Below are positions 1 through 64,000 of a stretch of 64,000 bases of DNA, piece after piece. Each line of letters begins with the position of its first letter. Positions within the stretch are counted from its first letter, which is position 1. A model generated the notes under the pieces. That model worked only from the letters and a program-made list of their open reading frames with translations, did not search any database and was not told where the DNA came from. Both the position numbers and the translations under genes were made by a program. The DNA is from Hyphomicrobiales bacterium. Its GTDB lineage: Bacteria > Pseudomonadota > Alphaproteobacteria > Rhizobiales > Rhizobiaceae. The stretch lies in the NCBI GenBank assembly GCA_900474095.1, contig UCOA01000099.1:1-64000 (forward strand), in the 5' to 3' direction.

Positions 1-1011
1 CTCGCCCCAATCGCCGCCGATCTCGATCGTCTTCAGCGCGCCATGGAAACCACGCCGCTCGTCATAGGAGACAAGCGCATTCTGCAGCGCCTTGCGCGCC
101 TCGACCTGCAGCCTGGGATCAAGCGAGGTGCGAACGGACAGGCCGCCTTCGTAGAGCGCATTGTCGCCGTAGCGCTGGATGATCTGGCGCCGGACTTCCT
201 CGGCAAAGTATTCCGAGGCGAACAGGTGCGAGCCGCCGCGCCGGACGCTGACGCCGAGCGGCTGTTTCTTCGCTTCCTCGCCATCGGCCTTGGTGACGTA
301 GCCGTTCTCGACCATGCGGTCGATGACCCAGTCGCGGCGTTCGAGCGCTGCCTTTTCGCGACGGAACGGATGATAGTTGGAAGGACCCTTCGGCAGTGCC
401 GCCAGATAGGCCGTCTCGGCAACGGTCAGTTCGGTCACCGACTTGTCGAAATAGGTCAGTGCTGCGCCGGCGATGCCGTAGGAATTCAGGCCGAAGAAAA
501 TCTCGTTGAGGTAAAGTTCGAGAATGCGGTCCTTGCTGTAGGCCTGCTCGATACGGAAGGACAGGATCGCTTCCTTGACCTTGCGGTCGATCGTCTGGTC
601 GGCCGAAAGCAGGAAGTTCTTGGCGACCTGCTGGGTGATCGTGGACGCGCCAACTGGGCGACGACCGGAACCGAAGTTCTGCAGGTTGACCGTGATGGCG
701 CGGGCAAGACCGGTGATGTCGACGCCCGGATGCTGATAGAAATTCTTGTCTTCGGCCGAGATGAAGGCGGCCTTGACGCGGTCTGGAATGGCCTGGATCG
801 GCAAATAAAGGCGCCGTTCGCGAGCATATTCGGCCATCAAGGCGCCATTGCCGGCGTGAACGCGCGTCGTTACCGGCGGGGCGTAGCTGTTGAGAACCTC
901 ATAATCAGGCAAGTCCTTGGTCACGTGGCCAAGATAGATGGCGGCAGCTGCGGCCACGCCGAGCACCAGAAATGCGCCAATGCCGAAGAAATATCCAATC
1001 AGTCTGATCAT
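1..1011 (-). CDS. mrcA: Penicillin-binding protein 1A, N-terminal part (cut by window edge)
   Basis: Bifunctional class A PBP that polymerises glycan strands and cross-links peptides in the periplasm. Only the first 337 codons are present; the gene continues past base 1. Residues 4-28 form the signal-anchor membrane helix. The GT51 glycosyltransferase domain follows: the catalytic-Glu motif EDKNFYQHPG lies at 87-96 and GASTITQQ at 121-128, then the KEAILSFRIE and LELYLNEIFFG blocks. The transpeptidase domain lies outside the window. The start chosen is the ATG at 1009-1011, directly before the membrane helix; I see no strong ribosome binding site. It is downstream of the amidase gene on the same strand, an envelope pair. 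Family call is firm; PBP1A rather than another class A PBP is inferred from context. Confidence 0.93.
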   Translation of the reverse strand, partial: MIRLIGYFFGIGAFLVLGVAAAAAIYLGHVTKDLPDYEVLNSYAPPVTTRVHAGNGALMAEYARERRLYLPIQAIPDRVKAAFISAEDKNFYQHPGVDITGLARAITVNLQNFGSGRRPVGASTITQQVAKNFLLSADQTIDRKVKEAILSFRIEQAYSKDRILELYLNEIFFGLNSYGIAGAALTYFDKSVTELTVAETAYLAALPKGPSNYHPFRREKAALERRDWVIDRMVENGYVTKADGEEAKKQPLGVSVRRGGSHLFASEYFAEEVRRQIIQRYGDNALYEGGLSVRTSLDPRLQVEARKALQNALVSYDERRGFHGALKTIEIGGDWGE

Positions 1012-1377
1012 CAGCCAGATACCGGTACCCTGTTGTCGTTTCTCTGTGCGGAGCACGCGAGCATGGTGGGCCTACCCCGCACCTTGTTCGAATGCAATCA
1101 CGCCGAACGAATTAAACCGCAATTGCGCAGGCGCAGGTTATTCCGCAGCCTCGCCTTCACGTCTACGATCGGCCACCTTCCACCAGACGACCGACAGCAA
1201 AATTTCAGGTTTCCGGATAGCGACCGGATTGTGAGCAAAATAGGGCTTTCGACGCATTAACACGCCGCATCCCCTTGAAAACGATATCGCTGTTACTTCA
1301 GCGACACAAATCACATCAAACGTTATTGCTTTGGAATACAGGGAAACACATCAAGGCGCAGTCTCCACGACCATGCC
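1012..1377. other. Intergenic region between amidase and PBP1A genes
   Basis: 366 bp without a convincing gene. It should hold the PBP1A promoter on the minus strand. A short dyad CGCTG-N6-CAGCG lies near 1289-1304, but no U-tract follows it. No repeat or RNA gene was recognised. Confidence 0.5.
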
Positions 1378-2565
1378 TTAACCGCCATTTGCCACCGAAC
1401 CGCTCCGATAGTTGCGGATCGCACCGGCCAAAAGGCCCGCGATTTTCTTGCGCCAGACCGGATCGACCAGCAGTTTCTCGTCCTGCTTGTTGGACAAAAA
1501 TCCGAGCTCCAGCAGGATCGAAGGAACGTCGGGCGCCTGCAAGACGCGGAAGCCGGCATGACGATGGGGATTGTTGATGAGATTGATCTGCCCTTCGAAG
1601 GACGAGACCACCGAGCGCGCCAGATTGACCGAGAACGCCTGCGTCTCGCGGCGCGTCAGATCGATCAGGATGTCCGCAACCTCGGCTGGTTCGCTCTTCA
1701 GCGTAATTCCAGCAATCTCGTCGGACAGGTTTTCGCGCACGGCGAGGTTGGCCGCCAGATGGTCGGACGCCTTGTCGGAGATGGTATAGACGGTCGCGCC
1801 GCGGATATCGCGCTGCTTGAGCGTATCGGCATGCACGGAAATGAAGAGATTAGCGCCGTGCTGGCGGGCAATCTGCACTCGCTCCGGCAGGGACAGGAAC
1901 TCGTCCTTTTCCCGCGTCAGGAACGCTTTGACGCCCGTTTCCCTGTTGAGCGTCTCTACCAGTTCGCCCGCGAAAGCGAGCGTCACGCTCTTTTCCTCCA
2001 TCTTGGTCTCGGTCCCGATCGCACCGGTATCGATGCCACCATGCCCGGCATCGACGGCGATCATAAATTCTCCTGCAGCAGGCGGCTCGACGACACGACC
2101 CGTTTTGGTGGCAGTAACGGTACCGGTCCATTGCTGTTCCTCAAGGAGCCCGGAAAAGCGTTCCTCTGTCACACGCTCCGCGTCGAGCACCAGACGGAAG
2201 CCCCTGCCCTCCTCGTCGGCCTTCACATCCGCGACGGTTATCTCCACCGGCTTCTTTGCCGTCAGCACGACACGCGCGCTGCCGGCCCCCATGGCACCGT
2301 AACGGATTTCCGTGAACAGGCCGCGCGCCGCAAGGTCCTCCGGTTTCAATCCGAACGAGGTTTCGGGCAAATCGACAATGACGCGCGTCGGGTTGGCAAC
2401 GTAGTGAACGAAGAAAACCGGCTTCTTGTCGAAATCGATGACCACCCGGGTGCGGGCGTCATCGCCCGCGATCCGTGCGCCATAAGCGAGCAACGGTGCT
2501 TCGGCGGCCTGTGCGCCGAGTGCCGAACACAGGACGAAAAGCCCCAGCAAACCTTGCCGCATCAT
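1378..2565 (-). CDS. amiC: N-acetylmuramoyl-L-alanine amidase (AmiC type, AMIN + Amidase_3)
   Basis: Zinc amidase that cuts the amide bond between MurNAc and the stem peptide during septum splitting; exported to the periplasm. With the start at 2565 it is 395 aa. Residues 1-22 are a signal peptide ending at AQA-AEA. An AMIN-like peptidoglycan-targeting domain spans about 25-135. The Amidase_3 domain spans about 165-390, with zinc ligands visible as H175 (VDAGHGG), E190 or E191 (KMEEKS) and H245 (SVHAD), and the catalytic Glu E353 (LLELGFLSN). The longer open frame back to 2706 would bury the signal peptide, so the internal ATG is preferred. Symbol by family resemblance. Confidence 0.9.
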   Translation of the reverse strand: MMRQGLLGLFVLCSALGAQAAEAPLLAYGARIAGDDARTRVVIDFDKKPVFFVHYVANPTRVIVDLPETSFGLKPEDLAARGLFTEIRYGAMGAGSARVVLTAKKPVEITVADVKADEEGRGFRLVLDAERVTEERFSGLLEEQQWTGTVTATKTGRVVEPPAAGEFMIAVDAGHGGIDTGAIGTETKMEEKSVTLAFAGELVETLNRETGVKAFLTREKDEFLSLPERVQIARQHGANLFISVHADTLKQRDIRGATVYTISDKASDHLAANLAVRENLSDEIAGITLKSEPAEVADILIDLTRRETQAFSVNLARSVVSSFEGQINLINNPHRHAGFRVLQAPDVPSILLELGFLSNKQDEKLLVDPVWRKKIAGLLAGAIRNYRSGSVANGG

Positions 2566-3120
2566 CGCAGATAGGATCAAACCCGCTTTTCCTTGTCGCC
2601 AACGCTTCGCCGGATGCGCGACCGGCGCATCGCGGACAACTCGGACACCGCCTCCTGATCCAGGATCTGGCGATGCACACCGCCGGTTGCCATTCCGATA
2701 ATCCATGACCCCATATGGTTAACCAAACCTTGCCACACGCGACAAACACCTCCAGCCACCGGTCGCTGCGCGTAAAAACATGCCCCGAAGCTGCCAAAAC
2801 CGGCATCCTGGCAGTGCATACCCCGACAAGCGAATCAATCAATATTATGGCCGTTCCGGCTTTTCCCTTGCCATTGTGACACAGAAAACATAAAAGCTTC
2901 GGAGGGAGAAAGTGTTGACGGGATAGAATCGACGACCGGCAGCCAAAGGGTTTTTTGAAGCCCTGGCGCCAGAGCCTGATCGGAACCGGTAAGACCGGTT
3001 CAGCGTGGATCATGTCTCGGACAAGCAGTCGCGCTTCATCCGCCGTCGCTCCACCTTCTCCTCGCATACTGAATCGTGAAATTCCGGCGGTGGCCGGTGC
3101 GTTTATGGTGACGATCACCG

Positions 3121-3247
3121 AAGGCCCGTGACCGGGCACATTCATCGGGCCTTAAGGCCTAGTACATTGGCATTCTTGTTTGGTCATTGACGTTGTCTCA
3201 GCAGTATCGGTCAGAAGTAAACAGGCCCCGGAACGAAATTGTTCCGG
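3121..3247 (+). promoter_or_regulatory. Stem-loops in the rne leader
   Basis: Two perfect inverted repeats: AAGGCCCG (3121-3128) pairs with CGGGCCTT (3146-3153), and CCGGAAC (3228-3234) pairs with GTTCCGG (3241-3247) around the loop GAAATT. Neither is followed by a U-tract, so they look like leader structure rather than terminators. Confidence 0.5.
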
Positions 3248-3357
3248 CTGCCGTCTGGCTGTTGGACCATCTCCCCGACCATGCAGGAACATTCACATCC
3301 GGCGAAGAACCTGAGCTGTATGGAACGTGTCCTCCGGGGCGTGATTTTCCTGCCGTT

Positions 3358-3376
3358 CCTCGGTTGCGCCGAGGAG
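3358..3376 (+). promoter_or_regulatory. Hairpin covering the rne ribosome binding site
   Basis: CCTCGG (3358-3363), loop TTGCG, CCGAGG (3369-3374). The 3' arm runs into the only Shine-Dalgarno-like sequence before rne, GAGGAG at 3371-3376, which stands 10 nt before the ATG at 3387. Folding would hide part of the ribosome binding site. Confidence 0.55.
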
Positions 3377-3386
3377 CACCACTTAC

Positions 3387-6257
3387 ATGGCAGAGAAAAT
3401 GCTTATCGACGCGTCTCACGCTGAAGAGACGCGCGTCGTTGTCGTACGCGGAAACCGCATAGAAGAATTCGACTTCGAATCCGAACACAAGAAACAGATC
3501 CGCGGCAATATCTATCTCGCGAAAGTCACGCGCGTAGAGCCGTCGCTGCAGGCGGCCTTCGTCGATTACGGCGGCAATCGCCACGGCTTTCTGGCCTTCG
3601 CCGAAATCCATCCCGACTACTACCAGATCCCGCTCGCGGACCGGCAGGCGCTGCTGAAGGCGGAAGCCGAGGAAGCACGCCGTGACGATGACATCGAGCA
3701 CGTCGAGACCGGCACGGATCTTGGCCCGGATTCCGATGAGGAAACGATAGAAGCAGCGGAAGAAACCGTTGTCGAGATTGTCGAGACCGCTCCCGAGCCA
3801 GAAGAAGTCGCAGTCGAAAAAGGTGCGGCCGAGGAAAAGCCGAAGGCCAAGGCAAAGCGCCCGCGCCGGACCAAGAAGGCGGCAGCCGAGACGGCAGAAG
3901 CCGCTGCGGAAGCTTCCGACGCGGATGGCGAAGAAAGCTCCAGCGGCGAGATGGCCGCCATGGTCGATACCGACAGCATCTCGGAAGAGACACGTGGCCG
4001 CCGCCGCAACGCCGATGACGATGACGACGACGATGGTCATCCGGAAGAAAAGGAAGTCATCGAATCCGTCGGCGCAGAGGACGCCATGGAAGAAGTGCCG
4101 GATCGTCAGGTTCGCAAGCCGCGCAAGCAGTACCGCATCCAGGAAGTCATCAAGCGCCGGCAGATCCTGCTGGTACAGGTGGCCAAGGAAGAACGCGGCA
4201 ACAAGGGTGCGGCACTGACCACCTACCTGTCGCTCGCCGGCCGCTATTCGGTTCTGATGCCGAACACGGCGCGTGGCGGCGGCATATCGCGCAAGATCAC
4301 CAACCTGCCGGACCGCAAGCGCCTGAAGGAAATCGCGCGCGCCCTCGACGTGCCGCAGGGCATGGGCGTCATCCTGCGCACCGCCGGTGCCAACCGCACC
4401 AAGGTCGAGGTCAAGCGCGACTTCGAATATCTGATGCGCCTGTGGGAAAACGTCCGCACGTTGACGCTGTCGTCGACCGCTCCCTGCCTGGTCTATGAGG
4501 AAGGCAGCCTGATCAAGCGCTCGATCCGCGACCTTTACAACAAGGATATCAGCGAAATCATCGTTGCCGGCGAGGAAGGCTACAAGGAAGCCAAGGGCTT
4601 CATGAAGATGCTGATGCCGAGCCACGCCAAAGTGGTTCAGCCGTATCGCGATGTTCACCCGATCTTCTCGCGCTCGGGCATAGAAGCCCAGCTCGATCGC
4701 ATGCTGGTGCCGCAGGTAACGTTGAAGTCCGGCGGCTACATCATCATCAACCAGACCGAAGCCCTGGTGGCGATCGACGTCAACTCCGGCCGCTCGACCC
4801 GTGAACATTCGATCGAGGATACCGCACTCCAGACGAACCTCGAAGCCGCCGAAGAAGTCGCGCGTCAGTTGCGCCTGCGCGACCTTGCCGGTCTCGTGGT
4901 CGTCGACTTCATCGACATGGAAGAAAAGCGCAACAACCGCGCCGTCGAGAAGCGTCTGAAGGATCATCTGAAGAACGACCGGGCCCGCATCCAGGTCGGC
5001 CGCATCTCGCATTTCGGCCTGCTCGAAATGTCGCGCCAGCGCATTCGCGCATCGGTTCTCGAATCGACGATGCAGTCCTGCCCACACTGCAATGGCACCG
5101 GCCATGTGCGTTCGCAGTCGTCCGTTGCCCTGCATGTCTTGCGCGGCGTGGAAGAATATCTGCTGAAGAACACCACGCACAACATCACCGTGCGCACGAC
5201 GCCGGATATCGCGCTCTACCTGCTCAATCACAAGCGCGGCACGATCGTTGATTACGAAGAGCGTTTCGGCGTTCAGATCATCGTCGAGGCCGACGCCCAT
5301 GTCGGCGCGCAGCATTTTGCCATCGATCGTGGCGAAGCCGTCGAAAATCCTGTCAAGATCGACCAGATCATCCACTTCGAACCCGAGCCCGACGAAGACG
5401 ATGATATCGTCATCGAAGAGGATATCGAGGACGACGATGACGCCGTGGTCGAGATCAAGGCGGAGCGCGCCGAGCGCGAGCCGGCTGCACAGGGCGACGA
5501 CCAGGGCAACCGCAAGCGCAAGCGCCGCCGCAGGCGTCGTGGCGGCCGCGGTACCGGCCCGAATGGCGAGCAGACCGCCGCTGAAGCAGGTGCATCCGGT
5601 GACGATATGTCGGACGAGGATGGCGACGAGGACGAAGGCGACGAAATTGCTGCCCAGGCAGGCACCGACGACGCCCAGGATGCAGAGCTGAGCGAAGAAG
5701 AACGCCAGAAGCGCAAGCGCCGCCGCCGCGGCAAGCGTGGCGGCCGACGCAACCGACCGGAAGACGCCGAGGGCGAAAACCTTGCCGTCAATGGCGAAAC
5801 GGCGAACGATGAACTATTGGAGACTGAATTCGACGCATCGCCGGCTATCGAAGCCAACGCGACTGCATCGGCTGCAGCAACAACAGAAGAAGCGTCCGAG
5901 ACAGCTGTCATTGCCGAAGAAGAGGCAAAACCCACCAAGCCAAAGCGCAGCCGTAGCAAGAAAGTCGTAGCCGCGGCTGTTGAGGAGGCCCCCGTCGAGG
6001 AGGCGCCCGCCGCGACGGCTGACGCAGAAGCCCAGGCAGCGATCGAAGCACAACCGCAGGACGTCCCCGTCGCTGAGGAACCCGTCGTCGAAAAGGCAGC
6101 GGCTTCCCTTGAGGAGAGCAAGCCGGTTCGTGCCAACCGCGACATCGGTTCGATCGCCAGCGAACCGGTGGTCAAATCATCCACCGCCCCTCAGGACGAC
6201 GGCGAACCGCCGAAGCCCAAGAAGGGTGGCTGGTGGCAGAAGCGGGGCTTCTTTTGA
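3387..6257 (+). CDS. rne: Ribonuclease E
   Basis: Endoribonuclease that starts mRNA decay and matures rRNA and tRNA; its C-terminal tail normally scaffolds the degradosome. 956 aa. The S1 RNA-binding domain (from about residue 35) is split by an acidic, low-complexity insertion of about 150 residues (95-245), then resumes at KQYRIQEV (from about 247). The two metal-binding aspartates are D464 (LVAIDVNSG) and D507 (VVVDFIDME), spaced 43 apart as in E. coli RNase E. The Zn-link is C565-P-H-C568. Residues after about 690 are an arginine- and glutamate-rich disordered tail with KRKRRRRRR-type blocks and a final GGWWQKRGFF. A long structured leader precedes it and a strong terminator follows. Confidence 0.97.
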   Translation: MAEKMLIDASHAEETRVVVVRGNRIEEFDFESEHKKQIRGNIYLAKVTRVEPSLQAAFVDYGGNRHGFLAFAEIHPDYYQIPLADRQALLKAEAEEARRDDDIEHVETGTDLGPDSDEETIEAAEETVVEIVETAPEPEEVAVEKGAAEEKPKAKAKRPRRTKKAAAETAEAAAEASDADGEESSSGEMAAMVDTDSISEETRGRRRNADDDDDDDGHPEEKEVIESVGAEDAMEEVPDRQVRKPRKQYRIQEVIKRRQILLVQVAKEERGNKGAALTTYLSLAGRYSVLMPNTARGGGISRKITNLPDRKRLKEIARALDVPQGMGVILRTAGANRTKVEVKRDFEYLMRLWENVRTLTLSSTAPCLVYEEGSLIKRSIRDLYNKDISEIIVAGEEGYKEAKGFMKMLMPSHAKVVQPYRDVHPIFSRSGIEAQLDRMLVPQVTLKSGGYIIINQTEALVAIDVNSGRSTREHSIEDTALQTNLEAAEEVARQLRLRDLAGLVVVDFIDMEEKRNNRAVEKRLKDHLKNDRARIQVGRISHFGLLEMSRQRIRASVLESTMQSCPHCNGTGHVRSQSSVALHVLRGVEEYLLKNTTHNITVRTTPDIALYLLNHKRGTIVDYEERFGVQIIVEADAHVGAQHFAIDRGEAVENPVKIDQIIHFEPEPDEDDDIVIEEDIEDDDDAVVEIKAERAEREPAAQGDDQGNRKRKRRRRRRGGRGTGPNGEQTAAEAGASGDDMSDEDGDEDEGDEIAAQAGTDDAQDAELSEEERQKRKRRRRGKRGGRRNRPEDAEGENLAVNGETANDELLETEFDASPAIEANATASAAATTEEASETAVIAEEEAKPTKPKRSRSKKVVAAAVEEAPVEEAPAATADAEAQAAIEAQPQDVPVAEEPVVEKAAASLEESKPVRANRDIGSIASEPVVKSSTAPQDDGEPPKPKKGGWWQKRGFF

Positions 6258-6280
6258 ACGGTATCTAAATAACCGAAACT

Positions 6281-6316
6281 AAAAAAAACCGGCCAAGCGA
6301 TTGGCCGGTTTTTTTG
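6281..6316 (+). terminator. Rho-independent terminator of rne
   Basis: AAAACCGGCCAA (6285-6296), loop GCGA, TTGGCCGG (6301-6308) followed by a run of T. The A-run on the 5' side lets it also work on the opposite strand. Confidence 0.9.
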
Positions 6317-6417
6317 TGCTCGCCCTGTTTCATAAGGAACAGCGAAAATACCAATCCTATGGAAATGTGCCGCTGCGGACGAGATGGGCTCGTCCGACGC
6401 CACCGGAGGAGACAATC

Positions 6418-6633
6418 ATGCGACGCTTCGTTATCGCCGCGGCCCTTACCGCCCTGCCGGCGATTTCATTGGCAGCACCAATCCGCGCCGACAGCGACAG
6501 CCGCCAACGCTTTAATGACTATTATTACAGGAGCTACGACACCGCCTTTGAGCCGATCTGTGTGGTTCGGAAAATCCACTCAGTTGATGACCGAGGCAAG
6601 CCGGTCGTCCGAAGAATCCGGGTTTGCCGCTGA
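6418..6633 (+). CDS. Small exported protein of unknown function
   Basis: 71 aa with a clear signal peptide (MRRFVIAAALTALPAISLAA, cleavage after about residue 20). The mature part is about 50 residues with a YYYRSYD patch and two cysteines (PICVVRK and the C-terminal RVCR) that could form one disulfide. The start is fixed by a strong GGAGGA at 6405-6410, eight bases before the ATG. It stands alone between the rne terminator and an opposing aminotransferase gene. I do not recognise a family; the pattern of tiny secreted proteins with two Cys is common in rhizobia. Confidence 0.75.
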   Translation: MRRFVIAAALTALPAISLAAPIRADSDSRQRFNDYYYRSYDTAFEPICVVRKIHSVDDRGKPVVRRIRVCR

Positions 6634-6797
6634 GGCCTCCTGTCTTTAGCGGGCGTCAAACGATTGCGCGTCCGTTGGCCGCGCATCGCAGGCCTCAAGT
6701 TCGGGCGCCAGTAGAGCTGGTCAGCTTCACAGTTTGATTCAGCACCATCACAGCCTGAATCCAAAAAAACCGGCAATCATCTGGTATCGTTCGATAG

Positions 6798-7961
6798 TTA
6801 CGCCAGCCAGCGGGCGATGCGATCCATCGCCTCGACCATGTCGGCCTCGGCGCCGGCATAGGAAAATCGCATCGCACGGTGCCCTTCGAGCGGGTCGAAA
6901 TCCAGCCCCGGCGTTGCCGCGACGTTGATTTCCGCCAGCATCCTCCTGGCGAAGTCCATGCTGTCATTGGTAAACCGGCTGACATCGGCATAGGCGTAAA
7001 AAGCGCCGTCCATCGGCGAGGCGATGGTAAAGCCGATCTCGGGCAGGCGTTTCAACAGGAGTTCGCGGTTGGCGGCATAGGATGCCTTGTAGACGTCAAG
7101 CTCGGCCTCGGCCGCAAGGGCAGCCTCGGCGGCGATCTGCGACAGTTCCGGCGGCGAGATATAGAGGCTCTGGGCGATGCGTTCGAAGGTACGCACCTGC
7201 GTTTCCGGCAGAACCATCCAGCCAATCCGCCAACCGGTCATGCAGTAATATTTCGAGAAGGAATTGATGACCACGGCCTCATCGGTGACGCTGAGAGCCG
7301 TCGTCTCCTCGCCCGCAAAGATCAGGCCGTGGTAGATCTCGTCGGAGATGAAGGCGATACCGCGGTCGCGGCAGTAGTCGGCCAGCGCCTTCAGCCCCTC
7401 CCTGCCCGTCACCGTACCGGTCGGATTGGCGGGACTTGCCAGGAGAACGCCGTTCAGCGGTTTTCCGGCTTTTGCCGCGGCGGCCTCGAGACTTTGCGGC
7501 GTCAGCGTGAACCCGCTTCCGGCATCCGCCTCGACTTCAACGACCGTCAGGCCCAGCGCTGCCAGGATGTTTCGATAGGCTGGATAGCCCGGCCGGGCGA
7601 TTGCAACGCAGTCGCCGGGATCGAACAGGGCCAGAAACGCCAGATTGAAGCCCGCCGACGATCCCGTCGTCACCGCGACCCGTTGTGGATCGACCTCCAC
7701 GCCGTAGCGCGTGCGATAGTGCCTGGCGATCGCGATTCGGAGCGATGAGGTCCCGAGCGCATCCGTATAGCCCAACCGCCCGTGCATGAGTTCCGCACGC
7801 GCAGCTTCCAATGCAGCCTTCGGTGCCGGATGGCTCGGTTGCCCGACAGCCATCGAAATAACCGGATATCCGGCCTCACGGCGCTTCGTTGCCTCGGCCA
7901 GGACATCCATGGCGTGGAAGGGTTCGACGGAGCTGCGAGTGGAAAGCGGCTTCAACGGCAC
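6798..7961 (-). CDS. PLP-dependent aminotransferase, class I/II
   Basis: Fold-type I aminotransferase, 387 aa from a GTG start at 7961. Landmarks: TGSSAGF cofactor phosphate-binding region near 99-105, SPANPTG at 176-182, the D207-E208-x-Y210 pair that contacts the pyridine ring, the Schiff-base lysine K237 (NSFSKYYCMTGWRIGW), and a substrate-carboxylate arginine expected near the C-terminus (AMRFSYAG region). The substrate cannot be told from sequence; aspartate- or aromatic-type amino donors are both possible. It is a single gene with its own upstream region, transcribed away from the DsbA-like gene. Confidence 0.88.
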   Translation of the reverse strand: MPLKPLSTRSSVEPFHAMDVLAEATKRREAGYPVISMAVGQPSHPAPKAALEAARAELMHGRLGYTDALGTSSLRIAIARHYRTRYGVEVDPQRVAVTTGSSAGFNLAFLALFDPGDCVAIARPGYPAYRNILAALGLTVVEVEADAGSGFTLTPQSLEAAAAKAGKPLNGVLLASPANPTGTVTGREGLKALADYCRDRGIAFISDEIYHGLIFAGEETTALSVTDEAVVINSFSKYYCMTGWRIGWMVLPETQVRTFERIAQSLYISPPELSQIAAEAALAAEAELDVYKASYAANRELLLKRLPEIGFTIASPMDGAFYAYADVSRFTNDSMDFARRMLAEINVAATPGLDFDPLEGHRAMRFSYAGAEADMVEAMDRIARWLA

Positions 7962-8180
7962 ATCCTCGATGTTTTTGATCTCAGCAAGCCATGTGCCTGA
8001 TCGTAGTGGGCTTCACAAGTGCGCGAGCGTCGCATTTCTGCCGATTTTGCGGTTTCGTTTGGCGCCGCGCGCCCCTATGCTTGCTGCAGAAATTCTGTTG
8101 TCTTTCAAACAAGCCTGTTGACCTCACCTCGGCAATTGAACGAAAGACCGAACACATAAGAAAAGGCTACGAGGAAAGAC

Positions 8181-8948
8181 ATGGCATTCAACGCCCGAAA
8201 GACCATCGCCGCAACGCTCATCCTGTTTTCGGCGACGGCTGCGCTGACTCAAGCGGCGCACGCGCTGGATGACAAGCAGAAGCAGGAAATCGGCGAGTTC
8301 ATCAAGGAATACCTCGTCGCAAATCCGGAAATCCTCCTGGAAGCGCAGCAGGCGCTGAAGAAGAAACAGGCCGACGAACAACTGCAGCAGGCGGAAGCTG
8401 CCATCAACGATAATGAAAAGGCGATTTTCCAGTCGAAATATGATGTCACGCTCGGCAATCCGAACGGCGACGTGACCATCGTCGAGTTCTACGACTACAA
8501 TTGCGGCTACTGCAAACGCGCCCTGTCCGACATGGACGCCATTCTCGAAAAAGACAAGAATGTCCGTTTCGTGCTGAAGGAACTGCCGATCCTCGGACCG
8601 GATTCGATTGCCGCGCATAAGGTCAGTGCGGCCTTCCGTGAGATTGCGCCAGAGAAATACGGCGATTTCCATCGCGCGCTGCTCGGCCGTGAAGAGCGTG
8701 CGACCGAGGAAACGGCGATCGCGGTTGCCGGCAAGCTCGGCGTTGCGGAAGCCGACCTTCGCAAGAAGATGGACGAGAACACCCAGGACGAAGCCGTCAA
8801 GGAAGCCTATACGCTGGCCAACAACCTCGGCATCACCGGCACCCCCTCCTACGTCGTCGGTCGGGAAGCCGTTTTCGGCGCGGTCGGCGCTGAGGAACTG
8901 GAAACGAAGGTCGCGAATGTGCGCGCATGTGGCAAGACCGCCTGCTGA
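8181..8948 (+). CDS. DsbA-family thiol:disulfide oxidoreductase
   Basis: 255 aa, exported: signal peptide 1-28 ending AHA-LDD. An N-terminal helical extension (30-85, rich in K, Q and E) precedes the thioredoxin-like domain. The active site is C108-G-Y-C111 in FYDYNCGYC; the cis-proline is in TGTPSYV near residue 229. Long DsbA-like proteins of this layout (DSBA with a helical lead-in, Com1/BdbD-like) oxidise or isomerise cysteines in periplasmic proteins. The start has AGGAAAG a few bases upstream. A C-terminal Cys pair (RACGKTAC) is an unusual extra that might form a resolving disulfide. Confidence 0.9.
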   Translation: MAFNARKTIAATLILFSATAALTQAAHALDDKQKQEIGEFIKEYLVANPEILLEAQQALKKKQADEQLQQAEAAINDNEKAIFQSKYDVTLGNPNGDVTIVEFYDYNCGYCKRALSDMDAILEKDKNVRFVLKELPILGPDSIAAHKVSAAFREIAPEKYGDFHRALLGREERATEETAIAVAGKLGVAEADLRKKMDENTQDEAVKEAYTLANNLGITGTPSYVVGREAVFGAVGAEELETKVANVRACGKTAC

Positions 8949-9062
8949 ACGCTGATTTTGCGGCGTTATCACTTGTGGACAAAAGCCGCGCGCGGCCGTA
9001 GGGCTTTTCCTCGCGGAACCATCCGTCTATAGGTAACGCTCGATTATCGGACCCGATCCCCT

Positions 9063-9509
9063 ATGCCCTCGACAATTTTCGTGCTGAACGGCCCCAACCT
9101 CAACGCGCTCGGTAAACGTGAGCCCGGCATCTACGGGGGGCAGACGCTGGCCGACATCGAGGCGATGTGTGTGGAACATGGCAAGACGCTCGGTCTCGAT
9201 GTCGTCTGCCGTCAGAGCAATCACGAGGGCGACCTCGTCGACTGGTTTCACGAGGCGGGCGGCGTGGCGCGGGGCGTTGTCGTCAACGCCGGAGCCTATA
9301 CCCACACGTCGATCGCGTTGCACGATGCCGCAAAGGCAATCGGCATTCCGGTCATCGAAGTGCACCTTTCCAATGTCCACGCCCGCGAAGAATTCCGGCA
9401 CAAGTCCTTGCTCGCCCCGGCGGCAAAGGGCGTGATTTGCGGCTTCGGCGCCGACAGTTACATTCTCGCGCTCAATGCGCTAAAGACACTCACGCAACAG
9501 ACGAAATAA
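9063..9509 (+). CDS. aroQ: 3-dehydroquinate dehydratase, type II
   Basis: Third step of the shikimate pathway: removes water from 3-dehydroquinate to give 3-dehydroshikimate. 148 aa, the usual size for the dodecameric type II enzyme. Signature LNGPNLNALGKREPGIYG at 8-25 carries the mobile-lid arginine R19 and catalytic tyrosine Y24; QSNHEGDLVDW and NAGAYTHTSIAL follow, and the catalytic His is in EVHLSNVHAREEFRHKS. It is followed after 22 bp by accB, a known rhizobial arrangement, so the three genes aroQ-accB-accC probably share a transcript. Confidence 0.96.
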   Translation: MPSTIFVLNGPNLNALGKREPGIYGGQTLADIEAMCVEHGKTLGLDVVCRQSNHEGDLVDWFHEAGGVARGVVVNAGAYTHTSIALHDAAKAIGIPVIEVHLSNVHAREEFRHKSLLAPAAKGVICGFGADSYILALNALKTLTQQTK

Positions 9510-9531
9510 AAAGAACACGAGGCTCTCATCC

Positions 9532-9999
9532 ATGGCTGACAAGAAACCCGGCATCGACCAGACGCTGATCCGCGATCTCGCCAACATCCTGAACGAAACC
9601 GATCTCACCGAAATCGAAGTGGAACAGGAAGACCTGCGTATCCGCGTATCGCGCGCCGGGACACCGCAATACGTCTCCGCTCCGGTTCCGGCCATGGCAG
9701 GACCGGTTCAGGCTGCTTCAGCCGCTGTGGCCCAGGCCACCGCTGCGGAAATCGCGAGGGCATCGAAGAACGCCGTCACCGCGCCGATGGTTGGCACCGC
9801 CTACCTGTCGCCGGCTCCGGGTTCGCGCCCCTTCGTCGAAGCCGGCGCCACGGTCAAGGAAGGCCAGACCATCCTGATCATCGAAGCCATGAAGACGATG
9901 AACCAGATTCCGGCCCCGCGTTCCGGTCGCGTCGTCGAAATCCTCGTTGAAGACGGCGCGCCAGTCGAGTACGGCGAAGCGCTGATCATCATCGAATAG
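9532..9999 (+). CDS. accB: Biotin carboxyl carrier protein of acetyl-CoA carboxylase
   Basis: Carries the biotin that shuttles CO2 between biotin carboxylase and carboxyltransferase in fatty-acid initiation. 155 aa: an N-terminal helical segment (1-45), an Ala/Pro/Val-rich linker (45-80) and the lipoyl-like barrel (82-155) with the biotinylated K121 in EAMKTMNQI. Ends in GEALIIIE. Followed 10 bp later by accC. The biotin ligase that would modify it is also in this window (54985-55752). Confidence 0.97.
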
Positions 10000-10009
10000 G
10001 CCATTACAG

Positions 10010-11353
10010 ATGATTTCCAAGATCCTCATCGCCAATCGCGGCGAAATCGCCCTTCGGGTCCTGCGCGCGTGCAAGGAACTCGGAATTGCGACCGTTGCCG
10101 TTCATTCCACGGCCGACGCCGATGCCATGCATGTCCGGCTTGCCGACGAGAGCGTCTGCATCGGCCCGCCGCCATCGCGCGACAGCTATCTGAACATCCA
10201 TCAGATCGTCGCAGCATGCGAGATCACCGGCGCCGATGCCGTGCACCCGGGCTATGGCTTCCTGTCGGAGAATGCCAAGTTTGCCGATATCCTCGACGCA
10301 CATGGTATCACCTTCATCGGTCCGACCGCCGATCACATCCGCATCATGGGTGACAAGATCACGGCGAAGGAGACCGCCAAGTCACTCGGCATTCCCGTCG
10401 TTCCCGGCTCCGCCGGCGAGGTGAAGCCAGAGAACGCGCTGGCCATCGCCCGCGAAATCGGCTTCCCGGTGCTGATCAAAGCGACGGCCGGTGGCGGCGG
10501 ACGCGGCATGAAGGTGGCCCGCAGCGAGGACGATCTGTCCGAAGCGGTTTCCACTGCCCGTTCGGAAGCGCTGGCTGCGTTCGGCAACGACGCCGTCTAT
10601 ATGGAAAAATACCTCGGCAAGCCGCGCCATATCGAGATCCAGGTCATCGGCGACGGTGAAGGCAATGCCATCCATCTCGGCGAGCGCGACTGCTCGCTGC
10701 AGCGCCGCCACCAGAAGGTATGGGAGGAAGCCAACTCCCCCGCGCTCAACGTCGAGCAGCGGATGAAGATCGGCGAAGTCTGCGCCGACGCCATGCGCAA
10801 ACTGAAATATCGCGGCGCGGGCACCATCGAGTTCCTCTATGAGAACGGCGAGTTCTACTTCATCGAGATGAACACCCGCCTGCAGGTGGAACACCCGATA
10901 ACCGAGGCCATCACCGGCATCGACCTTGTCCACGAGCAGATCCGGGTCGCTTCCGGCGCCGGCCTGTCGGTGACACAGGAGGAGGTGGTCTTCTCCGGAC
11001 ATGCCATCGAATGCCGCATCAATGCCGAGGATCCGCGCACCTTCGTGCCCTCGCCCGGCACGATCACGCATTTCCATGCTCCCGGCGGTCTTGGCGTGCG
11101 CGTCGATTCCGGCGCCTATCAGGGCTACCGGATCCCGCCCTACTACGATAGCCTGATCGGCAAGCTGATCGTGCATGGGCGGACCCGCGTCGAATGCATG
11201 ATGCGCCTGCGCCGCGTGCTGGACGAATTCGTCATCGACGGCATCAAGACGACGCTGCCACTGTTCCAGGACCTGATCAACAATCAGGACATCGCCAACG
11301 GCGACTACGACATCCACTGGCTGGAGCACTACCTGGCCCAGCCGTCTGAATGA
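10010..11353 (+). CDS. accC: Biotin carboxylase subunit of acetyl-CoA carboxylase
   Basis: ATP-dependent carboxylation of biotin on AccB. 447 aa, full length. Starts [17 protein letters not shown], the conserved N-terminal lobe; glycine-rich ATP-grasp loop GGGGRGMK near 163-170; [12 protein letters not shown] with the phosphate- and bicarbonate-contacting residues near 230; [18 protein letters not shown] near 285-302 with the Arg-Glu catalytic core. Lies in the accB-accC-aat run; aat begins 8 nt after its stop. Confidence 0.97.
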
Positions 11354-11361
11354 GGTTTTGA

Positions 11362-11976
11362 ATGAAAGGACCCCGCAGCCGGCAGCCGGACATCACCCCG
11401 GACTTGCTGTTGCGGGCCTATTCCATCGGCCTGTTCCCAATGGCCGATTCCGCCGACGATCCGGAGCTTTTCTGGGTCGAGCCGGAACTGCGCGGCATCA
11501 TCCCGCTCGATAATTTCCATGTTTCGAAAAGCCTCGCGAAAACGGTAAGGCGTGCCCCCTTCGATATCTGCTACGACACCGCTTTCGAAGAGGTCATGGA
11601 GGGGTGCGCAGCGCCTGCCCCGGACCGCCCGACAACCTGGATCAACGCCAAAATCCGTTCGCTCTATTCGACGCTGCACGGCATGGGACACGCCCACTCG
11701 GTGGAAGCGTGGGACGGTGGCGAACTCGTCGGAGGGCTCTACGGGGTTTCGCTCGGTTCGGCCTTCTTCGGCGAAAGCATGTTCTCCCGCCGCACGGACG
11801 CCTCGAAGATCTGCCTCGTCCATCTGGTCGAGCGCCTGCGTAAGCGCGGCTTCACGCTGCTTGATACGCAATTCACCACCGAACACCTGAAAAGCTTCGG
11901 CGCCATCGATGTGCCCAAGGCGCGCTACGAAAAGATGCTGGCGCGCGCCATCGCTTCGCCGCACATTCAATTCTGA
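11362..11976 (+). CDS. aat: Leucyl/phenylalanyl-tRNA--protein transferase
   Basis: Adds Leu or Phe to proteins with N-terminal Arg or Lys, marking them for ClpS/ClpAP degradation (N-degron pathway). 204 aa, normal length. Recognised by [16 protein letters not shown] at the N-terminus, [14 protein letters not shown], and the core block [19 protein letters not shown], followed by [21 protein letters not shown] ribosome binding site overlaps the accC stop region. A RIME-like repeat follows directly. Confidence 0.95.
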
Positions 11977-11988
11977 AAATCGGGATGT

Positions 11989-12095
11989 TACAGCGCCGCG
12001 CGTCAAACCTGACGCGCAAAGGACGCTGTAGTACTTTAAAACTGCTGCATGATTTTATCCTTAAATCGAATCCGATTTAAGGAATTATGCAGTAG
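11989..12095. repeat. RIME-like intergenic repeat, copy 1
   Basis: About 107 bp, nearly identical to 36887-36992. Two palindromes in tandem. The first has outer arms TACAGCG/CGCTGTA around inner arms GCGCGTCA/TGACGCGC. The second has outer arms CTGCATGATT/AATTATGCAG (one mismatch) around TAAATCG/CCGATTTA. It sits exactly between the 3' ends of two convergent genes and touches the stop codon of the DUF2155 gene. Size and two-palindrome build fit RIME elements known from rhizobia. Confidence 0.85.
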
Positions 12096-12521
12096 CTACT
12101 GGTTGGCCGCTGCGTCCGGGGGCGGCAGATCGGACTTTGCCTTGCAGTTGTTCAGCCAAACGTCATAGACCGGATGTTCGACAGCGTTTAGGCCGGGGCT
12201 GTCGGCGAACATCCAGCCGGTAAAGATGCGGCGGATCTTGCGGTCGAGGGTGATCTCGTCAACCTCGACGAAGGTGTCGGTCTTCGGCGCCTCGGTATCG
12301 TCGCGGCTATAGCAGACGCGCGGCGTCACCTGCAGTGCGCCGAACTGAACGGTCTCGCCGATATAGACATCAAAGGTAGTGATGCGGCCGGTAATCTTGT
12401 CGATCCCTGAAAAGACTGCGACCGGATTGGTGATCCGCGCAGCCTCGGTGGCCACGGTCATGGACAGAAGCCAGGCACCGGCAATCGCGAACAGGGCAGC
12501 CGCCGCAAAGGCCCGGCGCAT
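12096..12521 (-). CDS. DUF2155 exported protein
   Basis: 141 aa from the ATG at 12521, which leaves a clean signal peptide (MRRAFAAAALFAIAGAWLL, cleavage near TEA-ARI). The mature domain resembles DUF2155: ITNPVAVFSGIDKITGRITTFDV, FGALQVTPRVCYSR, and IFTGWMFADSPGLNAVEHPVYDVWLNNC. Two cysteines, C-Y-S-R and LNNC, may pair. Function is unknown; DUF2155 genes are commonly near accBC-aat and the NDUFA12-like gene in alphaproteobacteria, as here. Confidence 0.85.
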   Translation of the reverse strand: MRRAFAAAALFAIAGAWLLSMTVATEAARITNPVAVFSGIDKITGRITTFDVYIGETVQFGALQVTPRVCYSRDDTEAPKTDTFVEVDEITLDRKIRRIFTGWMFADSPGLNAVEHPVYDVWLNNCKAKSDLPPPDAAANQ

Positions 12522-12676
12522 CTCAATTCGCTGATTTGAAACTACCATCTACGCCCGTCTCCCGCGCGATCCCGATCAAAAGTACCGGGTATCAGGCGCT
12601 AAACATGAAATGTGGCCGAGGCATGGTGCCCCGGATGCAATCGAAAGTCAGGAAATGCCCGGCCTTAAAATTCGGC

Positions 12677-13072
12677 TCAGGAACGTGGCGTCCAGGCATC
12701 ATAGTCACCGGTCACGCGCGGACGCTCGCCGTTGTTGCTGATCGAGCCCTGGGGACGATAGGCATCGGCCGTACCGGTGGCATTCACGCGGTGCGGCTTT
12801 TGCCATTCGCGCGGCTGATAATTTTCGTCGGCGGGCGAAACATCGGTGCGATGATGCATCCAGCCATGCCAGCCCGGCGGAATGGCGGAAGCCTCGGCAT
12901 AACCATTGTAGATCACCCAACGGCGGGTGCGGCCTTCGGAGTCCTTACCGCCCTCGTAATAGACGTTACCCACGGCATCTTCGCCGACCCGCTTGCCGAA
13001 GCGCCAGGTATGAAAGCGCGTGCCGATCGTCTGTCCATTCCACCAGGTAAAAATCTGCAACAGAGACTTCAT
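12677..13072 (-). CDS. Complex I accessory subunit, NDUFA12 / 17.2 kDa family
   Basis: 131 aa from the ATG at 13072. Family pattern: IFTWWNGQTIGTRFHTWRFGKRVGEDAVGNVYYE, RRWVIYNGYAEASAIPPGWHGWMHHRTD and a C-terminal Pro/Arg-rich tail. Members are supernumerary subunits of NADH:ubiquinone oxidoreductase at the membrane-facing side of the peripheral arm; mitochondrial NDUFA12 is the best known. It is not in the nuo cluster (55.7-64 kb) but beside the DUF2155 gene, 155 bp upstream of it on the same strand. Confidence 0.9.
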   Translation of the reverse strand: MKSLLQIFTWWNGQTIGTRFHTWRFGKRVGEDAVGNVYYEGGKDSEGRTRRWVIYNGYAEASAIPPGWHGWMHHRTDVSPADENYQPREWQKPHRVNATGTADAYRPQGSISNNGERPRVTGDYDAWTPRS

Positions 13073-13223
13073 GATGTCCGTCCTTGACCGCGCCAAACAA
13101 CCACGCGGGATATCCTAGAGTGCTGTTCCGCTTATGCCGCGCAGCCTGTTCAATGTCCAGTGATTCCGTCGCAGCAGCGAAGAACGAAGCGCTGCACAAC
13201 ATGGAATCAACGTCTGCACACTG

Positions 13224-13721
13224 TCAGCCGAGTGGCTTTTCCATGATGATCGCGGGAATACCGGATTGGTCGTCGCCGCAATTGGCCGTCTCGCCGATTT
13301 TCACGAAACCGTGCGCTTCATAGAAGGAGATGGCCGCGTGGTTATCTGGCTCCACTTCGACCTGCATGAACTCGGCATCGGGAAAACAGGTTTCGAGTTC
13401 GGCGAACATGTCGCGGCCGATTCCCTGCCGCTGGAATTTCGGCAGGACATAGAGCTGATGCAGGATTGCGCCCTTCTTGAGAATGTCCGACATCGCGGCA
13501 AAGCCCATGCCGGCGATATCCTTGCCGTTGTCCGCCACGACGAATTCGGCATTCTTGCGCGCAAGCCGCGCCTTCAGCGCCGGCACCGAATGCCATTTCG
13601 CCGCCAGCTCCGCCACCTTTTCAACGCCATAAAGCGTATCAAAGGTGGCGTGCCATGTTTCGCCAAGAAGCGCACTCACCTTGGCAAGATCGCGCTCCGA
13701 AGCTGTGCGGACAAAGAACAC
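13224..13721 (-). CDS. GNAT-family N-acetyltransferase
   Basis: 165 aa from a GTG start at 13721. Core GNAT features: N-terminal VRTASERDLAKVSALL, central LYVLPKFQRQGIGRDMF which is the acetyl-CoA pyrophosphate-binding Q/R-x-x-G-x-G/A loop (about 112-117), then QVEVEPDNHAAISFYEAHGFVKIGE with the family's typical FYExxGF. Substrate unknown. It begins only 3 nt after the gatB stop codon, so it is probably co-transcribed and translationally coupled with gatB. Confidence 0.88.
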   Translation of the reverse strand: MFFVRTASERDLAKVSALLGETWHATFDTLYGVEKVAELAAKWHSVPALKARLARKNAEFVVADNGKDIAGMGFAAMSDILKKGAILHQLYVLPKFQRQGIGRDMFAELETCFPDAEFMQVEVEPDNHAAISFYEAHGFVKIGETANCGDDQSGIPAIIMEKPLG

Positions 13722-13724
13722 CGC

Positions 13725-15227
13725 TTAGTCCTCGAGCCCGAGCTTGGCCTTGACCAAAGCCTGTACGGCTTGCGGGTTGGCCTTGCCGCCGGTTGCCTTC
13801 ATCACCTGGCCGACGAACCAGCCGGCAAGCGAGGGCTTGGCCTGAACCTTGGCAACCTGATCAGGATTTGCCGCAATGATCTCGTCGACGGCCTTTTCGA
13901 TGGCGCCGGTATCGGTCACCTGCTTCATGCCGCGCGATTCGACCAGTTCCGCCGGATCGCCGCCCTCGTTCCAAACGATTTCAAACAGGTCCTTGGCAAT
14001 CTTGCCGGAGATGACTTCCGACTTGATCAGGTCGAGAATACCGCCAAGCTGGAGGGAGGAAATCGGAGTTTCTTCAATGCCTTTGCCGGCTTTGTTCAAG
14101 GCACCCAGCAGGTCGTTGATCACCCAGTTGGCGGCGATCTTGCCATCACGGCCGGCAGCGACAGCTTCGAAATAATCTGCGATCGCCTTTTCCGAGACGA
14201 GCACGGAGGCGTCATAGACCGACAGGCCGAGCTCGCGCACGAAACGCTCTTTCTTGTCATCCGGCAATTCCGGCAGATGCGCCTTCAGCTCCTCGATGAA
14301 GGCATCATCAAATTCGAGCGGCAGAAGGTCCGGATCGGGGAAATAGCGGTAATCATGCGCGTCTTCCTTCGATCGCATCGACCGTGTCTCGCCCTTGTTC
14401 GGATCGAACAGGCGGGTTTCCTGATTGATCGTGCCGCCGTCCTCGAGGATGGCGATCTGGCGGCGGGCTTCATATTCGATGGCCTGGCCGATGAAGCGGA
14501 TGGAATTGACGTTCTTGATCTCGCAGCGCGTGCCGAACCCCTCGCCCGGACGGCGCACCGAGACGTTGACGTCGGCGCGCATCGAACCCTCGTCCATGTT
14601 GCCGTCGCAGGTGCCGAGATAGCGCACGATCGAGCGCAGCTTGGTCATGTAGGCCTTGGCCTCGTCCGAGGAGCGCATGTCGGGCTTGGAAACGATTTCC
14701 ATCAATGCCACGCCTGAGCGGTTGAGGTCGACATAGGACATGGTCGGGTTCTGGTCGTGCATCGATTTGCCCGCATCCTGCTCCAGATGCAGCCGCTCGA
14801 TACCGACCTCGACATCCTCGAACTGGCCCTGGCGATCGGGGCCGACCGAAATGATCATCTTGCCCTCGCCGACGATCGGGTCCTTGAACTGGGAAATCTG
14901 ATAGCCCTGCGGCAGGTCCGGATAGAAATAGTTCTTGCGGTCGAAGATCGAGCGCTTGTTGATCTGCGCCTTCAGGCCAAGCCCGGTGCGCACCGCCTGC
15001 TTGACGCATTCCTCGTTGATCACAGGCAGCATGCCGGGCATTGCCGCATCGACGAGCGAGACGTTGGAGTTCGGCGCATTGCCGAAGGTCGTGGACGCAC
15101 CCGAGAACAGCTTCGAATTGCTCGTCACCTGGGCATGGACTTCCATGCCGACGATGATCTCCCAGTCGCCGGTGGCGCCTGGGAGATAGCGTTTCGGATC
15201 GGAAATGCGGACATCGACAAGGGTCAT
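13725..15227 (-). CDS. gatB: Aspartyl/glutamyl-tRNA amidotransferase subunit B
   Basis: Kinase/tRNA-binding subunit of GatCAB, which converts Glu-tRNAGln and Asp-tRNAAsn to the amidated forms. 500 aa from the ATG at 15227; the open frame extends to 15302 but the homologous start region is [14 protein letters not shown]. Landmarks: GLEVHAQ-like [56 protein letters not shown], and [14 protein letters not shown]. The tail domain (about 350-500) ends in [12 protein letters not shown]. gatC and gatA are a separate minus-strand pair 2.5 kb away. Confidence 0.97.
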
Positions 15228-15373
15228 GGAAGGCTCTTCTGTAAGCTCGAAAACGTGATCTTCTCGGTAGAACAATTGGCTGGGGGGTGCAAGGCTTGTC
15301 ACACCCCACGTGACGTATTGCAGCCAGCAGAGCCGTTTGCGGTCCGTTCAGATATGCCTGCCAAAATGGCGCC

Positions 15374-15691
15374 ATGACACAAAGCCTGACCGCAGTCCTC
15401 CTTATCCTGCTGATCAATGCCCTCACCTTCTGCGTCTTCTGGTGGGACAAGGACGCCGCCCGCAAGGGGCAATGGCGCGTTCCTGAAAGCCGGCTGCTCT
15501 GGCTCGCACTGATCGGCGGCAGCCCGGGCGCCGTCGTGGCCCAACGGCTCTTGCGTCACAAGACGCGCAAGGAGCCCTTTCGGATGCAGCTGATGCTCAT
15601 CTGCGCGCTGCACATGGTTGGCCTCGTCGCGTGGCTTTCCGCGCCGTTCTGGGCTCCCATGGCGCTTGCTGCGCTGTCGCTCGCCCTCTGA
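15374..15691 (+). CDS. DUF1294 membrane protein
   Basis: 105 aa. Membrane spans at about 5-24 and 75-103, with a central polar loop. The family motif FxxxxxDKxxA appears as FWWDKDAARKGQWRVPESRLLWLALIGGSPGA, followed by RHKTRKEPFR. In cold-shock-like proteins this domain is found fused to CSD; here it is alone. Function unknown. It is transcribed divergently from gatB. Confidence 0.85.
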   Translation: MTQSLTAVLLILLINALTFCVFWWDKDAARKGQWRVPESRLLWLALIGGSPGAVVAQRLLRHKTRKEPFRMQLMLICALHMVGLVAWLSAPFWAPMALAALSLAL

Positions 15692-15722
15692 TCACCAGCC
15701 GCACCCAAAATCTCTCCACGCC

Positions 15723-15759
15723 TTGACACGGCACTCACTTCGTAACTACTATCATTACA
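15723..15759 (+). promoter_or_regulatory. Promoter and candidate operator of the Rrf2 regulator
   Basis: TTGACA at 15723-15728, 18 bp spacer, TACTAT at 15747-15752. The predicted first transcribed base is close to the ATG at 15759, and no ribosome binding site precedes it, so the mRNA may be leaderless. The -10 lies inside a short dyad GTAA-N9-TTAC (15742-15758) that could be the operator for autoregulation. Confidence 0.6.
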
Positions 15760-16211
15760 TGAAAAGAAACAGTCGCCTTTCCGCAGTGCTGCATGCGCTG
15801 CTGCACATGGCAGAACGCGATCGCCCGATGACGTCGGAAGAACTCGCGGTCTGCCTTCACACCAATCCCGTCGTCGTCCGGCGCACTATGGCCGGGTTGC
15901 GAGAAGCCGGGCTCGTCATCTCCGGCCGCGGCCACGGCGGCGGATGGGCGCTTGGCCGCCCGCTTGAGGACGTCACCATGCGCGACATCTACGCGGCGCT
16001 CGGCGAGCCGATGTTGTTCCAGATGGGCAATGTCACGGAAAGCCCGGGCTGCCTTGTCGAGCAGGCGGTCAACCATGCCCTGGACGATGCATTTCATGAT
16101 GCCGAAGCCATGCTGATTGCGCGCCTTGGTGAAGTGACGCTCGCCACGCTGGCCGACGATTTCAAGCGGCGCTTTGCCGAACACAGGGCCGCGCTGAAAC
16201 AGCCTGGCTGA
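15759..16211 (+). CDS. Rrf2-family transcriptional regulator
   Basis: 150 aa. N-terminal winged helix-turn-helix: helices at about 5-17, MTSEELAVCLHTNPVVVRRTMAGLREAGL (24-52) as the recognition unit, and wing SGRGHGGGWAL (55-65). In the sensor region only one cysteine is present (C98, ESPGCLVEQAV), so a three-Cys iron-sulfur cluster of the IscR/NsrR type is unlikely; a single-Cys redox switch is possible. It is followed by a thioredoxin-reductase-like flavoprotein on the same strand, a frequent partner of this regulator subgroup. The start is set by the promoter position and the conserved N-terminus; the longer open frame from 15618 has no support. Confidence 0.85.
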   Translation: MKRNSRLSAVLHALLHMAERDRPMTSEELAVCLHTNPVVVRRTMAGLREAGLVISGRGHGGGWALGRPLEDVTMRDIYAALGEPMLFQMGNVTESPGCLVEQAVNHALDDAFHDAEAMLIARLGEVTLATLADDFKRRFAEHRAALKQPG

Positions 16212-16287
16212 CAGTCACCATCTCCGTTTTGCGCTTTCCGGTTTCCCTCTCGGGCTTCCGGCCGGCGAAGCCATGAAGGGAAAGACT

Positions 16288-17196
16288 ATGCAAAAGGATG
16301 CAATCATCATCGGCGGCGGTTTTGCAGGCTTGTCTGCCGCTTACATTCTCGGTCGCGCGAGGCGACATGTGACGATCATCGATAGTGGAACGCCACGCAA
16401 CCGCTTCGCAGCGCACTCGCATGGCGTGCTGGCGCTCGACGGCAAATCGGGGCTGGAGATACTGGCCGACGCTCGGAGACAGCTCGCCGCCTACCCGACG
16501 GTAACCTTCATCGAGGGACAGGCTGACTCCGCGGGAGGCACGATAGATAATTTCCACGTTCACCTTGCGGGACGGGACCCCATCACCGCCAAGCGCCTGC
16601 TGCTTGCAAATGGCATGGAAGACCGGCTGCCCGATATTCGGGGCCTGAGCGAACGCTGGGGCAAGACGGTGCTGCATTGCCCCTATTGCCACGGCTACGA
16701 AATCGGAGGCGGTCCGATCGGGGTCATAGCAATGCATTCGATGTCCGCGCATCAGGCGGCCGTCGTTGCCGATTGGGGTGACGTCACGCTGTTCACCAAT
16801 GCCATGCCCGAGCCTGACGAGACTGCACGTTCCCTTCTGGAACGACGCAATGTCAGCCTTCAGCCGGGCGCAGTCAGCGCGATCGAGACAGGCACGGACG
16901 AGATGCTGTGGGTGCGCCTGGCAAACGGCCGGGTCTTCGAGGTGAAGGCCTTGTTCGTCGGACCGGACATGCATATCCGCGGTCCCTTCGCCGAAAACCT
17001 CGGCTGCCGGCTGGAGGAAACGCCGGCTGGCAAGATCATCACCACGGACGCCGTCAAGGCGACCAGTGCTGCTGGCGTCTATGCCGCGGGAGACATTGCC
17101 CGCGCCTTTGGCAACATCACGCTTTCTTCCGCCGATGGGGTGATGGCAGGGCTCGGGGTTCATCAATCGCTAATGTTCGCCGAAGCGCATCCTTGA
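16288..17196 (+). CDS. Thioredoxin-reductase-like NAD(P)/FAD-dependent oxidoreductase
   Basis: 302 aa. FAD-binding GGGFAG at 9-14; redox-active pair C131-P-Y-C134 in LHCPYCHGYEIGGG; second FAD motif in GVYAAGDIAR near 264-273. The pyridine-nucleotide loop is degenerate: where thioredoxin reductase has GxGxxA, this protein reads GVIAMHSMSAHQA. This makes it a TrxR-like protein of the short, unassigned class rather than true TrxB. The preferred start is the ATG at 16288, five bases after AAGGGA; an ATG at 16273 is possible. It is probably regulated by the preceding Rrf2 protein. Confidence 0.85.
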   Translation: MQKDAIIIGGGFAGLSAAYILGRARRHVTIIDSGTPRNRFAAHSHGVLALDGKSGLEILADARRQLAAYPTVTFIEGQADSAGGTIDNFHVHLAGRDPITAKRLLLANGMEDRLPDIRGLSERWGKTVLHCPYCHGYEIGGGPIGVIAMHSMSAHQAAVVADWGDVTLFTNAMPEPDETARSLLERRNVSLQPGAVSAIETGTDEMLWVRLANGRVFEVKALFVGPDMHIRGPFAENLGCRLEETPAGKIITTDAVKATSAAGVYAAGDIARAFGNITLSSADGVMAGLGVHQSLMFAEAHP

Positions 17197-17216
17197 CGGA
17201 TTGGCCGCCGATGAGC

Positions 17217-17726
17217 TCAAAACCACTGCTGCGCCGATTGAACACCAGACTCTTCGAACAACTTGCTCATCCCGACGGACTCGACGTCCCTGTCGAGTTT
17301 TGGCGCATGGGCCGACGAAAGCCAGCTGATCGAATATCCGTGCTTGCGGAAGAAGCCTATCGCCGGGGTATTTTGCGAATGGGTCTTGATGACGGCTGCC
17401 TCGAACCCTTCGACGAGAATACGGCGTTCCAGTTCGGCAAGCAGGACGGAGCCAAGACCATTCCGTTGCGCCGCAGGCCTTATCCAGAGATCGGAGATAT
17501 GACCGTCATTGTCTTCCCGCGCCGCCCAGCCGGCGGCTTCGCCATCGAGATCGATGACGCTGACCGAAAACCACTTGGAGCGCAGGAACGAAAGGAACGC
17601 CAGTTCCGCCACACGGCGCATCGCCTGTGCGTCGGCAACGCCAGAGACGGCCTTTTCCCAGGCGTCGAGCCCGATCGCCGTCAAGACGATAATTTCTTCT
17701 TCGCGTGCTGGGCGGACGCTGATCAT
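17217..17726 (-). CDS. GNAT-family N-acetyltransferase
   Basis: 169 aa. VRPAREEEIIVLTAIGLDAW at the N-terminus, ISDLWIRPAAQRNGLGSVLLAELE with the acetyl-CoA-binding QRNGLG loop (about 87-92), and NTPAIGFFRKHGYSI with the typical late FFRKxGY. Substrate unknown. Lies downstream of gatA on the same strand (66 bp gap) and converges with the flavoprotein gene. Confidence 0.85.
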   Translation of the reverse strand: MISVRPAREEEIIVLTAIGLDAWEKAVSGVADAQAMRRVAELAFLSFLRSKWFSVSVIDLDGEAAGWAAREDNDGHISDLWIRPAAQRNGLGSVLLAELERRILVEGFEAAVIKTHSQNTPAIGFFRKHGYSISWLSSAHAPKLDRDVESVGMSKLFEESGVQSAQQWF

Positions 17727-17792
17727 GCGGCGGATCCTTTCCGCCGCAAGTAAAGCATCAGCGCTACCGTTTTTCCAGCGGCGCGAAAACTG

Positions 17793-19274
17793 TCACCACC
17801 ACTTCTGCGGCGAGAACTTACCGGCTGCCTGCTCGATGACATGCGCAGTCTTGAACAGGGTTCCTTCCTCGAACGGCTTGCCGATCAGCTGCAGGCCGAG
17901 CGGCAGGCCCTTGTGGTCGAGGCCGGCGGGAACGGCGATGCCCGGAAGCCCGGCCATATTCACCGTCACCGTGAAGATGTCGTTCAAATACATCTTGACC
18001 GGATCCGATGCGAGATCCTCGTCGGCGATGCCGAAGGCGGAGGATGGGGTGGCAGGCGTCAGGATCGCATCGACGCCGGCGTGGAAGGCCAGTTCGAAGT
18101 CGCGCTTGATGAGGGTGCGGACTTTCTGGGCGCGCAGGTAGTAGGCGTCGTAGTATCCGGCCGAGAGCACGTAGGTGCCGATCATGATACGGCGCTTGAC
18201 TTCCTGACCGAAGCCGGCGGCGCGGGTCTTCTCGTACATGTCGGCAATGTCCTTGCCATCGACGCGCAGGCCGTAGCGGACGCCGTCATAGCGGGCAAGG
18301 TTGGACGAGGCTTCGGCCGGGGCGACGATGTAGTAGGCCGGAAGCGCATATTTGGTATGCGGCAGGCTGATGTCGACGATCTCGGCACCGGCGTCCTTCA
18401 GCCAGGCGATGCCCTGCTGCCACAGCGTCTCGATCTCCTCCGGCATACCATCGACGCGGTATTCCTTCGGAATGCCGATCTTCATGCCCTTCAGTGACTG
18501 GCCGAGCGACGCCTCATAGTCCGGCACCGGCAGATCGACGGACGTGGTGTCCTTCGGATCGACGCTCGCCATCGACTTCAAGAGGATTGCCGCGTCGCGC
18601 ACGTTGCGGGCGATCGGGCCGGCCTGATCGAGCGAGGAGGCAAAAGCGACGATGCCCCAGCGCGAGCAGCGGCCATAGGTCGGCTTGATGCCGACGGTGC
18701 CGGTGAAGGCGGCCGGCTGGCGGATCGAGCCACCCGTATCGGTCGCGGTCGCGCCGGCGCAGAGGAAGGCGGCAACGGCTGCGGCCGAACCGCCGGACGA
18801 GCCGCCCGGGACCAAGTCGAGGTTGGAGTCCTTGGCGCGCCAGGGGTTTTTCACCGGACCATAGTAGGAGGACTCGTTCGACGAACCCATGGCGAACTCA
18901 TCCATGTTGAGCTTGCCGAGCATGACGGCGCCGTCGTTCCAGAGGTTCTGAGTGACGGTCGATTCGTAACGCGGCTTGAAGCCGTCGAGAATGTGGCTGC
19001 AGGCCTGGGTGTGTACGCCCTCCGTGCCGAACAGGTCCTTGATCCCGAGCGGGATGCCTTCGAGCGCACCGGCCTTGCCGGCGGCGATGCGGGCATCCGA
19101 GGCCTTCGCCATGTCACGGGCCTTGTCGGGCGTCACCGTCACATAAGCGTTCAGCGCGCCATTCGCAGTCTCGATCGCGCCGATATAGGCCTCCGTCAGT
19201 TCGACGGAGGTGATGTCCTTGGAACTGAGCATGGTGCGCGCTTCAGCGATGGTCAGGCGGGTCAGGTCGGTCAT
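17793..19274 (-). CDS. gatA: Aspartyl/glutamyl-tRNA amidotransferase subunit A
   Basis: Glutaminase subunit of GatCAB, supplying ammonia. 493 aa. Amidase-signature triad: Lys in [10 protein letters not shown] (about 79), the glycine/serine-rich block [17 protein letters not shown] with the cis-Ser, and the nucleophile serine in [15 protein letters not shown] (about 180). C-terminal [18 protein letters not shown] is typical. Preceded by gatC with a 47 bp gap, so the pair forms an operon. Confidence 0.97.
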
Positions 19275-19321
19275 GGCAGGCTTTCAAAATCAGGGGCGGT
19301 CGGGCGGGAGCGACGAAGGGC

Positions 19322-19609
19322 TTATTCGACCACTTTCGGGACGACGAAGAAATTCCGGTCCTCGTTCGGGGCATTGGCGACGATATCGTCCGCCTTGCTG
19401 CCATCGGTGACCACGTCCGCCCGCTTCTTCATCTCCATCGGCGTCACCGAGGTCATCGGCTCGACACCATCGACATTCACCTCGGAGAGCTGCTCGACAA
19501 AACCCAGGATGCCATTCAGCTCGCCGGTCATGCGCTGGGCATCGTCTTCGCTGACGGCAATGCGGGCAAGATGCGCGACGCGCTTCACGGTGGCGAGATC
19601 AACTGACAT
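19322..19609 (-). CDS. gatC: Aspartyl/glutamyl-tRNA amidotransferase subunit C
   Basis: Small clamp subunit that holds GatA to GatB. 95 aa, the usual size: [45 protein letters not shown] and a C-terminal [10 protein letters not shown]. The start ATG is at 19607-19609 with GGGAGA several bases upstream. First gene of gatC-gatA; its promoter should lie between it and the palindrome at 19657-19698. Confidence 0.95.
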
Positions 19610-19656
19610 GGATATTCTCCCAGTACGAAATTTCCTACCCGCTATAATGACCAAGG

Positions 19657-19698
19657 ACCAGCCACGCAACGGGGGAATTGCCCCGTTGCGTGGCTGGT
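19657..19698. repeat. Perfect 18-bp inverted repeat between UPF0173 gene and gatC
   Basis: Arms ACCAGCCACGCAACGGGG (19657-19674) and CCCCGTTGCGTGGCTGGT (19681-19698) around a 6-nt loop GAATTG. Every base pairs. No U-tract follows on either strand. It lies downstream of the UPF0173 gene and upstream of gatC, so it may act as a terminator-like barrier or 3'-end stabiliser. Confidence 0.85.
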
Positions 19699-19725
19699 CG
19701 AGCATTTCCGCAGGGTAGAAGAGGT

Positions 19726-20430
19726 TTAGAAAGAGACGATACCGCCGACCGCCGGAACCTCGACCTTCGCCTTTCCTCCGTCCATGGCAGCAACGAACGT
19801 GTCGGCCGTCTGGTCGATGATGCCGAACGAGCCGTAGTGGCAGGGGATGACCGTGCCGAACTTGAAGAACCGCTGGCAGGCGAGCGCGGCGACCGCCCCG
19901 CCCATGGTGAAGCGATCGCCGATCGGCACAAGGCCGATTTCCGGCTGATGCAGCTCGTTGATGAGCGCCATGTCGGAAAAGATGTCGGTGTCGCCCATAT
20001 GGTAGAGCGTCGGCTCGTCTTCGAAATGCAGCACCAGCCCGTTTGCGTTGCCGAGCGAATGCGACACGCCCTCCTCGGTGATCTGCGCCGACGAATGGAG
20101 CGCGTTGACGAAGGTGGTCGACAAACCGTCGAGGTGGATAGTGCCGCCGGTATTGCCCATTTCCAGCGCCTTGACGCCGCGCGAGCCGAGCCATACCGCC
20201 AGAGCGGCATTGGCGACGACAGTGGCACCGGTTTCCTTCGCCAGCGCGATCGTATCGCCGACATGGTCGTCATGGCCGTGGGTCAGGAGGATGTGGGTCA
20301 GCCCTGCCGCCGCATCCTTGCGCGTGGACTCGTCAAAGGACGGATTGCCGGTAAAGAACGGGTCGATCAGGATTTTTGCCTTGGCGGTTTCCAGATGAAA
20401 GGCGGAATGCCCGAGCCATTTGATCTTCAT
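19726..20430 (-). CDS. UPF0173 metal-dependent hydrolase (metallo-beta-lactamase fold)
   Basis: 234 aa. Begins [14 protein letters not shown], typical of the UPF0173 group; the metal site T50-H-G-H-D-D-H56 is intact, with a further His in NALHSSA, the Asp in YHMGDTDIF and the late His in [10 protein letters not shown]. Cellular substrate unknown. Single gene, divergent from ruvX (about 80 bp apart), with the large palindrome after its stop codon. Confidence 0.93.
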
Positions 20431-20511
20431 GAAATACTCCTTGGTGATTTGTCGGCGGGATGCAGATATGGATCAGCCGACTAAACCTTAAAGACCGAAT
20501 CGGCAAATCAC

Positions 20512-21006
20512 ATGGCTGTTCTCACGATAGACGAACTCGCATCCAACCTCCTGCCCGGCCAGGCGATCGGCGGGCTCGACCTCGGCACCAAGACGATCGG
20601 CATTTCCGTCTCCGATCTCGGCCGGCGGTTTGCGACGCCGCGCGAGGTGATCAGGCGGGTGAAGTTCGGCATCGACGCTGAGGCGCTGCTTGCCATGGCG
20701 GCGAGGGAGAAGATCGCCGCCTTCGTTATCGGGCTGCCCATCAACATGGACGGTTCCGAAGGCCCGCGCGCCCAGGCAACCAGGGCCTTCGTGCGCAACA
20801 TGGCGCAAAAGACCGCCATACCCTTCATCTATTGGGACGAGCGGCTTTCGACGGTGGCGGCGGAACGGGTGCTGATCGAGATGGACGTGTCCCGCAAGAA
20901 ACGCGCCGACCGCATCGATTCGGCCGCCGCTTCCTTCATCCTTCAGGGTGCGCTCGACAGATTGACGGTGTTGGCAAGGGACGCGCCCCCCGATTCGGCA
21001 GGCTGA
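20512..21006 (+). CDS. ruvX: RuvX / YqgF, putative Holliday junction resolvase and 16S rRNA-processing nuclease
   Basis: 164 aa. RNase H-like fold: first catalytic Asp in [16 protein letters not shown] (D23), Glu in [19 protein letters not shown] and the late Asp in [18 protein letters not shown]. In many bacteria this protein trims the 5' end of pre-16S rRNA; a junction-resolving role is suggested by fold. The last 64 nt overlap, tail to tail, with the DUF6105-like gene on the other strand. Confidence 0.93.
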
Positions 21007-21287
21007 ACCGCCGGAAAGCGGCGGCTGTACCAGGTGCGAATCTCGCGGCGCTTGCGGTAGCCGATGATCGCAAAGACGATCAGGCTGTCGAAGGCAATGG
21101 CGCGGGCGACGAGCGGCGGGATGGTCTCCGGCGGCAGGTCGAGCACGTGGCCGTAGACGGCGAAGACGAGATCATGCGCCTGCCGGGTCAGCATGAAGAT
21201 GCCGAAGCTCATGTCGTAATAGGAAAGGCCGTACCAGCCGGTGAGCAGGATGACGGGGCAAGCCCAGAGGATCAGGAACCACTTCAT
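20943..21287 (-). CDS. Small membrane protein, DUF6105-like
   Basis: 114 aa. N-terminal membrane helix ([21 protein letters not shown]), a middle stretch [30 protein letters not shown], a second hydrophobic segment at about 60-77 ([16 protein letters not shown]) and a basic tail [14 protein letters not shown]. Resembles rhizobial DUF6105 proteins; function unknown. Its start codon overlaps the stop of the small membrane gene upstream (ATGA), so the two are translationally coupled. Confidence 0.8.
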
Positions 21288-21439
21288 GCCACTCTCCCCT
21301 CAACCATCATGCCGCGCTTGAGCTGCAACGACGCCCAGTCGAGCGCCATCGCGCCGACCAGAATAACGGTGGGTATCGTCAGATCGAGCGCGAGGCTCGC
21401 AAAAAACATCATCATGATGATCGTCAAGCCAGTTCTCAC
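21284..21439 (-). CDS. Small single-span membrane protein (51 aa), coupled to the DUF6105-like gene
   Basis: A short frame that conventional length cut-offs miss: GTG start at 21437-21439 with a good GGAG eight bases upstream, stop TGA at 21284-21286 overlapping the ATG of the next gene. The product begins MRTGLTIIMMMFFASLALD and continues TIPTVILVGAMALDW, a hydrophobic stretch at about 6-36, then a basic tail LKRG. The spacing, ribosome binding site and ATGA overlap argue for a real gene. Function unknown. Confidence 0.65.
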   Translation of the reverse strand: MRTGLTIIMMMFFASLALDLTIPTVILVGAMALDWASLQLKRGMMVEGRVA

Positions 21440-21608
21440 CGAACGTGCTCCATTCCGGAAATCTTAAATTTGTCTTACAAACCACTTTTGCTCCTTAACC
21501 CCGGCCGCGCAACGTAAACCATCCGTTAAGGTTAATTTCCGCGCGATATGGTTGCCGTCCTGTGGACAAGAGTCTATCGATGGATTTCTCCCTCCTTCGG
21601 GCCCCTTC

Positions 21609-22544
21609 ATGACGATCATCTTCGAAAGCATCCTGCCGATCTTCCTGCTCGTGTCGCTGGGCGTCTGGCTGAAGCGTTCGCCGCTGATCGATCTGACGCT
21701 CTGGGAGGGACTGGAGCAGCTCGGCTACTATATCCTCTTCCCTGCCCTTCTGTTCTCGACGCTGGCGACGGCCGATTTTACCGGCATGAAGACGGATGCG
21801 ACGGCGCTGGCGACGATCGGAAGCGTTACGCTGATGTCGGCCGCGCTGCTGTTGCTCTGGCCGATGCTGCGGGCCCGCCACGTCTCGTCCGCCGCCTTTA
21901 CATCCATCTTCCAGACGGCGACACGCTGGAACGGTTTCATGGCACTCGCCATCGCGCAGAAGCTCTACGGCCCGCTCGGTCTCAGCCTGACGGCGCTGGT
22001 GATGACCCTGGTGATCATCCCGATCAATCTCTACAATGTCGGCGTTCTCATCGGCTTCAATGGCGGCCCGAAGGGGCTCAAGTTCTTTGCCTTCAAAATA
22101 GCCACCAATCCGCTCATCGTCGCTTCCGCGCTCGGCATCGTGCTGAATGCGTCGGGGATCACGGTCTACGGACCGGTGCTGAACGCCATCGAGATGCTGG
22201 CCAGCGCCTCGCTCAGCCTCGGCCTCGTCATGGTCGGCGCGGGCCTGAAGGTTTCGGACGCGCTGCGGCCGAGCCTTGTCGCCCTACTCGCCGTCTTCCT
22301 GAAGCTGATCATCATGCCGGTCTTCATGGTCGGCACGGCCTATGCTCTCGGCATTCGCGGCGACAGCCTGCTGGTGATCGCGCTCGGCGCCAGTGTGCCG
22401 ACGGCGATGAACGGCTATCTTCTTGCCAAGCAGATGGGGGGCGATGCGCCGCTTTATGCGGCTGTCGCAACCGTGCAGACGGTCGTCTCGTTCTTCACCA
22501 TCCCGCTGGTGCTGACCGTTACCGGCTATGTCGCGGGCGGATAA
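21609..22544 (+). CDS. AEC-family transporter (auxin efflux carrier type)
   Basis: 311 aa inner-membrane protein, ten predicted spans in two repeats of five. Starts MTIIFESILPIFLLVSLGVWLKRSPLI as in other AEC members; NxxxP-like features follow, with GASVPTAMNGYLLAKQMGGD near the C-terminal repeat. The family exports or imports organic acids such as malate or malonate; substrate here unknown. Start chosen at the ATG following the CCTTC stretch; the open frame begins earlier at 21552 but lacks support. Its last 19 nt overlap the oppositely transcribed AidB-like gene. Confidence 0.85.
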   Translation: MTIIFESILPIFLLVSLGVWLKRSPLIDLTLWEGLEQLGYYILFPALLFSTLATADFTGMKTDATALATIGSVTLMSAALLLLWPMLRARHVSSAAFTSIFQTATRWNGFMALAIAQKLYGPLGLSLTALVMTLVIIPINLYNVGVLIGFNGGPKGLKFFAFKIATNPLIVASALGIVLNASGITVYGPVLNAIEMLASASLSLGLVMVGAGLKVSDALRPSLVALLAVFLKLIIMPVFMVGTAYALGIRGDSLLVIALGASVPTAMNGYLLAKQMGGDAPLYAAVATVQTVVSFFTIPLVLTVTGYVAGG

Positions 22545-24175
22545 AGCAGATCGACGATATAGGCGGAGTCAAAGCGCGAATCGAGCATGCCGTAGGTTGA
22601 GCGCCAGCCGGCGGCAAGACGGGATTCAAGGAACGCGTCGGCAATGCGCCCTGCCCCTAGCCGATAGAGTTCGGCGGCAGCGGCAGCGAGCGCCAGCTGC
22701 TCGACGAGCATTCGCGCTGCCCCTTCGTCGCGCTCGCACAGCGACATCGCCGCCCTAAGCACATCGACGGTCTTCTTGGCAGACGGGCCGAGATCGCGGC
22801 TGATCACCTGGAACAGCAACTCGAACAGATCCTTGCCGCGCGTCAGCACCCTGAGCACGTCGAGCGCCATGACGTTACCCGAGCCTTCCCAGATCGCATT
22901 GACTGGCGCTTCGCGATAATGCCGGGCGATCGGCCGTTCCTCGACATAGCCGCTGCCGCCGAGGCATTCCATCGCCTCATAGATCAGCGCGGGGGCGATC
23001 TTGCAGCACCAGTATTTCGCGACCGGCGTCATGATCCGCGCGTAGGCCGCGTCCTCGGCACTGTCGCGCGCCTTGTCGAAGGCTTCGGCGAGCCGGAAGG
23101 ACAAGGCGCTTGCTGCCGCCACGTCCAGCGCCATGTCGGCCAGAACCCGCGTCATCATCGGCTGGGCGATCAGCGCCTTGCCGGAAACCTTGCGGCCGCG
23201 CACATGATGCACGGCTTCAGCAAGTGAAGCACGCATCATGCCGGCAGACGCCAGGGCGCAATCGAGCCGCGTCAGCGTCACCATGTCGAGAATGGTGCGG
23301 ATACCGGCATCCGGCGTACCGAGCACGAACCCAAACGTGTCGGAGAATTCGACCTCGGACGAGGCGTTCGAGCGATTGCCGAGCTTGTCCTTCAGCCGCT
23401 GGAAGCGCAGGCCGTTGGCAGAGCCGTCCTCCAGGAGGCGCGGCACCAGGAAGCAGCCGAGACCGTCGCGTGTCTGCGCCAGCATCACGAACGCATCGCT
23501 CATCGGCGCCGACATGAACCATTTGTGGCCGTTGAGACGGTAGATGCCCTCACCGACCCGCTCGGCCGTCGAGGTGTTGGCACGGACATCCGTGCCACCC
23601 TGTTTTTCCGTCATGCCCATGCCGATGGTGACCGACGACTTCTGCATCCAGGGGCGGTTGGATGAATCATATTTCCGCGACAGGATTTTGGGCGCCCATT
23701 CCTTCTGCACGGCCGGGGACGCGGAAATCGCCGCCACGGATGCGCTGGTCATGGTCAGCGGGCAGAGGTGACCGCACTCGAGCTGCGCCGTCAGATAAAA
23801 GCGGATCGCCCGCGCCTTGTGCGATCGTCCGCGCTCGTCGGCGATGTTTTCCCAGGCCGAGGCATGCAGTCCCGATGTCATCGAGCGGCGCATCAGCGCG
23901 TGCCAGGCGGGATGGAATTCGACCACGTCGAGACGTTCGCCGCGCGGCCCATGGGTCCGCAGCTTCGGCACGCCCTCATTTGCCATGCGCGCCAGGTCCT
24001 GCGCCTCCGGCGATGTCGCATAGCGGCCAAGCGCCTCGAAGTCGTCGCGCAGGGGCCGCGGCATGGACGCGGCAATGTCGACCACGAGCGGATCGGACCT
24101 GAAGGCATTGATTCCCGACCAGGGCTTCGGCTGGTTCAGTTCGGCGAGTTTCTGTTCATTTCGGTTCAGAGTCAT
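22526..24175 (-). CDS. Acyl-CoA dehydrogenase family protein, AidB-like
   Basis: 549 aa flavoprotein. The length and layout match AidB: an N-terminal extension with NQPKPWSGINAFRSDPLVV, the dehydrogenase core with GMGMTEKQGGTDVRAN (FAD-contacting region) and YRLNGHKWFMSAPMSD, and the C-terminal AECLGGSGYVEE-type block (MECLGGSGYVEERPIARHYRE) followed by AIWEGSGNVMALDVLR, plus an extra C-terminal helical domain. AidB in E. coli is induced by alkylation and binds DNA. Whether this orthologue does so is inference. No SOS box was seen upstream. Confidence 0.88.
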   Translation of the reverse strand: MTLNRNEQKLAELNQPKPWSGINAFRSDPLVVDIAASMPRPLRDDFEALGRYATSPEAQDLARMANEGVPKLRTHGPRGERLDVVEFHPAWHALMRRSMTSGLHASAWENIADERGRSHKARAIRFYLTAQLECGHLCPLTMTSASVAAISASPAVQKEWAPKILSRKYDSSNRPWMQKSSVTIGMGMTEKQGGTDVRANTSTAERVGEGIYRLNGHKWFMSAPMSDAFVMLAQTRDGLGCFLVPRLLEDGSANGLRFQRLKDKLGNRSNASSEVEFSDTFGFVLGTPDAGIRTILDMVTLTRLDCALASAGMMRASLAEAVHHVRGRKVSGKALIAQPMMTRVLADMALDVAAASALSFRLAEAFDKARDSAEDAAYARIMTPVAKYWCCKIAPALIYEAMECLGGSGYVEERPIARHYREAPVNAIWEGSGNVMALDVLRVLTRGKDLFELLFQVISRDLGPSAKKTVDVLRAAMSLCERDEGAARMLVEQLALAAAAAELYRLGAGRIADAFLESRLAAGWRSTYGMLDSRFDSAYIVDLLYPPAT

Positions 24176-24313
24176 GTCGCGTTTCTAACCCAAGTCCCTG
24201 TGCTTAGGAACAGCACCGGGACGGGATAAACGCCGCTTCCCGCAACAATTTACGGGAGGCGCGCAAACGGTCACAAAAGCATGGGAATGCACCCTGTTTG
24301 CATGGCCTCCGCC

Positions 24314-24342
24314 TTGCCGGTTCGCCCCACAGTCATTATAGA
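24314..24342 (+). promoter_or_regulatory. Promoter of pyrB
   Basis: TTGCCG (24314-24319), 17 bp spacer, TATAGA (24337-24342). The predicted transcription start is near 24349, giving a short leader of about 27 nt before the pyrB ATG with GAGG as ribosome binding site. Confidence 0.6.
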
Positions 24343-24375
24343 CCCACGCAACTTCACCATATGAGGCGGCTCCCC

Positions 24376-25317
24376 ATGGATTTCTTTCCGCATCGCCACC
24401 TGCTCGGCATCAAGGGCCTGACGGAACAGGACATCACGCTCCTGCTCGACCGGGCAGACGAAGCTGTCAAGATTTCCCGCCAGAGAGAAAAGAAGACGTC
24501 GACGCTGCGCGGGCTGACGCAAATCAACCTCTTCTTCGAAGCTTCGACCCGGACGCAATCCTCCTTCGAGCTTGCCGGAAAGCGTCTTGGCGCCGACGTG
24601 ATGAACATGTCGGTCAGCAATTCGTCGGTGAAGAAGGGCGAAACCCTGATCGATACCGCGATGACGCTGAATGCCATGCATCCGGACGTGCTGGTCGTGC
24701 GTCACTCCTCGGCGGGGGCTGCCGCGCTGCTCGCGCAAAAGGTCTCCTGCTCCGTCGTCAACGCCGGTGATGGCCAGCACGAGCATCCGACGCAGGCGCT
24801 GCTCGACGCGCTGACCATCCGCCGCGCCAAGGGCAAGCTGTCGCGCATCATCGTCGCCATCTGCGGCGATGTGCTGCATTCGCGCGTCGCCCGCTCCAAT
24901 ATCCTGCTTCTGAACCAGATGGGCGCCCGCGTCCGCGTCGTCGCCCCTGCGACACTCCTGCCCTCCGGCATCGCCGATATGGGCGCCGAGGTCTATCATT
25001 CGATGGAGGAAGGCCTGAAGGACGCCGATGTGGTGATGATGCTGCGCCTGCAGCGCGAGCGCATGGCCGGCTCCTTCGTGCCCTCGGTGCGCGAATATTT
25101 CCGCTATTACGGGCTCGACGCTGAAAAGCTGAAAGCCGCCAAGGAAGATGCGCTCGTCATGCATCCCGGCCCGATGAACCGCGGCGTCGAAATCGCCTCG
25201 GAAATCGCCGACGGGCCGCAGAGCGTGATCGAGCAACAGGTGGAAATGGGGGTCGCGGTGCGCATGGCGGTGATGGAAACGCTTCTTCTCTCGCAGAACC
25301 AGGGGCCGCGCGCATGA
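24376..25317 (+). CDS. pyrB: Aspartate carbamoyltransferase, catalytic subunit
   Basis: Second step of pyrimidine synthesis: carbamoyl phosphate plus aspartate to carbamoyl aspartate. 313 aa from the ATG at 24376 ([15 protein letters not shown]), which has GAGG nine bases upstream; the open frame back to 24298 is not needed. Carbamoyl-phosphate loop [10 protein letters not shown], then [21 protein letters not shown], and the aspartate-binding MLRLQRERM (240s-loop equivalent) and [12 protein letters not shown]. No pyrI is present, as expected for this lineage. Its stop overlaps the pyrC start (ATGA). Confidence 0.96.
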
Positions 25318-26597
25318 CCAACTCCCGCGTCCTGAAAAACCTCCGTATCATCGATCCCTCGCGGGGCCTCGACGAGACCGGAACCATCATTGTCGAAAAC
25401 GGTGTGATCCTTGCTGCCGGAAAGAGCGCCCCCGGCGCTCCGAAAGGCGCCGAAGTCAAGGATTGCAGCGGCCTCGTCGCCGTCCCGGGTCTGGTCGATG
25501 CCCGCGTCTTCGTCGGCGAACCGGGCGGCGAATATCGGGAAACCATCGAATCCGCATCACGTGCCGCGGCCGCGGGCGGTGTCACCTCGATCATCACCAT
25601 GCCCGATACCGATCCGGTCATCGACGATATCGCGCTGGTGCAGTTCGTGCAGAAGACGGCGCGCGACAAGGCGCTGGTCAATGTCTATCCGGCAGCGGCG
25701 CTCACCAGACATCTCGACGGCGAGGAAATGACCGAATTCGGCCTGTTGCGTGAGGCAGGCGCCGTCTGCTTTACCAACGGCCGCCAACCGGTGCACGACA
25801 CGCTCCTCCTTCGCCGCGCCATGACCTATGCCCGCGAATTCGGCGCCGTCATCGCGCTTGAGACCCGCGACAGATATCTCGGCGCCGGCGGCGTCATGAA
25901 CGAGGGCCTGCTCGCCAGTTGGCTCGGCCTCCCCGGCGTGCCGCGCGAAGCCGAGATCATCCCGCTCGAGCGCGACTTGCGTGTCGCCGGCCTGACCAAG
26001 GCCGCCTATCACGCCGCCAAGATTTCCCTGCCTGAATCCGCAGAAGCCATCGTGACAGCCCGCAAGCGTGGCGCAAACGTCACCTGCGGTGTCTCGATCA
26101 ATCATTTGACCCTAAACGAGAACGATATTGGCGAATACCGCACCTTCTTCAAGCTGTCGCCGCCGCTGCGTGGCGAAGACGACCGCGTGGCGATGGTCCA
26201 GGCGCTTGCCGATGGCACGATCGACATCATCGTTTCCTCGCACGATCCGCAGGATGTCGATACCAAGCGCCTGCCCTTTGCCGATGCCGCCGACGGCGCG
26301 ATCGGGCTCGAAACGATGCTGGCTGCGGCACTGCGCCTCTATCACAGCGGCGACGTGCCCCTGATGCGCCTGATCGACGCCCTGTCCACGCGGCCCGCCC
26401 AGATCTTCGGCCTCGACGCCGGAACGCTGAAACCAGGCGCCAAGGCGGACATCACGCTGATCGATCTGGACGAGCCATGGATCGTCTCGAAGGATGCCAT
26501 CGTTTCCCGCTCGAAAAACACGCCCTTCGAAAATGCCCGCTTTACCGGCCGGGCGGTTCAAACCTATGTTGCGGGAAAACTGGTTCATTCGCTTTGA
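25314..26597 (+). CDS. pyrC: Dihydroorotase
   Basis: Cyclises carbamoyl aspartate to dihydroorotate. 427 aa. The usual zinc motif DxHxH is replaced: the segment [20 protein letters not shown] keeps the Asp but reads D-A-R-V-F. Other His ligands are also not evident; [29 protein letters not shown] keeps the characteristic late Asp region. This is the pattern of the inactive PyrC-prime class that sits beside PyrB in an ATCase complex, so it may be a structural partner rather than an active enzyme. Translationally coupled to pyrB. Confidence 0.85.
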
Positions 26598-26612
26598 TTG
26601 AGCTTGCGGGCT

Positions 26613-26720
26613 GCCCCTCATCCGCACTATCTGGCACCTTCTCCCCGTAAACGGGAAAAGAGAGAGGCGGCAAATCCGTCGTCCCTCGCCCTGCTTGGGG
26701 GGAGAGGGACAGGGTGGGGG
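26613..26720. repeat. Degenerate rhizobial intergenic repeat
   Basis: C-rich start (CCCCTCATCCG), an inner dyad CTCCCCGT/ACGGG at about 26641-26655, and a G-rich end (GGGACAGGGTGGGGG) form an imperfect inverted structure. Sequence of this style, CCTTCTCCCCGTAAACGGG, is common between genes in Rhizobium relatives. It sits between pyrC and plsY. Confidence 0.5.
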
Positions 26721-26757
26721 CAAACGTCCGGCTGGACGGAATTTGGGGGAGACAACG

Positions 26758-27372
26758 GTGTCCGAAATATTTTCCTGGCAACTTGGGCCTGCGCCGACGA
26801 TCATCAGCGTGATCTTCGGCTATCTGCTCGGCACCATCCCGTTCGGCCTCATCCTCACCCGCATGGCCGGGCTTGGTGACGTCCGCAAGATCGGCTCCGG
26901 CAATATCGGCGCGACCAATGTGCTGCGCACCGGCAACAAGAAACTCGCGGCCGCCACCTTGCTGCTTGATGCCTTGAAGGGAACTGCCGCTGCGGCAATT
27001 GCCTCACGCTGGGGGATCGAAGCTGGAATTGCCGCCGGTTTTGCCGCGTTCCTCGGCCATCTCTTTCCCGTCTGGCTCGGATTCAAGGGCGGCAAGGGCA
27101 TCGCAACCTATATCGGCGTGCTTCTCGGGCTGGCGCCGATCATCGTTCTCGTCTTTTCCGCCGTCTGGCTCGCCATGGCAAAGCTCACCCGTTATTCCTC
27201 TCTCTCGGCACTGGTTGCAACACTCGTCGTTCCGGTTGTACTGTTGGTTTCGGGATATGGAAAAATCGGCCTTCTCTTCGTGATGATGAGCATCATCACC
27301 TGGATCAAGCACAGGGCAAATATTCAGCGGTTGCTGGCCGGAACGGAAAGCAAGATCGGGCAGAAGGGATAG
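26758..27372 (+). CDS. plsY: Acyl-phosphate:glycerol-3-phosphate acyltransferase
   Basis: Inner-membrane enzyme that makes lysophosphatidic acid from acyl-phosphate. 204 aa from a GTG at 26758, directly after a GGGGGAG ribosome binding site; an upstream ATG at 26695 would give an unrelated leader inside the repeat. Conserved motifs: [19 protein letters not shown] (motif 1), [18 protein letters not shown] (motif 2) and the C-terminal [16 protein letters not shown] (motif 3), with multiple membrane spans. Confidence 0.95.
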
Positions 27373-27378
27373 GACTGC

Positions 27379-28530
27379 ATGTCGAACGCCAGCGCAGGAC
27401 GGAACGGGATTGCGCTGACGGAACGACAAAGGATTGCCTGGCTGAGGCTGATCCGCAGCGACAATGTCGGCCCTGCGACATTTCGTGATCTCATCAATCA
27501 TTTCGGCTCGGCCGAAACGGCGCTCGAAATGCTGCCCGAACTGTCCCGTCGCGGCGGCTCCACCCGCGCGATCCGCGTCGCCTCGGTGGCCGAAGCGGAA
27601 AAGGAGCTTGCCAGCGCCCATCGTTTCGGTGCCCGGTTCCTTGGCATCGGCGAGCCCGATTATCCGCCGGCCCTGCGCCAGATCGACGGCGCACCGCCTC
27701 TCCTCGCCGTCAAGGGCAATCCGGCCATCGGCACCGAGCCTTCTCTTGGCATCGTCGGTTCGCGCAACGCCTCGATCAGCGGCACCAAATTTGCGGCGAT
27801 GATCGCGCGCGACGTCGGTCGTGCAGGCTACTCGATTATTTCAGGGCTCGCCCGCGGTATAGACACGGCGGCGCACCGTGCCAGCCTCGAAACAGGCACG
27901 ATCGCAGCGCTTGCCGGCGGCCTCGACCGGCCCTACCCGCCCGAAAATATAGGCCTGCTGGACGAGATCACCGAAGGGAATGGCCTGGCAATCAGCGAAA
28001 TGCCGTTCGGCTGGGAACCGCGTGCCCGTGATTTTCCACGCCGCAACCGCCTGATTGCCGGCGTCAGCCTCGGGCTTGCTGTGGTCGAGGCAGCCTCCCG
28101 CTCCGGCTCGCTGATCACTGCGCGCTATGCCGCCGATTTCGGCAGGCTCGTCTTTGCCGTGCCCGGCTCGCCGCTCGATCCGCGCTGCCACGGCACCAAT
28201 GGTCTCTTGAAGGATGGGGCGATCGTGACGACAGAAGCGCAGGACATCCTGCAAGCACTGGCGCCCCTTAGCCGTATCGATCTTTTCACACCGCCTCAGG
28301 CAGAGGAACCGGGCGAATATGATGCCAAGCCGATGGCACCACCGCCGAATGAAAATGATCGCGTGCGGATCACCGATGCGCTTGGGCCAACGCCCGTCGA
28401 GATCGACGACATCATCCGCCACACGGGCCTTTCCGCGTCGGCCGTCTATCTTGTCCTTTTAGAACTGGATCTTGCCGGACGGCTTCACCGGCATCCCGGC
28501 GGCCTTGTTTCGCTCGCCGTTGGTGAATGA
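27379..28530 (+). CDS. dprA: DNA-processing protein DprA
   Basis: Loads RecA on incoming single-stranded DNA in transformation; widely kept in non-competent bacteria too. 383 aa. N-terminal helical domain ([19 protein letters not shown]), Rossmann-like core with IVGSRNAS and [35 protein letters not shown], then [12 protein letters not shown] and [17 protein letters not shown]-terminal winged-helix (about 320-383) ends GLVSLAVGE. Its 3' end overlaps the opposite small gene. Starts 6 bp after plsY. Confidence 0.95.
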
Positions 28531-28716
28531 CAGCTGCCGCTTGCCCGACAGAATGTCGCCAGCCTCGACGAAGGCCATCTCGATCAGGTAACACAACATG
28601 TCTGCGCCCTCGTTGCTGGCGACACCACGCAGTTCACCCAGCATCTGCCGGATATAGGTGATCTTTTCACGTGTCTGAGCGTCCCTCTTGCTGGCGCCGG
28701 GTGAATTCGGAATCAT
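28459..28716 (-). CDS. Conserved small protein of unknown function
   Basis: 85 aa from the ATG at 28716, with AGGGAAAA just upstream. Soluble and helical: [42 protein letters not shown], then a basic tail. The middle reads like a short all-helical regulator or partner protein; similar short proteins occur next to dprA in rhizobia, but I cannot name a family. Its C-terminus overlaps dprA tail-to-tail by 72 nt. Confidence 0.7.
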
Positions 28717-29073
28717 CGGTTTTCCCTGCTGTGCATTCAACTCCGCCCGCAAACAGGCCTATATGCCCGAGCGCAACCCGGTGCAACGCCCTTCGGTTGT
28801 GTCATCGCCGCCGCGCGCTTCAGGAGGCTGAAAGCTCCTTTTCGGCCTCTTTCCAGCCGAGGACGATTACACTTCAAAGACGATAGCGCATTTATCTGTA
28901 ATTGCAATACGCACAAAATCTCTCATAGGTTGTATGCCGTTGTATGACCTTATTTTCAACCCAGCACTTGACCGCAGGCGAATCCCTGTCCATGTCGGGG
29001 CTTCGATATTTCCCAATGTGCCGCCTCTTCCCGGCATGGCACAGCTTTGAACGGTTGCTCTAAGAATATGACC
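28717..29073. other. Intergenic region upstream of topA
   Basis: 357 bp with no gene. A weak hairpin AGGAGGCT/AGCTCCT followed by TTTTC at 28822-28843 could end the plsY-dprA transcript. GTTGTATG occurs twice at 28929-28936 and 28939-28946, a direct repeat with a 10 bp period, about 130 bp before topA. A TTGACC at 28969-28974 may be a -35 element, without a clear -10. Confidence 0.45.
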
Positions 29074-31749
29074 ATGAATGTTGTCGTCGTGGAATCGCCC
29101 GCAAAGGCGAAGACCATCAACAAGTATCTTGGACCTGGCTATAAGGTGCTGGCCTCCTTCGGCCACGTCCGCGACTTGCCGGCCAAGGACGGCTCCGTCC
29201 TGCCGGATGACGATTTCGCCATGCTGTGGGAGGTCGATAGCGCGTCGGCCAAGCGGGTAAAGGACATCGGCGATGCCTTGAAGTCCTCGGACGGCCTTAT
29301 TCTCGCGACCGACCCGGATCGAGAGGGAGAAGCGATCTCCTGGCACGTGCTCGATCTTCTGAAAAAGAAGAAGCTGATTGGCGACAAGCCGGTGAGCCGC
29401 GTTGTCTTCAACGCCATCACCAAGAAGGCAGTCCTCGATGCCATGGCCAATCCGCGTGATATCGATGTGCCGCTGGTCGATGCCTACCTCGCCCGCCGCG
29501 CGCTCGATTATCTCGTCGGCTTCAACCTGTCGCCGGTTCTCTGGCGCAAGCTTCCGGGTGCCCGTTCGGCCGGCCGCGTGCAATCCGTAGCGCTACGTCT
29601 CGTCTGCGATCGGGAATCCGAAATCGAGCGCTTCGTTTCAGAAGAATACTGGAACCTCTCGGCGCTGCTGAAGACGCCTCGCGGCGATGAATTCGAGGCG
29701 CGGCTGGTATCGGCGGAAGGCAAGCGGCTGCAGCCGCGCTCCGTCACCAATGGCGAGGACGCCGGCAAACTGAAGGCTCTGCTCGAAGGTGCTGCTTACG
29801 TCGTCGAGAGCATCGAGGCGAAGCCGGTCAAGCGCAATCCGTCGCCGCCCTTCACCACCTCGACCTTGCAGCAGGCGGCCTCCTCCAAGCTCGGCTTTTC
29901 CGCGTCCCGCACCATGCAGGTGGCGCAGAAGCTCTATGAAGGTGTCGATCTCGGCGGAGAGACCGTAGGCCTGATCACCTATATGCGTACCGACGGTGTG
30001 CAGATGGCGGCAGAAGCGATCGATGCGGCCCGCAGCGCGATCGGCAGCCAGTTCGGCAGCCGCTATGTGCCGGAAAAAGCAAGGCTCTATTCGACCAAGG
30101 CGAAGAACGCCCAGGAAGCGCACGAGGCGGTGCGTCCCACCGACTTCGACCGGACACCCGACCAGGTGAAGCGTTTCCTCGATGCCGACCAGCTGCGTCT
30201 CTATGACCTTGTCTGGAAACGCGGTATCGCCAGCCAGATGGCATCGGCCGAGATCGAGCGCACCACCGTCGAGATCCTCGCTGACAACAACGGCCAGAAG
30301 GCAGGACTCAGGGCCGTCGGCTCCGTCATCCGCTTCGACGGCTTTATTGCAGCCTACACCGACGCCAAGGAAGACGGCGAACAGAGCGATGACGGCGACG
30401 AGGATGGCCGTCTCCCCGAAATCAATGCGCGTGAAAACCTCGCCAAGCAGAAGATTAATTCGAGCCAACACTTTACCGAGCCGCCGCCGCGTTATTCGGA
30501 AGCAACGCTGATCAAGAAGATGGAAGAGCTCGGAATCGGCCGTCCCTCCACCTACGCCGCGACGCTCGCCACATTGCGGGATCGCGAATATGTGACGATC
30601 GACAAGCGCAAGCTGATCCCGGAAGCCAAGGGCCGCCTGGTGACGGCCTTTCTCGAAAGCTTCTTCTCGCGCTACGTCGAATATGATTTCACGGCATCGC
30701 TGGAAGAAAAGCTCGACCAGATTTCCGCCGGTGAGCTCAACTGGAAGGATGTTCTTCGCGATTTCTGGAAGGACTTCTTCGCCCAGATCGAGGACACCAA
30801 GGAACTTCGTGTCACCAACGTTCTCGATGCCTTGAACGAAGAACTGGCGCCGCTGGTCTTCCCGAAGCGCGAGGATGGCAGCGATCCGCGCATCTGCCAG
30901 GTCTGCGGCACCGGCAAGCTGTCGCTGAAGCTCGGCAAATATGGCGCCTTCGTTGGCTGCTCGAACTATCCGGAATGCAACTTCACCCGTCAGCTCTCCT
31001 CCGACAGCAATGGCGGCGACGAGGGGTCCGTATCGAACGAACCGCAGTCGCTCGGGAAGGATCCGCATACCGGCGAGGAAATCACCCTGCGCTCCGGCCG
31101 TTTCGGGCCTTATGTCCAGCGCGGCGATGGCAAGGAGGCCAAACGTTCGAGCCTGCCCAAGGGCTGGACACCGGCCACCGTCGATCACGAGAAGGCGCTG
31201 GCGCTTCTCTCGCTGCCGCGCGACATCGGTGCCCATCCGGAAACCGGCAAGATGATCTCCTCCGGCCTCGGCCGATACGGACCTTTCATCCTGCATGACA
31301 GCACCTATGCGAATGTGGATTCGATCGAGGACGTCTTCTCGATCGGCCTCAACCGCGCCGTCTCGGTGCTCGCCGACAAGCAGTCGAAAGGCCCCGGCGG
31401 CCGCGGGCGCACTGCGGCAGCGGCTCTGAAGGAGATCGGCGATCACCCGGACGGCGGGGCCATCACCGTCCGGGACGGCAAATACGGTCCTTACGTCAAC
31501 TGGGGCAAGGTCAATGCGACGCTGCCCAAGGGCAAGGATCCGGCGTCGGTGACACTGGCGGAAGCACTCCTCCTCATTGCCGAGCGCATCGCCAAGGGCG
31601 GCATCAAGACGACCAAGGCTAAGGCGGCGGCAAAGCCGAAGGCGGCACAGGGTGAAGGTGCTGCCGCAAAAACGGCCAAGCCGAAAGCCGCAGCCAAATC
31701 CAAGGCGGCTGCCAAGCCGAAGACGGCAGCAAAAGCCAAGAAGGGCTGA
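29074..31749 (+). CDS. topA: DNA topoisomerase I
   Basis: Relaxes negative supercoils. 891 aa from the ATG at 29074 (MNVVVVESPAKAKTINKYLG); ATGs at 29068 and 29047 are alternatives. Toprim domain with ATDPDREGEAISWH; type IA core with PGARSAGRVQSVALRL; catalytic tyrosine Y303 in LITYMRTDG. One complete four-Cys zinc ribbon is present (C608, C611, C629, C635), followed by related segments without Cys that repeat the RFGPYVQ / RYGPFIL / KYGPYVN motif. The last 45 residues are Lys/Ala/Pro repeats, a DNA-binding tail. Followed by rnr two bases after the stop. Confidence 0.97.
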   Translation: MNVVVVESPAKAKTINKYLGPGYKVLASFGHVRDLPAKDGSVLPDDDFAMLWEVDSASAKRVKDIGDALKSSDGLILATDPDREGEAISWHVLDLLKKKKLIGDKPVSRVVFNAITKKAVLDAMANPRDIDVPLVDAYLARRALDYLVGFNLSPVLWRKLPGARSAGRVQSVALRLVCDRESEIERFVSEEYWNLSALLKTPRGDEFEARLVSAEGKRLQPRSVTNGEDAGKLKALLEGAAYVVESIEAKPVKRNPSPPFTTSTLQQAASSKLGFSASRTMQVAQKLYEGVDLGGETVGLITYMRTDGVQMAAEAIDAARSAIGSQFGSRYVPEKARLYSTKAKNAQEAHEAVRPTDFDRTPDQVKRFLDADQLRLYDLVWKRGIASQMASAEIERTTVEILADNNGQKAGLRAVGSVIRFDGFIAAYTDAKEDGEQSDDGDEDGRLPEINARENLAKQKINSSQHFTEPPPRYSEATLIKKMEELGIGRPSTYAATLATLRDREYVTIDKRKLIPEAKGRLVTAFLESFFSRYVEYDFTASLEEKLDQISAGELNWKDVLRDFWKDFFAQIEDTKELRVTNVLDALNEELAPLVFPKREDGSDPRICQVCGTGKLSLKLGKYGAFVGCSNYPECNFTRQLSSDSNGGDEGSVSNEPQSLGKDPHTGEEITLRSGRFGPYVQRGDGKEAKRSSLPKGWTPATVDHEKALALLSLPRDIGAHPETGKMISSGLGRYGPFILHDSTYANVDSIEDVFSIGLNRAVSVLADKQSKGPGGRGRTAAAALKEIGDHPDGGAITVRDGKYGPYVNWGKVNATLPKGKDPASVTLAEALLLIAERIAKGGIKTTKAKAAAKPKAAQGEGAAAKTAKPKAAAKSKAAAKPKTAAKAKKG

Positions 31750-31751
31750 AC

Positions 31752-34127
31752 GTGACCAGGACACCGCGCGATCGCCCCGAACGGCCCGGCAAACCCGCAG
31801 TCCGCCTCGGACGCGCGGGCAGACAAATGCCTGCTCCTGCGGAAGACACCGTTATCATCCACGGTGCCGTGCCGCCGCGCGACGTGCTGATGCGCTTCAT
31901 CACCGACAATCCGGACAAGGCGTCGAAGCGCGAGATTTCCAAGGCTTTCGGCCTGAAGGGCGAAACGCGCGTCGAGCTCAAGGCGCTTCTTCGCGAGCTT
32001 GAAGAAGAGGGAATGCTCGAAAAGAAGCGCAAGTCGCTGGTGCGTCCCGGCGCCCTGCCTCCGGTCACCGTGCTCGATATCACCACCCGCGACAAGGACG
32101 GCGAACTGATCGGCCGCCCCGCCGAATGGCCGGAGGATGCGGGCGTCGCGCCGGCAGTCGCTATTCGACAATCCACCGTCGGCAAGGCCAAGGGCAAGAC
32201 GCCGGTCGGTGGGCTTGGCGACCGGGTGCTCGCAAAGATTTTCCCGTCCAAGGACCGCGCCGGGCCAGCCTACACGGCTCGCATCGTCAAGGTTCTCGAC
32301 AGGAAACGCGGCGGCAACGCCGCACTCGGCGTCTTCCGTGCGTCGCCCGACGGCGGCGGTCGTATCATGCCGATCGAGAAACGCGGCGAGGAACTGCAGG
32401 TCGATGCCGGTCATGAGGGACAGGCGCAGGATGGCGATCTGGTCGAAGTCGAAATCGCCCGCATCGGCCGTTTCGGCCTGCCACGGGCGCAGGTGAAATC
32501 GATCATCGGCTCGGTCGCCACGGAAAAGGCGATCTCGATGATCGCAATCCACGCTCACGGTATTCCCTATATTTTCCCCGACGGCGTTGTCCGCGAAGCC
32601 GAAGCGGCCGGTCCCGCCACCATGTCGCATCGGGAGGACTGGCGCTCGCTGCCTCTGATCACCATCGATCCGGCCGACGCCAAAGACCATGACGACGCGG
32701 TGCATGCCGAGCCCGATACATCACCGGAAAATCCGGGCGGCGTGATCGTTACCGTCGCAATCGCCGACGTCTCCTGGTATGTGCGGCCGAAATCGGCGCT
32801 CGACCAGGAAGCTCTGAAGCGTGGCAACTCGGTCTATTTCCCTGATCGCGTCGTGCCCATGCTGCCGGAACGCATATCCAACGAGCTGTGCTCGCTGAAA
32901 CAGGGTGTCGACCGGCCGGCGCTTGCCGTGCGCATGCGCTTCTCGAAGGAAGGCCGCAAGGCCGGCCACACCTTCCACCGTATCATGATGAAGAGTGCGG
33001 CCAAGCTCTCCTATCAACAGGCGCAGGCCGCGATTGACGGCAAGCCGGACGACCAGACAGGGCCGCTGCTCGAGCCGATCCTGAAGCCGCTCTGGGATGC
33101 TTACGGGATATTGACCCGCGGCCGCGAACGGCGTCAGCCGCTCGAACTCAACATGCCCGAGCGCAAGATTATCCTGAAGCCGGACGGCACAGTCGACCGG
33201 GTCTTCGTGCCGGACCGCCTCGATGCTCACAAGCTGATCGAAGAGATGATGATCCAGGCGAATGTGGCAGCCGCCGAAACGCTTGAGATCAAGCGCCAGC
33301 CGCTGGTCTACCGCGTCCACGACGCGCCATCGCTTGCCAAGCAGGAAAGCCTGCGCACGTTTCTCGCCACTTTGGACCTCTCCCTCGTCAAGGGCGGCAA
33401 CCTGCGCTCCAACCACTTCAACGGCATCCTGTCGAAGGCCGAAGGCCAGCCCTATGAGACCATGGTCAACGAGATGGTGCTGCGCTCCCAGAGCCAGGCT
33501 ATATACAGCCCCGAAAATATCGGCCATTTCGGCCTCAACCTGATGAAATATGCGCATTTCACCTCGCCCATCCGCCGCTATGCGGACCTGATCGTACATC
33601 GGGCGCTGGTCGGCACGCTTGGGCTCGGCGAAGGCGGCATCACACCGACCGAGGAAGCGGCCCTCAACGATATCGCTGCGGAAATTTCGACCTTCGAGCG
33701 CCGGGCGATGGCGGCCGAGCGCGACACCGTCGACCGGCTGATCGCGCATCATCTGAGCGGCCGGGTCAACGAGGAATTCGACGGCCGCGTGTCAGGCGTG
33801 ACCAAATCGGGACTATTTGTCACCCTTCCGGCCTATGGCGCGGACGGTTTCGTGCCTATATCTACGCTGGGACGCGACTATTTTATCTATGACGAGGCGC
33901 ATCAGGCGCTTTCCGGTGAAAAAACCGGGCTCGGCTACCGCCTCGGTGATCCGGTCCGCGTCAAATTGGTGGAAGCCGTACCGCTTGCCGGCGCGCTCCG
34001 CTTCGAAATGTTGAGCGAAGGACGCAAGATGCCGACGGCGACGCGCTCCTTTCACAAATCCGGCCGCCGGGATCGCAGCGGCGCCCGCACAATGCCGGGA
34101 ACGCGACCACCGCGCGGCAGGCGATAG
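31752..34127 (+). CDS. rnr: Ribonuclease R
   Basis: 3'-5' exoribonuclease able to degrade structured RNA. 791 aa from a GTG start at 31752. Order: N-terminal winged-helix region (about 45-90, SKREISKAFGLKGETRVELKALLRELEEEGML), two cold-shock domains, the RNB catalytic domain with ITIDPADAKDHDDAVHAE (aspartates that bind Mg) and HFTSPIRRYADLIVHR, then an S1 domain (VNEEFDGRVSGVTKSGLFVTLPAYGADGFV) and a basic tail (SGRRDRSGARTMPG). Directly follows topA (2-nt gap), so the two are in one operon. Confidence 0.96.
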   Translation: MTRTPRDRPERPGKPAVRLGRAGRQMPAPAEDTVIIHGAVPPRDVLMRFITDNPDKASKREISKAFGLKGETRVELKALLRELEEEGMLEKKRKSLVRPGALPPVTVLDITTRDKDGELIGRPAEWPEDAGVAPAVAIRQSTVGKAKGKTPVGGLGDRVLAKIFPSKDRAGPAYTARIVKVLDRKRGGNAALGVFRASPDGGGRIMPIEKRGEELQVDAGHEGQAQDGDLVEVEIARIGRFGLPRAQVKSIIGSVATEKAISMIAIHAHGIPYIFPDGVVREAEAAGPATMSHREDWRSLPLITIDPADAKDHDDAVHAEPDTSPENPGGVIVTVAIADVSWYVRPKSALDQEALKRGNSVYFPDRVVPMLPERISNELCSLKQGVDRPALAVRMRFSKEGRKAGHTFHRIMMKSAAKLSYQQAQAAIDGKPDDQTGPLLEPILKPLWDAYGILTRGRERRQPLELNMPERKIILKPDGTVDRVFVPDRLDAHKLIEEMMIQANVAAAETLEIKRQPLVYRVHDAPSLAKQESLRTFLATLDLSLVKGGNLRSNHFNGILSKAEGQPYETMVNEMVLRSQSQAIYSPENIGHFGLNLMKYAHFTSPIRRYADLIVHRALVGTLGLGEGGITPTEEAALNDIAAEISTFERRAMAAERDTVDRLIAHHLSGRVNEEFDGRVSGVTKSGLFVTLPAYGADGFVPISTLGRDYFIYDEAHQALSGEKTGLGYRLGDPVRVKLVEAVPLAGALRFEMLSEGRKMPTATRSFHKSGRRDRSGARTMPGTRPPRGRR

Positions 34128-34167
34128 AGGACGTGAAGGCAAAGCCTCGCGTCCGCAGATTGAGGAT

Positions 34168-34635
34168 ATGGACATGCAGGCAGCTGGCAGCACTCCGGAA
34201 ACAGTCCGCTTTGAACAGACACGCGCGGCAGAGCGTCCCGCCGGCCGGTCAATCAAGCGCGGGCTGTTGAACACCTGCCCGGCCTGCGGCAGCGGCAAGC
34301 TTTTCGGCCGATTCCTGAAGACCGTGCATGCCTGCGAAGCCTGCGGCGAACAGCTCGACGAGCATCGCGCCGACGACTTCCCTCCCTACATCGTCGTGAC
34401 GATCATGGGCCATATCGTTCTCGGCGGCTTCATGATGACCGAAATGATCCTGCCGCTCACCAGTTGGGGGCACCTGGCCATCTGGGTGCCGATCACGATC
34501 CTCGGCTCTCTCGGCCTGATGCAGCCCGTCAAGGGTGGTGTCGTCGGTCTGCAATGGGCACTGCGCATGCACGGCTTCGGCGGTCATGAGGATAAGCCGG
34601 AAGACGTCCTGCCCCTCACGGACCGTACTGCGTGA
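34168..34635 (+). CDS. DUF983 membrane protein
   Basis: 155 aa. N-terminal zinc-ribbon-like pairs C37-P-A-C40 and C56-E-A-C59, then DEHRADDFPPYIVVTIMGHIVLGG, then two to three membrane spans, with LGLMQPVKGGVVGLQWALRMHGF near the end. DUF983 proteins are found across alphaproteobacteria, frequently near rnr; function unknown. The stop overlaps the GTG start of the NUDIX gene. Confidence 0.85.
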   Translation: MDMQAAGSTPETVRFEQTRAAERPAGRSIKRGLLNTCPACGSGKLFGRFLKTVHACEACGEQLDEHRADDFPPYIVVTIMGHIVLGGFMMTEMILPLTSWGHLAIWVPITILGSLGLMQPVKGGVVGLQWALRMHGFGGHEDKPEDVLPLTDRTA

Positions 34636-35342
34636 CGGGCAGCGGCGAGGGGCTGGCCGAAGGCCTGCCCTCCATCACACAGAGACCTCGTTCCCCGCGG
34701 CCGCGCGATGCCGCGTCGATCATGCTGCTCGATCGTTCACAGGCTCAGGTGCGCGTGCTCGTCGGCAAACGCCACAAGGCGCATGTCTTCATGCCGGACC
34801 TTCATGTTTTTCCCGGCGGCCGCAGAGATGCGTCCGATTATAGACTCCCCTGGTCCGGAGATATCCATCCTGCCGTAATCGAACGGCTGAAAGCAGCCTA
34901 TGTGCAGCGTGCGAGCGAAAATCGATTGCGCGCCATCGCCCTTGCAGCCCTTCGCGAACTCCACGAAGAGGCTAGCATCGCCATTGGCCGAAAAGACTCC
35001 GGAAACACTAAGTTACCTTTCCTTCCCGATCTCACAAACTTGCGCTATATGGCACGGGCGATTACCCCTCCGGGATTTCCGCGCCGGTTCGACACCCATT
35101 TTTTCGCCCTTTTTACGGACGAAGCGGGTGTGGATCCCACGGATATCCGCGACAGCCGGGAGCTCGAAGATTTGAGATGGATTGATGTGAACGATGTTTC
35201 GGCCGTGCGCATGCCCGACATCACCGGGATCATCCTCGCCGATTTGAGGGCAAGCCTTGAATCCGATGCGTCTCTGCCCTTTGGAAGGCCGGTGCCGTTC
35301 TACTACACGCGTCATGGGCGGTTCGTCCGAGACCTTCTCTAA
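34632..35342 (+). CDS. NUDIX hydrolase family protein
   Basis: 236 aa from a GTG that overlaps the DUF983 stop (GTGA). N-terminal strand and VFPGGRRDASDYRL form the first half of the fold; the Nudix helix is LAALRELHEEASIAI (about 103-117) with the expected R-E-x-x-E-E core, but a long insertion separates it from the G-G element, as in the NUDT7/NUDT19-like (CoA diphosphatase-like) group. C-terminal FDTHFFALFTDEA and LRWIDVNDV. Substrate undecided. Confidence 0.82.
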   Translation: MTGSGEGLAEGLPSITQRPRSPRPRDAASIMLLDRSQAQVRVLVGKRHKAHVFMPDLHVFPGGRRDASDYRLPWSGDIHPAVIERLKAAYVQRASENRLRAIALAALRELHEEASIAIGRKDSGNTKLPFLPDLTNLRYMARAITPPGFPRRFDTHFFALFTDEAGVDPTDIRDSRELEDLRWIDVNDVSAVRMPDITGIILADLRASLESDASLPFGRPVPFYYTRHGRFVRDLL

Positions 35343-35355
35343 GGAATTTCATTGC

Positions 35356-36540
35356 ATGTCACAGCCGCCGTCCGGCACGCCAGCGCCGGTTGAGGAGATC
35401 CACTGGCTATCGCTGATCGCCGCGGTCGCCGCCATTACGGCGGTCGGGATCGCGATCGGTCTCGGCCTGCCGCTGCTCAGCATCATCATGGAGAAGCGCG
35501 GAATTTCCTCGACGCTGATCGGCCTTAACTCGGCCATGGCCGGCCTTGCCTCCATGGCAGCGGCCGTCGTTACGGCGAAAATCGCCCACGATTACGGCGT
35601 CGCCAACACGATGCTCATGGCGGTGCTCCTGTCCGCCCTCAGTGCCATCGGCTTCTACTACATCGAGAATTTCTGGCTCTGGTTCCCGTTGCGCGTCGTC
35701 TTCCATGGTGCGATCACCGTTCTGTTCGTGCTGTCCGAGTTCTGGATCAACGCCACCGCGCCGCCGAGCCGCAGGGGGCTCGTCCTCGGCATCTACGGCA
35801 CCGTCCTGTCGTTGGGTTTTGCGACCGGGCCACTGCTCTTCTCGATCCTCGGCAGCGAGGGCATCCTGCCCTTCGCCGTTGGCGCCGGCGTGATTCTGCT
35901 TGCCGCCATCCCGATCTTCATCGCCCGCAATGAAAGCCCGGAGCTCAATGAGAAGCCGGAACTGCATTTCATGCGCTATGTCTTCCTCGTGCCGACCGCG
36001 ACGGCCGCAGTCTTCATTTTCGGCGCTGTCGAATCAGGCGGCCTCTCGCTCTTCCCGATCTACGGAACACGCAGTGGCTTCACCGAATCGCAGGCGGCGC
36101 TGCTCCTTACCGTCATGGGCATCGGCAACGTGATCTTCCAAATCCCGCTCGGCATGCTGTCGGACCGCATGAAGGACCGCCGCAATCTTCTGGCTATGAT
36201 GACGGTCGTTGGCTTGGCCGGGGCGCTGTGTCTGCCTTTGCTGCAAGGTAACTGGTGGCTGATGGCGGTCGTGCTCCTGTTCTGGGGCGGCAGCGTCTCC
36301 GGCCTTTATACTGTGGGCCTCAGCCATCTCGGCTCGCGCCTGCACGGAGCCGACCTAGCGGCCGCCAACGCCGCCTTCATCTTCTCCTATGCGGTCGGCA
36401 CTGTGGCAGGCCCGCAGGCCATTGGAGCCGCGATGGACATTACCGGCAATGACGGTTTTGCCTGGGCGATTGCCGCTTTCTTCGGGCTTTATGTGGTACT
36501 TTCCGTGATCAGAATCGTTTTCAACCCAAAACGGACTTGA
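35356..36540 (+). CDS. MFS transporter
   Basis: 394 aa from the ATG at 35356 with AAGGA ten bases upstream. Twelve predicted membrane spans. Similar in layout to the YfcJ/UMF-like drug or sugar exporters: [36 protein letters not shown], motif-A-like [16 protein letters not shown] between spans 8 and 9 (about residue 260), and [19 protein letters not shown]. Substrate unknown. In the topA-rnr-DUF983-NUDIX-MFS run, all on the plus strand with short gaps. Confidence 0.88.
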
Positions 36541-36632
36541 CTTTTCGGGCGCGATTTGTAGTTTCGCGCCAAGTTTGCCGGGACCCGCCTTGGATGTCCG
36601 CGGCTTTGTTTTTTTATAAAGGCAGGACGACC

Positions 36633-36800
36633 ATGGCGAAAGCTGCAAAACTCAAGATCAAGCTGCTGTCGACGGCCGACACGGGTTTCTTCTACGTGAC
36701 CTCCAAGAACAGCCGCACCAAGACGGACAAGATGTCCTTCACGAAATACGACCCGGTCGTGCGCAAGCACGTCGAGTTCAAGGAAACCAAGATCAAGTGA
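36633..36800 (+). CDS. rpmG: 50S ribosomal protein L33
   Basis: 55 aa: [20 protein letters not shown], then [14 protein letters not shown] and a C-terminal FKETKIK. There are no cysteines, so this is the zinc-independent (C-minus) form. Start set by AGGA six bases upstream. A TATAAA at 36615-36620 may be the -10 of its own promoter. A strong terminator follows 22 bp after the stop. Confidence 0.96.
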
Positions 36801-36822
36801 GATCTGGTTCCGATTGGAATGC

Positions 36823-36857
36823 AAAGGCGCCGGCTGAAAAGCCTGGCGCTTTTTTTT
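36823..36857 (+). terminator. Rho-independent terminator of rpmG
   Basis: AAGGCGCCGGCT, loop GAAA, AGCCTGGCGCTT with one bulged base, then a run of T (36850-36857). Confidence 0.9.
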
Positions 36858-36886
36858 GCGCTTGTGCCGGAACCTGTGCGTCGGCC

Positions 36887-36992
36887 TACAGCGCCGCGCG
36901 TCAAACCTGACGCGCAAAGGACGCTGTAGCGCTTGAAACTGCTGCATAATTTTATCCATAAATCGATTCCGATTTAAGGAATTATGCAGTAG
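36887..36992. repeat. RIME-like intergenic repeat, copy 2
   Basis: 106 bp, same build as 11989-12095. Outer arms TACAGCG/CGCTGTA with GCGCGTCA/TGACGCGC inside, then CTGCATAATT/AATTATGCAG (perfect in this copy) with TAAATCG/CCGATTTA inside. It lies just after the rpmG terminator. Confidence 0.85.
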
Positions 36993-37023
36993 TGCCTTCA
37001 CGATCCCCTCGTCTACGCTGCCG

Positions 37024-37059
37024 CGAATCAAAACGCCGTCCCGGGTAGGGACGGCGTTT
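37024..37059 (-). terminator. Terminator-like hairpin of the candidate small RNA
   Basis: AAACGCCGTCCC (37031-37042), loop GGGTA, GGGACGGCGTTT (37048-37059) as read on the plus strand. Transcribed from the minus strand it ends in GGCGTTTTGATT, a short U-tract. It could also stop plus-strand transcription weakly. Confidence 0.65.
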
Positions 37060-37195
37060 CAATGGGTGTCGACTGATCGAAACCGCGGCACGAGGAACCG
37101 CATTGGTTACAGATCAGCCGACAAACCCCACGACCCAGGAGATGCGGCGGACCTGACATCATGGGGTAGTCGATGGGAGTTGATCCTCCCTTACC
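37026..37195 (-). ncRNA. Candidate small RNA between rpmG and pleD
   Basis: On the minus strand about 170 nt fold into successive hairpins: GGGAG/CTCCC at the 5' end; CGAC-TA-CCCCA pairing with TGGGG-TTT-GTCG, with CAGG/CCTG inside; an 11-bp stem GTCGGCTGATC/GATCAGTCGAC enclosing AACC/GGTT and GCGG/CCGC; then a 12-bp terminator hairpin. Apical loops expose CTCCTG and TTCCTCG, which resemble the anti-Shine-Dalgarno loops of rhizobial trans-acting sRNAs. Upstream is a T-rich stretch (37208-37240) but no convincing promoter. The 5' end is approximate. A 71-codon frame (37028-37243) overlaps but would be translated through the terminator. Confidence 0.6.
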
Positions 37196-37620
37196 GATGA
37201 GAATTGACCTAAAATAAAAAAAAATCAATGAATTCTTAACCAAAGCCCAAGGGGAAGCGCAGACATGGTTAATTTCACCAATGCCTTATAGACGACTCGC
37301 GCATATTTCGAACTTTACCTGCCCCCAGATAACGGCTTTGTAAAAGCAACGTGATATTTTCATAAAATCAGCGAATGGCAATGTGAAAAAATGCAGGGGC
37401 TATTTCAATCGCCATAATATTTTGAATTCGTTATCTTAAATTTAGCAACAGACGATTCATCGATGGCCGCCGCGCTGACATCTCGCGACTTTCGACAGCA
37501 ATCAGGACATGCAGCGTGCAGCGCTGACGCGTTTGACGCTTAACCAGGTGAGCCAATCGAGCTAAATCCGTTTTTCTGTGGAAAACAGCGTCATACGCAT
37601 AAATTTTGTGCCATTTCGGC
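37196..37620. other. AT-rich intergenic region downstream of pleD
   Basis: About 425 bp, visibly more AT-rich than the flanking genes, with A/T runs at 37208-37240. Contains TTAACC (37236-37241) and GGTTAA (37268-37273), resembling CtrA half-sites, but not spaced as a standard TTAA-N7-TTAA pair. No gene is supported; the frame 37431-37637 has no ribosome binding site and overlaps the pleD stop. Confidence 0.45.
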
Positions 37621-38988
37621 TCAGGCCGCAGCGGCAACCACCTGGTTCCTGCCGTTGTTCTTGGCCTGGTAGAGCGCGGTGTCGGCGCGTTTCAACAATG
37701 CCTCCGGCGTGTCGCCCCCCGGATTGAGTGTGGCTATTCCAAGAGACGCGGTTATCGACAGAATAGTGTCGGCGTTCCGGAGAGAGAAAGGCCTGTCTTC
37801 GACGATCGTGCGCAGACGCTCGGCAATGGCGGCAGCGGCATCGGCGGGCGTATCCGGCATTACCAGAACGAATTCTTCGCCGCCAAACCGACATGCGAGA
37901 TCGGCGCCGCGCACTGTTGAGCGGACCCGGTGCGCAAATTCGCGCAGCACCTCGTCGCCGGCGTCATGTCCATGAGTATCGTTGACGCTCTTGAACCGGT
38001 CGATATCGGTGATGCAGATCGACAAGGGCCGGCCGCGGGCAATGGCACGATCGACCAGCAGCTTCAGATGACTGTCGAGATAACGGCGATTGTGCAGCCC
38101 GGTCAGCCCATCGGTGACCGCAAGCTCAATCGTCTGCTTGACGCTTGCCCGAAGCCGGTCGTTGCAGTGCTTGCGACGGATCTGGGTCAAACTGCGCGCA
38201 ACGAGCTCGTTGGGATCGACCGGACGCATCAGATAATCGGTGACGCCGAGATCGAGCGCGCGCACGACCATTTCCTCATGCCCCTGCTCGGCAACGAGCA
38301 AGAGCGGAATATAACGCGTGCGTTCCAGCGAGCGGAGCTGCGAGCAGAGCCGCAATGGATCGTAGTTGTCGAAATTCGAATTGACGATGACGAGATCGAA
38401 ACTGTTTTCGGCCGCCGCGAAAAGCGCCGCCTGCGGATCGGACATCGCCGTCACGCGAGCCACGGGCTGCAGCGCACGGGCAAGCCGCTCCTGAGAGCTG
38501 CCGCGGCCATCGACCAAGAGAACGTTGCCCAATTCATCGGGGCGGTCGGTAGACGCCAGATCCTGCAGGCCAACGTTATGGGCCGTCTCGGCGCGCAGAC
38601 GCAGCTCATCGCTGACGTTCTTCAGCCGCACGAGGCTCTTCACGCGAGACATCAGTTGCAGGTCGTTGACCGGCTTGGTGAGGAAATCATCGGCGCCGGC
38701 CTTCAGGCCGCGCACCCGGTCGGACGGCTGGTCGAGCGCCGTCACCATGACGACAGGGATGTGCGCCGTGCGAGAATTCGTCTTCAGGCGCTCACAGACT
38801 TCGAAACCGTCGATGCCGGGCATCATGATATCGAGCAGGATCAGATCGACCGGCTGCTGGTCACAGATTGCCAGCGCCTGATAACCGTCAGCGGCCGTCA
38901 GCACGTCGAAATACTCGGCCACGAGCCGCGCTTCGAGCAGCTTGACGTTGGCCGGGATGTCATCGACGACAAGAATACGCGCGGTCAT
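37621..38988 (-). CDS. pleD: PleD, response regulator / diguanylate cyclase
   Basis: Makes cyclic di-GMP when phosphorylated; controls polar development in Caulobacter. 455 aa from the ATG at 38988 (MTARILVVDDIPANVKLLEA), with AGGAAAG upstream; the frame to 39033 is not needed. First receiver domain (1-125) with D9, D10, phospho-acceptor D53 and K105; second, degenerate receiver domain (about 150-275); GGDEF domain from about 290 with the active site written GGEEF (369-373), a functional variant, and the inhibitory I-site R360-x-x-D363. Downstream of divK on the same strand. Confidence 0.96.
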   Translation of the reverse strand: MTARILVVDDIPANVKLLEARLVAEYFDVLTAADGYQALAICDQQPVDLILLDIMMPGIDGFEVCERLKTNSRTAHIPVVMVTALDQPSDRVRGLKAGADDFLTKPVNDLQLMSRVKSLVRLKNVSDELRLRAETAHNVGLQDLASTDRPDELGNVLLVDGRGSSQERLARALQPVARVTAMSDPQAALFAAAENSFDLVIVNSNFDNYDPLRLCSQLRSLERTRYIPLLLVAEQGHEEMVVRALDLGVTDYLMRPVDPNELVARSLTQIRRKHCNDRLRASVKQTIELAVTDGLTGLHNRRYLDSHLKLLVDRAIARGRPLSICITDIDRFKSVNDTHGHDAGDEVLREFAHRVRSTVRGADLACRFGGEEFVLVMPDTPADAAAAIAERLRTIVEDRPFSLRNADTILSITASLGIATLNPGGDTPEALLKRADTALYQAKNNGRNQVVAAAA

Positions 38989-39008
38989 GCAATCTTTCCT
39001 GCCATTGA

Positions 39009-39031
39009 GCGCTTGACGTTGCATCAAGCGC
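39009..39031. repeat. Hairpin between divK and pleD
   Basis: GCGCTTGA (39009-39016), loop CGTTGCA, TCAAGCGC (39024-39031): perfect 8-bp arms in the 85 bp gap. No U-tract; may be an mRNA-processing or attenuating structure between the two genes. Confidence 0.6.
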
Positions 39032-39073
39032 AAATCTCGTTAAAGCGGCTTCAGACAGCCGCTCGGCGCCGCG

Positions 39074-39445
39074 TCAGGCGTCGCCCAAATAAGTCTTGAT
39101 CGTTTCAATAAATTTCGGCACGGAGATCGGCTTGGAGACATAGGCCTCGCAGCCTCCCTGCCTGATCCGCTCCTCGTCGCCCTTCATGGCAAAAGCTGTG
39201 ACGGCAATGACGGGTATCACGTGCAGTTCATCATCTTCCTTCAGCCACTTGGTCACCTCAAGCCCGGAAACCTCCGGAAGCTGGATGTCCATCAAAATCA
39301 GGTCCGGGCGATGTTTTCGCGCAAGATCAAGGGCTTCCATACCATTGCGGGTCTGGATGGTCGTGTAACCGGACGCTTCGATCAGGTCACGAAAGAGCTT
39401 CATATTCAGCTCGTTATCTTCAACAATCATCACCTGCTTGGGCAT
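39074..39445 (-). CDS. divK: DivK, single-domain response regulator
   Basis: Cell-fate regulator receiving phosphate from PleC/DivJ-type kinases and controlling CtrA through DivL-CckA. 123 aa from the ATG at 39445 ([24 protein letters not shown]), with AAGGGA upstream. Receiver residues E9, D10, phospho-acceptor D53 ([13 protein letters not shown]), T in VIAVTAFAM and K in YVSKPISV are all present. [20 protein letters not shown] and [20 protein letters not shown] closely match Caulobacter DivK. Confidence 0.97.
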
Positions 39446-39573
39446 TTCGATCCCTTGTTTTGCGGCTCCGGCTTGCAAGCCCGGCGCATCCAGATAAGTT
39501 GCGCGCGGATGATTTCACCTGTTCCCGGAAACCTGACGCTAAAGCTATTTGGTTGAAAAACAGGTAATATTCG

Positions 39574-39885
39574 GTGAAAAAATCACCGGAAGGAAAGATA
39601 GGACAAAGGCCTTTGACACGCGCAGAAGAAACAGCGATCGCCGTCCTCACATGGCTGGCAAACGAGCCGGAGCTGCTTGGACGTTTCCTGGCATTGACGG
39701 GAACCGATGCATCGTCCTTGCGGCATGCTGCAGCCGATCCCGGCTTTCTGGCGGGCGTTGTCGATTTCCTGATGGGCCACGAACCGACGCTGCTTTCCTT
39801 CTGCGCGGCAACCGGCACACCGCCCGAAGACGTCGTGCGCGCGCATATGGTTCTGTCCGGCCCCGACAATCCGGGAGATCTCTGA
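39574..39885 (+). CDS. DUF3572 family protein
   Basis: 103 aa from a GTG at 39574. Helical soluble protein: AEETAIAVLTWLANEPELLGRFLALTGTD, AAADPGFLAGVVDFLMGHEPTLLSFCAATG and DVVRAHMVLSGP. The pattern fits DUF3572, an alphaproteobacterial family of unknown function that is regularly next to divK, as here. Divergent from divK; next gene starts 2 nt after its stop. Confidence 0.85.
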   Translation: MKKSPEGKIGQRPLTRAEETAIAVLTWLANEPELLGRFLALTGTDASSLRHAAADPGFLAGVVDFLMGHEPTLLSFCAATGTPPEDVVRAHMVLSGPDNPGDL

Positions 39886-39887
39886 CG

Positions 39888-40529
39888 GTGACGAATGAGC
39901 TCTCCCTGGATCACGTCCGGCTGACGAACCGGCCGCTGATCGTCTGCGACATCGACGAGGTGGTGCTCGAATTCCTGACGCCGTTCCGCGATTTCCTGCG
40001 CGCGTCCGGCCGCGACCTCTTGCCACGATCGTTCCGCCTGCATGGCAATATCGTGCTGATCGAAAGCGGCGAGACGGTCGCCGACGACCTTGTTTCGGCC
40101 TTGCAGGAGGAATTCTTCTTGCGCCAGGCGGACTGGCAGACACCCGCCGCGCTCGCTGTCGAGACGCTGGCCGGACTCGCCCAAGAGGCGGACATCGTTT
40201 TCCTCACGGCCATGCCGCCGCGGCACGCTGCCGTTCGCCGCGCCCTGCTCGACCGTTTCAGTCTCCACTATCCGCTGGTTGCCACCGAGGACGCGAAAGG
40301 TCTCGTCGTCAAGCGACTGCACGCCGGACGCAAGCTTCCCTTCGCTTTCATCGACGATATCTCGCATAACCTGCATTCCGTTCGCGAACATGCTCCGGAC
40401 TGTCTTCTCGTCAATCTCATGATCAATGCAGATTTCCGACCGCTGGCACCGGATCCCGGGAAAGGCGTCACCAAAGCCCGCGACTGGACGGACGTGGCGC
40501 AGATTATCCGCGCACATATTTCCCGCTAG
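39888..40529 (+). CDS. HAD-like hydrolase domain protein
   Basis: 213 aa from a GTG at 39888, with GGGAGA upstream, following the DUF3572 stop by 2 nt. HAD-type motifs: I is RPLIVCDIDEVVLEFL (D21, D23), II is VFLTAMPPRH (Thr/Ser-like), III is the Lys in AKGLVVKRL, and IV is FAFIDDISHN. Catalytic residues look intact, so phosphatase activity is plausible; substrate unknown. The open frame runs back to 39549 inside the DUF3572 gene in another frame, which is not a likely start. Confidence 0.75.
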   Translation: MTNELSLDHVRLTNRPLIVCDIDEVVLEFLTPFRDFLRASGRDLLPRSFRLHGNIVLIESGETVADDLVSALQEEFFLRQADWQTPAALAVETLAGLAQEADIVFLTAMPPRHAAVRRALLDRFSLHYPLVATEDAKGLVVKRLHAGRKLPFAFIDDISHNLHSVREHAPDCLLVNLMINADFRPLAPDPGKGVTKARDWTDVAQIIRAHISR

Positions 40530-40546
40530 CTTCCGTGTCGTTTCCA

Positions 40547-40648
40547 TTAGCGTAGCTCCAGACGCATCAGCGGGCGCCCATCCTTGCGCTTGGCCACCTC
40601 CGCAAAGCCGGGCTCCAGCGGCCGTGCTTCGAAATCTTCCGGCGTCAC
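40547..40648 (-). CDS. Possible short protein (33-35 aa), divergent from dinB
   Basis: A short frame that simple length filters omit. It reads TPEDFEARPLEPGFAEVAK and ends RPLMRLELR, a composition typical of real protein. AAAGGA lies seven bases before the GTG at 40648; an earlier GTG at 40654 would add two residues, and an in-frame stop closes the frame a few codons further. It lies between the HAD-like gene and dinB, close to the LexA box. Could be chance; homologues would decide. Confidence 0.4.
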   Translation of the reverse strand: MTPEDFEARPLEPGFAEVAKRKDGRPLMRLELR

Positions 40649-40666
40649 GTACACTTCCTTTTCGTC

Positions 40667-40716
40667 TTGAGACTCGGAAGTTTACGGCGTAATCTCGCCG
40701 TGTTCAATATTTGTTC
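40667..40716 (+). promoter_or_regulatory. SOS-regulated promoter of dinB with LexA box
   Basis: TTGAGA (40667-40672), 17 bp, TAATCT (40690-40695), then GTTC-N7-GTTC at 40702-40716, the alphaproteobacterial LexA box, lying on the predicted transcription start. The ATG follows 5 nt after the box, with no Shine-Dalgarno sequence. Confidence 0.85.
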
Positions 40717-40721
40717 TCACC

Positions 40722-42011
40722 ATGACCGCGAACGAGGCTGCTATTCCGGGATTTTGCCGCGACTGCTTGCAACAGGCGACGACCGGACGACGGTGCACCG
40801 CATGCGGCAGTCCGCGCCTGCTTTACCACGCCGAGCTTCATCATCTGACGCTTGCCCATGTCGATTGCGACGCCTTCTATGCCTCGGTTGAGAAACGCGA
40901 CAATCCGGAGCTCGCCGACAAGCCGGTGATCATCGGCGGCGGCAAGCGCGGCGTCGTTTCGACCGCCTGCTACATAGCCCGCATCCACGGCGTGCGTTCC
41001 GCCATGCCCATGTTCAAGGCGTTGGAGGCCTGTCCGCAGGCGATCGTCATCAAGCCGGATATGGAAAAATATGTGCGGGTGGGCCGGCAGGTGCGCACGC
41101 TGATGCAGGAGCTGACGCCGCTGGTCCAGCCGCTGTCGATCGACGAAGCCTTCCTGGAGCTCAAGGGAACGGAGCGACTGCATCACGATCCCCCTGCCCG
41201 GACGCTGGCAAAATTCGCCCGCCGCGTCGAGCAGGAGGTCGGCATCACCGTCTCGGTCGGCCTCTCCTATTGCAAGTTTCTCGCCAAGGTCGCCTCCGAC
41301 CTGCAGAAACCCCGCGGCTTTTCGGTCATCGGCGCTGCCGAGGCTTTGAACTTCTTGAAGGAGAAGCCGGTCACGCTGATCTGGGGTGTCGGCAAGGCGT
41401 TTGCCACGACGCTCGAGCGCGACGGCATCCGCACTATAGGCCAGTTGCAGACAATGGAAGAAACCGAGCTGATGAAGCGCTATGGCACGATGGGCCAGCG
41501 CCTCTATCGGCTTTCGCGCGGGCAGGACGAGCGCACGGTCGAAATCAACGGTGAAGCGAAGAGCGTTTCGTCGGAAACGACCTTCAATGACGACCTCTGC
41601 GACTATGACGATCTGGTTTCGCATCTGCGCCGACTGAGCGAACAGGTGGCGCACCGCCTGCGGAAAGCCGATGTCGCCGGCCAGACCGTCGTGCTGAAGC
41701 TGAAGACCGCCGACTTCAAGACCAGGACGCGCAACCGCCGCCTCGACAGCCCGACCCAGCTAGCCGACCGCGTCTTCCGCACGGGCATGCAACTGCTCGA
41801 CAGGGAAACCGACGGTACGAAATTCCGCCTGATCGGCATCGGAGTCACCGATCTTTCCGACACCGGCCTTGCCGACCCGCCCGACTTGGTGGATGCCCAG
41901 GCGACGCGCCGCGCTGCGGCGGAAGCCGCGATCAACGTGCTGCGCGACAAGTTCGGCAAGGCGACGGTCGAGACCGGCTACACCTTCGGCAAGGGCCGGC
42001 GCGAAAAATAG
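40722..42011 (+). CDS. dinB: DNA polymerase IV (DinB), with N-terminal zinc-finger-like extension
   Basis: Error-prone Y-family lesion-bypass polymerase. 429 aa. Catalytic core: [12 protein letters not shown] with D48 and D50, the SIDEAFLEL motif near 138-146 with the third acidic residue, the [14 protein letters not shown]-type block ([18 protein letters not shown]), and the thumb and little finger domains to about 390. Unlike E. coli DinB it starts with a 40-residue extension carrying C12-x2-C15 and C25-x2-C28 (CRDC, CTAC), a putative zinc ribbon. Controlled by the LexA box just upstream. Confidence 0.95.
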
Positions 42012-42108
42012 TCAATGCAATGCTGCGCGTGTTCCGCCCGGAACAGCAAAGTTTCCTTAAATCTCTCAGGCTACGCTCATCGTTCGTTTCCCGCGTCCGG
42101 ATGTATCC

Positions 42109-43338
42109 ATGGTTTTGCGTATTACATTGGGCATCGGTCTTGCTCTCGCCATGTCCGCCAGCACCGTGCTGGCGGCCGGCGCACAGGCCCCGCTGCAGAT
42201 CGTCGTCTCCAAGGACCAGCAGTCGCTCGTCGTCTATGATGGCGACACGGTGGTTGCGACCTCAAACGTTTCGACCGGCAAGGCCGGCCATGCGACGCCG
42301 ACCGGCATTTTCTCCATTCTGGAAAAGCGCCGCTTCCACAAGTCGAACATCTATTCGAATGCACCGATGCCCTTCATGCAGCGACTGACATGGTCGGGCA
42401 TCGCTCTGCATGCGTCGAATCACGTGCCGGATTATCCTGCGTCCCACGGCTGTGTGCGCATGCCGGACGATTTCGCCAGGCAGTTGTTCAAGATGACCGA
42501 TCGCGGCCTGCATGTGCTGATCTCCGATCGTCAGCTGACGCCGGTTGCCATTGCCGATCCCTTCCTCTTTCAGCCGGCAGTCATCGAGCCCGTTTTGCTA
42601 TCGGATGTCACGTTGCGGCCCAGCGTCTCGCAAGTTCACACGAAAACAGTTGAAGTCGCGACGATACAGCCGGAACCCGCCAAAACCGCGCCGGTCGAAA
42701 CCGAACGGGAGCCGCCGATCCGCATGCTGATTACCCGTCGCGGCCAGCGGGAAATCACGCACGATGTCCAGACGCTGCTCAACGCCTTGGGCTATGCCGC
42801 GGGAATCGCCGACGGCTATCTCGGCGCACAGACCTTGGAGGCCATCAGGGCCTTCCAGACAGCGGAAAAGCTCGCCATCGACAGCAAGATGACGCCCGCC
42901 TTTGTGGAAGCCCTCTATGCCAAGGCCGGCAAGGGCAAGCCGCCGAATGGCCAGCTGCTGGTGCGCCGTAGTTTCGAGCCGCTGTTCGAAACGCCCGTGG
43001 TGATCGCCCAGCCTGAGATCGCGCTCGGCACGCATTTCCTGCAGTTCCAGGACATCGACTCCTCCACCGGCAAGGGCGAGTGGTTCGCCATGACACTCGA
43101 CAACGCGCTGCCCGGCCCGATGAAGAAACGGCTCGGGATTACCCTGGAAGAGGATGCTATGGCGTTCAATGCCGTCCAGCGCACGATGGGCCGCATCACG
43201 ATTCCGGACGATGCCCGCCAGCGGATCAACGAGCTGCTGACCGAAGGATCGTCGCTGACCATATCCGACCTGGGCCTGGGACAGGAAACCGGCGACGGAA
43301 CCGATTTCGTGACGATCACGCGCGCCCCGAAATACTGA
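42109..43338 (+). CDS. L,D-transpeptidase with peptidoglycan-binding domain
   Basis: Cross-links peptidoglycan via 3-3 bonds or attaches proteins to it; exported (signal peptide 1-24, ending VLA-AGA). 409 aa. YkuD domain at about 28-140 with GIALHAS (H101), the catalytic S112-H113-G-C115-V-R motif and MPDDF. A peptidoglycan-binding-like domain spans about 208-265 (THDVQTLLNALGYAAGIADGYLGAQTLEAIRAFQ). The C-terminal third (270-409) is without a recognised domain. No LexA box was seen. Faces dnaE tail to tail, 19 bp apart. Confidence 0.92.
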   Translation: MVLRITLGIGLALAMSASTVLAAGAQAPLQIVVSKDQQSLVVYDGDTVVATSNVSTGKAGHATPTGIFSILEKRRFHKSNIYSNAPMPFMQRLTWSGIALHASNHVPDYPASHGCVRMPDDFARQLFKMTDRGLHVLISDRQLTPVAIADPFLFQPAVIEPVLLSDVTLRPSVSQVHTKTVEVATIQPEPAKTAPVETEREPPIRMLITRRGQREITHDVQTLLNALGYAAGIADGYLGAQTLEAIRAFQTAEKLAIDSKMTPAFVEALYAKAGKGKPPNGQLLVRRSFEPLFETPVVIAQPEIALGTHFLQFQDIDSSTGKGEWFAMTLDNALPGPMKKRLGITLEEDAMAFNAVQRTMGRITIPDDARQRINELLTEGSSLTISDLGLGQETGDGTDFVTITRAPKY

Positions 43339-43357
43339 GCCGAACTGCGGCTTTCCG

Positions 43358-46300
43358 TTACACCAGTTCGACGTCGATCACGCCAGGCGCTGTTCGGAGC
43401 GCCGCCGCGATCTCGGTCGAAATGCGGTATTTATCGCTGAGTTCGACCTCGATCTCGCGCTGGCCATTGTCCTTGATGACGATGAAGGACACGAGCCCGT
43501 CGCCCCTGGTGTTCAGATGCGTGGCGACGGAGCGCAAGGGTCCGGCATCGCGGACATAGACGCGCAGCGCCTTCTGCAGCTGCAGCGAGCGTTCCTCGAG
43601 CGATTGCAGTGTCTGGATCCGCAGGCCAATGCCTTCCGGCCGCTCTTCGGCCTGCACGGTCATCACCAGCGACTTGCCGGGTTCGAGCAGGTCGCGATAC
43701 TGGTTGAGCGCTTCCGAAAACAGCACCGCTTCGAACTGGCCGGTCGAATCGGAAAAGGCGATGATGCCCATCTTGTTGCCGGTGCGGGTTTTGCGTTCCT
43801 GCTTCGACGTCACTGTTCCCGCAAGCCGGCCGGCAGTCGCGCCTTTTTTCACGGAGGCAGCGAAATCGGCGAAGGTCTGGACACGGATCTTGGCGAGCAG
43901 GTCGTTATAGGTGTCGAGCGGATGGGCGGAGAGGTAGAAGCCCAGCACCTGGAACTCGCGGTGCAGCTTTTCCGACGCCAGCCAGGGCGCATAGGCCGGC
44001 AGGCTGATCTTTTCCGGGCCGGTTGCCGCCCCTGCTCCGAACATGTCGCTCTGGCCGCTGACCTTGTTGGCCTGCGCGATCTGCGCAAAACCGAGGATGC
44101 GGTCGAGCCCGCCCACGAGTTCGGCGCGGTCGTAGCCGAAACAATCGAAGGCGCCGGCGCAAATGAGGCTTTCGAAGACCCGGCGATTGAGAAGTTTTGG
44201 ATCGATCCGGAGGCAGAAGTCTTCGAGACTGGCAAAGGGTTCGTTGCCGCGCACCTCGACGATGTGATCGACCGCAGCCTCGCCGACGCCCTTGATGGCG
44301 GCCAGCGAATAATAGATGCGGTTGTCACCCGTCTCGAACCGCCGGAACGACGACTGGACCGATGGCGGGGTCACGGCGATGCCAAGACGGGCTGCATCCT
44401 GGCGAAAATCGTTGATCTTGTCGGTGTTCGACATGTCGAGCGTCATCGACGCGGCGAGGAACTCGACCGGGTAGTGCGCCTTCAGATAGGCCGTCTGGTA
44501 GGAGACGATGGCATAGGCAGCCGCATGCGACTTGTTGAAGCCGTAGTTGGCGAATTTGGCCAGGAGATCGAAGATCATGTCGGACTGCGCCTTAGAGACG
44601 CCATTGGCGACGGCGCCGTCGACGAAACGGGCCCGCTGCTTGTCCATCTCCTCCTTGATCTTCTTGCCCATGGCGCGGCGTAGTAGGTCGGCTTCGCCGA
44701 GCGAATAGCCTGACAGGACCTGGGCGATCTGCATCACCTGTTCCTGATAGACGATGACGCCCTGCGTTTCCTTCAGAAGATAGTCGATCTTCGGATGGAT
44801 CGATTCGATCTCTTCTTCGCCATGCTTGCGGGCGTTGTAGACCGGAATGTTTTCCATCGGGCCGGGGCGATAGAGCGCCACAAGCGCGATGATGTCCTCG
44901 ATGCAGTCCGGCCGCATGCCGATCAGCGCCTTGCGCATGCCGGCGCTTTCCACCTGGAACACGCCGACCGTGTCGCCTTTAGACAGCATCTCGTAGGTTA
45001 TCTGATCGTCCAGCGGCAGCGCTTCGAGCTTCACCTCGATGCCGCGCTTGGCGATGAAATCGACGGCGACCTTGAGCACCGTCAGCGTCTTCAGGCCGAG
45101 GAAGTCGAACTTTACCAGACCTGCCTGCTCCACCCATTTCATGTTGAACTGGGTGACCGGCATGTCCGAGCGCGGATCGCGGTACATCGGCACGAGTTGC
45201 GACAGCGGCCGGTCGCCGATAACGATGCCGGCGGCGTGGGTCGAGGCGTGGCGGTAGAGGCCCTCGATCTTTTGGGCGATATCCAGAAGGCGGCCGATCA
45301 CCGGCTCCTTGTCGACCTCTTCCTGGAAACGCGGCTCCTCCTCGATCGCCTTCGACAGAGGCGTCGGATTGGCCGGATTGTTCGGCACAAGCTTGCAGAT
45401 CTTGTCGACCTGGCCATAGGGCATTTCGAGCACGCGGCCGACGTCGCGCAAGGCGGCACGCGCCTGCAGCGATCCGAAGGTGATGATCTGCGCCACTTGC
45501 TCGCGGCCATATTTGCGCTGGACGTAGCGGATCACTTCTTCGCGGCGGTCCTGGCAGAAATCGATGTCGAAGTCGGGCATCGAGACGCGGTCCGGATTGA
45601 GGAAGCGCTCGAACAGTAGCGAGAAACGCAGGGGATCGACGTCGGTGATGGTCAGCGCATAGGCGACCAGCGAACCCGCCCCCGACCCGCGGCCCGGGCC
45701 AACCGGGATATCCTGAAGCTTCGCCCATTTGATGAAGTCGGCAACAATCAGGAAGTAGCCCGGGAACTTCATGTTCTCGATGACGCCGAGCTCGAAATCG
45801 AGCCGCTCGCGATAGTCCGTCTCGGTGTAGCCGGGCGATAGCCCGAGCTTCTGGAGCCGGTCATCCAGGCCTTCGACGGCCTGGCGGCGCAGTTCAAGCG
45901 CCTCGGCGCGCTCGGCTTCCTTCGGATCGCCCGAAGCGCCGGTGAAGCGCGGCAGGATCGGTCCGCGCGTCTTCAGCACGAAAGAGCATCGCCTGGCGAT
46001 CTCGATCGTGTTGTCCAGCGCCTCCGGCAAGTCGGCAAACAGCGCCGCCATGTCCTGGCGGTTTTTCAGATAATGGTCCGGCGTCAAGCGGAAGCGACTG
46101 TCGTCCGAAACCATCGCATTGTGCGCGACGGCCATCAGGGCATCATGCGCGTCGAATTCAGCCGGCGACGGAAAGAACGGCTCATTCGTCGCCACCAGCG
46201 GCAGTTCGAGCTTGTAGGCGAGATCGATGACCCGGCCTTCGTGCCGGCGATCATATTTTCCGTGACGCTGCAGTTCGACGTAGAGCCGGTTGCCAAACAG

Positions 46301-46864
46301 CGCGGCCAGCGTTTTCAACCGTGCCTCGGCCAGCGCCGCATGGCCCGACTTCAAGGCTATGTCAACCGGTCCACCCGACGCGCCGGTGAGCGCAATCAGC
46401 CCCTCCGTGCCGCCTTCCCGCAGCCAGGACAGCGCAATACGGACCGACTGGTTCCCCTCGCCACCGAGATAGGCGCGGCTGACGATATCGACGAGACGGA
46501 CATAGCCGGCATCCGTCGCCGCGATCAGCACGATCGCCGGAAGTTTCGCCAGGTGCTGGGCGTGCCCGCGCTTCTCGCCTTCGGCCTCGTCCTCCATGTC
46601 GATCGACAGCTGGCAGCCGATCAAGGGCTGCAGGCCATCGTCCATGCATTTCTGCGAGAACTCGAGCGCTGCAAACAGATTGTTGGTATCGGCGATGCCG
46701 ATCGCCGGCTGACCGTCGGCTACGGCCTTGCCGATGATCTTCTTGATCGGCAAAGCGCCTTCAAGCAGCGAGAATGCCGAATGAACGCGAAGATGCACGA
46801 ATTGCGGCGACGCGTTGTCCGAAACGCTGCCATCCCGTCGCTTGTCGCCTGTTGCGTCCGCCAT
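43358..46864 (-). CDS. dnaE: DNA polymerase III subunit alpha
   Basis: Replicative polymerase. 1168 aa, typical for DnaE1. N-terminal PHP domain ([20 protein letters not shown]) with part of the metal-binding residues retained; C-family polymerase core with [16 protein letters not shown] and the catalytic D431 and D433 in [38 protein letters not shown]; helix-hairpin-helix region and an OB-fold (about 1010-1090, [23 protein letters not shown]). Start ATG at 46864. A micropeptide gene with SOS control lies 147 bp upstream on the same strand. Confidence 0.97.
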   Translation of the reverse strand: [1168 protein letters not shown]

Positions 46865-47010
46865 TTGCGCACCCCGATTCCCGTGAGGGTTCAGGATATC
46901 CTGCTTCGGTCCTACGATGTCCAGATTTCATCGGCAGCAGCCGGGCTTTTTCCGGCCATCCGCCGCTTGTCCACAGGGGACGAAGGCAGGAAGCAACTGC
47001 CGCTAAAAAA

Positions 47011-47097
47011 TCACATGCCCATAATGATGATCGAAAAGCTGGCCACGAACATGGCGATCGAGGTGAAAGCTGCGAGGTCCCGAAGAAAGTCAGTCAT
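47011..47097 (-). CDS. SOS-controlled 28-aa single-span membrane peptide
   Basis: Short frame that conventional length cut-offs miss. ATG at 47095-47097, TGA at 47011-47013; starts MTDFLRDLAAFTSIA and continues MFVASFSIIIMGM, with a charged N-terminus (1-8) and one hydrophobic helix (9-28). GGGAG stands 7 nt before the ATG. An in-frame TAA within the operator region rules out a longer start. Directly upstream is a promoter with three GTTC half-sites spaced for LexA. In size, topology and SOS control it resembles SidA, the SOS-induced division inhibitor of Caulobacter. The role is inference; I cannot compare the sequences here. It precedes dnaE. Confidence 0.72.
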   Translation of the reverse strand: MTDFLRDLAAFTSIAMFVASFSIIIMGM

Positions 47098-47120
47098 TGC
47101 AAGGCTCCCTTTTCCGTTAT

Positions 47121-47156
47121 GTTCTTTTTATGTTCTATTTATGTTCGATCGTCAAG
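47121..47156 (-). promoter_or_regulatory. SOS promoter with overlapping LexA boxes (triple GTTC)
   Basis: Plus-strand view: GTTC at 47121-47124, 47132-47135 and 47143-47146, each separated by 7 nt (TTTTTAT and TATTTAT), i.e. two overlapping GTTC-N7-GTTC boxes. On the minus strand a CTTGAC -35 (47156-47151) is 17-18 bp before an AT-rich -10 (about 47127-47133), so the boxes cover the promoter. The predicted start is near 47120, about 23 nt before the micropeptide ATG. Confidence 0.8.
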
Positions 47157-47286
47157 CGGCAGATTGGAAATTGTCGCGGCGGGAAAATGGCATGGTAAAC
47201 ATTTTGGCTCTTCCCGGATTGCGAGGCATCTGGACGTCTTCCGATTGGCCAACTAATTTTACGCCACGACCATCGGGGAACGAACG

Positions 47287-47865
47287 ATGAAAATGCCACG
47301 GACCGCCGCGACGCTGTTTTTTTTCCTTTCCGCACTGACCGCGCAGGCGGCAGACATGATCGATCCCAGCCGGATCATTTCCGCGGCGACCGGCGATTGG
47401 GACAAGGATGGCAGCCCTGACCTTGCCTTGCTCGCAGAACCGCCGGAGGGCAGCGAGGATAGTCACGGCATCTATATCTACCTGAAGGGCGAGACCAACC
47501 GCCTTCAGTTGAAGACCTTTGCCCCAGACAAAGTCTGGGGCAGCGTGACAACCTATGGGCAGGAACCGTTCATCGAAGCCTTACCAAACGGCTCGATCCT
47601 GATCGCGTCACACAACGATGCCATCGGCCGCCATCGCTGGGAGCAGAAACTCACGATCGCCTACCGCAATTTTGACTTCGTGGTCGCCGGATACACTTAT
47701 ACGTCCTACGACACGCTCGATCTCGACAACACCACCAATTGCGATTTCAATGTCCTGACCGGCAAGGTCAAACTTGACGACAAGCCCGTTGCGGTCGCCG
47801 GAGCGATGATTTTCCTCAAGGACTGGGATGACGAAACCGGCCAGAAGGTCTGCCGGGCGCAATAA
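47287..47865 (+). CDS. Exported protein of unknown function with FG-GAP-like segment
   Basis: 192 aa with signal peptide (MKMPRTAATLFFFLSALTAQ; cleavage near AQA-ADM). The mature N-terminus carries GDWDKDGSPDLALLAE, an FG-GAP/EF-hand-like D-x-D-x-D-G loop that could bind calcium. Later EDSHGIYIYLKGETN and NTTNCDFNVLTGKV; the two cysteines, in NTTNCDF and at the C-terminus (KVCRAQ), may pair. Family not recognised. GGGGAA stands shortly before the ATG. It diverges from the SOS micropeptide. Confidence 0.75.
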   Translation: MKMPRTAATLFFFLSALTAQAADMIDPSRIISAATGDWDKDGSPDLALLAEPPEGSEDSHGIYIYLKGETNRLQLKTFAPDKVWGSVTTYGQEPFIEALPNGSILIASHNDAIGRHRWEQKLTIAYRNFDFVVAGYTYTSYDTLDLDNTTNCDFNVLTGKVKLDDKPVAVAGAMIFLKDWDDETGQKVCRAQ

Positions 47866-47872
47866 TACCTTC

Positions 47873-47887
47873 GTTCCTATTTTGTTC
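47873..47887 (+). promoter_or_regulatory. Candidate LexA box upstream of the DUF5680 gene
   Basis: GTTC-CTATTTT-GTTC at 47873-47887, the same form as the dinB box and with the same T-rich spacer. A TTTACA follows immediately (47888-47893), with CATCTT 18 bp further (47912-47917), giving a weak promoter about 30 bp before the ATG at 47949. One such match could occur by chance in a window this size. Confidence 0.5.
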
Positions 47888-47948
47888 TTTACACAATGCC
47901 CTACTTCGCGCCATCTTTCTTTCAGGTTCAACCCTGGAGAGAGGCAGC

Positions 47949-48416
47949 ATGCGAGATATCGACCACCTGACGGCCTTCATACTCGAAGCCAAGGCGAAGA
48001 CCTATGTGGGTGGCGGAACGGCGCTACCCTCCTGCCGGCGAGGATCGCGTGATATCGGCCATGGGCGCGGCCAATGGTCCTATCTCGACAGCTATTTCGG
48101 CGGGACGGATTTTGCCGGACAGGAGGTCGTCTGGAATACGGGCACACCGGTCTGGGTCATGAACTATTTCGGAAGAATCATCCTGCCAGATCTGATCGAT
48201 TCCCATTGCGCAGGAACAGTCATCCAGGCGGCCTTGGCGACCATGTATTCGCAGGAGGGCCGCTTTCTCGGCGGAATGCGATACGACCACGGATATGGCC
48301 TCTACGTCGATGAGAGCGAAGGTGACGCCCGACACTTTCGCGGCCGGGAGGTCATCATCGTCGATGGACAGGAAGCCTATGAACTGGATTATCGCGGCGG
48401 TCTTATCCGCCCGTGA
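47949..48416 (+). CDS. DUF5680 domain protein
   Basis: 155 aa, soluble. Recognised by AKAKTYVGGGTALPSCRRGSRDI at the N-terminus, WSYLDSYFGGTDFAGQEVVW, and VWVMNYFGRIILPDLID, the DUF5680 core, which in other bacteria is also found as a C-terminal part of XRE-type regulators. Here the domain stands alone. Function unknown. GGAGAGAGGCAGC precedes the start. The upstream LexA-like box suggests it may respond to DNA damage. Confidence 0.82.
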   Translation: MRDIDHLTAFILEAKAKTYVGGGTALPSCRRGSRDIGHGRGQWSYLDSYFGGTDFAGQEVVWNTGTPVWVMNYFGRIILPDLIDSHCAGTVIQAALATMYSQEGRFLGGMRYDHGYGLYVDESEGDARHFRGREVIIVDGQEAYELDYRGGLIRP

Positions 48417-48433
48417 ACGGCAGGCCGGTCCGA

Positions 48434-49135
48434 TTACAACTCGACTACCTTGCCGTCCTCGATGGTCACGCGCCGGTCCATGCGCGAGGCGAGCTCGTAA
48501 TTGTGCGTCGCGATCATGGCCGCAAGGCCGGACTGGCGGACGAGGGCCTCCAGCGCCTCGAAGACGTAACCGGCGGTTTCCGGATCAAGGTTACCGGTCG
48601 GCTCGTCGGCCAGCAGCACCAGCGGCGCATTGGCGACAGCGCGGGCGATTGCGACGCGCTGCTGCTCGCCACCCGAAAGTTCCGAGGGACGGTGTTCGGC
48701 GCGGTGGCCGATGCGCATGTAGTCGAGCAGCGCAGCAGCCCGTTCGCGCGCCTCGGCCTTGTTGAGGCCGGCGATCAGCTGCGGCATCATGATGTTTTCG
48801 ATCGCCGTGAATTCCGGCAGCAGATGGTGGAACTGATAGACGAAGCCGATGTCGTTGCGGCGGATCGCCGTGCGTTGCTCGTCGCCGAGCGTGCCGCAGG
48901 ATTGGCCGTTGATCAACACCTCGCCGGCATCCGGCCGCTCGAGCAGCCCTGCCAGATGCAAAAGCGTCGACTTGCCGGTGCCGGACGGCGCCACGAGCGC
49001 GACCGTCTGCCCCCCATGCAGGGAAAAGTCCGCACCCTTGAGGATCGACAGAACGCCCTCGCCCTGGGTGTAATGACGCTCGACGCCGGAAAGCTGCAAT
49101 GCCACGCGCGCATTCATCGTGTCTGTAATCCTCAT
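48434..49135 (-). CDS. lolD: Lipoprotein-releasing system ATP-binding protein
   Basis: ATPase of the LolCDE-type exporter that extracts lipoproteins from the inner membrane for delivery to the outer membrane. 233 aa. Walker [10 protein letters not shown] at 49-57, Q-loop in [11 protein letters not shown], signature LSGGEQQR at 153-160, Walker [13 protein letters not shown] (173-184). Starts immediately after the permease stop (ATG at 49135); an ATG at 49117 after AGGA is also possible. Confidence 0.94.
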
Positions 49136-50446
49136 TTATTCGTAGCGCAGAGCCTGAACCGGATCGAGGCGCGAGGCGCGCCAGGCCGGAAAGATCGTGG
49201 CAAGGAAGGACAGGCTGATCGCCATGACGACGACCGAAATGGTCTCGCCCGGGTTCATGTCGGCCGGAAGCTGGCTCAAGAAATAGAGCTCGGGGTTGAA
49301 CAGCGTCGTGCCCGAAATCCAGGAAAAGAACTGGCGGATGGATTCGACGTTGAGGCAGACGATGACGCCCAGCAGCACACCCGCGAAAGTGCCAACGATG
49401 CCGATCGCCGCACCCGTCATGAAGAAGATGCGCATGATCGAACCGGAGGACGCGCCCATGGTGCGCAGGATGGCGATGTCGCTGCCCTTGTCCTTCACCA
49501 GCATGATCAGGCCGGAGACGATATTGAGCGCCGCCACCAGCACGATCAGCGTCAGGATCATGAACATGACGTTGCGCTCGACCTGAAGGGCAGAGAAGAA
49601 CGTCTTGTTGCGGTCCCGCCAGTCGCTGATCAGTACCTGCCGGCCGGCTGCGTCCTCGATCGGCTGGCGCAGGTCGTCGACCAGATCCGGATTTGTGACG
49701 AAGAGCTCGATCGACTGGGCGATGCCTTCGGCGTTGAAGTAAAGCTGCGCCTCCTCGAGGGGCATGAAGATGATCGAGGCATCATATTCCGACATGCCGA
49801 TCTCGAAGATCGCCGAGACGGTATAAGACTTGACGCGGGGGTTGACCCCCATCGGCGTGACGTCACCCTCGGGCGCCACCAGCGTGATGGTCCCGCCGGC
49901 GGTAATGCCGAGCTGCTCGGCCATGCGCGAGCCGATGGCAACACCGGTTCCGGCGGCAAAGCCGACCAGATCGCCCGACTGGATATGGTCGGAAATGGAT
50001 TTCATCTTGGTGAGATCGTCGGCCCGCACCCCGCGCACCAAAGCGCCGGTGCCTGCCCCGCCCGGACCCGAGGCAAGCGTCTGCCCCTCGATCATCGGTA
50101 TCGCCATGGTCACGCCCCTGACGCCGGAAAACTTCGTCGCAAGATCCGCATAATTGTCGAGCGGCCCGTCGAGCGGCTGGACGATCATGTGGCCGTTGAT
50201 ACCGAGAATGCGCGAGATGAGCTCGGTGCGAAAACCGTTCATCACCGCCATGACGATGATCAACGTCGCCACGCCGAGCATGATGCCGATGAAGGAAAAG
50301 CCGGCAATCACCGAAATGAACGCTTCCTTGCGCCGGGAGCGCAGATAGCGCCAGGCCACCATGCGCTCGAACGTCGAAAACGGACGGCTCGACGGCGGCT
50401 GAACGGCGGCCGCTGCCTTGTCCTGCTCTAGCGTGGTGGCGCTCAT
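49136..50446 (-). CDS. lolC: Lipoprotein-releasing system permease (LolC/LolE type)
   Basis: Inner-membrane subunit. 436 aa with four membrane spans: one near 45-70 and three in the C-terminal half, and a large periplasmic domain (about 75-285) between. FERMVAWRYLRSRRKEAFISVIAGFSFIGIMLGVATLII is the typical N-terminus; C-terminal SLSFLATIFPAWRASRLDPVQALRYE is the MacB/LolC signature. Only one permease gene is present, so it may act as a homodimer. Directly followed by lolD; proS is 10 bp upstream on the same strand. Confidence 0.93.
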   Translation of the reverse strand: MSATTLEQDKAAAAVQPPSSRPFSTFERMVAWRYLRSRRKEAFISVIAGFSFIGIMLGVATLIIVMAVMNGFRTELISRILGINGHMIVQPLDGPLDNYADLATKFSGVRGVTMAIPMIEGQTLASGPGGAGTGALVRGVRADDLTKMKSISDHIQSGDLVGFAAGTGVAIGSRMAEQLGITAGGTITLVAPEGDVTPMGVNPRVKSYTVSAIFEIGMSEYDASIIFMPLEEAQLYFNAEGIAQSIELFVTNPDLVDDLRQPIEDAAGRQVLISDWRDRNKTFFSALQVERNVMFMILTLIVLVAALNIVSGLIMLVKDKGSDIAILRTMGASSGSIMRIFFMTGAAIGIVGTFAGVLLGVIVCLNVESIRQFFSWISGTTLFNPELYFLSQLPADMNPGETISVVVMAISLSFLATIFPAWRASRLDPVQALRYE

Positions 50447-50456
50447 CCCGGCTCCC

Positions 50457-51785
50457 TTATTTCGAAGCAGTCAGCTTGTTGATCGCAGCCTCGATGGTCA
50501 ACGTCTCGCGGGCGCCCGTCTTGCGATCCTTGAGCTCGACCTCGCCGTTTGCCACGGAGCGTGGACCGGCAATGATCTGCACCGGCACCCCGATCAGGTC
50601 GGCGGTCGCAAACTTGGTGCCGGCGCGGTCGTCCTTGTCGTCATAGAGCGGATCAAGACCTGCCCCGTTGAGCGCGCCATAGATGGTTTCGCAGGCGGTG
50701 TCGCAGGCGACGTCGCCGGATTTCATGTTGATCACGACCGCATCGAAGGGGGCGATCGACGCCGGCCAGATGATGCCGTTCTCGTCATGCGAGGCCTCGA
50801 TGATCGCCGGAACCAGCCGAGTCGGGCCGATGCCGTAGGAGCCCATATGCACGGTATGTTCCTTGCCGTCCGGCCCCTGCACCTTGGCGCCCATCGCTTC
50901 GGAATATTTCGTGCCGAAATAGAAGATGTGGCCGACCTCGATGCCGCGCGCGGACACCTTGGAGGCGTCGTCAATGCCGTTGAAAGCCGCCTCATCGTGC
51001 ATCTCCGACGTGGCGGCATAGAGCGACGTCCACTTGTCAAAGATCGCCTTCATTGCAGCCGCATCCCAGAAATCGGTGTCTTCGGCCGGAACGTCGAAGT
51101 CCAGGAAATCCTTGTGACAGAAGACTTCCGATTCGCCGGTGTCGGCGAGGATGATGAATTCGTGGCTGAGATCGCCGCCGATCGGGCCGGTGTCGGCACG
51201 CATCGGAATGGCGCGAAGACCCAGCCGCGAGAAGGTGCGCAGGTAAGCCGCGAACATCCGGTTATAGGAGTCCACCGCGCCTTCGCGGTCGAGATCGAAG
51301 GAATAGGCGTCCTTCATCAGGAATTCGCGCGAGCGCATGGTGCCAAAACGCGGCCGGATCTCGTCGCGAAATTTTAGCTGAATATGGTAGAGGTTGAGTG
51401 GCAGGTCCTTGTAGGACTTCACATAGGAGCGGAACACATCCGTGATCATCTCCTCGTTGGTGGGGCCATACAACATCGGCCGTTCCTGGCGGTCCTTGAT
51501 GCGCAGCATTTCCTTGCCGTAAGCGTCGTACCGGCCGCTTTCCTGCCAGAGTTCGGCCGATTGCAGCGTCGGCATCAACAATTCGACGGCACCTGCCCGG
51601 TTCTGCTCTTCGCGGATGATGGTATTGACTTTGTCCAGCACCCGCTTGCCGAGCGGCAGCCAGGTATAGATGCCGGCCGACTGCTGTCGAACCATGCCGG
51701 CACGCAGCATCAGGCGATGCGACACGATCTCCGCTTCCTTCGGGTTTTCCTTCAGAATGGGCATGAAAAAGCGGGACAGGCGCAT
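50457..51785 (-). CDS. proS: Prolyl-tRNA synthetase (short, editing-free form)
   Basis: Charges tRNAPro. 442 aa, compared with about 570 for E. coli ProRS; motif 2 and motif 3 regions are present ([25 protein letters not shown]; the [14 protein letters not shown] motif 3), but the inserted editing (INS) domain is missing: the segment after [13 protein letters not shown] joins straight to the catalytic core. C-terminal anticodon-binding domain [23 protein letters not shown]. Such short forms occur across alphaproteobacteria, which then rely on separate trans-editing proteins. Confidence 0.95.
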
Positions 51786-52149
51786 GAACGGGTTCCGGAA
51801 CTTGATGCACTTCGCACTATCGTTGGATTCGGGCGAAATAACGTTGAGCTTGCAGCCCCTGCACGCTCGACGAGCGTGCGAACGGGCACTGCAGTTTGAC
51901 TGTGTGTCGCGACGCTCCGACCGGCCGATTCAGGAAGAAGGATACACCGCGCTCAAGCGTTCATAGACGCTTCGCGACAGGAAGAAAACCCGTCATCTTT
52001 GCTGACATCTCGGCTTGGCGAGTTGGGGTTTCAGGCGCTGGAAAAGCAAGCGACGGGTGCGACAAAAAAGCACGGTAGTAGCAGGATTTTGATAGAAGTT
52101 GTCAACGGAAAAATTTTGCTCGACTGTAGCAAAAATGCAAAAAAATCAG
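51786..52149. other. Intergenic region upstream of proS
   Basis: About 360 bp that must contain the minus-strand promoter of proS-lolCD. GC-rich on the left, AT-rich and A-run-rich to the right (52090-52150). No gene or repeat recognised. Confidence 0.45.
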
Positions 52150-52178
52150 ATGACAACGCATAATGTTTGAGCTAGTTT
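52150..52178 (+). promoter_or_regulatory. Promoter of the alpha-r9-like small RNA
   Basis: ATGACA (52150-52155), 17 bp spacer, TAGTTT (52173-52178). The predicted start is about 52185, which makes the RNA near 148 nt long up to its terminator. Confidence 0.5.
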
Positions 52179-52184
52179 CGGCTC

Positions 52185-52333
52185 ACAAAAGAGGCAGGGA
52201 GATTAAATTCTTGTCGATTTCGCGGTCAAGTCTTGGGAGGATAAGATCTTAGGCGCGGTCATACGCAGCCACCGGTAACGGATAAGGATCACGCGATACT
52301 TTAAGAACAAGGCTTTTAGCCTTGTTTTTTTTT
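52185..52333 (+). ncRNA. Probable trans-acting small RNA, alpha-r9-like
   Basis: A stand-alone promoter and a strong terminator (52306-52333) on the plus strand bound about 148 nt that lie between the opposing genes proS and DUF1467. It contains GGGAGG motifs and a TAAGATCTTA dyad but no convincing protein; a 29-codon frame starting near 52163 begins upstream of the predicted start. From memory, the rhizobial sRNA family alpha-r9 has a similar size (about 149 nt) and sits near proS; I could not verify this by alignment. Confidence 0.65.
52306..52333 (+). terminator. Rho-independent terminator of the alpha-r9-like RNA
   Basis: AACAAGGCT (52306-52314), loop TTT, AGCCTTGTT (52318-52326), then a run of T. 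Confidence 0.92.
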
Positions 52334-52485
52334 GCTTTTCACCAAAACTGATTCTGAAGACCAAGAGTGGCACTTCAATCGTGTCATTTCCGTGGCGCGT
52401 GGATCAACGGCCTTGGCGTGACCCTTCCGTAAGCCGTCGCTATCACATCAGAAAATGTCGTAACGGCGACAAGGCGGATTTGATC

Positions 52486-52755
52486 TCAATAGAATTTAGG
52501 CGCGAATTGGGGGATTGCGTCCAAACCGTAGCCGAGGCGCACGGAGAGGATATACCACGCAAAGTGGATAATGGCCGCCAGCACCGACGTCAGCAGAAAA
52601 ACCCGCAGCGCCCGGAAGCGCGCCGGCGCGCTCTCGACGCTGCCGGGCACGACCTCGTTCTCCTCGGCCTGGGTGCGCAGACCGATCGGCAGGACGATGA
52701 ACAGCGTCAACCACCAGATGATGAAGTAGATCGCGAAGATGGAAAAGATCGGCAT
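52486..52755 (-). CDS. DUF1467 membrane protein
   Basis: 89 aa with two membrane spans: FAIYFIIWWLTLFIVLPIGL (7-26) and VFLLTSVLAAIIHFAWYILS (about 52-71). The between-span segment RTQAEENEVVPGSVESAPA is the family's hallmark. DUF1467 proteins commonly lie next to the methylmalonyl-CoA epimerase and nuo genes in Rhizobiales, as here. Function unknown. Confidence 0.88.
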   Translation of the reverse strand: MPIFSIFAIYFIIWWLTLFIVLPIGLRTQAEENEVVPGSVESAPARFRALRVFLLTSVLAAIIHFAWYILSVRLGYGLDAIPQFAPKFY

Positions 52756-52860
52756 CGTGGTCTCTCAGGCGAAGAGGAACCGTAAGAGCTCCCTTTGGCT
52801 TTATTGATCGTTATACCGCTTTCCGGCTCGTCCGACAAACCTCAGGCTCGCGCCTTTCTG

Positions 52861-53265
52861 TCACACCTGCTCCAGTTCGATCAGGGTCCCGAAGAAATCC
52901 TTGGGGTGAAGGAAGAGCACAGGCTTTCCATGCGCCCCGATCTTCGGCTGACCGTCGCCGAGAACCCGTCCCCCCGCCGCAACAAGGCTGTCGCGAGCGG
53001 CCAGGATGTCATCGACCTCGTAGCAGATGTGATGCATGCCGCCTGCGGGGTTCTTGGCAAGGAAGGCTGCGATCGGGGAATCTTCGCCAAGCGGCTCCAG
53101 CAGTTCCACCTTGGTGTTTTCAAGCGTCACGAAAACCACGCTGACGCCATGTTCGGGCAGCGCATCCGGCGCCGTTACCGAGACGCCCAGCACCGAGCGG
53201 TATTTTTCCGCCGCCTCGGCGAGGTTTGGAACGGCCAGCGCAATATGATTGACACGTCCGAGCAT
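52861..53265 (-). CDS. mce: Methylmalonyl-CoA epimerase
   Basis: Interconverts (2R)- and (2S)-methylmalonyl-CoA in propionate metabolism. 134 aa, one domain of the glyoxalase/vicinal oxygen chelate fold. GRVNHIALAVPNLAEAAE (metal-binding His6), VTLENTKVELLEPLGEDSPIAAFL, GGMHHICYEVDD (second His) and the C-terminal DFFGTLIELEQV with the third metal ligand Glu. The start is the ATG at 53265; the open frame to 53448 is spurious. Confidence 0.95.
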   Translation of the reverse strand: MLGRVNHIALAVPNLAEAAEKYRSVLGVSVTAPDALPEHGVSVVFVTLENTKVELLEPLGEDSPIAAFLAKNPAGGMHHICYEVDDILAARDSLVAAGGRVLGDGQPKIGAHGKPVLFLHPKDFFGTLIELEQV

Positions 53266-53296
53266 GGTTTTGCCTTTCGCGCGATCCATCCTGCCG

Positions 53297-54988
53297 TCAA
53301 AGCTTGTTAATGAACACAGTGACGACCGGTTTCTTTCCCCAGACCTCGTTGGCCGTGCCGCGAACCGCGCGACGAACCGCTTCCTGCACCATGGCGAGAT
53401 CCTTGCGTTTGCCGCGCGGGATGCTTTCAACGGCGCCGAGCACGGCATCGTAGAGCGTATCGTTCATGTCCTCGCCCTCATCGTCGAACTCGGGCAGACC
53501 GATGGTGACGACATCGGGATCGGCGTTGAAGTCATATCGTTCGTCTAGCACGACATTGACCGAGACATGGCCGGCAAAGGAAAGCTTGCGCCGCTCGCCG
53601 ATACCCATCTCGTCGAAATCGCCGATCAGGCGGCCATCCTTGTAGATACGCCCATGCGCCGCCGTGCCGGTCACCGTTGCCGGACCGGGCGCGAGCCGCA
53701 GGATATCTCCATTGCGCACCCGTGGAACGGTCTTGATGCCGGATTGCAGGCCGAGTTCCGCCTGTGCCGTCAGATGCGCCGCCTCGCCATGAACCGGCAC
53801 GAGGATCTGCGGCCGTGTCCATTCGTACATCTGCTGCAGCTCGTGGCGGCGGGGGTGACCGGAAACATGCACGAGGGCTTCGGAGTCGGTGACGATATGG
53901 ATGCCCTGCTCGACGAGGCCATTCTTGATGTCGTTGATCGCCTTCTCGTTGCCGGGAATGGCGCGGGAAGAAAACACCACGGTATCGCCGGCCGTGAAGG
54001 CCACGTTGCGCATTTCGTCGCGGGCGATCTTTGCCAGCGCCGCGCGGGATTCACCCTGGCTGCCGGTGAGGATCACCACGACCTTGTCGCGCGGGATATA
54101 GCCAAACTCATCTTCGGCGATAAACGGGTTCAGCCCCTCCATCAACCCGACATCGCGGGCCACGGCGCAGACACGCCTCATCGAACTGCCGAGCAGAAGG
54201 ACTTCGCGACCGGCGGCGGCGGATGCCTTGGCGATCGAGCGGATACGGCCGACATTGGACGAGAAGGTGGTGATCGCAACACGGCCGGTGGCGTTCTCGA
54301 TGATCTTGGTGAGGCTCGCCGAAACTTCCTCTTCCTGAGGCGATACGCCATCGCGCATCGCATTGGTGCTGTCGCACATCAGCGCCAGCACGCCCTCGTC
54401 GCCGATCGCGCGGAACCGCGCCTCGTCCGTCAACGGACCCAGTGAAGGCGCATGATCGATCTTCCAGTCGCCGGTATGGACAATATTGCCGAGCGGCGTG
54501 CGGATGACAAGCGACGTCGGCTCGGGGATTGAGTGGTTGACGCCGACCGCCTCGATCTCGAAGGGACCGACATTGATCCGGTCGCCCTGCTTGAAGATCG
54601 TGATCGGTACGTCGGCGCGCGTCCGTTCGAAATTGCGTTTGGCGTCGAGCATGCCGTCCGTAAACGGCGACGCATAGACCGGCACATTCAGGCCCGGCCA
54701 GAGATCCGCGAGCGCGCCGTAGTGGTCCTCGTGGGCATGGGTGATGATGATGCCCTTGAGGTTCTTGCGCTCCTCCGCCAGGAACCGGATATCCGGCAGA
54801 ACCAGATCAACGCCCGGCAGGTCCGGCCCCGGAAAGGTCACGCCGCAATCCACCATGATCCACTGGCGGCTGGACGGCGCACCGTAGCCGTAAAGGGCCA
54901 GGTTCATGCCGATTTCCCCAACTCCGCCCAGCGGCAGGAAGACGAGTTCGTCTTGTGTGCTCATTTTAATGATTGCGCCTTGTTTCAT
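53297..54988 (-). CDS. rnj: Ribonuclease J
   Basis: Metallo-beta-lactamase exo/endoribonuclease (5'-3'); in alphaproteobacteria it matures 23S rRNA and removes monophosphorylated RNA. 563 aa from the ATG at 54988, whose first bases overlap the birA stop (ATGA); the ATG at 54964 is the homologous alternative start. GGVGEIGMNL, catalytic H84-A-H86-E-D88-H89, GDWKID, beta-CASP domain with LTGSQGESRAAL and ISGHPRRHE-like VSGHPRRHELQQ, C-terminal domain with EWGK-type end. The window thus has both RNase E and RNase J. Confidence 0.95.
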   Translation of the reverse strand: MKQGAIIKMSTQDELVFLPLGGVGEIGMNLALYGYGAPSSRQWIMVDCGVTFPGPDLPGVDLVLPDIRFLAEERKNLKGIIITHAHEDHYGALADLWPGLNVPVYASPFTDGMLDAKRNFERTRADVPITIFKQGDRINVGPFEIEAVGVNHSIPEPTSLVIRTPLGNIVHTGDWKIDHAPSLGPLTDEARFRAIGDEGVLALMCDSTNAMRDGVSPQEEEVSASLTKIIENATGRVAITTFSSNVGRIRSIAKASAAAGREVLLLGSSMRRVCAVARDVGLMEGLNPFIAEDEFGYIPRDKVVVILTGSQGESRAALAKIARDEMRNVAFTAGDTVVFSSRAIPGNEKAINDIKNGLVEQGIHIVTDSEALVHVSGHPRRHELQQMYEWTRPQILVPVHGEAAHLTAQAELGLQSGIKTVPRVRNGDILRLAPGPATVTGTAAHGRIYKDGRLIGDFDEMGIGERRKLSFAGHVSVNVVLDERYDFNADPDVVTIGLPEFDDEGEDMNDTLYDAVLGAVESIPRGKRKDLAMVQEAVRRAVRGTANEVWGKKPVVTVFINKL

Positions 54989-55752
54989 CCAAAAAATACA
55001 TCGCCCGCGGCGACGCGGTGGACCACGCCTGCTCCCATATCGAGCATCAGCCGGCCGTCCTCATCTATGCCTTCGAACCGCCCGGAAAGCGAGCGGTCCG
55101 GCAGGTTGACCGTGATCTTCTGGCCTATGCCGCCTGCCGCGGACCGCCATTGGGCAATGATTTCGGCGATGCCCTGCCCGCGGTTCCAGAGATTCAATGC
55201 CTCACCCATGCTGCGGAACAGATGGGCAAACAGTTCTTCCGGTGACACTGCTGCCCCTTCTGCCTGCAGGCTGGTGACGGGATAGAGGCCATGGTCCGGG
55301 GCCAGCGCGACATTGATGCCGCAACCGATGACCAGCGCGTGTCTGCCGTCAGGCAACCCTTCGCCTTCGAGCAGGATACCGCAGCACTTCCTGCCAGCAA
55401 TCAGGATGTCGTTCGGCCATTTGATCGATACGGGATTGGACCCCGCCGGCATGACCGCCTGGATCGCCCGATGCACTGCCACGGCAACTGCAAGCGGCAG
55501 GGAATGAAGCTTGTCCATCGGCGCCGGGTCGATCAGCAGCAGCGAGGCATAGAGGTTGCCCGGCTCCGAAGCCCAGGCCCGGCCGCGCCGGCCCCGTCCC
55601 GCGAGCTGACGCGTCGCGGTGATCCAGTGAAGCCCCGGATCACCGGCGCGCGCGCGGATCAGGCATTCGGTGTTCGTCGATCCGACGTCGCCAAGAGCAG
55701 TATGGCGGAAGTCATCCAGCGAGAGACTGCCGATCCGGTGGTCGCCGGTCAA
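54985..55752 (-). CDS. birA: Biotin--[acetyl-CoA-carboxylase] ligase
   Basis: Attaches biotin to AccB K121. 255 aa from a TTG that overlaps the nuoN stop (TTGA), with no separate ribosome binding site, so it is coupled to nuoN. G52-R-G-R-R-G-R58 biotinoyl-AMP loop, KWPNDIL at 111-117 and GCGINVAL near 173. It begins with the catalytic domain; the N-terminal DNA-binding domain of E. coli BirA is absent, so it should not be a repressor. Its stop overlaps the RNase J start. Confidence 0.95.
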
Positions 55753-57191
55753 AAGAACGTCCGCGCAGCAACTTCAGCGGCCGTGCCGATCGGTCCGCCG
55801 ATCAGCACATAGGCAGCCACGAACAGACCGGATAGACCGTAGACGAGACGCAACACGCCGGAGGGACGGGCGAATTCATCCGTTGCATCATCGAACCACA
55901 TCAGCTTGATGACGCGCAGGTAATAGTACGCACCCACGACCGAAGCCAGAACGCCGATGATCGCCAGTGCATAAAGTTGCGCCTCGATTGCCGCCATGAA
56001 CACGAAATATTTCGCGAAGAAGCCTGCCAGCGGCGGTATGCCGGCCAGCGAGAACATCATCACCGTCAATACCGTCGCCATGAGAGGATTGGTCTGCGAC
56101 AGGCCGGCGAGGTCATCGACGCCTTCGACATGACGGCCATCCTTGCGGCGCATCGACAGGATGCAGGCGAAGGCGCCAAGCGTCATGACCATATAGACCA
56201 GCATGTAGATCAGCACGCCGCGCACGCCGGCCATCGAACCACTGGCAAGGCCGACGAGCGCGTAGCCCATATGGCCGATCGACGAATAGGCCATCAGCCG
56301 CTTGATGTTCTTCTGGCCGATCGCAGCAAAGGAACCGAGCAGCATCGAAGCGATCGAGATGAAGACGACGATCTGCCGCCAATCGGCGACAACCGGTTCG
56401 AATGGCGTGATCACCAGACGGATAAGCATCGCCATGGCCGCTATCTTCGGTGCAGCGGCAAAGAATGCCGTTACCGGCGTCGGGGCGCCTTCGTAGACGT
56501 CCGGCGTCCACATGTGGAACGGGACGGCCGAAATCTTGAAGGCAACGCCCGCGAGAATGAAGACAAGCCCGAAAACCAGACCGAGCGAACGGCCTTCGGC
56601 CGACAGTGCCGACGCGATGGCCTCGAAGCCGGTATGGCCGGTGAATCCGTAAACCAGCGACATCCCGTAGAGCAGCATGCCTGACGACAGGGCGCCGAGC
56701 ACGAAATACTTGAGGCCCGCTTCGGTCGAGCGGATGTTGTCGCGGTGCATGGCAGCGACGACATAGAGCGACAGCGACTGCAGTTCGAGGGCGAGATAGA
56801 CGGAGATGAGGTCGTTGGCCGAAATCATCAGCAGCATGCCGAGCGTCGCCAGCACCACCAGCACCGGAAACTCGAAGCGGTCGATACCGGCCGAACGCGC
56901 CTCGCCCGCCGACATGATCAGCGTGACCATGGAGCCGGTCAGCGTCAGCACCTTCATGAACTTGGCGAAGGGGTCGGAGAGGAACACGCCGCCATAGGCC
57001 TGACCGTCGCCGGTCTGCCAGATCAACCAGGCGCCGGAAACGGCGAGCAGGCCGATCGCAAGGCCAGTGACCAGCCCGGACGATTTCTCGCCGGAGAAGA
57101 CACCGATCATCAACAGGACCATCGCGCCGACCGCTAGGATCAACTCCGGCGTCGACAGGTGCAGGCTAGCGAGGAATGTTTCAGCAGTCAT
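55749..57191 (-). CDS. nuoN: NADH-quinone oxidoreductase subunit N
   Basis: Antiporter-like proton-pumping subunit of complex I. 480 aa, fourteen membrane spans. Characteristic [47 protein letters not shown] with the TM7-TM8 lysine region, and [19 protein letters not shown]. The downstream birA start overlaps its stop. Last gene of the nuo run in transcription order. Confidence 0.96.
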
Positions 57192-57209
57192 TTCAATCCC
57201 GTCCTGTCG

Positions 57210-58721
57210 TCATTTCGCCGAAAGCGCAACGTCTTGCGCGGCCTGCACGGCGGCAGTGTAGTTGTTCACGAGGAGATCCACCGAGGCTGCCGTCGCATCG
57301 AACACCGGAGCCGGATAGACGCCGAAGAAGATGGTCAGCACGACCAGCGGATAGAGGATTACCTTTTCCCGGCCGGAGAGGTCGAGCAGCGACTTCAGGC
57401 TGTCCTTCTCCAGCGCGCCGAAGATCACGCGGCGGTAAAGCCAGAGCGCATAGCAGGCGGAGAGAATGACGCCGCTCGTTGCGAAGAAGGCGACCCAGGT
57501 GTTTGCCCGGAAAGCACCGAGCAGCGTGGTGATTTCGCCAACGAAACCGGAAGTGCCGGGAAGACCGACATTGGCCATGGTGAAGACCATGAAGGCGACG
57601 GCATATTTCGGCATGTTGTTGACGAGACCGCCATAGGCGCTGATCTCGCGGGTGTGGGTGCGGTCATAGACGACGCCGACGCAAAGGAAGAGCGCGCCGG
57701 AGACGATGCCGTGCGACAGCATCTGGAAGATCGCGCCCTGTACGCCTTGCGTATTTGCGGCAAAAATCCCCATCGTCACATAGCCCATATGGGCGACCGA
57801 CGAATAGGCGATCAGTTTCTTGATGTCGGATTGCATCATCGCGACCAGCGAGGTGTAGATGATGGCGACGATCGACAGCGAGAACACCATGGGCGCGAAA
57901 TATTCCGATGCGAGCGGGAACATCGGCAGCGAGAAGCGCAGAAAGCCGTAGCCGCCGAGCTTGAGGAGGATGCCCGCCAGGATGACCGAGCCTGCCGTCG
58001 GCGCCTGGACGTGCGCATCGGGAAGCCAGGTATGGACCGGCCACATCGGCATCTTCACCGCGAAGGAGGCGAAGAATGCGAGCCATAACCAGGTCTGCAT
58101 CTGACGCGGGAAGTTGTAGGCAAGCAGTTCGACAATATCCGTCGTGCCGGCCTGCCAGTACATCGCCATGATGGCGAGCAGCATCAGCACCGAGCCGAGC
58201 AGCGTGTAGAGGAAGAACTTGTAGGACGCGTAGACGCGATCCTTGCCGCCCCAGACGCCGATGATGATGAACATCGGGATCAGACCGGCTTCGAAGAAGA
58301 CGTAGAAGAGCACGATATCGAGCGAGACAAAGACGCCGACCATGAACACTTCCAGAAGCAGGAAGGCAATCATGTACTGCTTCAGGCGCTTCTCGATGGT
58401 CACCCAGCTCGCCAGCACGCAGAAGGGCATCAGGAAAGCCGACAGCACCACGAAGAGCACCGAAATGCCGTCTATGCCGAGATGGTAGGAAATGCCCGTA
58501 CCGAGCCAGGCGTGCTTCTCGATCATCTGGAAGCCGGGGTTGGTGTAGTCGAAGCTCCACCAGATCCAAAGCGACAGGATGAAGGTGACGATCGTCGTCA
58601 GGAGCGAGATGTTCAGGATATTGCGGCGACCGGAGGCGCTGTCTTCACGCATCAGAAGCAGAAGAGCAACGCCGACCAGCGGCAGGAAGGTGACCGCGGA
58701 AAGAATGGGCCAATCGGTCAT
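57210..58721 (-). CDS. nuoM: NADH-quinone oxidoreductase subunit M
   Basis: Proton-pumping antiporter-like subunit. 503 aa from the ATG at 58721 ([20 protein letters not shown]), which overlaps the nuoL stop by one base; the frame beyond this is unrelated. Key segments: [25 protein letters not shown] with the TM5 glutamate, [23 protein letters not shown] with the pumping lysine, and [19 protein letters not shown]. Confidence 0.96.
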
Positions 58722-60718
58722 CAGAAGGAGCTCCCGAGCATCATCCAGGTAACGAGCGCCGCAATGCCGATCAGCATCGCGAAGGCGTAGTGATAGAGGT
58801 AACCGGTCTGCAGGCGAACGACGCGGTCGGTGACGTCCATGACGCGCGCGGCAATGCCGTTCGGGCCAAAGCCGTCGATGACCCGCCCGTCGCCTTCCTT
58901 CCAGAGGAACGTGCCGAGGCGCTTGGCCGGACGGACGAACAGGAGTTCGTAGATTTCGTCGAAATACCACTTGTTGAGCAGGAACCGGTAGAGAACGCGA
59001 TGCTGATCTGCCAGATACTTCGGCGTTTCAGGCGAGCGGATATACATGTACCAAGCGGTGACAAGCCCGAGCGCCATGGCGCAGAAGGGGCTCCACTTCA
59101 CCCAGAGCGGAACATGATGGTATTCCTCGAGCAGTTCGTTCTCCGGCAGCGTGAACAACGCCCCCTGCCAGAAGTGGGTGTAGTCATGACCGAAGAAGTA
59201 TTCGTGGGCCAGAACGCCGGCGAGGAGCGCGCCGATCGCAAGAATGATAAGCGGCACGAGCATGACGCGAGGCGATTCATGGACATGGTGCATGACTTCG
59301 TGTGAGGCGCGTGGCTCGCCATGGAAGGTCATGAACGTCAGACGCCAGGAATAGAAGCTGGTGAACAGCGCAGCGACGACGAGCAGCGTGAAAGCCAAAC
59401 CGGAGAGCACGTTGTGCGAGGCGAAGGTCGACTCGATGATCGCATCCTTCGAGAAGAAGCCCGCCGTACCGATAACCGTTCCGGGAATGCCGACGCCTGT
59501 CAACGCGATCGTGCCGACGAACATCAGCCAGTAGGTCCAGGGAATGTGCTTCCTGAGCCCGCCCATGAACCGCATGTCCTGTTCGCCATCGACGGCATGG
59601 ATGACCGAGCCGGCGCCAAGGAACAGCAGCGCCTTGAAGAAGGCGTGCGTGAACAGGTGGAAGATCGCCGCGCCATAGGCACCGACGCCGAGCGCCACGA
59701 ACATGTAGCCGAGCTGCGAGCAGGTGGAATAGGCGATGACGCGTTTGATGTCGTTCTGGACGAGACCGACGGTCGCCGCGAAGAAGGCGGTGAACGCACC
59801 GATCAGCACGACGACGGTGCGGGCATCCTCGGTCAGCTCGAATAACGGCGACATGCGAGCGAGGAGGAAGACGCCGGCGGTGACCATGGTTGCGGCATGG
59901 ATGAGCGCCGAAACCGGCGTCGGGCCTTCCATGGCGTCCGGCAGCCAGGTGTGCAGCAGGAACTGTGCCGACTTGCCCATGGCGCCCATGAAAAGCAAAA
60001 GGCAGATGGCCGTTACGGCATGCGCCTTGTCGAGATGCATGCCGAACAGATTGATGACGGCTTCGCCGCCTTCCGCGGCGCCTTCGGCAGGCAGATAGCT
60101 TGCCGCAGCGGCAAACACCGTTTCGAGATTAATCGAGCCGAACAGGACGAAGACGCCGAAGATGCCGAGCGCGAAGCCGAAATCGCCGACGCGGTTGACG
60201 ACAAAGGCCTTGATCGCGGCAGCGTTGGCCGACGGCTTCTTGTACCAGAAGCCAATCAGCAGATAGGACGCCAGACCCACGCCTTCCCAGCCGAAGAACA
60301 TCTGCAGAAGATTGTCAGACGTGATCAGCATCAGCATGGCGAAGGTGAACAGCGACAGATAAGCGAAGAAGCGCGGCCGGTTCGGATCGTGATGCATGTA
60401 CCCGATCGAGTAGATGTGAACCAGGCACGACACCGTGTTGACGACGACGAACATCACGGCCGTCAGCGTATCCACACGGAAGGCCCACTCGGCATCGAAG
60501 CTGCCGGACTGGATCCAGCGCATCACCATGACCTTGATCATCTCCGTCTCGCCGATCGCGACGTGGAAGAAGACGATCCACGACAACACGGCGACGATGA
60601 TCATGAAGCCGCTGGTGACGTATTCCGACGCTTTGGCACCAATCGACGTGCCGAACAGACCGGCGATCAGGAAGCCGATCAGCGGCAGGAAGACGATAGC
60701 TTGAATAATCGTATTCAT
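58721..60718 (-). CDS. nuoL: NADH-quinone oxidoreductase subunit L
   Basis: Largest antiporter-like subunit, with the long lateral helix HL. 665 aa. [25 protein letters not shown] carries the TM5 glutamate; [29 protein letters not shown] and [16 protein letters not shown] are the second conserved regions. The C-terminal helix (about 590-665) ends [20 protein letters not shown]. Follows nuoK by 8 nt. Confidence 0.96.
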
Positions 60719-60726
60719 TTGGCCGC

Positions 60727-61035
60727 TCAGCCCTTCATCATGTTGACGTCTTCGACGGCGATCGAACCGCGGTTGCGGTAGAAGACGACGAGAATTGCAA
60801 GACCGATCGCAGCTTCCGCAGCCGCCACGGTCAGAATGAACAAGGCGAACACCTGGCCGGTGATATCGTTCAGGAACGACGAGAAGGCGACCATGTTGAT
60901 GTTCACCGCAAGCAGGATGAGTTCCACCGACATCAGGATGATGATGACATTCTTCCGGTTGAGGAAGATGCCAAAGACGCCGAGCGTAAACAGGACGGCG
61001 CTAACGGTCAGATAGTGGGAAATACCGATTTCCAT
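60727..61035 (-). CDS. nuoK: NADH-quinone oxidoreductase subunit K
   Basis: 102 aa, three membrane spans. [24 protein letters not shown] carries the conserved membrane glutamate of helix 2, and [21 protein letters not shown] carries the helix 3 glutamate. The proton channel link between the quinone site and the antiporters. Confidence 0.97.
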
Positions 61036-61060
61036 GATGATTGTTCCTTGACCCGCTCGT

Positions 61061-61675
61061 CTAAAGGCCCTGTCCCGACTTCACCTTGACCACTTCGACA
61101 GCGGTCTTTGGCGAGCGGGCAACCTGTGTGGGAATATCCTGACGCTTGATGTTTTCGCGATGGCGCAGTGTCAGCACGATGGCACCGATCATCGCGACCA
61201 GCAGAACCAGACCAGCGATCTGGAAGAAATAGACATAGTGCGTGTAGAGTACGTCACCGAGCGCGGCCGTATTGGTTCGGTCCGTCACAGCCGGGATCGG
61301 CATCGATATCGACTTGGCAATCTCCGGCGAGAACGTGCTGCCGCCGACCACGATGATCAACTCGGCGGCAAGCACAAGGCCGATCAGTGCGCCGACCGGC
61401 GCATAGTCAAGCACCCCTGCCCTCAATTCCGTGAAATCGATGTCGAGCATCATCACGACGAAGAGGAAGAGAACCGCGACCGCGCCGATATAGACGACCA
61501 GCAGGATCATCGCGAGGAATTCGGCGCCGGTCAGAAGGAATAGGCCGGCCGCGTTAAAGAACGTCAGGATCAGGAACAGCACGGAATATACCGGATTGCG
61601 CGCCGAAATGACCATGAACGCCGACGCAACCGCGACGAATGAAAAAAGATAGAAAAAAAGAGCCTGCAGACCCAT
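61061..61675 (-). CDS. nuoJ: NADH-quinone oxidoreductase subunit J
   Basis: 204 aa with five membrane spans. [22 protein letters not shown], then the pi-bulge-like region [25 protein letters not shown], typical of NuoJ. The C-terminal tail (170-204) is soluble and basic. Its start is 139 nt after the nuoI stop. Confidence 0.96.
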
Positions 61676-61814
61676 GATCGGTGCCTTTTTCGTCTTCCCC
61701 GGGCAGGCATGACCAACAGGCCACCCTTCCCACTGGCGAACCGGGTCTCCCGGCCACGCCCAAAATCTGTTTTGCGCCTGCCCGACGAGCAGGCGCAGTC
61801 TCTATCCAACGGTC

Positions 61815-62306
61815 TCAGCGGTAAGGCGAGTCCATTGCGATGTTGCGGGCGATTTCCCGTTCCCAACGGTCGCCGTTGGCAAGAAGACGATCTTTGTCGT
61901 AGTACAGTTCTTCGCGCGTCTCGGTTGCGAACTCGAAGTTCGGGCCTTCGACGATTGCGTCCACCGGACAGGCTTCCTGGCAGAAACCGCAGTAGATGCA
62001 TTTGACCATGTCGATGTCGTACCGGACCGTGCGACGCGTGCCGTCGTTGCGGCGCGGCCCGGCTTCGATAGTGATCGCCTGGGCAGGACAGATTGCTTCG
62101 CACAGCTTGCAGGCAATGCAACGCTCTTCGCCATTCGGATAACGGCGCAGCGCATGCTCGCCACGGAAACGCGGGCTGACGGGACCTTTTTCGAACGGGT
62201 AATTCAGCGTCGACTTCGGCGCGAAGAAATAGCGCATCGACAGGAAGAACGCGCCGACGAATTCCTTGAGGAACAGCGAACTGACGGCTTGCGACAGACT
62301 TGCCAT
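61815..62306 (-). CDS. nuoI: NADH-quinone oxidoreductase subunit I (two 4Fe-4S clusters)
   Basis: 163 aa from the ATG at 62306; two further ATGs directly upstream (62312, 62309) are possible because GGAGG precedes all three. N-terminal amphipathic/membrane-associated helix, then two ferredoxin-type motifs: C63, C66, C69 with C73, and C103, C106, C109 with C113 (clusters N6a and N6b). Connects the peripheral arm to the quinone site. Confidence 0.97.
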
Positions 62307-62370
62307 CATCAACCTCCAAACATGCCGGCCTGGGAGGCGCCGGCGAATTTTGCGAAACGGGAAACGGACA

Positions 62371-63414
62371 TCAGGCCCACACCACCAGTTTCAGCACGAC
62401 TGCAACAATGAAGACCATGGCGAGCGACAGCGGAAGGAAGACCTTCCAGCCGAGGCGCATCAACTGATCGTAGCGGTAGCGCGGCACGAAAGCCTTGACC
62501 ATGGCGAACATGAAGAACACCATCGAAGCCTTCAGGACGAACCAGACGATGCCCGGAACCCAATTCAGGAACCAGACGTCGACCGGAGGCAGCCAGCCGC
62601 CAAGGAACAGGATCGTCGTCAGGGCGCACATCAGGCAGATGGCCGCGTATTCGCCGAGCATGAACATCATGTACGGGGTCGATCCATATTCGACCATGAA
62701 GCCGGCGACCAGTTCCGATTCCGCTTCGACGAGGTCGAAGGGCGGACGGTTGGTCTCGGCCAGCGCCGAAATGAAGAAGACGATGAACATCGGGAACAGC
62801 GGCAGCCAGTACCAGTCGAGGAACGAACCGGGCAGCCCGATCATCGTGCCGAGGCCATCACGCTGCGAATCGACGATATCCGTCAGGTTCAGCGAACCGG
62901 CGCACAAAAGAACGGTAACGATCACAAAGCCGATCGAGACTTCGTAGGAGACCATCTGTGCCGCCGAACGCAGCGCGCTAAGGAACGGATATTTCGAGTT
63001 TGATGCCCAGCCGCCGATGATGACGCCATAGACTTCAAGTGACGATATGGCGAACACGTAGAGAATGCCGACATTGATGTTCGCCATCACCCAGTTCGCA
63101 TTGAGCGGAATGACGGCCCAGGCTGCCAGCGCCAGGGTGACGGAAACCAGCGGCGCCAGCAGGAACAGCACCTTGTTCGAGCCGGCGGGGATCACCGGTT
63201 CCTTGAAGACGAACTTCAAAAGATCGGCGAAGGACTGGAAAAGACCCCAGGGGCCCACCACATTCGGTCCACGGCGCATCTGAACCGCGGCCCAGATCTT
63301 GCGGTCGGCGAGCAGAACATAGGCGATGAAGATCAGGAGAGCGACCAGCAGCAGCAGCGACTGGGCGATCATGAGGGCCGTTGGCCACACATAGGTCGAA
63401 ATGAAAGCGTCCAT
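62371..63414 (-). CDS. nuoH: NADH-quinone oxidoreductase subunit H
   Basis: 347 aa, eight membrane spans, forms much of the quinone-binding chamber. [38 protein letters not shown] is the conserved cytosolic loop 1, and [21 protein letters not shown] the acidic loop implicated in proton coupling. Starts 21 nt after the nuoG stop. Confidence 0.97.
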
Positions 63415-63435
63415 TTTCGTCTTATTCCCTCGCGC

Positions 63436-64000
63436 TCATTCCGCCGCAGCTTTGAAGTTGTTGCGTGCCAAAGCCGAACATTCGGCCATGACGGCAGATG
63501 CGCGTGCTATCGGGTTCGTCAAATAGAAGTCTTTGACCGGAGACGCAAATACCGATTTGGCCATCTCACCGGCTTTTTGGGCGAGTGCGGCAATTTCACC
63601 GCTGGCGCCAGGTGCGATCGTATCGATCTCGGCGAAATGCGGATGGGCCGCATAAAGCTTTGCGCGCAACTCACTCAACGAATCAAACGGCAGGCGCTTG
63701 CCGAGCACATCCGACAGCGCACGGATAATCGCCCAGTCCTCGCGTGCATCGCCCGGCGCGAAACCGGCGCGGTTGCCCATCTGGACGCGGCCTTCGGTAT
63801 TGACCCAGGTGCCGGACTTTTCCGTATAGGTCGCAGCCGGCAGGATCACGTCGGCGCCATGCGCGCCTTCGTCGCCATGTGAACCGATATAGACGGTAAA
63901 GCCTACGGTCTTGGCCGAAAAATCCATCTCATCGGCGCCGAGCAGGAAGAGTACGTCCGTGCCCATCAGCATCTCGGCTGCGGTCTTGCCCCCCTCACCC
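63436..64000 (-). CDS. nuoG: NADH-quinone oxidoreductase subunit G, C-terminal part (cut by window edge)
   Basis: Only the last 188 codons are inside the window; the iron-sulfur N-terminus is beyond base 64000. The visible part belongs to the molybdopterin-oxidoreductase-like domain: LMGTDVLFLLGADEMDF, HGDEGAHGADVILPAATYTEKSGTWVNTEGRVQ and NRAGFAPGDAREDWAIIRALSDVLGK. The C-terminal tail ends in SALARNNFKAAAE. First visible gene of the nuoG-to-N run. Confidence 0.95.
   Translation of the reverse strand, partial: GEGGKTAAEMLMGTDVLFLLGADEMDFSAKTVGFTVYIGSHGDEGAHGADVILPAATYTEKSGTWVNTEGRVQMGNRAGFAPGDAREDWAIIRALSDVLGKRLPFDSLSELRAKLYAAHPHFAEIDTIAPGASGEIAALAQKAGEMAKSVFASPVKDFYLTNPIARASAVMAECSALARNNFKAAAE

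Follow-up and report, generated by a model that had tools for sequence, protein, structure and literature searches.

SidA of Caulobacter crescentus is described as a 29-aa inner-membrane protein that interacts with FtsW and FtsN and is suppressed by mutations in ftsW and ftsI (PMC4211646). The same paper describes DidA, which is likewise a small membrane protein induced by damage and inhibits this divisome complex, but differs from a SidA-type peptide in its length of 71 aa and in being SOS-independent; it calls yneA, divS, chiZ and sidA unrelated genes. A Caulobacter mutant lacking both lexA and sidA reportedly does not form filaments (PMC12700426). For YneA, FtsW is the reported target (PMC13396833). 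YneA, DivS, ChiZ, SulA and SosA are SOS-induced division inhibitors, the role that we propose here for a peptide gene of rhizobia. The literature that we found names no SOS division inhibitor for rhizobia. Because rhizobia undergo division arrest in nodules, any rhizobial division inhibitor is worth testing. Ribosome profiling of Sinorhizobium meliloti detected a translated ORF, sORF25, in the 5'-UTR of dnaE1; no function was given, the authors suggest a uORF role, and the main text of the paper has no occurrence of LexA, SidA or DNA damage (PMC10117765).

We analyzed a 64,000-nucleotide stretch of DNA from a member of the Rhizobiaceae (contig UCOA01000099.1 of assembly GCA_900474095.1), referred to as the window. 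The initial annotation had described a 28-codon frame with a correctly spaced GGGAG, a TTGAC element, a triple GTTC repeat and dnaE downstream, and each of these features is correct base for base (Table 1). Read from the sequence, the ATG of the peptide lies at 47097 and its stop ends at 47011 on the minus strand, leaving a 146-bp gap between the stop and the ATG of dnaE (46864). On this strand the order is TTGAC, 4 bases, GAAC-ATAAATA-GAAC-ATAAAAA-GAAC, GGGAG and ATG, with the GAAC units at 47146-47143, 47135-47132 and 47124-47121. The best 17-residue hydropathy of the 28-aa peptide is 2.16, which fits one membrane-spanning helix. The promoter had also been called well formed. This holds for the recognizable TTGAC but not for the -10 region, where no hexamer could be recognized, and a sigma-70 consensus scan of 46700-47400 found no promoter-like site.

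Table 1. Features of the peptide locus in the window.
Feature	Position	Strand	Basis or remark
SidA-type peptide gene, 28 aa, MTDFLRDLAAFTSIAMFVASFSIIIMGM	47011..47097 (stop included)	minus	charged N-terminus and one hydrophobic stretch
GGGAG ribosome-binding site, 7 nt 5' of the peptide ATG	47105..47109	minus	sequence; neighbouring loci
Triple LexA-type operator GAAC-N7-GAAC-N7-GAAC (plus strand: GTTC repeats)	47121..47146	minus	sequence
TTGAC, probable -35 core; expected -10 region under the operator	47151..47155	minus	sequence
dnaE, DNA polymerase III alpha subunit, 1168 aa	43358..46864	minus	
Possible own dnaE promoter, TGGACA-N17-GATATC	46895..46923	minus	pattern in 21/88 loci; missed by the sigma-70 consensus scan
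lolD-like ABC transporter gene, conserved neighbour	48434..49135	minus	best NCBIfam match LolD, below its cut-off
lolC/E permease gene, conserved neighbour	49136..50446	minus	
proS, conserved neighbour	50457..51785	minus	

Neither Pfam nor NCBIfam gave a match to the window peptide, and it was unmatched in a phage collection. Searching 61 genomes and counting matches at E 8e-4 or better, we found the peptide in 30: every one of the 26 genus-sample genomes, one of which is the window's, and 4 of the 11 other genera of the family. Two weaker matches fall outside this count, in genomes G041 (E 0.73), where the match sits before dnaE, and G043 (E 0.90). dnaE lies beyond the peptide on the same strand in all 30 loci. 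A scan of named genomes confirmed 88 stretches, some sharing one genome; the best 80 of the 88 were returned and come from Rhizobium, Pararhizobium, Shinella, Neorhizobium, Agrobacterium, Ciceribacter, Pseudorhizobium and other genera. Agrobacterium cavarae carries the peptide, as does one strain of S. meliloti. In this strain, Ak57, the homologue MADFVRDLAAFASMSLFIVSISVIALGL is preceded by a triple box and lies between lolD and dnaE; it is not in the PLSDB gene table, which is incomplete. With two PLSDB records added, there are 88 distinct close loci, and in every one of them dnaE is the next gene on the same strand, which bears out the synteny suggested at the outset. Across the class, a narrow rhizobial model matched 14 of 289 genomes, namely the window's and 13 weak ones (E 0.004-0.1).

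The 30 loci and the best 80 of the 88 stretches form a set of 110 loci with 79 distinct coding sequences. No locus has an in-frame internal stop, but the loci were picked by similarity to the peptide, so the open frame by itself is weak proof of a gene. Among the 79 sequences, pN/pS was 0.17 between the window and 23 near loci, 0.23 between the window and all others, and 0.30 over all pairs; synonymous change is close to saturated. The frequency of minor letters by codon position was 0.18, 0.05 and 0.37. A ratio of synonymous to non-synonymous change near 1 had been named as evidence against a gene, and pN/pS values of 0.17-0.30 do not show it. The 28-codon frame is a conserved gene whose amino acids are under purifying selection.

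We examined the operator in 86 distinct rhizobial loci. In 56 of them the 75 bp before the ATG contain an exact GAAC-N7-GAAC; allowing one AAAC half-site raises this to 81, and 25 have an exact triple. The corresponding counts in a control interval 300-375 bp upstream were 0, 1 and 0. A box in the opposite orientation was found in none of the 86 loci, either near the ATG or in the control interval, and box spacings of 6 and 8 occurred in 2 and 0 loci. Of the 86 loci, 84 have TTGA[CT] no more than 75 bp from the ATG, compared with 2 of 86 in the control interval. In Neorhizobium and its relatives no exact pair remains and the outer half-sites are degenerate. Conserved boxes with a lost frame would have spoken against a gene; the reverse was seen, with the frame persisting despite degenerate boxes, as in Neorhizobium. 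The claim that overlapping boxes exceed chance also stood: the 6.4-Mb genome has 4 occurrences of the exact triple, at 3 sites, and none of the backward pattern. Two of these sites have AT-rich spacers, and the third is GC-rich and inside an ORF. The plain pair occurs 247 times, compared with 146 for its backward control, so a single pair means little. An ImuA-like gene of the same genome (52 bits, model cut-off 150) is preceded by the same type of box. Peptides from order- and family-level relatives, which were chosen by motif and not by box, have an exact box within 95 bp in 36 of 41 cases and an opposite-orientation pair in 6 of 41, with 0 in the control interval; for Caulobacteraceae peptides the exact box was found in 23 of 42, with 0 in the opposite orientation and 0 in the control. 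The relaxed box pattern for these two sets was looser than the rhizobial one, and the control counts given for them are those of the exact box. By its sequence, the promoter holds a LexA-type operator that is conserved in place and orientation.

The peptide had been likened to Caulobacter SidA. We compared the two through dnaE-upstream stretches from 11 family-level genomes and, among the matches listed, from 70 order-level genomes, 40 class-level genomes and 50 Caulobacteraceae. The Caulobacteraceae were found via G123, which of 66 genomes had the best match to Caulobacter CtrA (87%, with an approximate query), and the family name rests on this CtrA match, the SidA model and gene content. Their ORFs were screened for hydrophobicity, Shine-Dalgarno sequence, ATG, length and position, with no motif required. 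A hydrophobic ORF of 28-30 aa precedes dnaE in 42 of the 50 loci among the matches listed, and 39 of these 42 peptides are exactly 29 aa long. NF033228, the NCBIfam model of SidA, matches all 15 peptides chosen from 37 distinct ones; two that were scanned singly scored 72 and 50.8 bits (cut-off 35). The window peptide gave no match to this model at E up to 10 and did not reach the 35-bit cut-off. None of the 13 rhizobial rows of alignment A1, which include the window's, matched at E up to 10. Of 24 diverse rows (A3) scanned, only the two from Caulobacteraceae matched, together with one other sequence at 13.2 bits, which is below the cut-off.

Comparison of the two families as profiles supports homology. 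hhalign aligned columns 1-19 of the rhizobial family with columns 1-19 of the Caulobacteraceae family, ungapped from the Met, with a probability of 89.2 and an E of 2.2e-6. R6, D/E7, A10, L/F11, S13, V/I14, F17 and V18 are common to both, and the pattern R-[DE]-x2-A-x2-S-x3-F is conserved over the whole set. The start-anchored score was the best of 13 offsets and was reached by 9 of 5000 column permutations, modest statistics for so short a hydrophobic peptide, as is the effective depth of 1.7 of A1. At E<0.1, a purely rhizobial model matched 16 of 50 Caulobacteraceae loci on the dnaE strand and none of the 50 on the opposite strand; at a stricter threshold it matched 7 of 50, each among the matches listed. 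The likeness is limited to the first 18-19 residues, and the W-M-x-C part of the Caulobacter peptide is absent from the rhizobial peptides. A Caulobacter SidA peptide gave no match in PDB.

The gene neighbourhoods also agree. An ORF for an inosine-uridine nucleoside hydrolase lies beside the peptide on the opposite strand in 4 of 5 Caulobacteraceae genomes (two were tested and both were confirmed by Pfam); the fifth has another gene at this place. This is as expected from C. crescentus, where CCNA_02005 is annotated as an inosine-uridine nucleoside hydrolase (PMC3667746), CCNA_02004 as sidA (PMC10769358) and CC1926 as dnaE (PMC1839093). That dnaE is next to sidA in Caulobacter follows from the genomes that we viewed. 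proS, lolCE and lolD precede the peptide in the window, in S. meliloti and, judged by inspection, in a Caulobacter genome. The order of lol genes, peptide and dnaE is conserved, with detached or inverted copies as exceptions. The window peptide thus resembles C. crescentus SidA (CCNA_02004) in size (28 versus 29 aa), in its one hydrophobic stretch, in its GAAC-N7-GAAC operator, in its place before dnaE and in residues 1-19. It differs in lacking an NF033228 match, in its C-terminal half, in its triple operator and in the gap to dnaE, which is 146 bp in the window and about 20-60 bp in the Caulobacter loci viewed. The SidA-like label is upheld by homology and shared gene position, but not by the family model.

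An iterated rhizobial model was run over 4374 short ORFs on both strands. Of the 171 dnaE-upstream stretches, 106 gave a match on the dnaE strand and 1 gave a match on the opposite strand, among the matches listed; the first, rhizobial-only round gave 36 and 0, likewise among the matches listed. The iterated matches comprise 45 of 70 order-level stretches (one being the window), 5 of 40 class-level stretches, 49 of 50 Caulobacteraceae among the matches listed and 7 of 11 family-level stretches. Relatives are absent at dnaE in the remaining 25 of 70, 35 of 40, 1 of 50 (among the matches listed) and 4 of 11. The single other-strand match, L139, is inverted between lolD and dnaE; it closes a longer ORF and is preceded, in its own orientation, by GAAC repeats. 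In L135, L139, L140 and L142, all of family f11, a longer ORF follows GAAC repeats and seems to have the SidA-like segment as its C-terminus; the repeats of L142 have a spacing of 6.

We searched the whole genomes of 26 bacteria without the peptide at dnaE. In 6 of them (G390, G447, G421, G032, G033 and G404) a detached peptide with a GAAC-N7-GAAC operator was found. These copies lie before a 396-aa ORF or antisense genes instead of dnaE. In G421 and G032 the peptide still follows the lol genes, and in G404 it is separated from dnaE by about 1.6 kb that include an antisense regulator-like gene, with dnaE downstream. Counting G032 and G033, the peptide is present somewhere in 9 of the 11 sampled family-level genera. 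Nine of the 26 genomes gave weak matches only, with L320 and L325 not convincing, and 11 gave no match, including G030, G031 and G472 (2.0, 1.1 and 1.5 Mb). The six detached copies indicate that the peptide and its operator form a unit that does not need dnaE, and this persistence apart from dnaE indicates that the peptide is not merely a dnaE leader. G033 also carries, on contig C37, a second SidA-like segment (L316), with no operator, in a longer frame near a regulator-like ORF.

The initial annotation had suggested that SOS transcription may run into dnaE. Judged by a simple perfect-stem rule, none of 88 loci has a terminator-like hairpin between peptide and dnaE, and a terminator scan of the window gap on the minus strand found none. 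TGGAC is present in the gap of 76 of 88 loci (13.8 in shuffles), and TGGAC-N17-19-[GT]ATATC in 21 of 88 (0.0 in shuffles). With TGGAC-type signals conserved in this way, a separate promoter for dnaE is probable; dnaE may also receive extra transcripts on damage. An RNA element in the leader was rejected, since Rfam has no family in 46700-47400 and the fold is not better than that of shuffles (z -0.79).

Two other motifs were seen in the gap. A GANTC site, the methylation motif of CcrM, lies at 46876-46880 (minus strand); all 88 loci have a GANTC within 150 bp upstream of the dnaE domain start, compared with 35.7 in shuffles, and cell-cycle control of dnaE is possible. At 46967-46975 (plus strand), between peptide and dnaE, stands TTGTCCACA, a DnaA-box-like 9-mer. 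TT[AG]T[CGT]CACA occurs between peptide and dnaE on this strand in 25 of 86 rhizobial loci and on the other strand in 0 of 86.

Our preferred reading, to which we assign a probability of about 0.8, is that the window peptide is a diverged orthologue of Caulobacter sidA, repressed by LexA, induced by damage and blocking division at FtsW/FtsI/FtsN. The gene, its operator, conservation, synteny and homology to SidA can be read from the sequence. LexA on the tandem GAAC repeats would block the promoter, with its TTGAC -35 and the operator over the -10 region. After DNA damage, RecA-driven cleavage of LexA would free the promoter, and the 28-aa peptide would be made. It would enter the inner membrane as a single helix, with the charged R-D end presumably cytoplasmic, and hold the FtsW/FtsI/FtsN septal wall machine inactive, so that division would be delayed until repair is done. 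We infer LexA binding, induction, membrane insertion, binding to FtsW and FtsN, and the division block; by analogy with Caulobacter, the most likely effect of the peptide is to stall the synthesis of septal wall after damage.

The same features could be read in other ways. TisB of E. coli is an SOS-induced toxin that depolarizes the membrane, and a peptide of this sort would slow growth rather than inhibit the divisome. Size, hydrophobic stretch and SOS operator fit either activity, but homology and synteny with SidA, the lack of an RNA family in 46700-47400 and a conserved R-[DE]-x2-A-x2-S-x3-F in place of an amphipathic pattern (judged by inspection) make such a toxin very improbable. A SidA homologue might instead have kept its SOS control while its membrane target in rhizobia is a different one, such as the polar growth machinery. 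Although the unipolar growth described for Rhizobiales and the different C-terminal halves of the rhizobial and Caulobacter peptides would suit such a change, what the whole set conserves is the common N-terminal core, and nothing points to another target, so we think a switch of target unlikely.

A further possibility is that the frame is a uORF or leader peptide whose translation tunes dnaE, the operator serving SOS control of dnaE itself. The 88 gaps without a terminator-like hairpin and the position of sORF25 in the S. meliloti dnaE1 5'-UTR, for which uORFs were proposed (PMC10117765), would fit this arrangement. The six genomes that keep peptide and operator apart from dnaE, and the L139 copy that is inverted relative to dnaE and has its own boxes, led us to reject it as the main role. 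The pN/pS values, which indicate conserved amino acids and not just an open frame, and a leader RNA that is not unusually stable and belongs to no Rfam family, likewise argue against it, and we consider the chance that tuning dnaE accounts for the peptide very slight.

With a SidA-type inhibitor as the preferred reading, rhizobia gain a concrete candidate for an SOS division inhibitor. SidA is known, and its rhizobial member appears to be new as far as we found: the literature found does not name SidA in rhizobia, and an earlier mention is possible in subscription journals. A SidA-type peptide also offers an explanation for the translated orphan ORF before dnaE1. sORF25 lies in the same stretch of the dnaE1 5'-UTR as the homologous peptide gene of strain Ak57, and the two ORFs are candidates for being the same. 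In our scans NF033228 recognizes the Caulobacteraceae peptides and not the rhizobial ones, yet our results suggest that the SidA family spans both orders; the residues that matter (R-[DE], A, S and F) would then be readable from natural variation. More tentatively, at somewhat under even odds in our judgement, SidA may be an ancient alphaproteobacterial checkpoint that has stood beside dnaE since before the rhizobial and Caulobacter orders split. Because the gap has no recognizable terminator, damage may then increase the supply of polymerase along with division arrest, both from a single LexA-controlled start.

Other SOS-type boxes were noticed in the window's own genome. Three of them, on contigs C59, C64 and C112, read GAACATAATA[AG]GAAC, and each precedes a related ORF of 77-91 aa with the common pattern ..DCR.LR.QLALT..MS.GFTRGWT.SF..; one copy was scanned against NCBIfam and gave no match. 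By their sequences, these ORFs constitute a putative multi-copy SOS-box family. On contig C216 (8302-8338), four GAAC at 11-bp steps are followed, after about 146 bp, by a 104-aa ORF whose end is hydrophobic. Finally, a 3.7-Mb record titled S. meliloti pSymB (CP090106.1) carries dnaE and proS and may thus be a chromosome filed as a plasmid.
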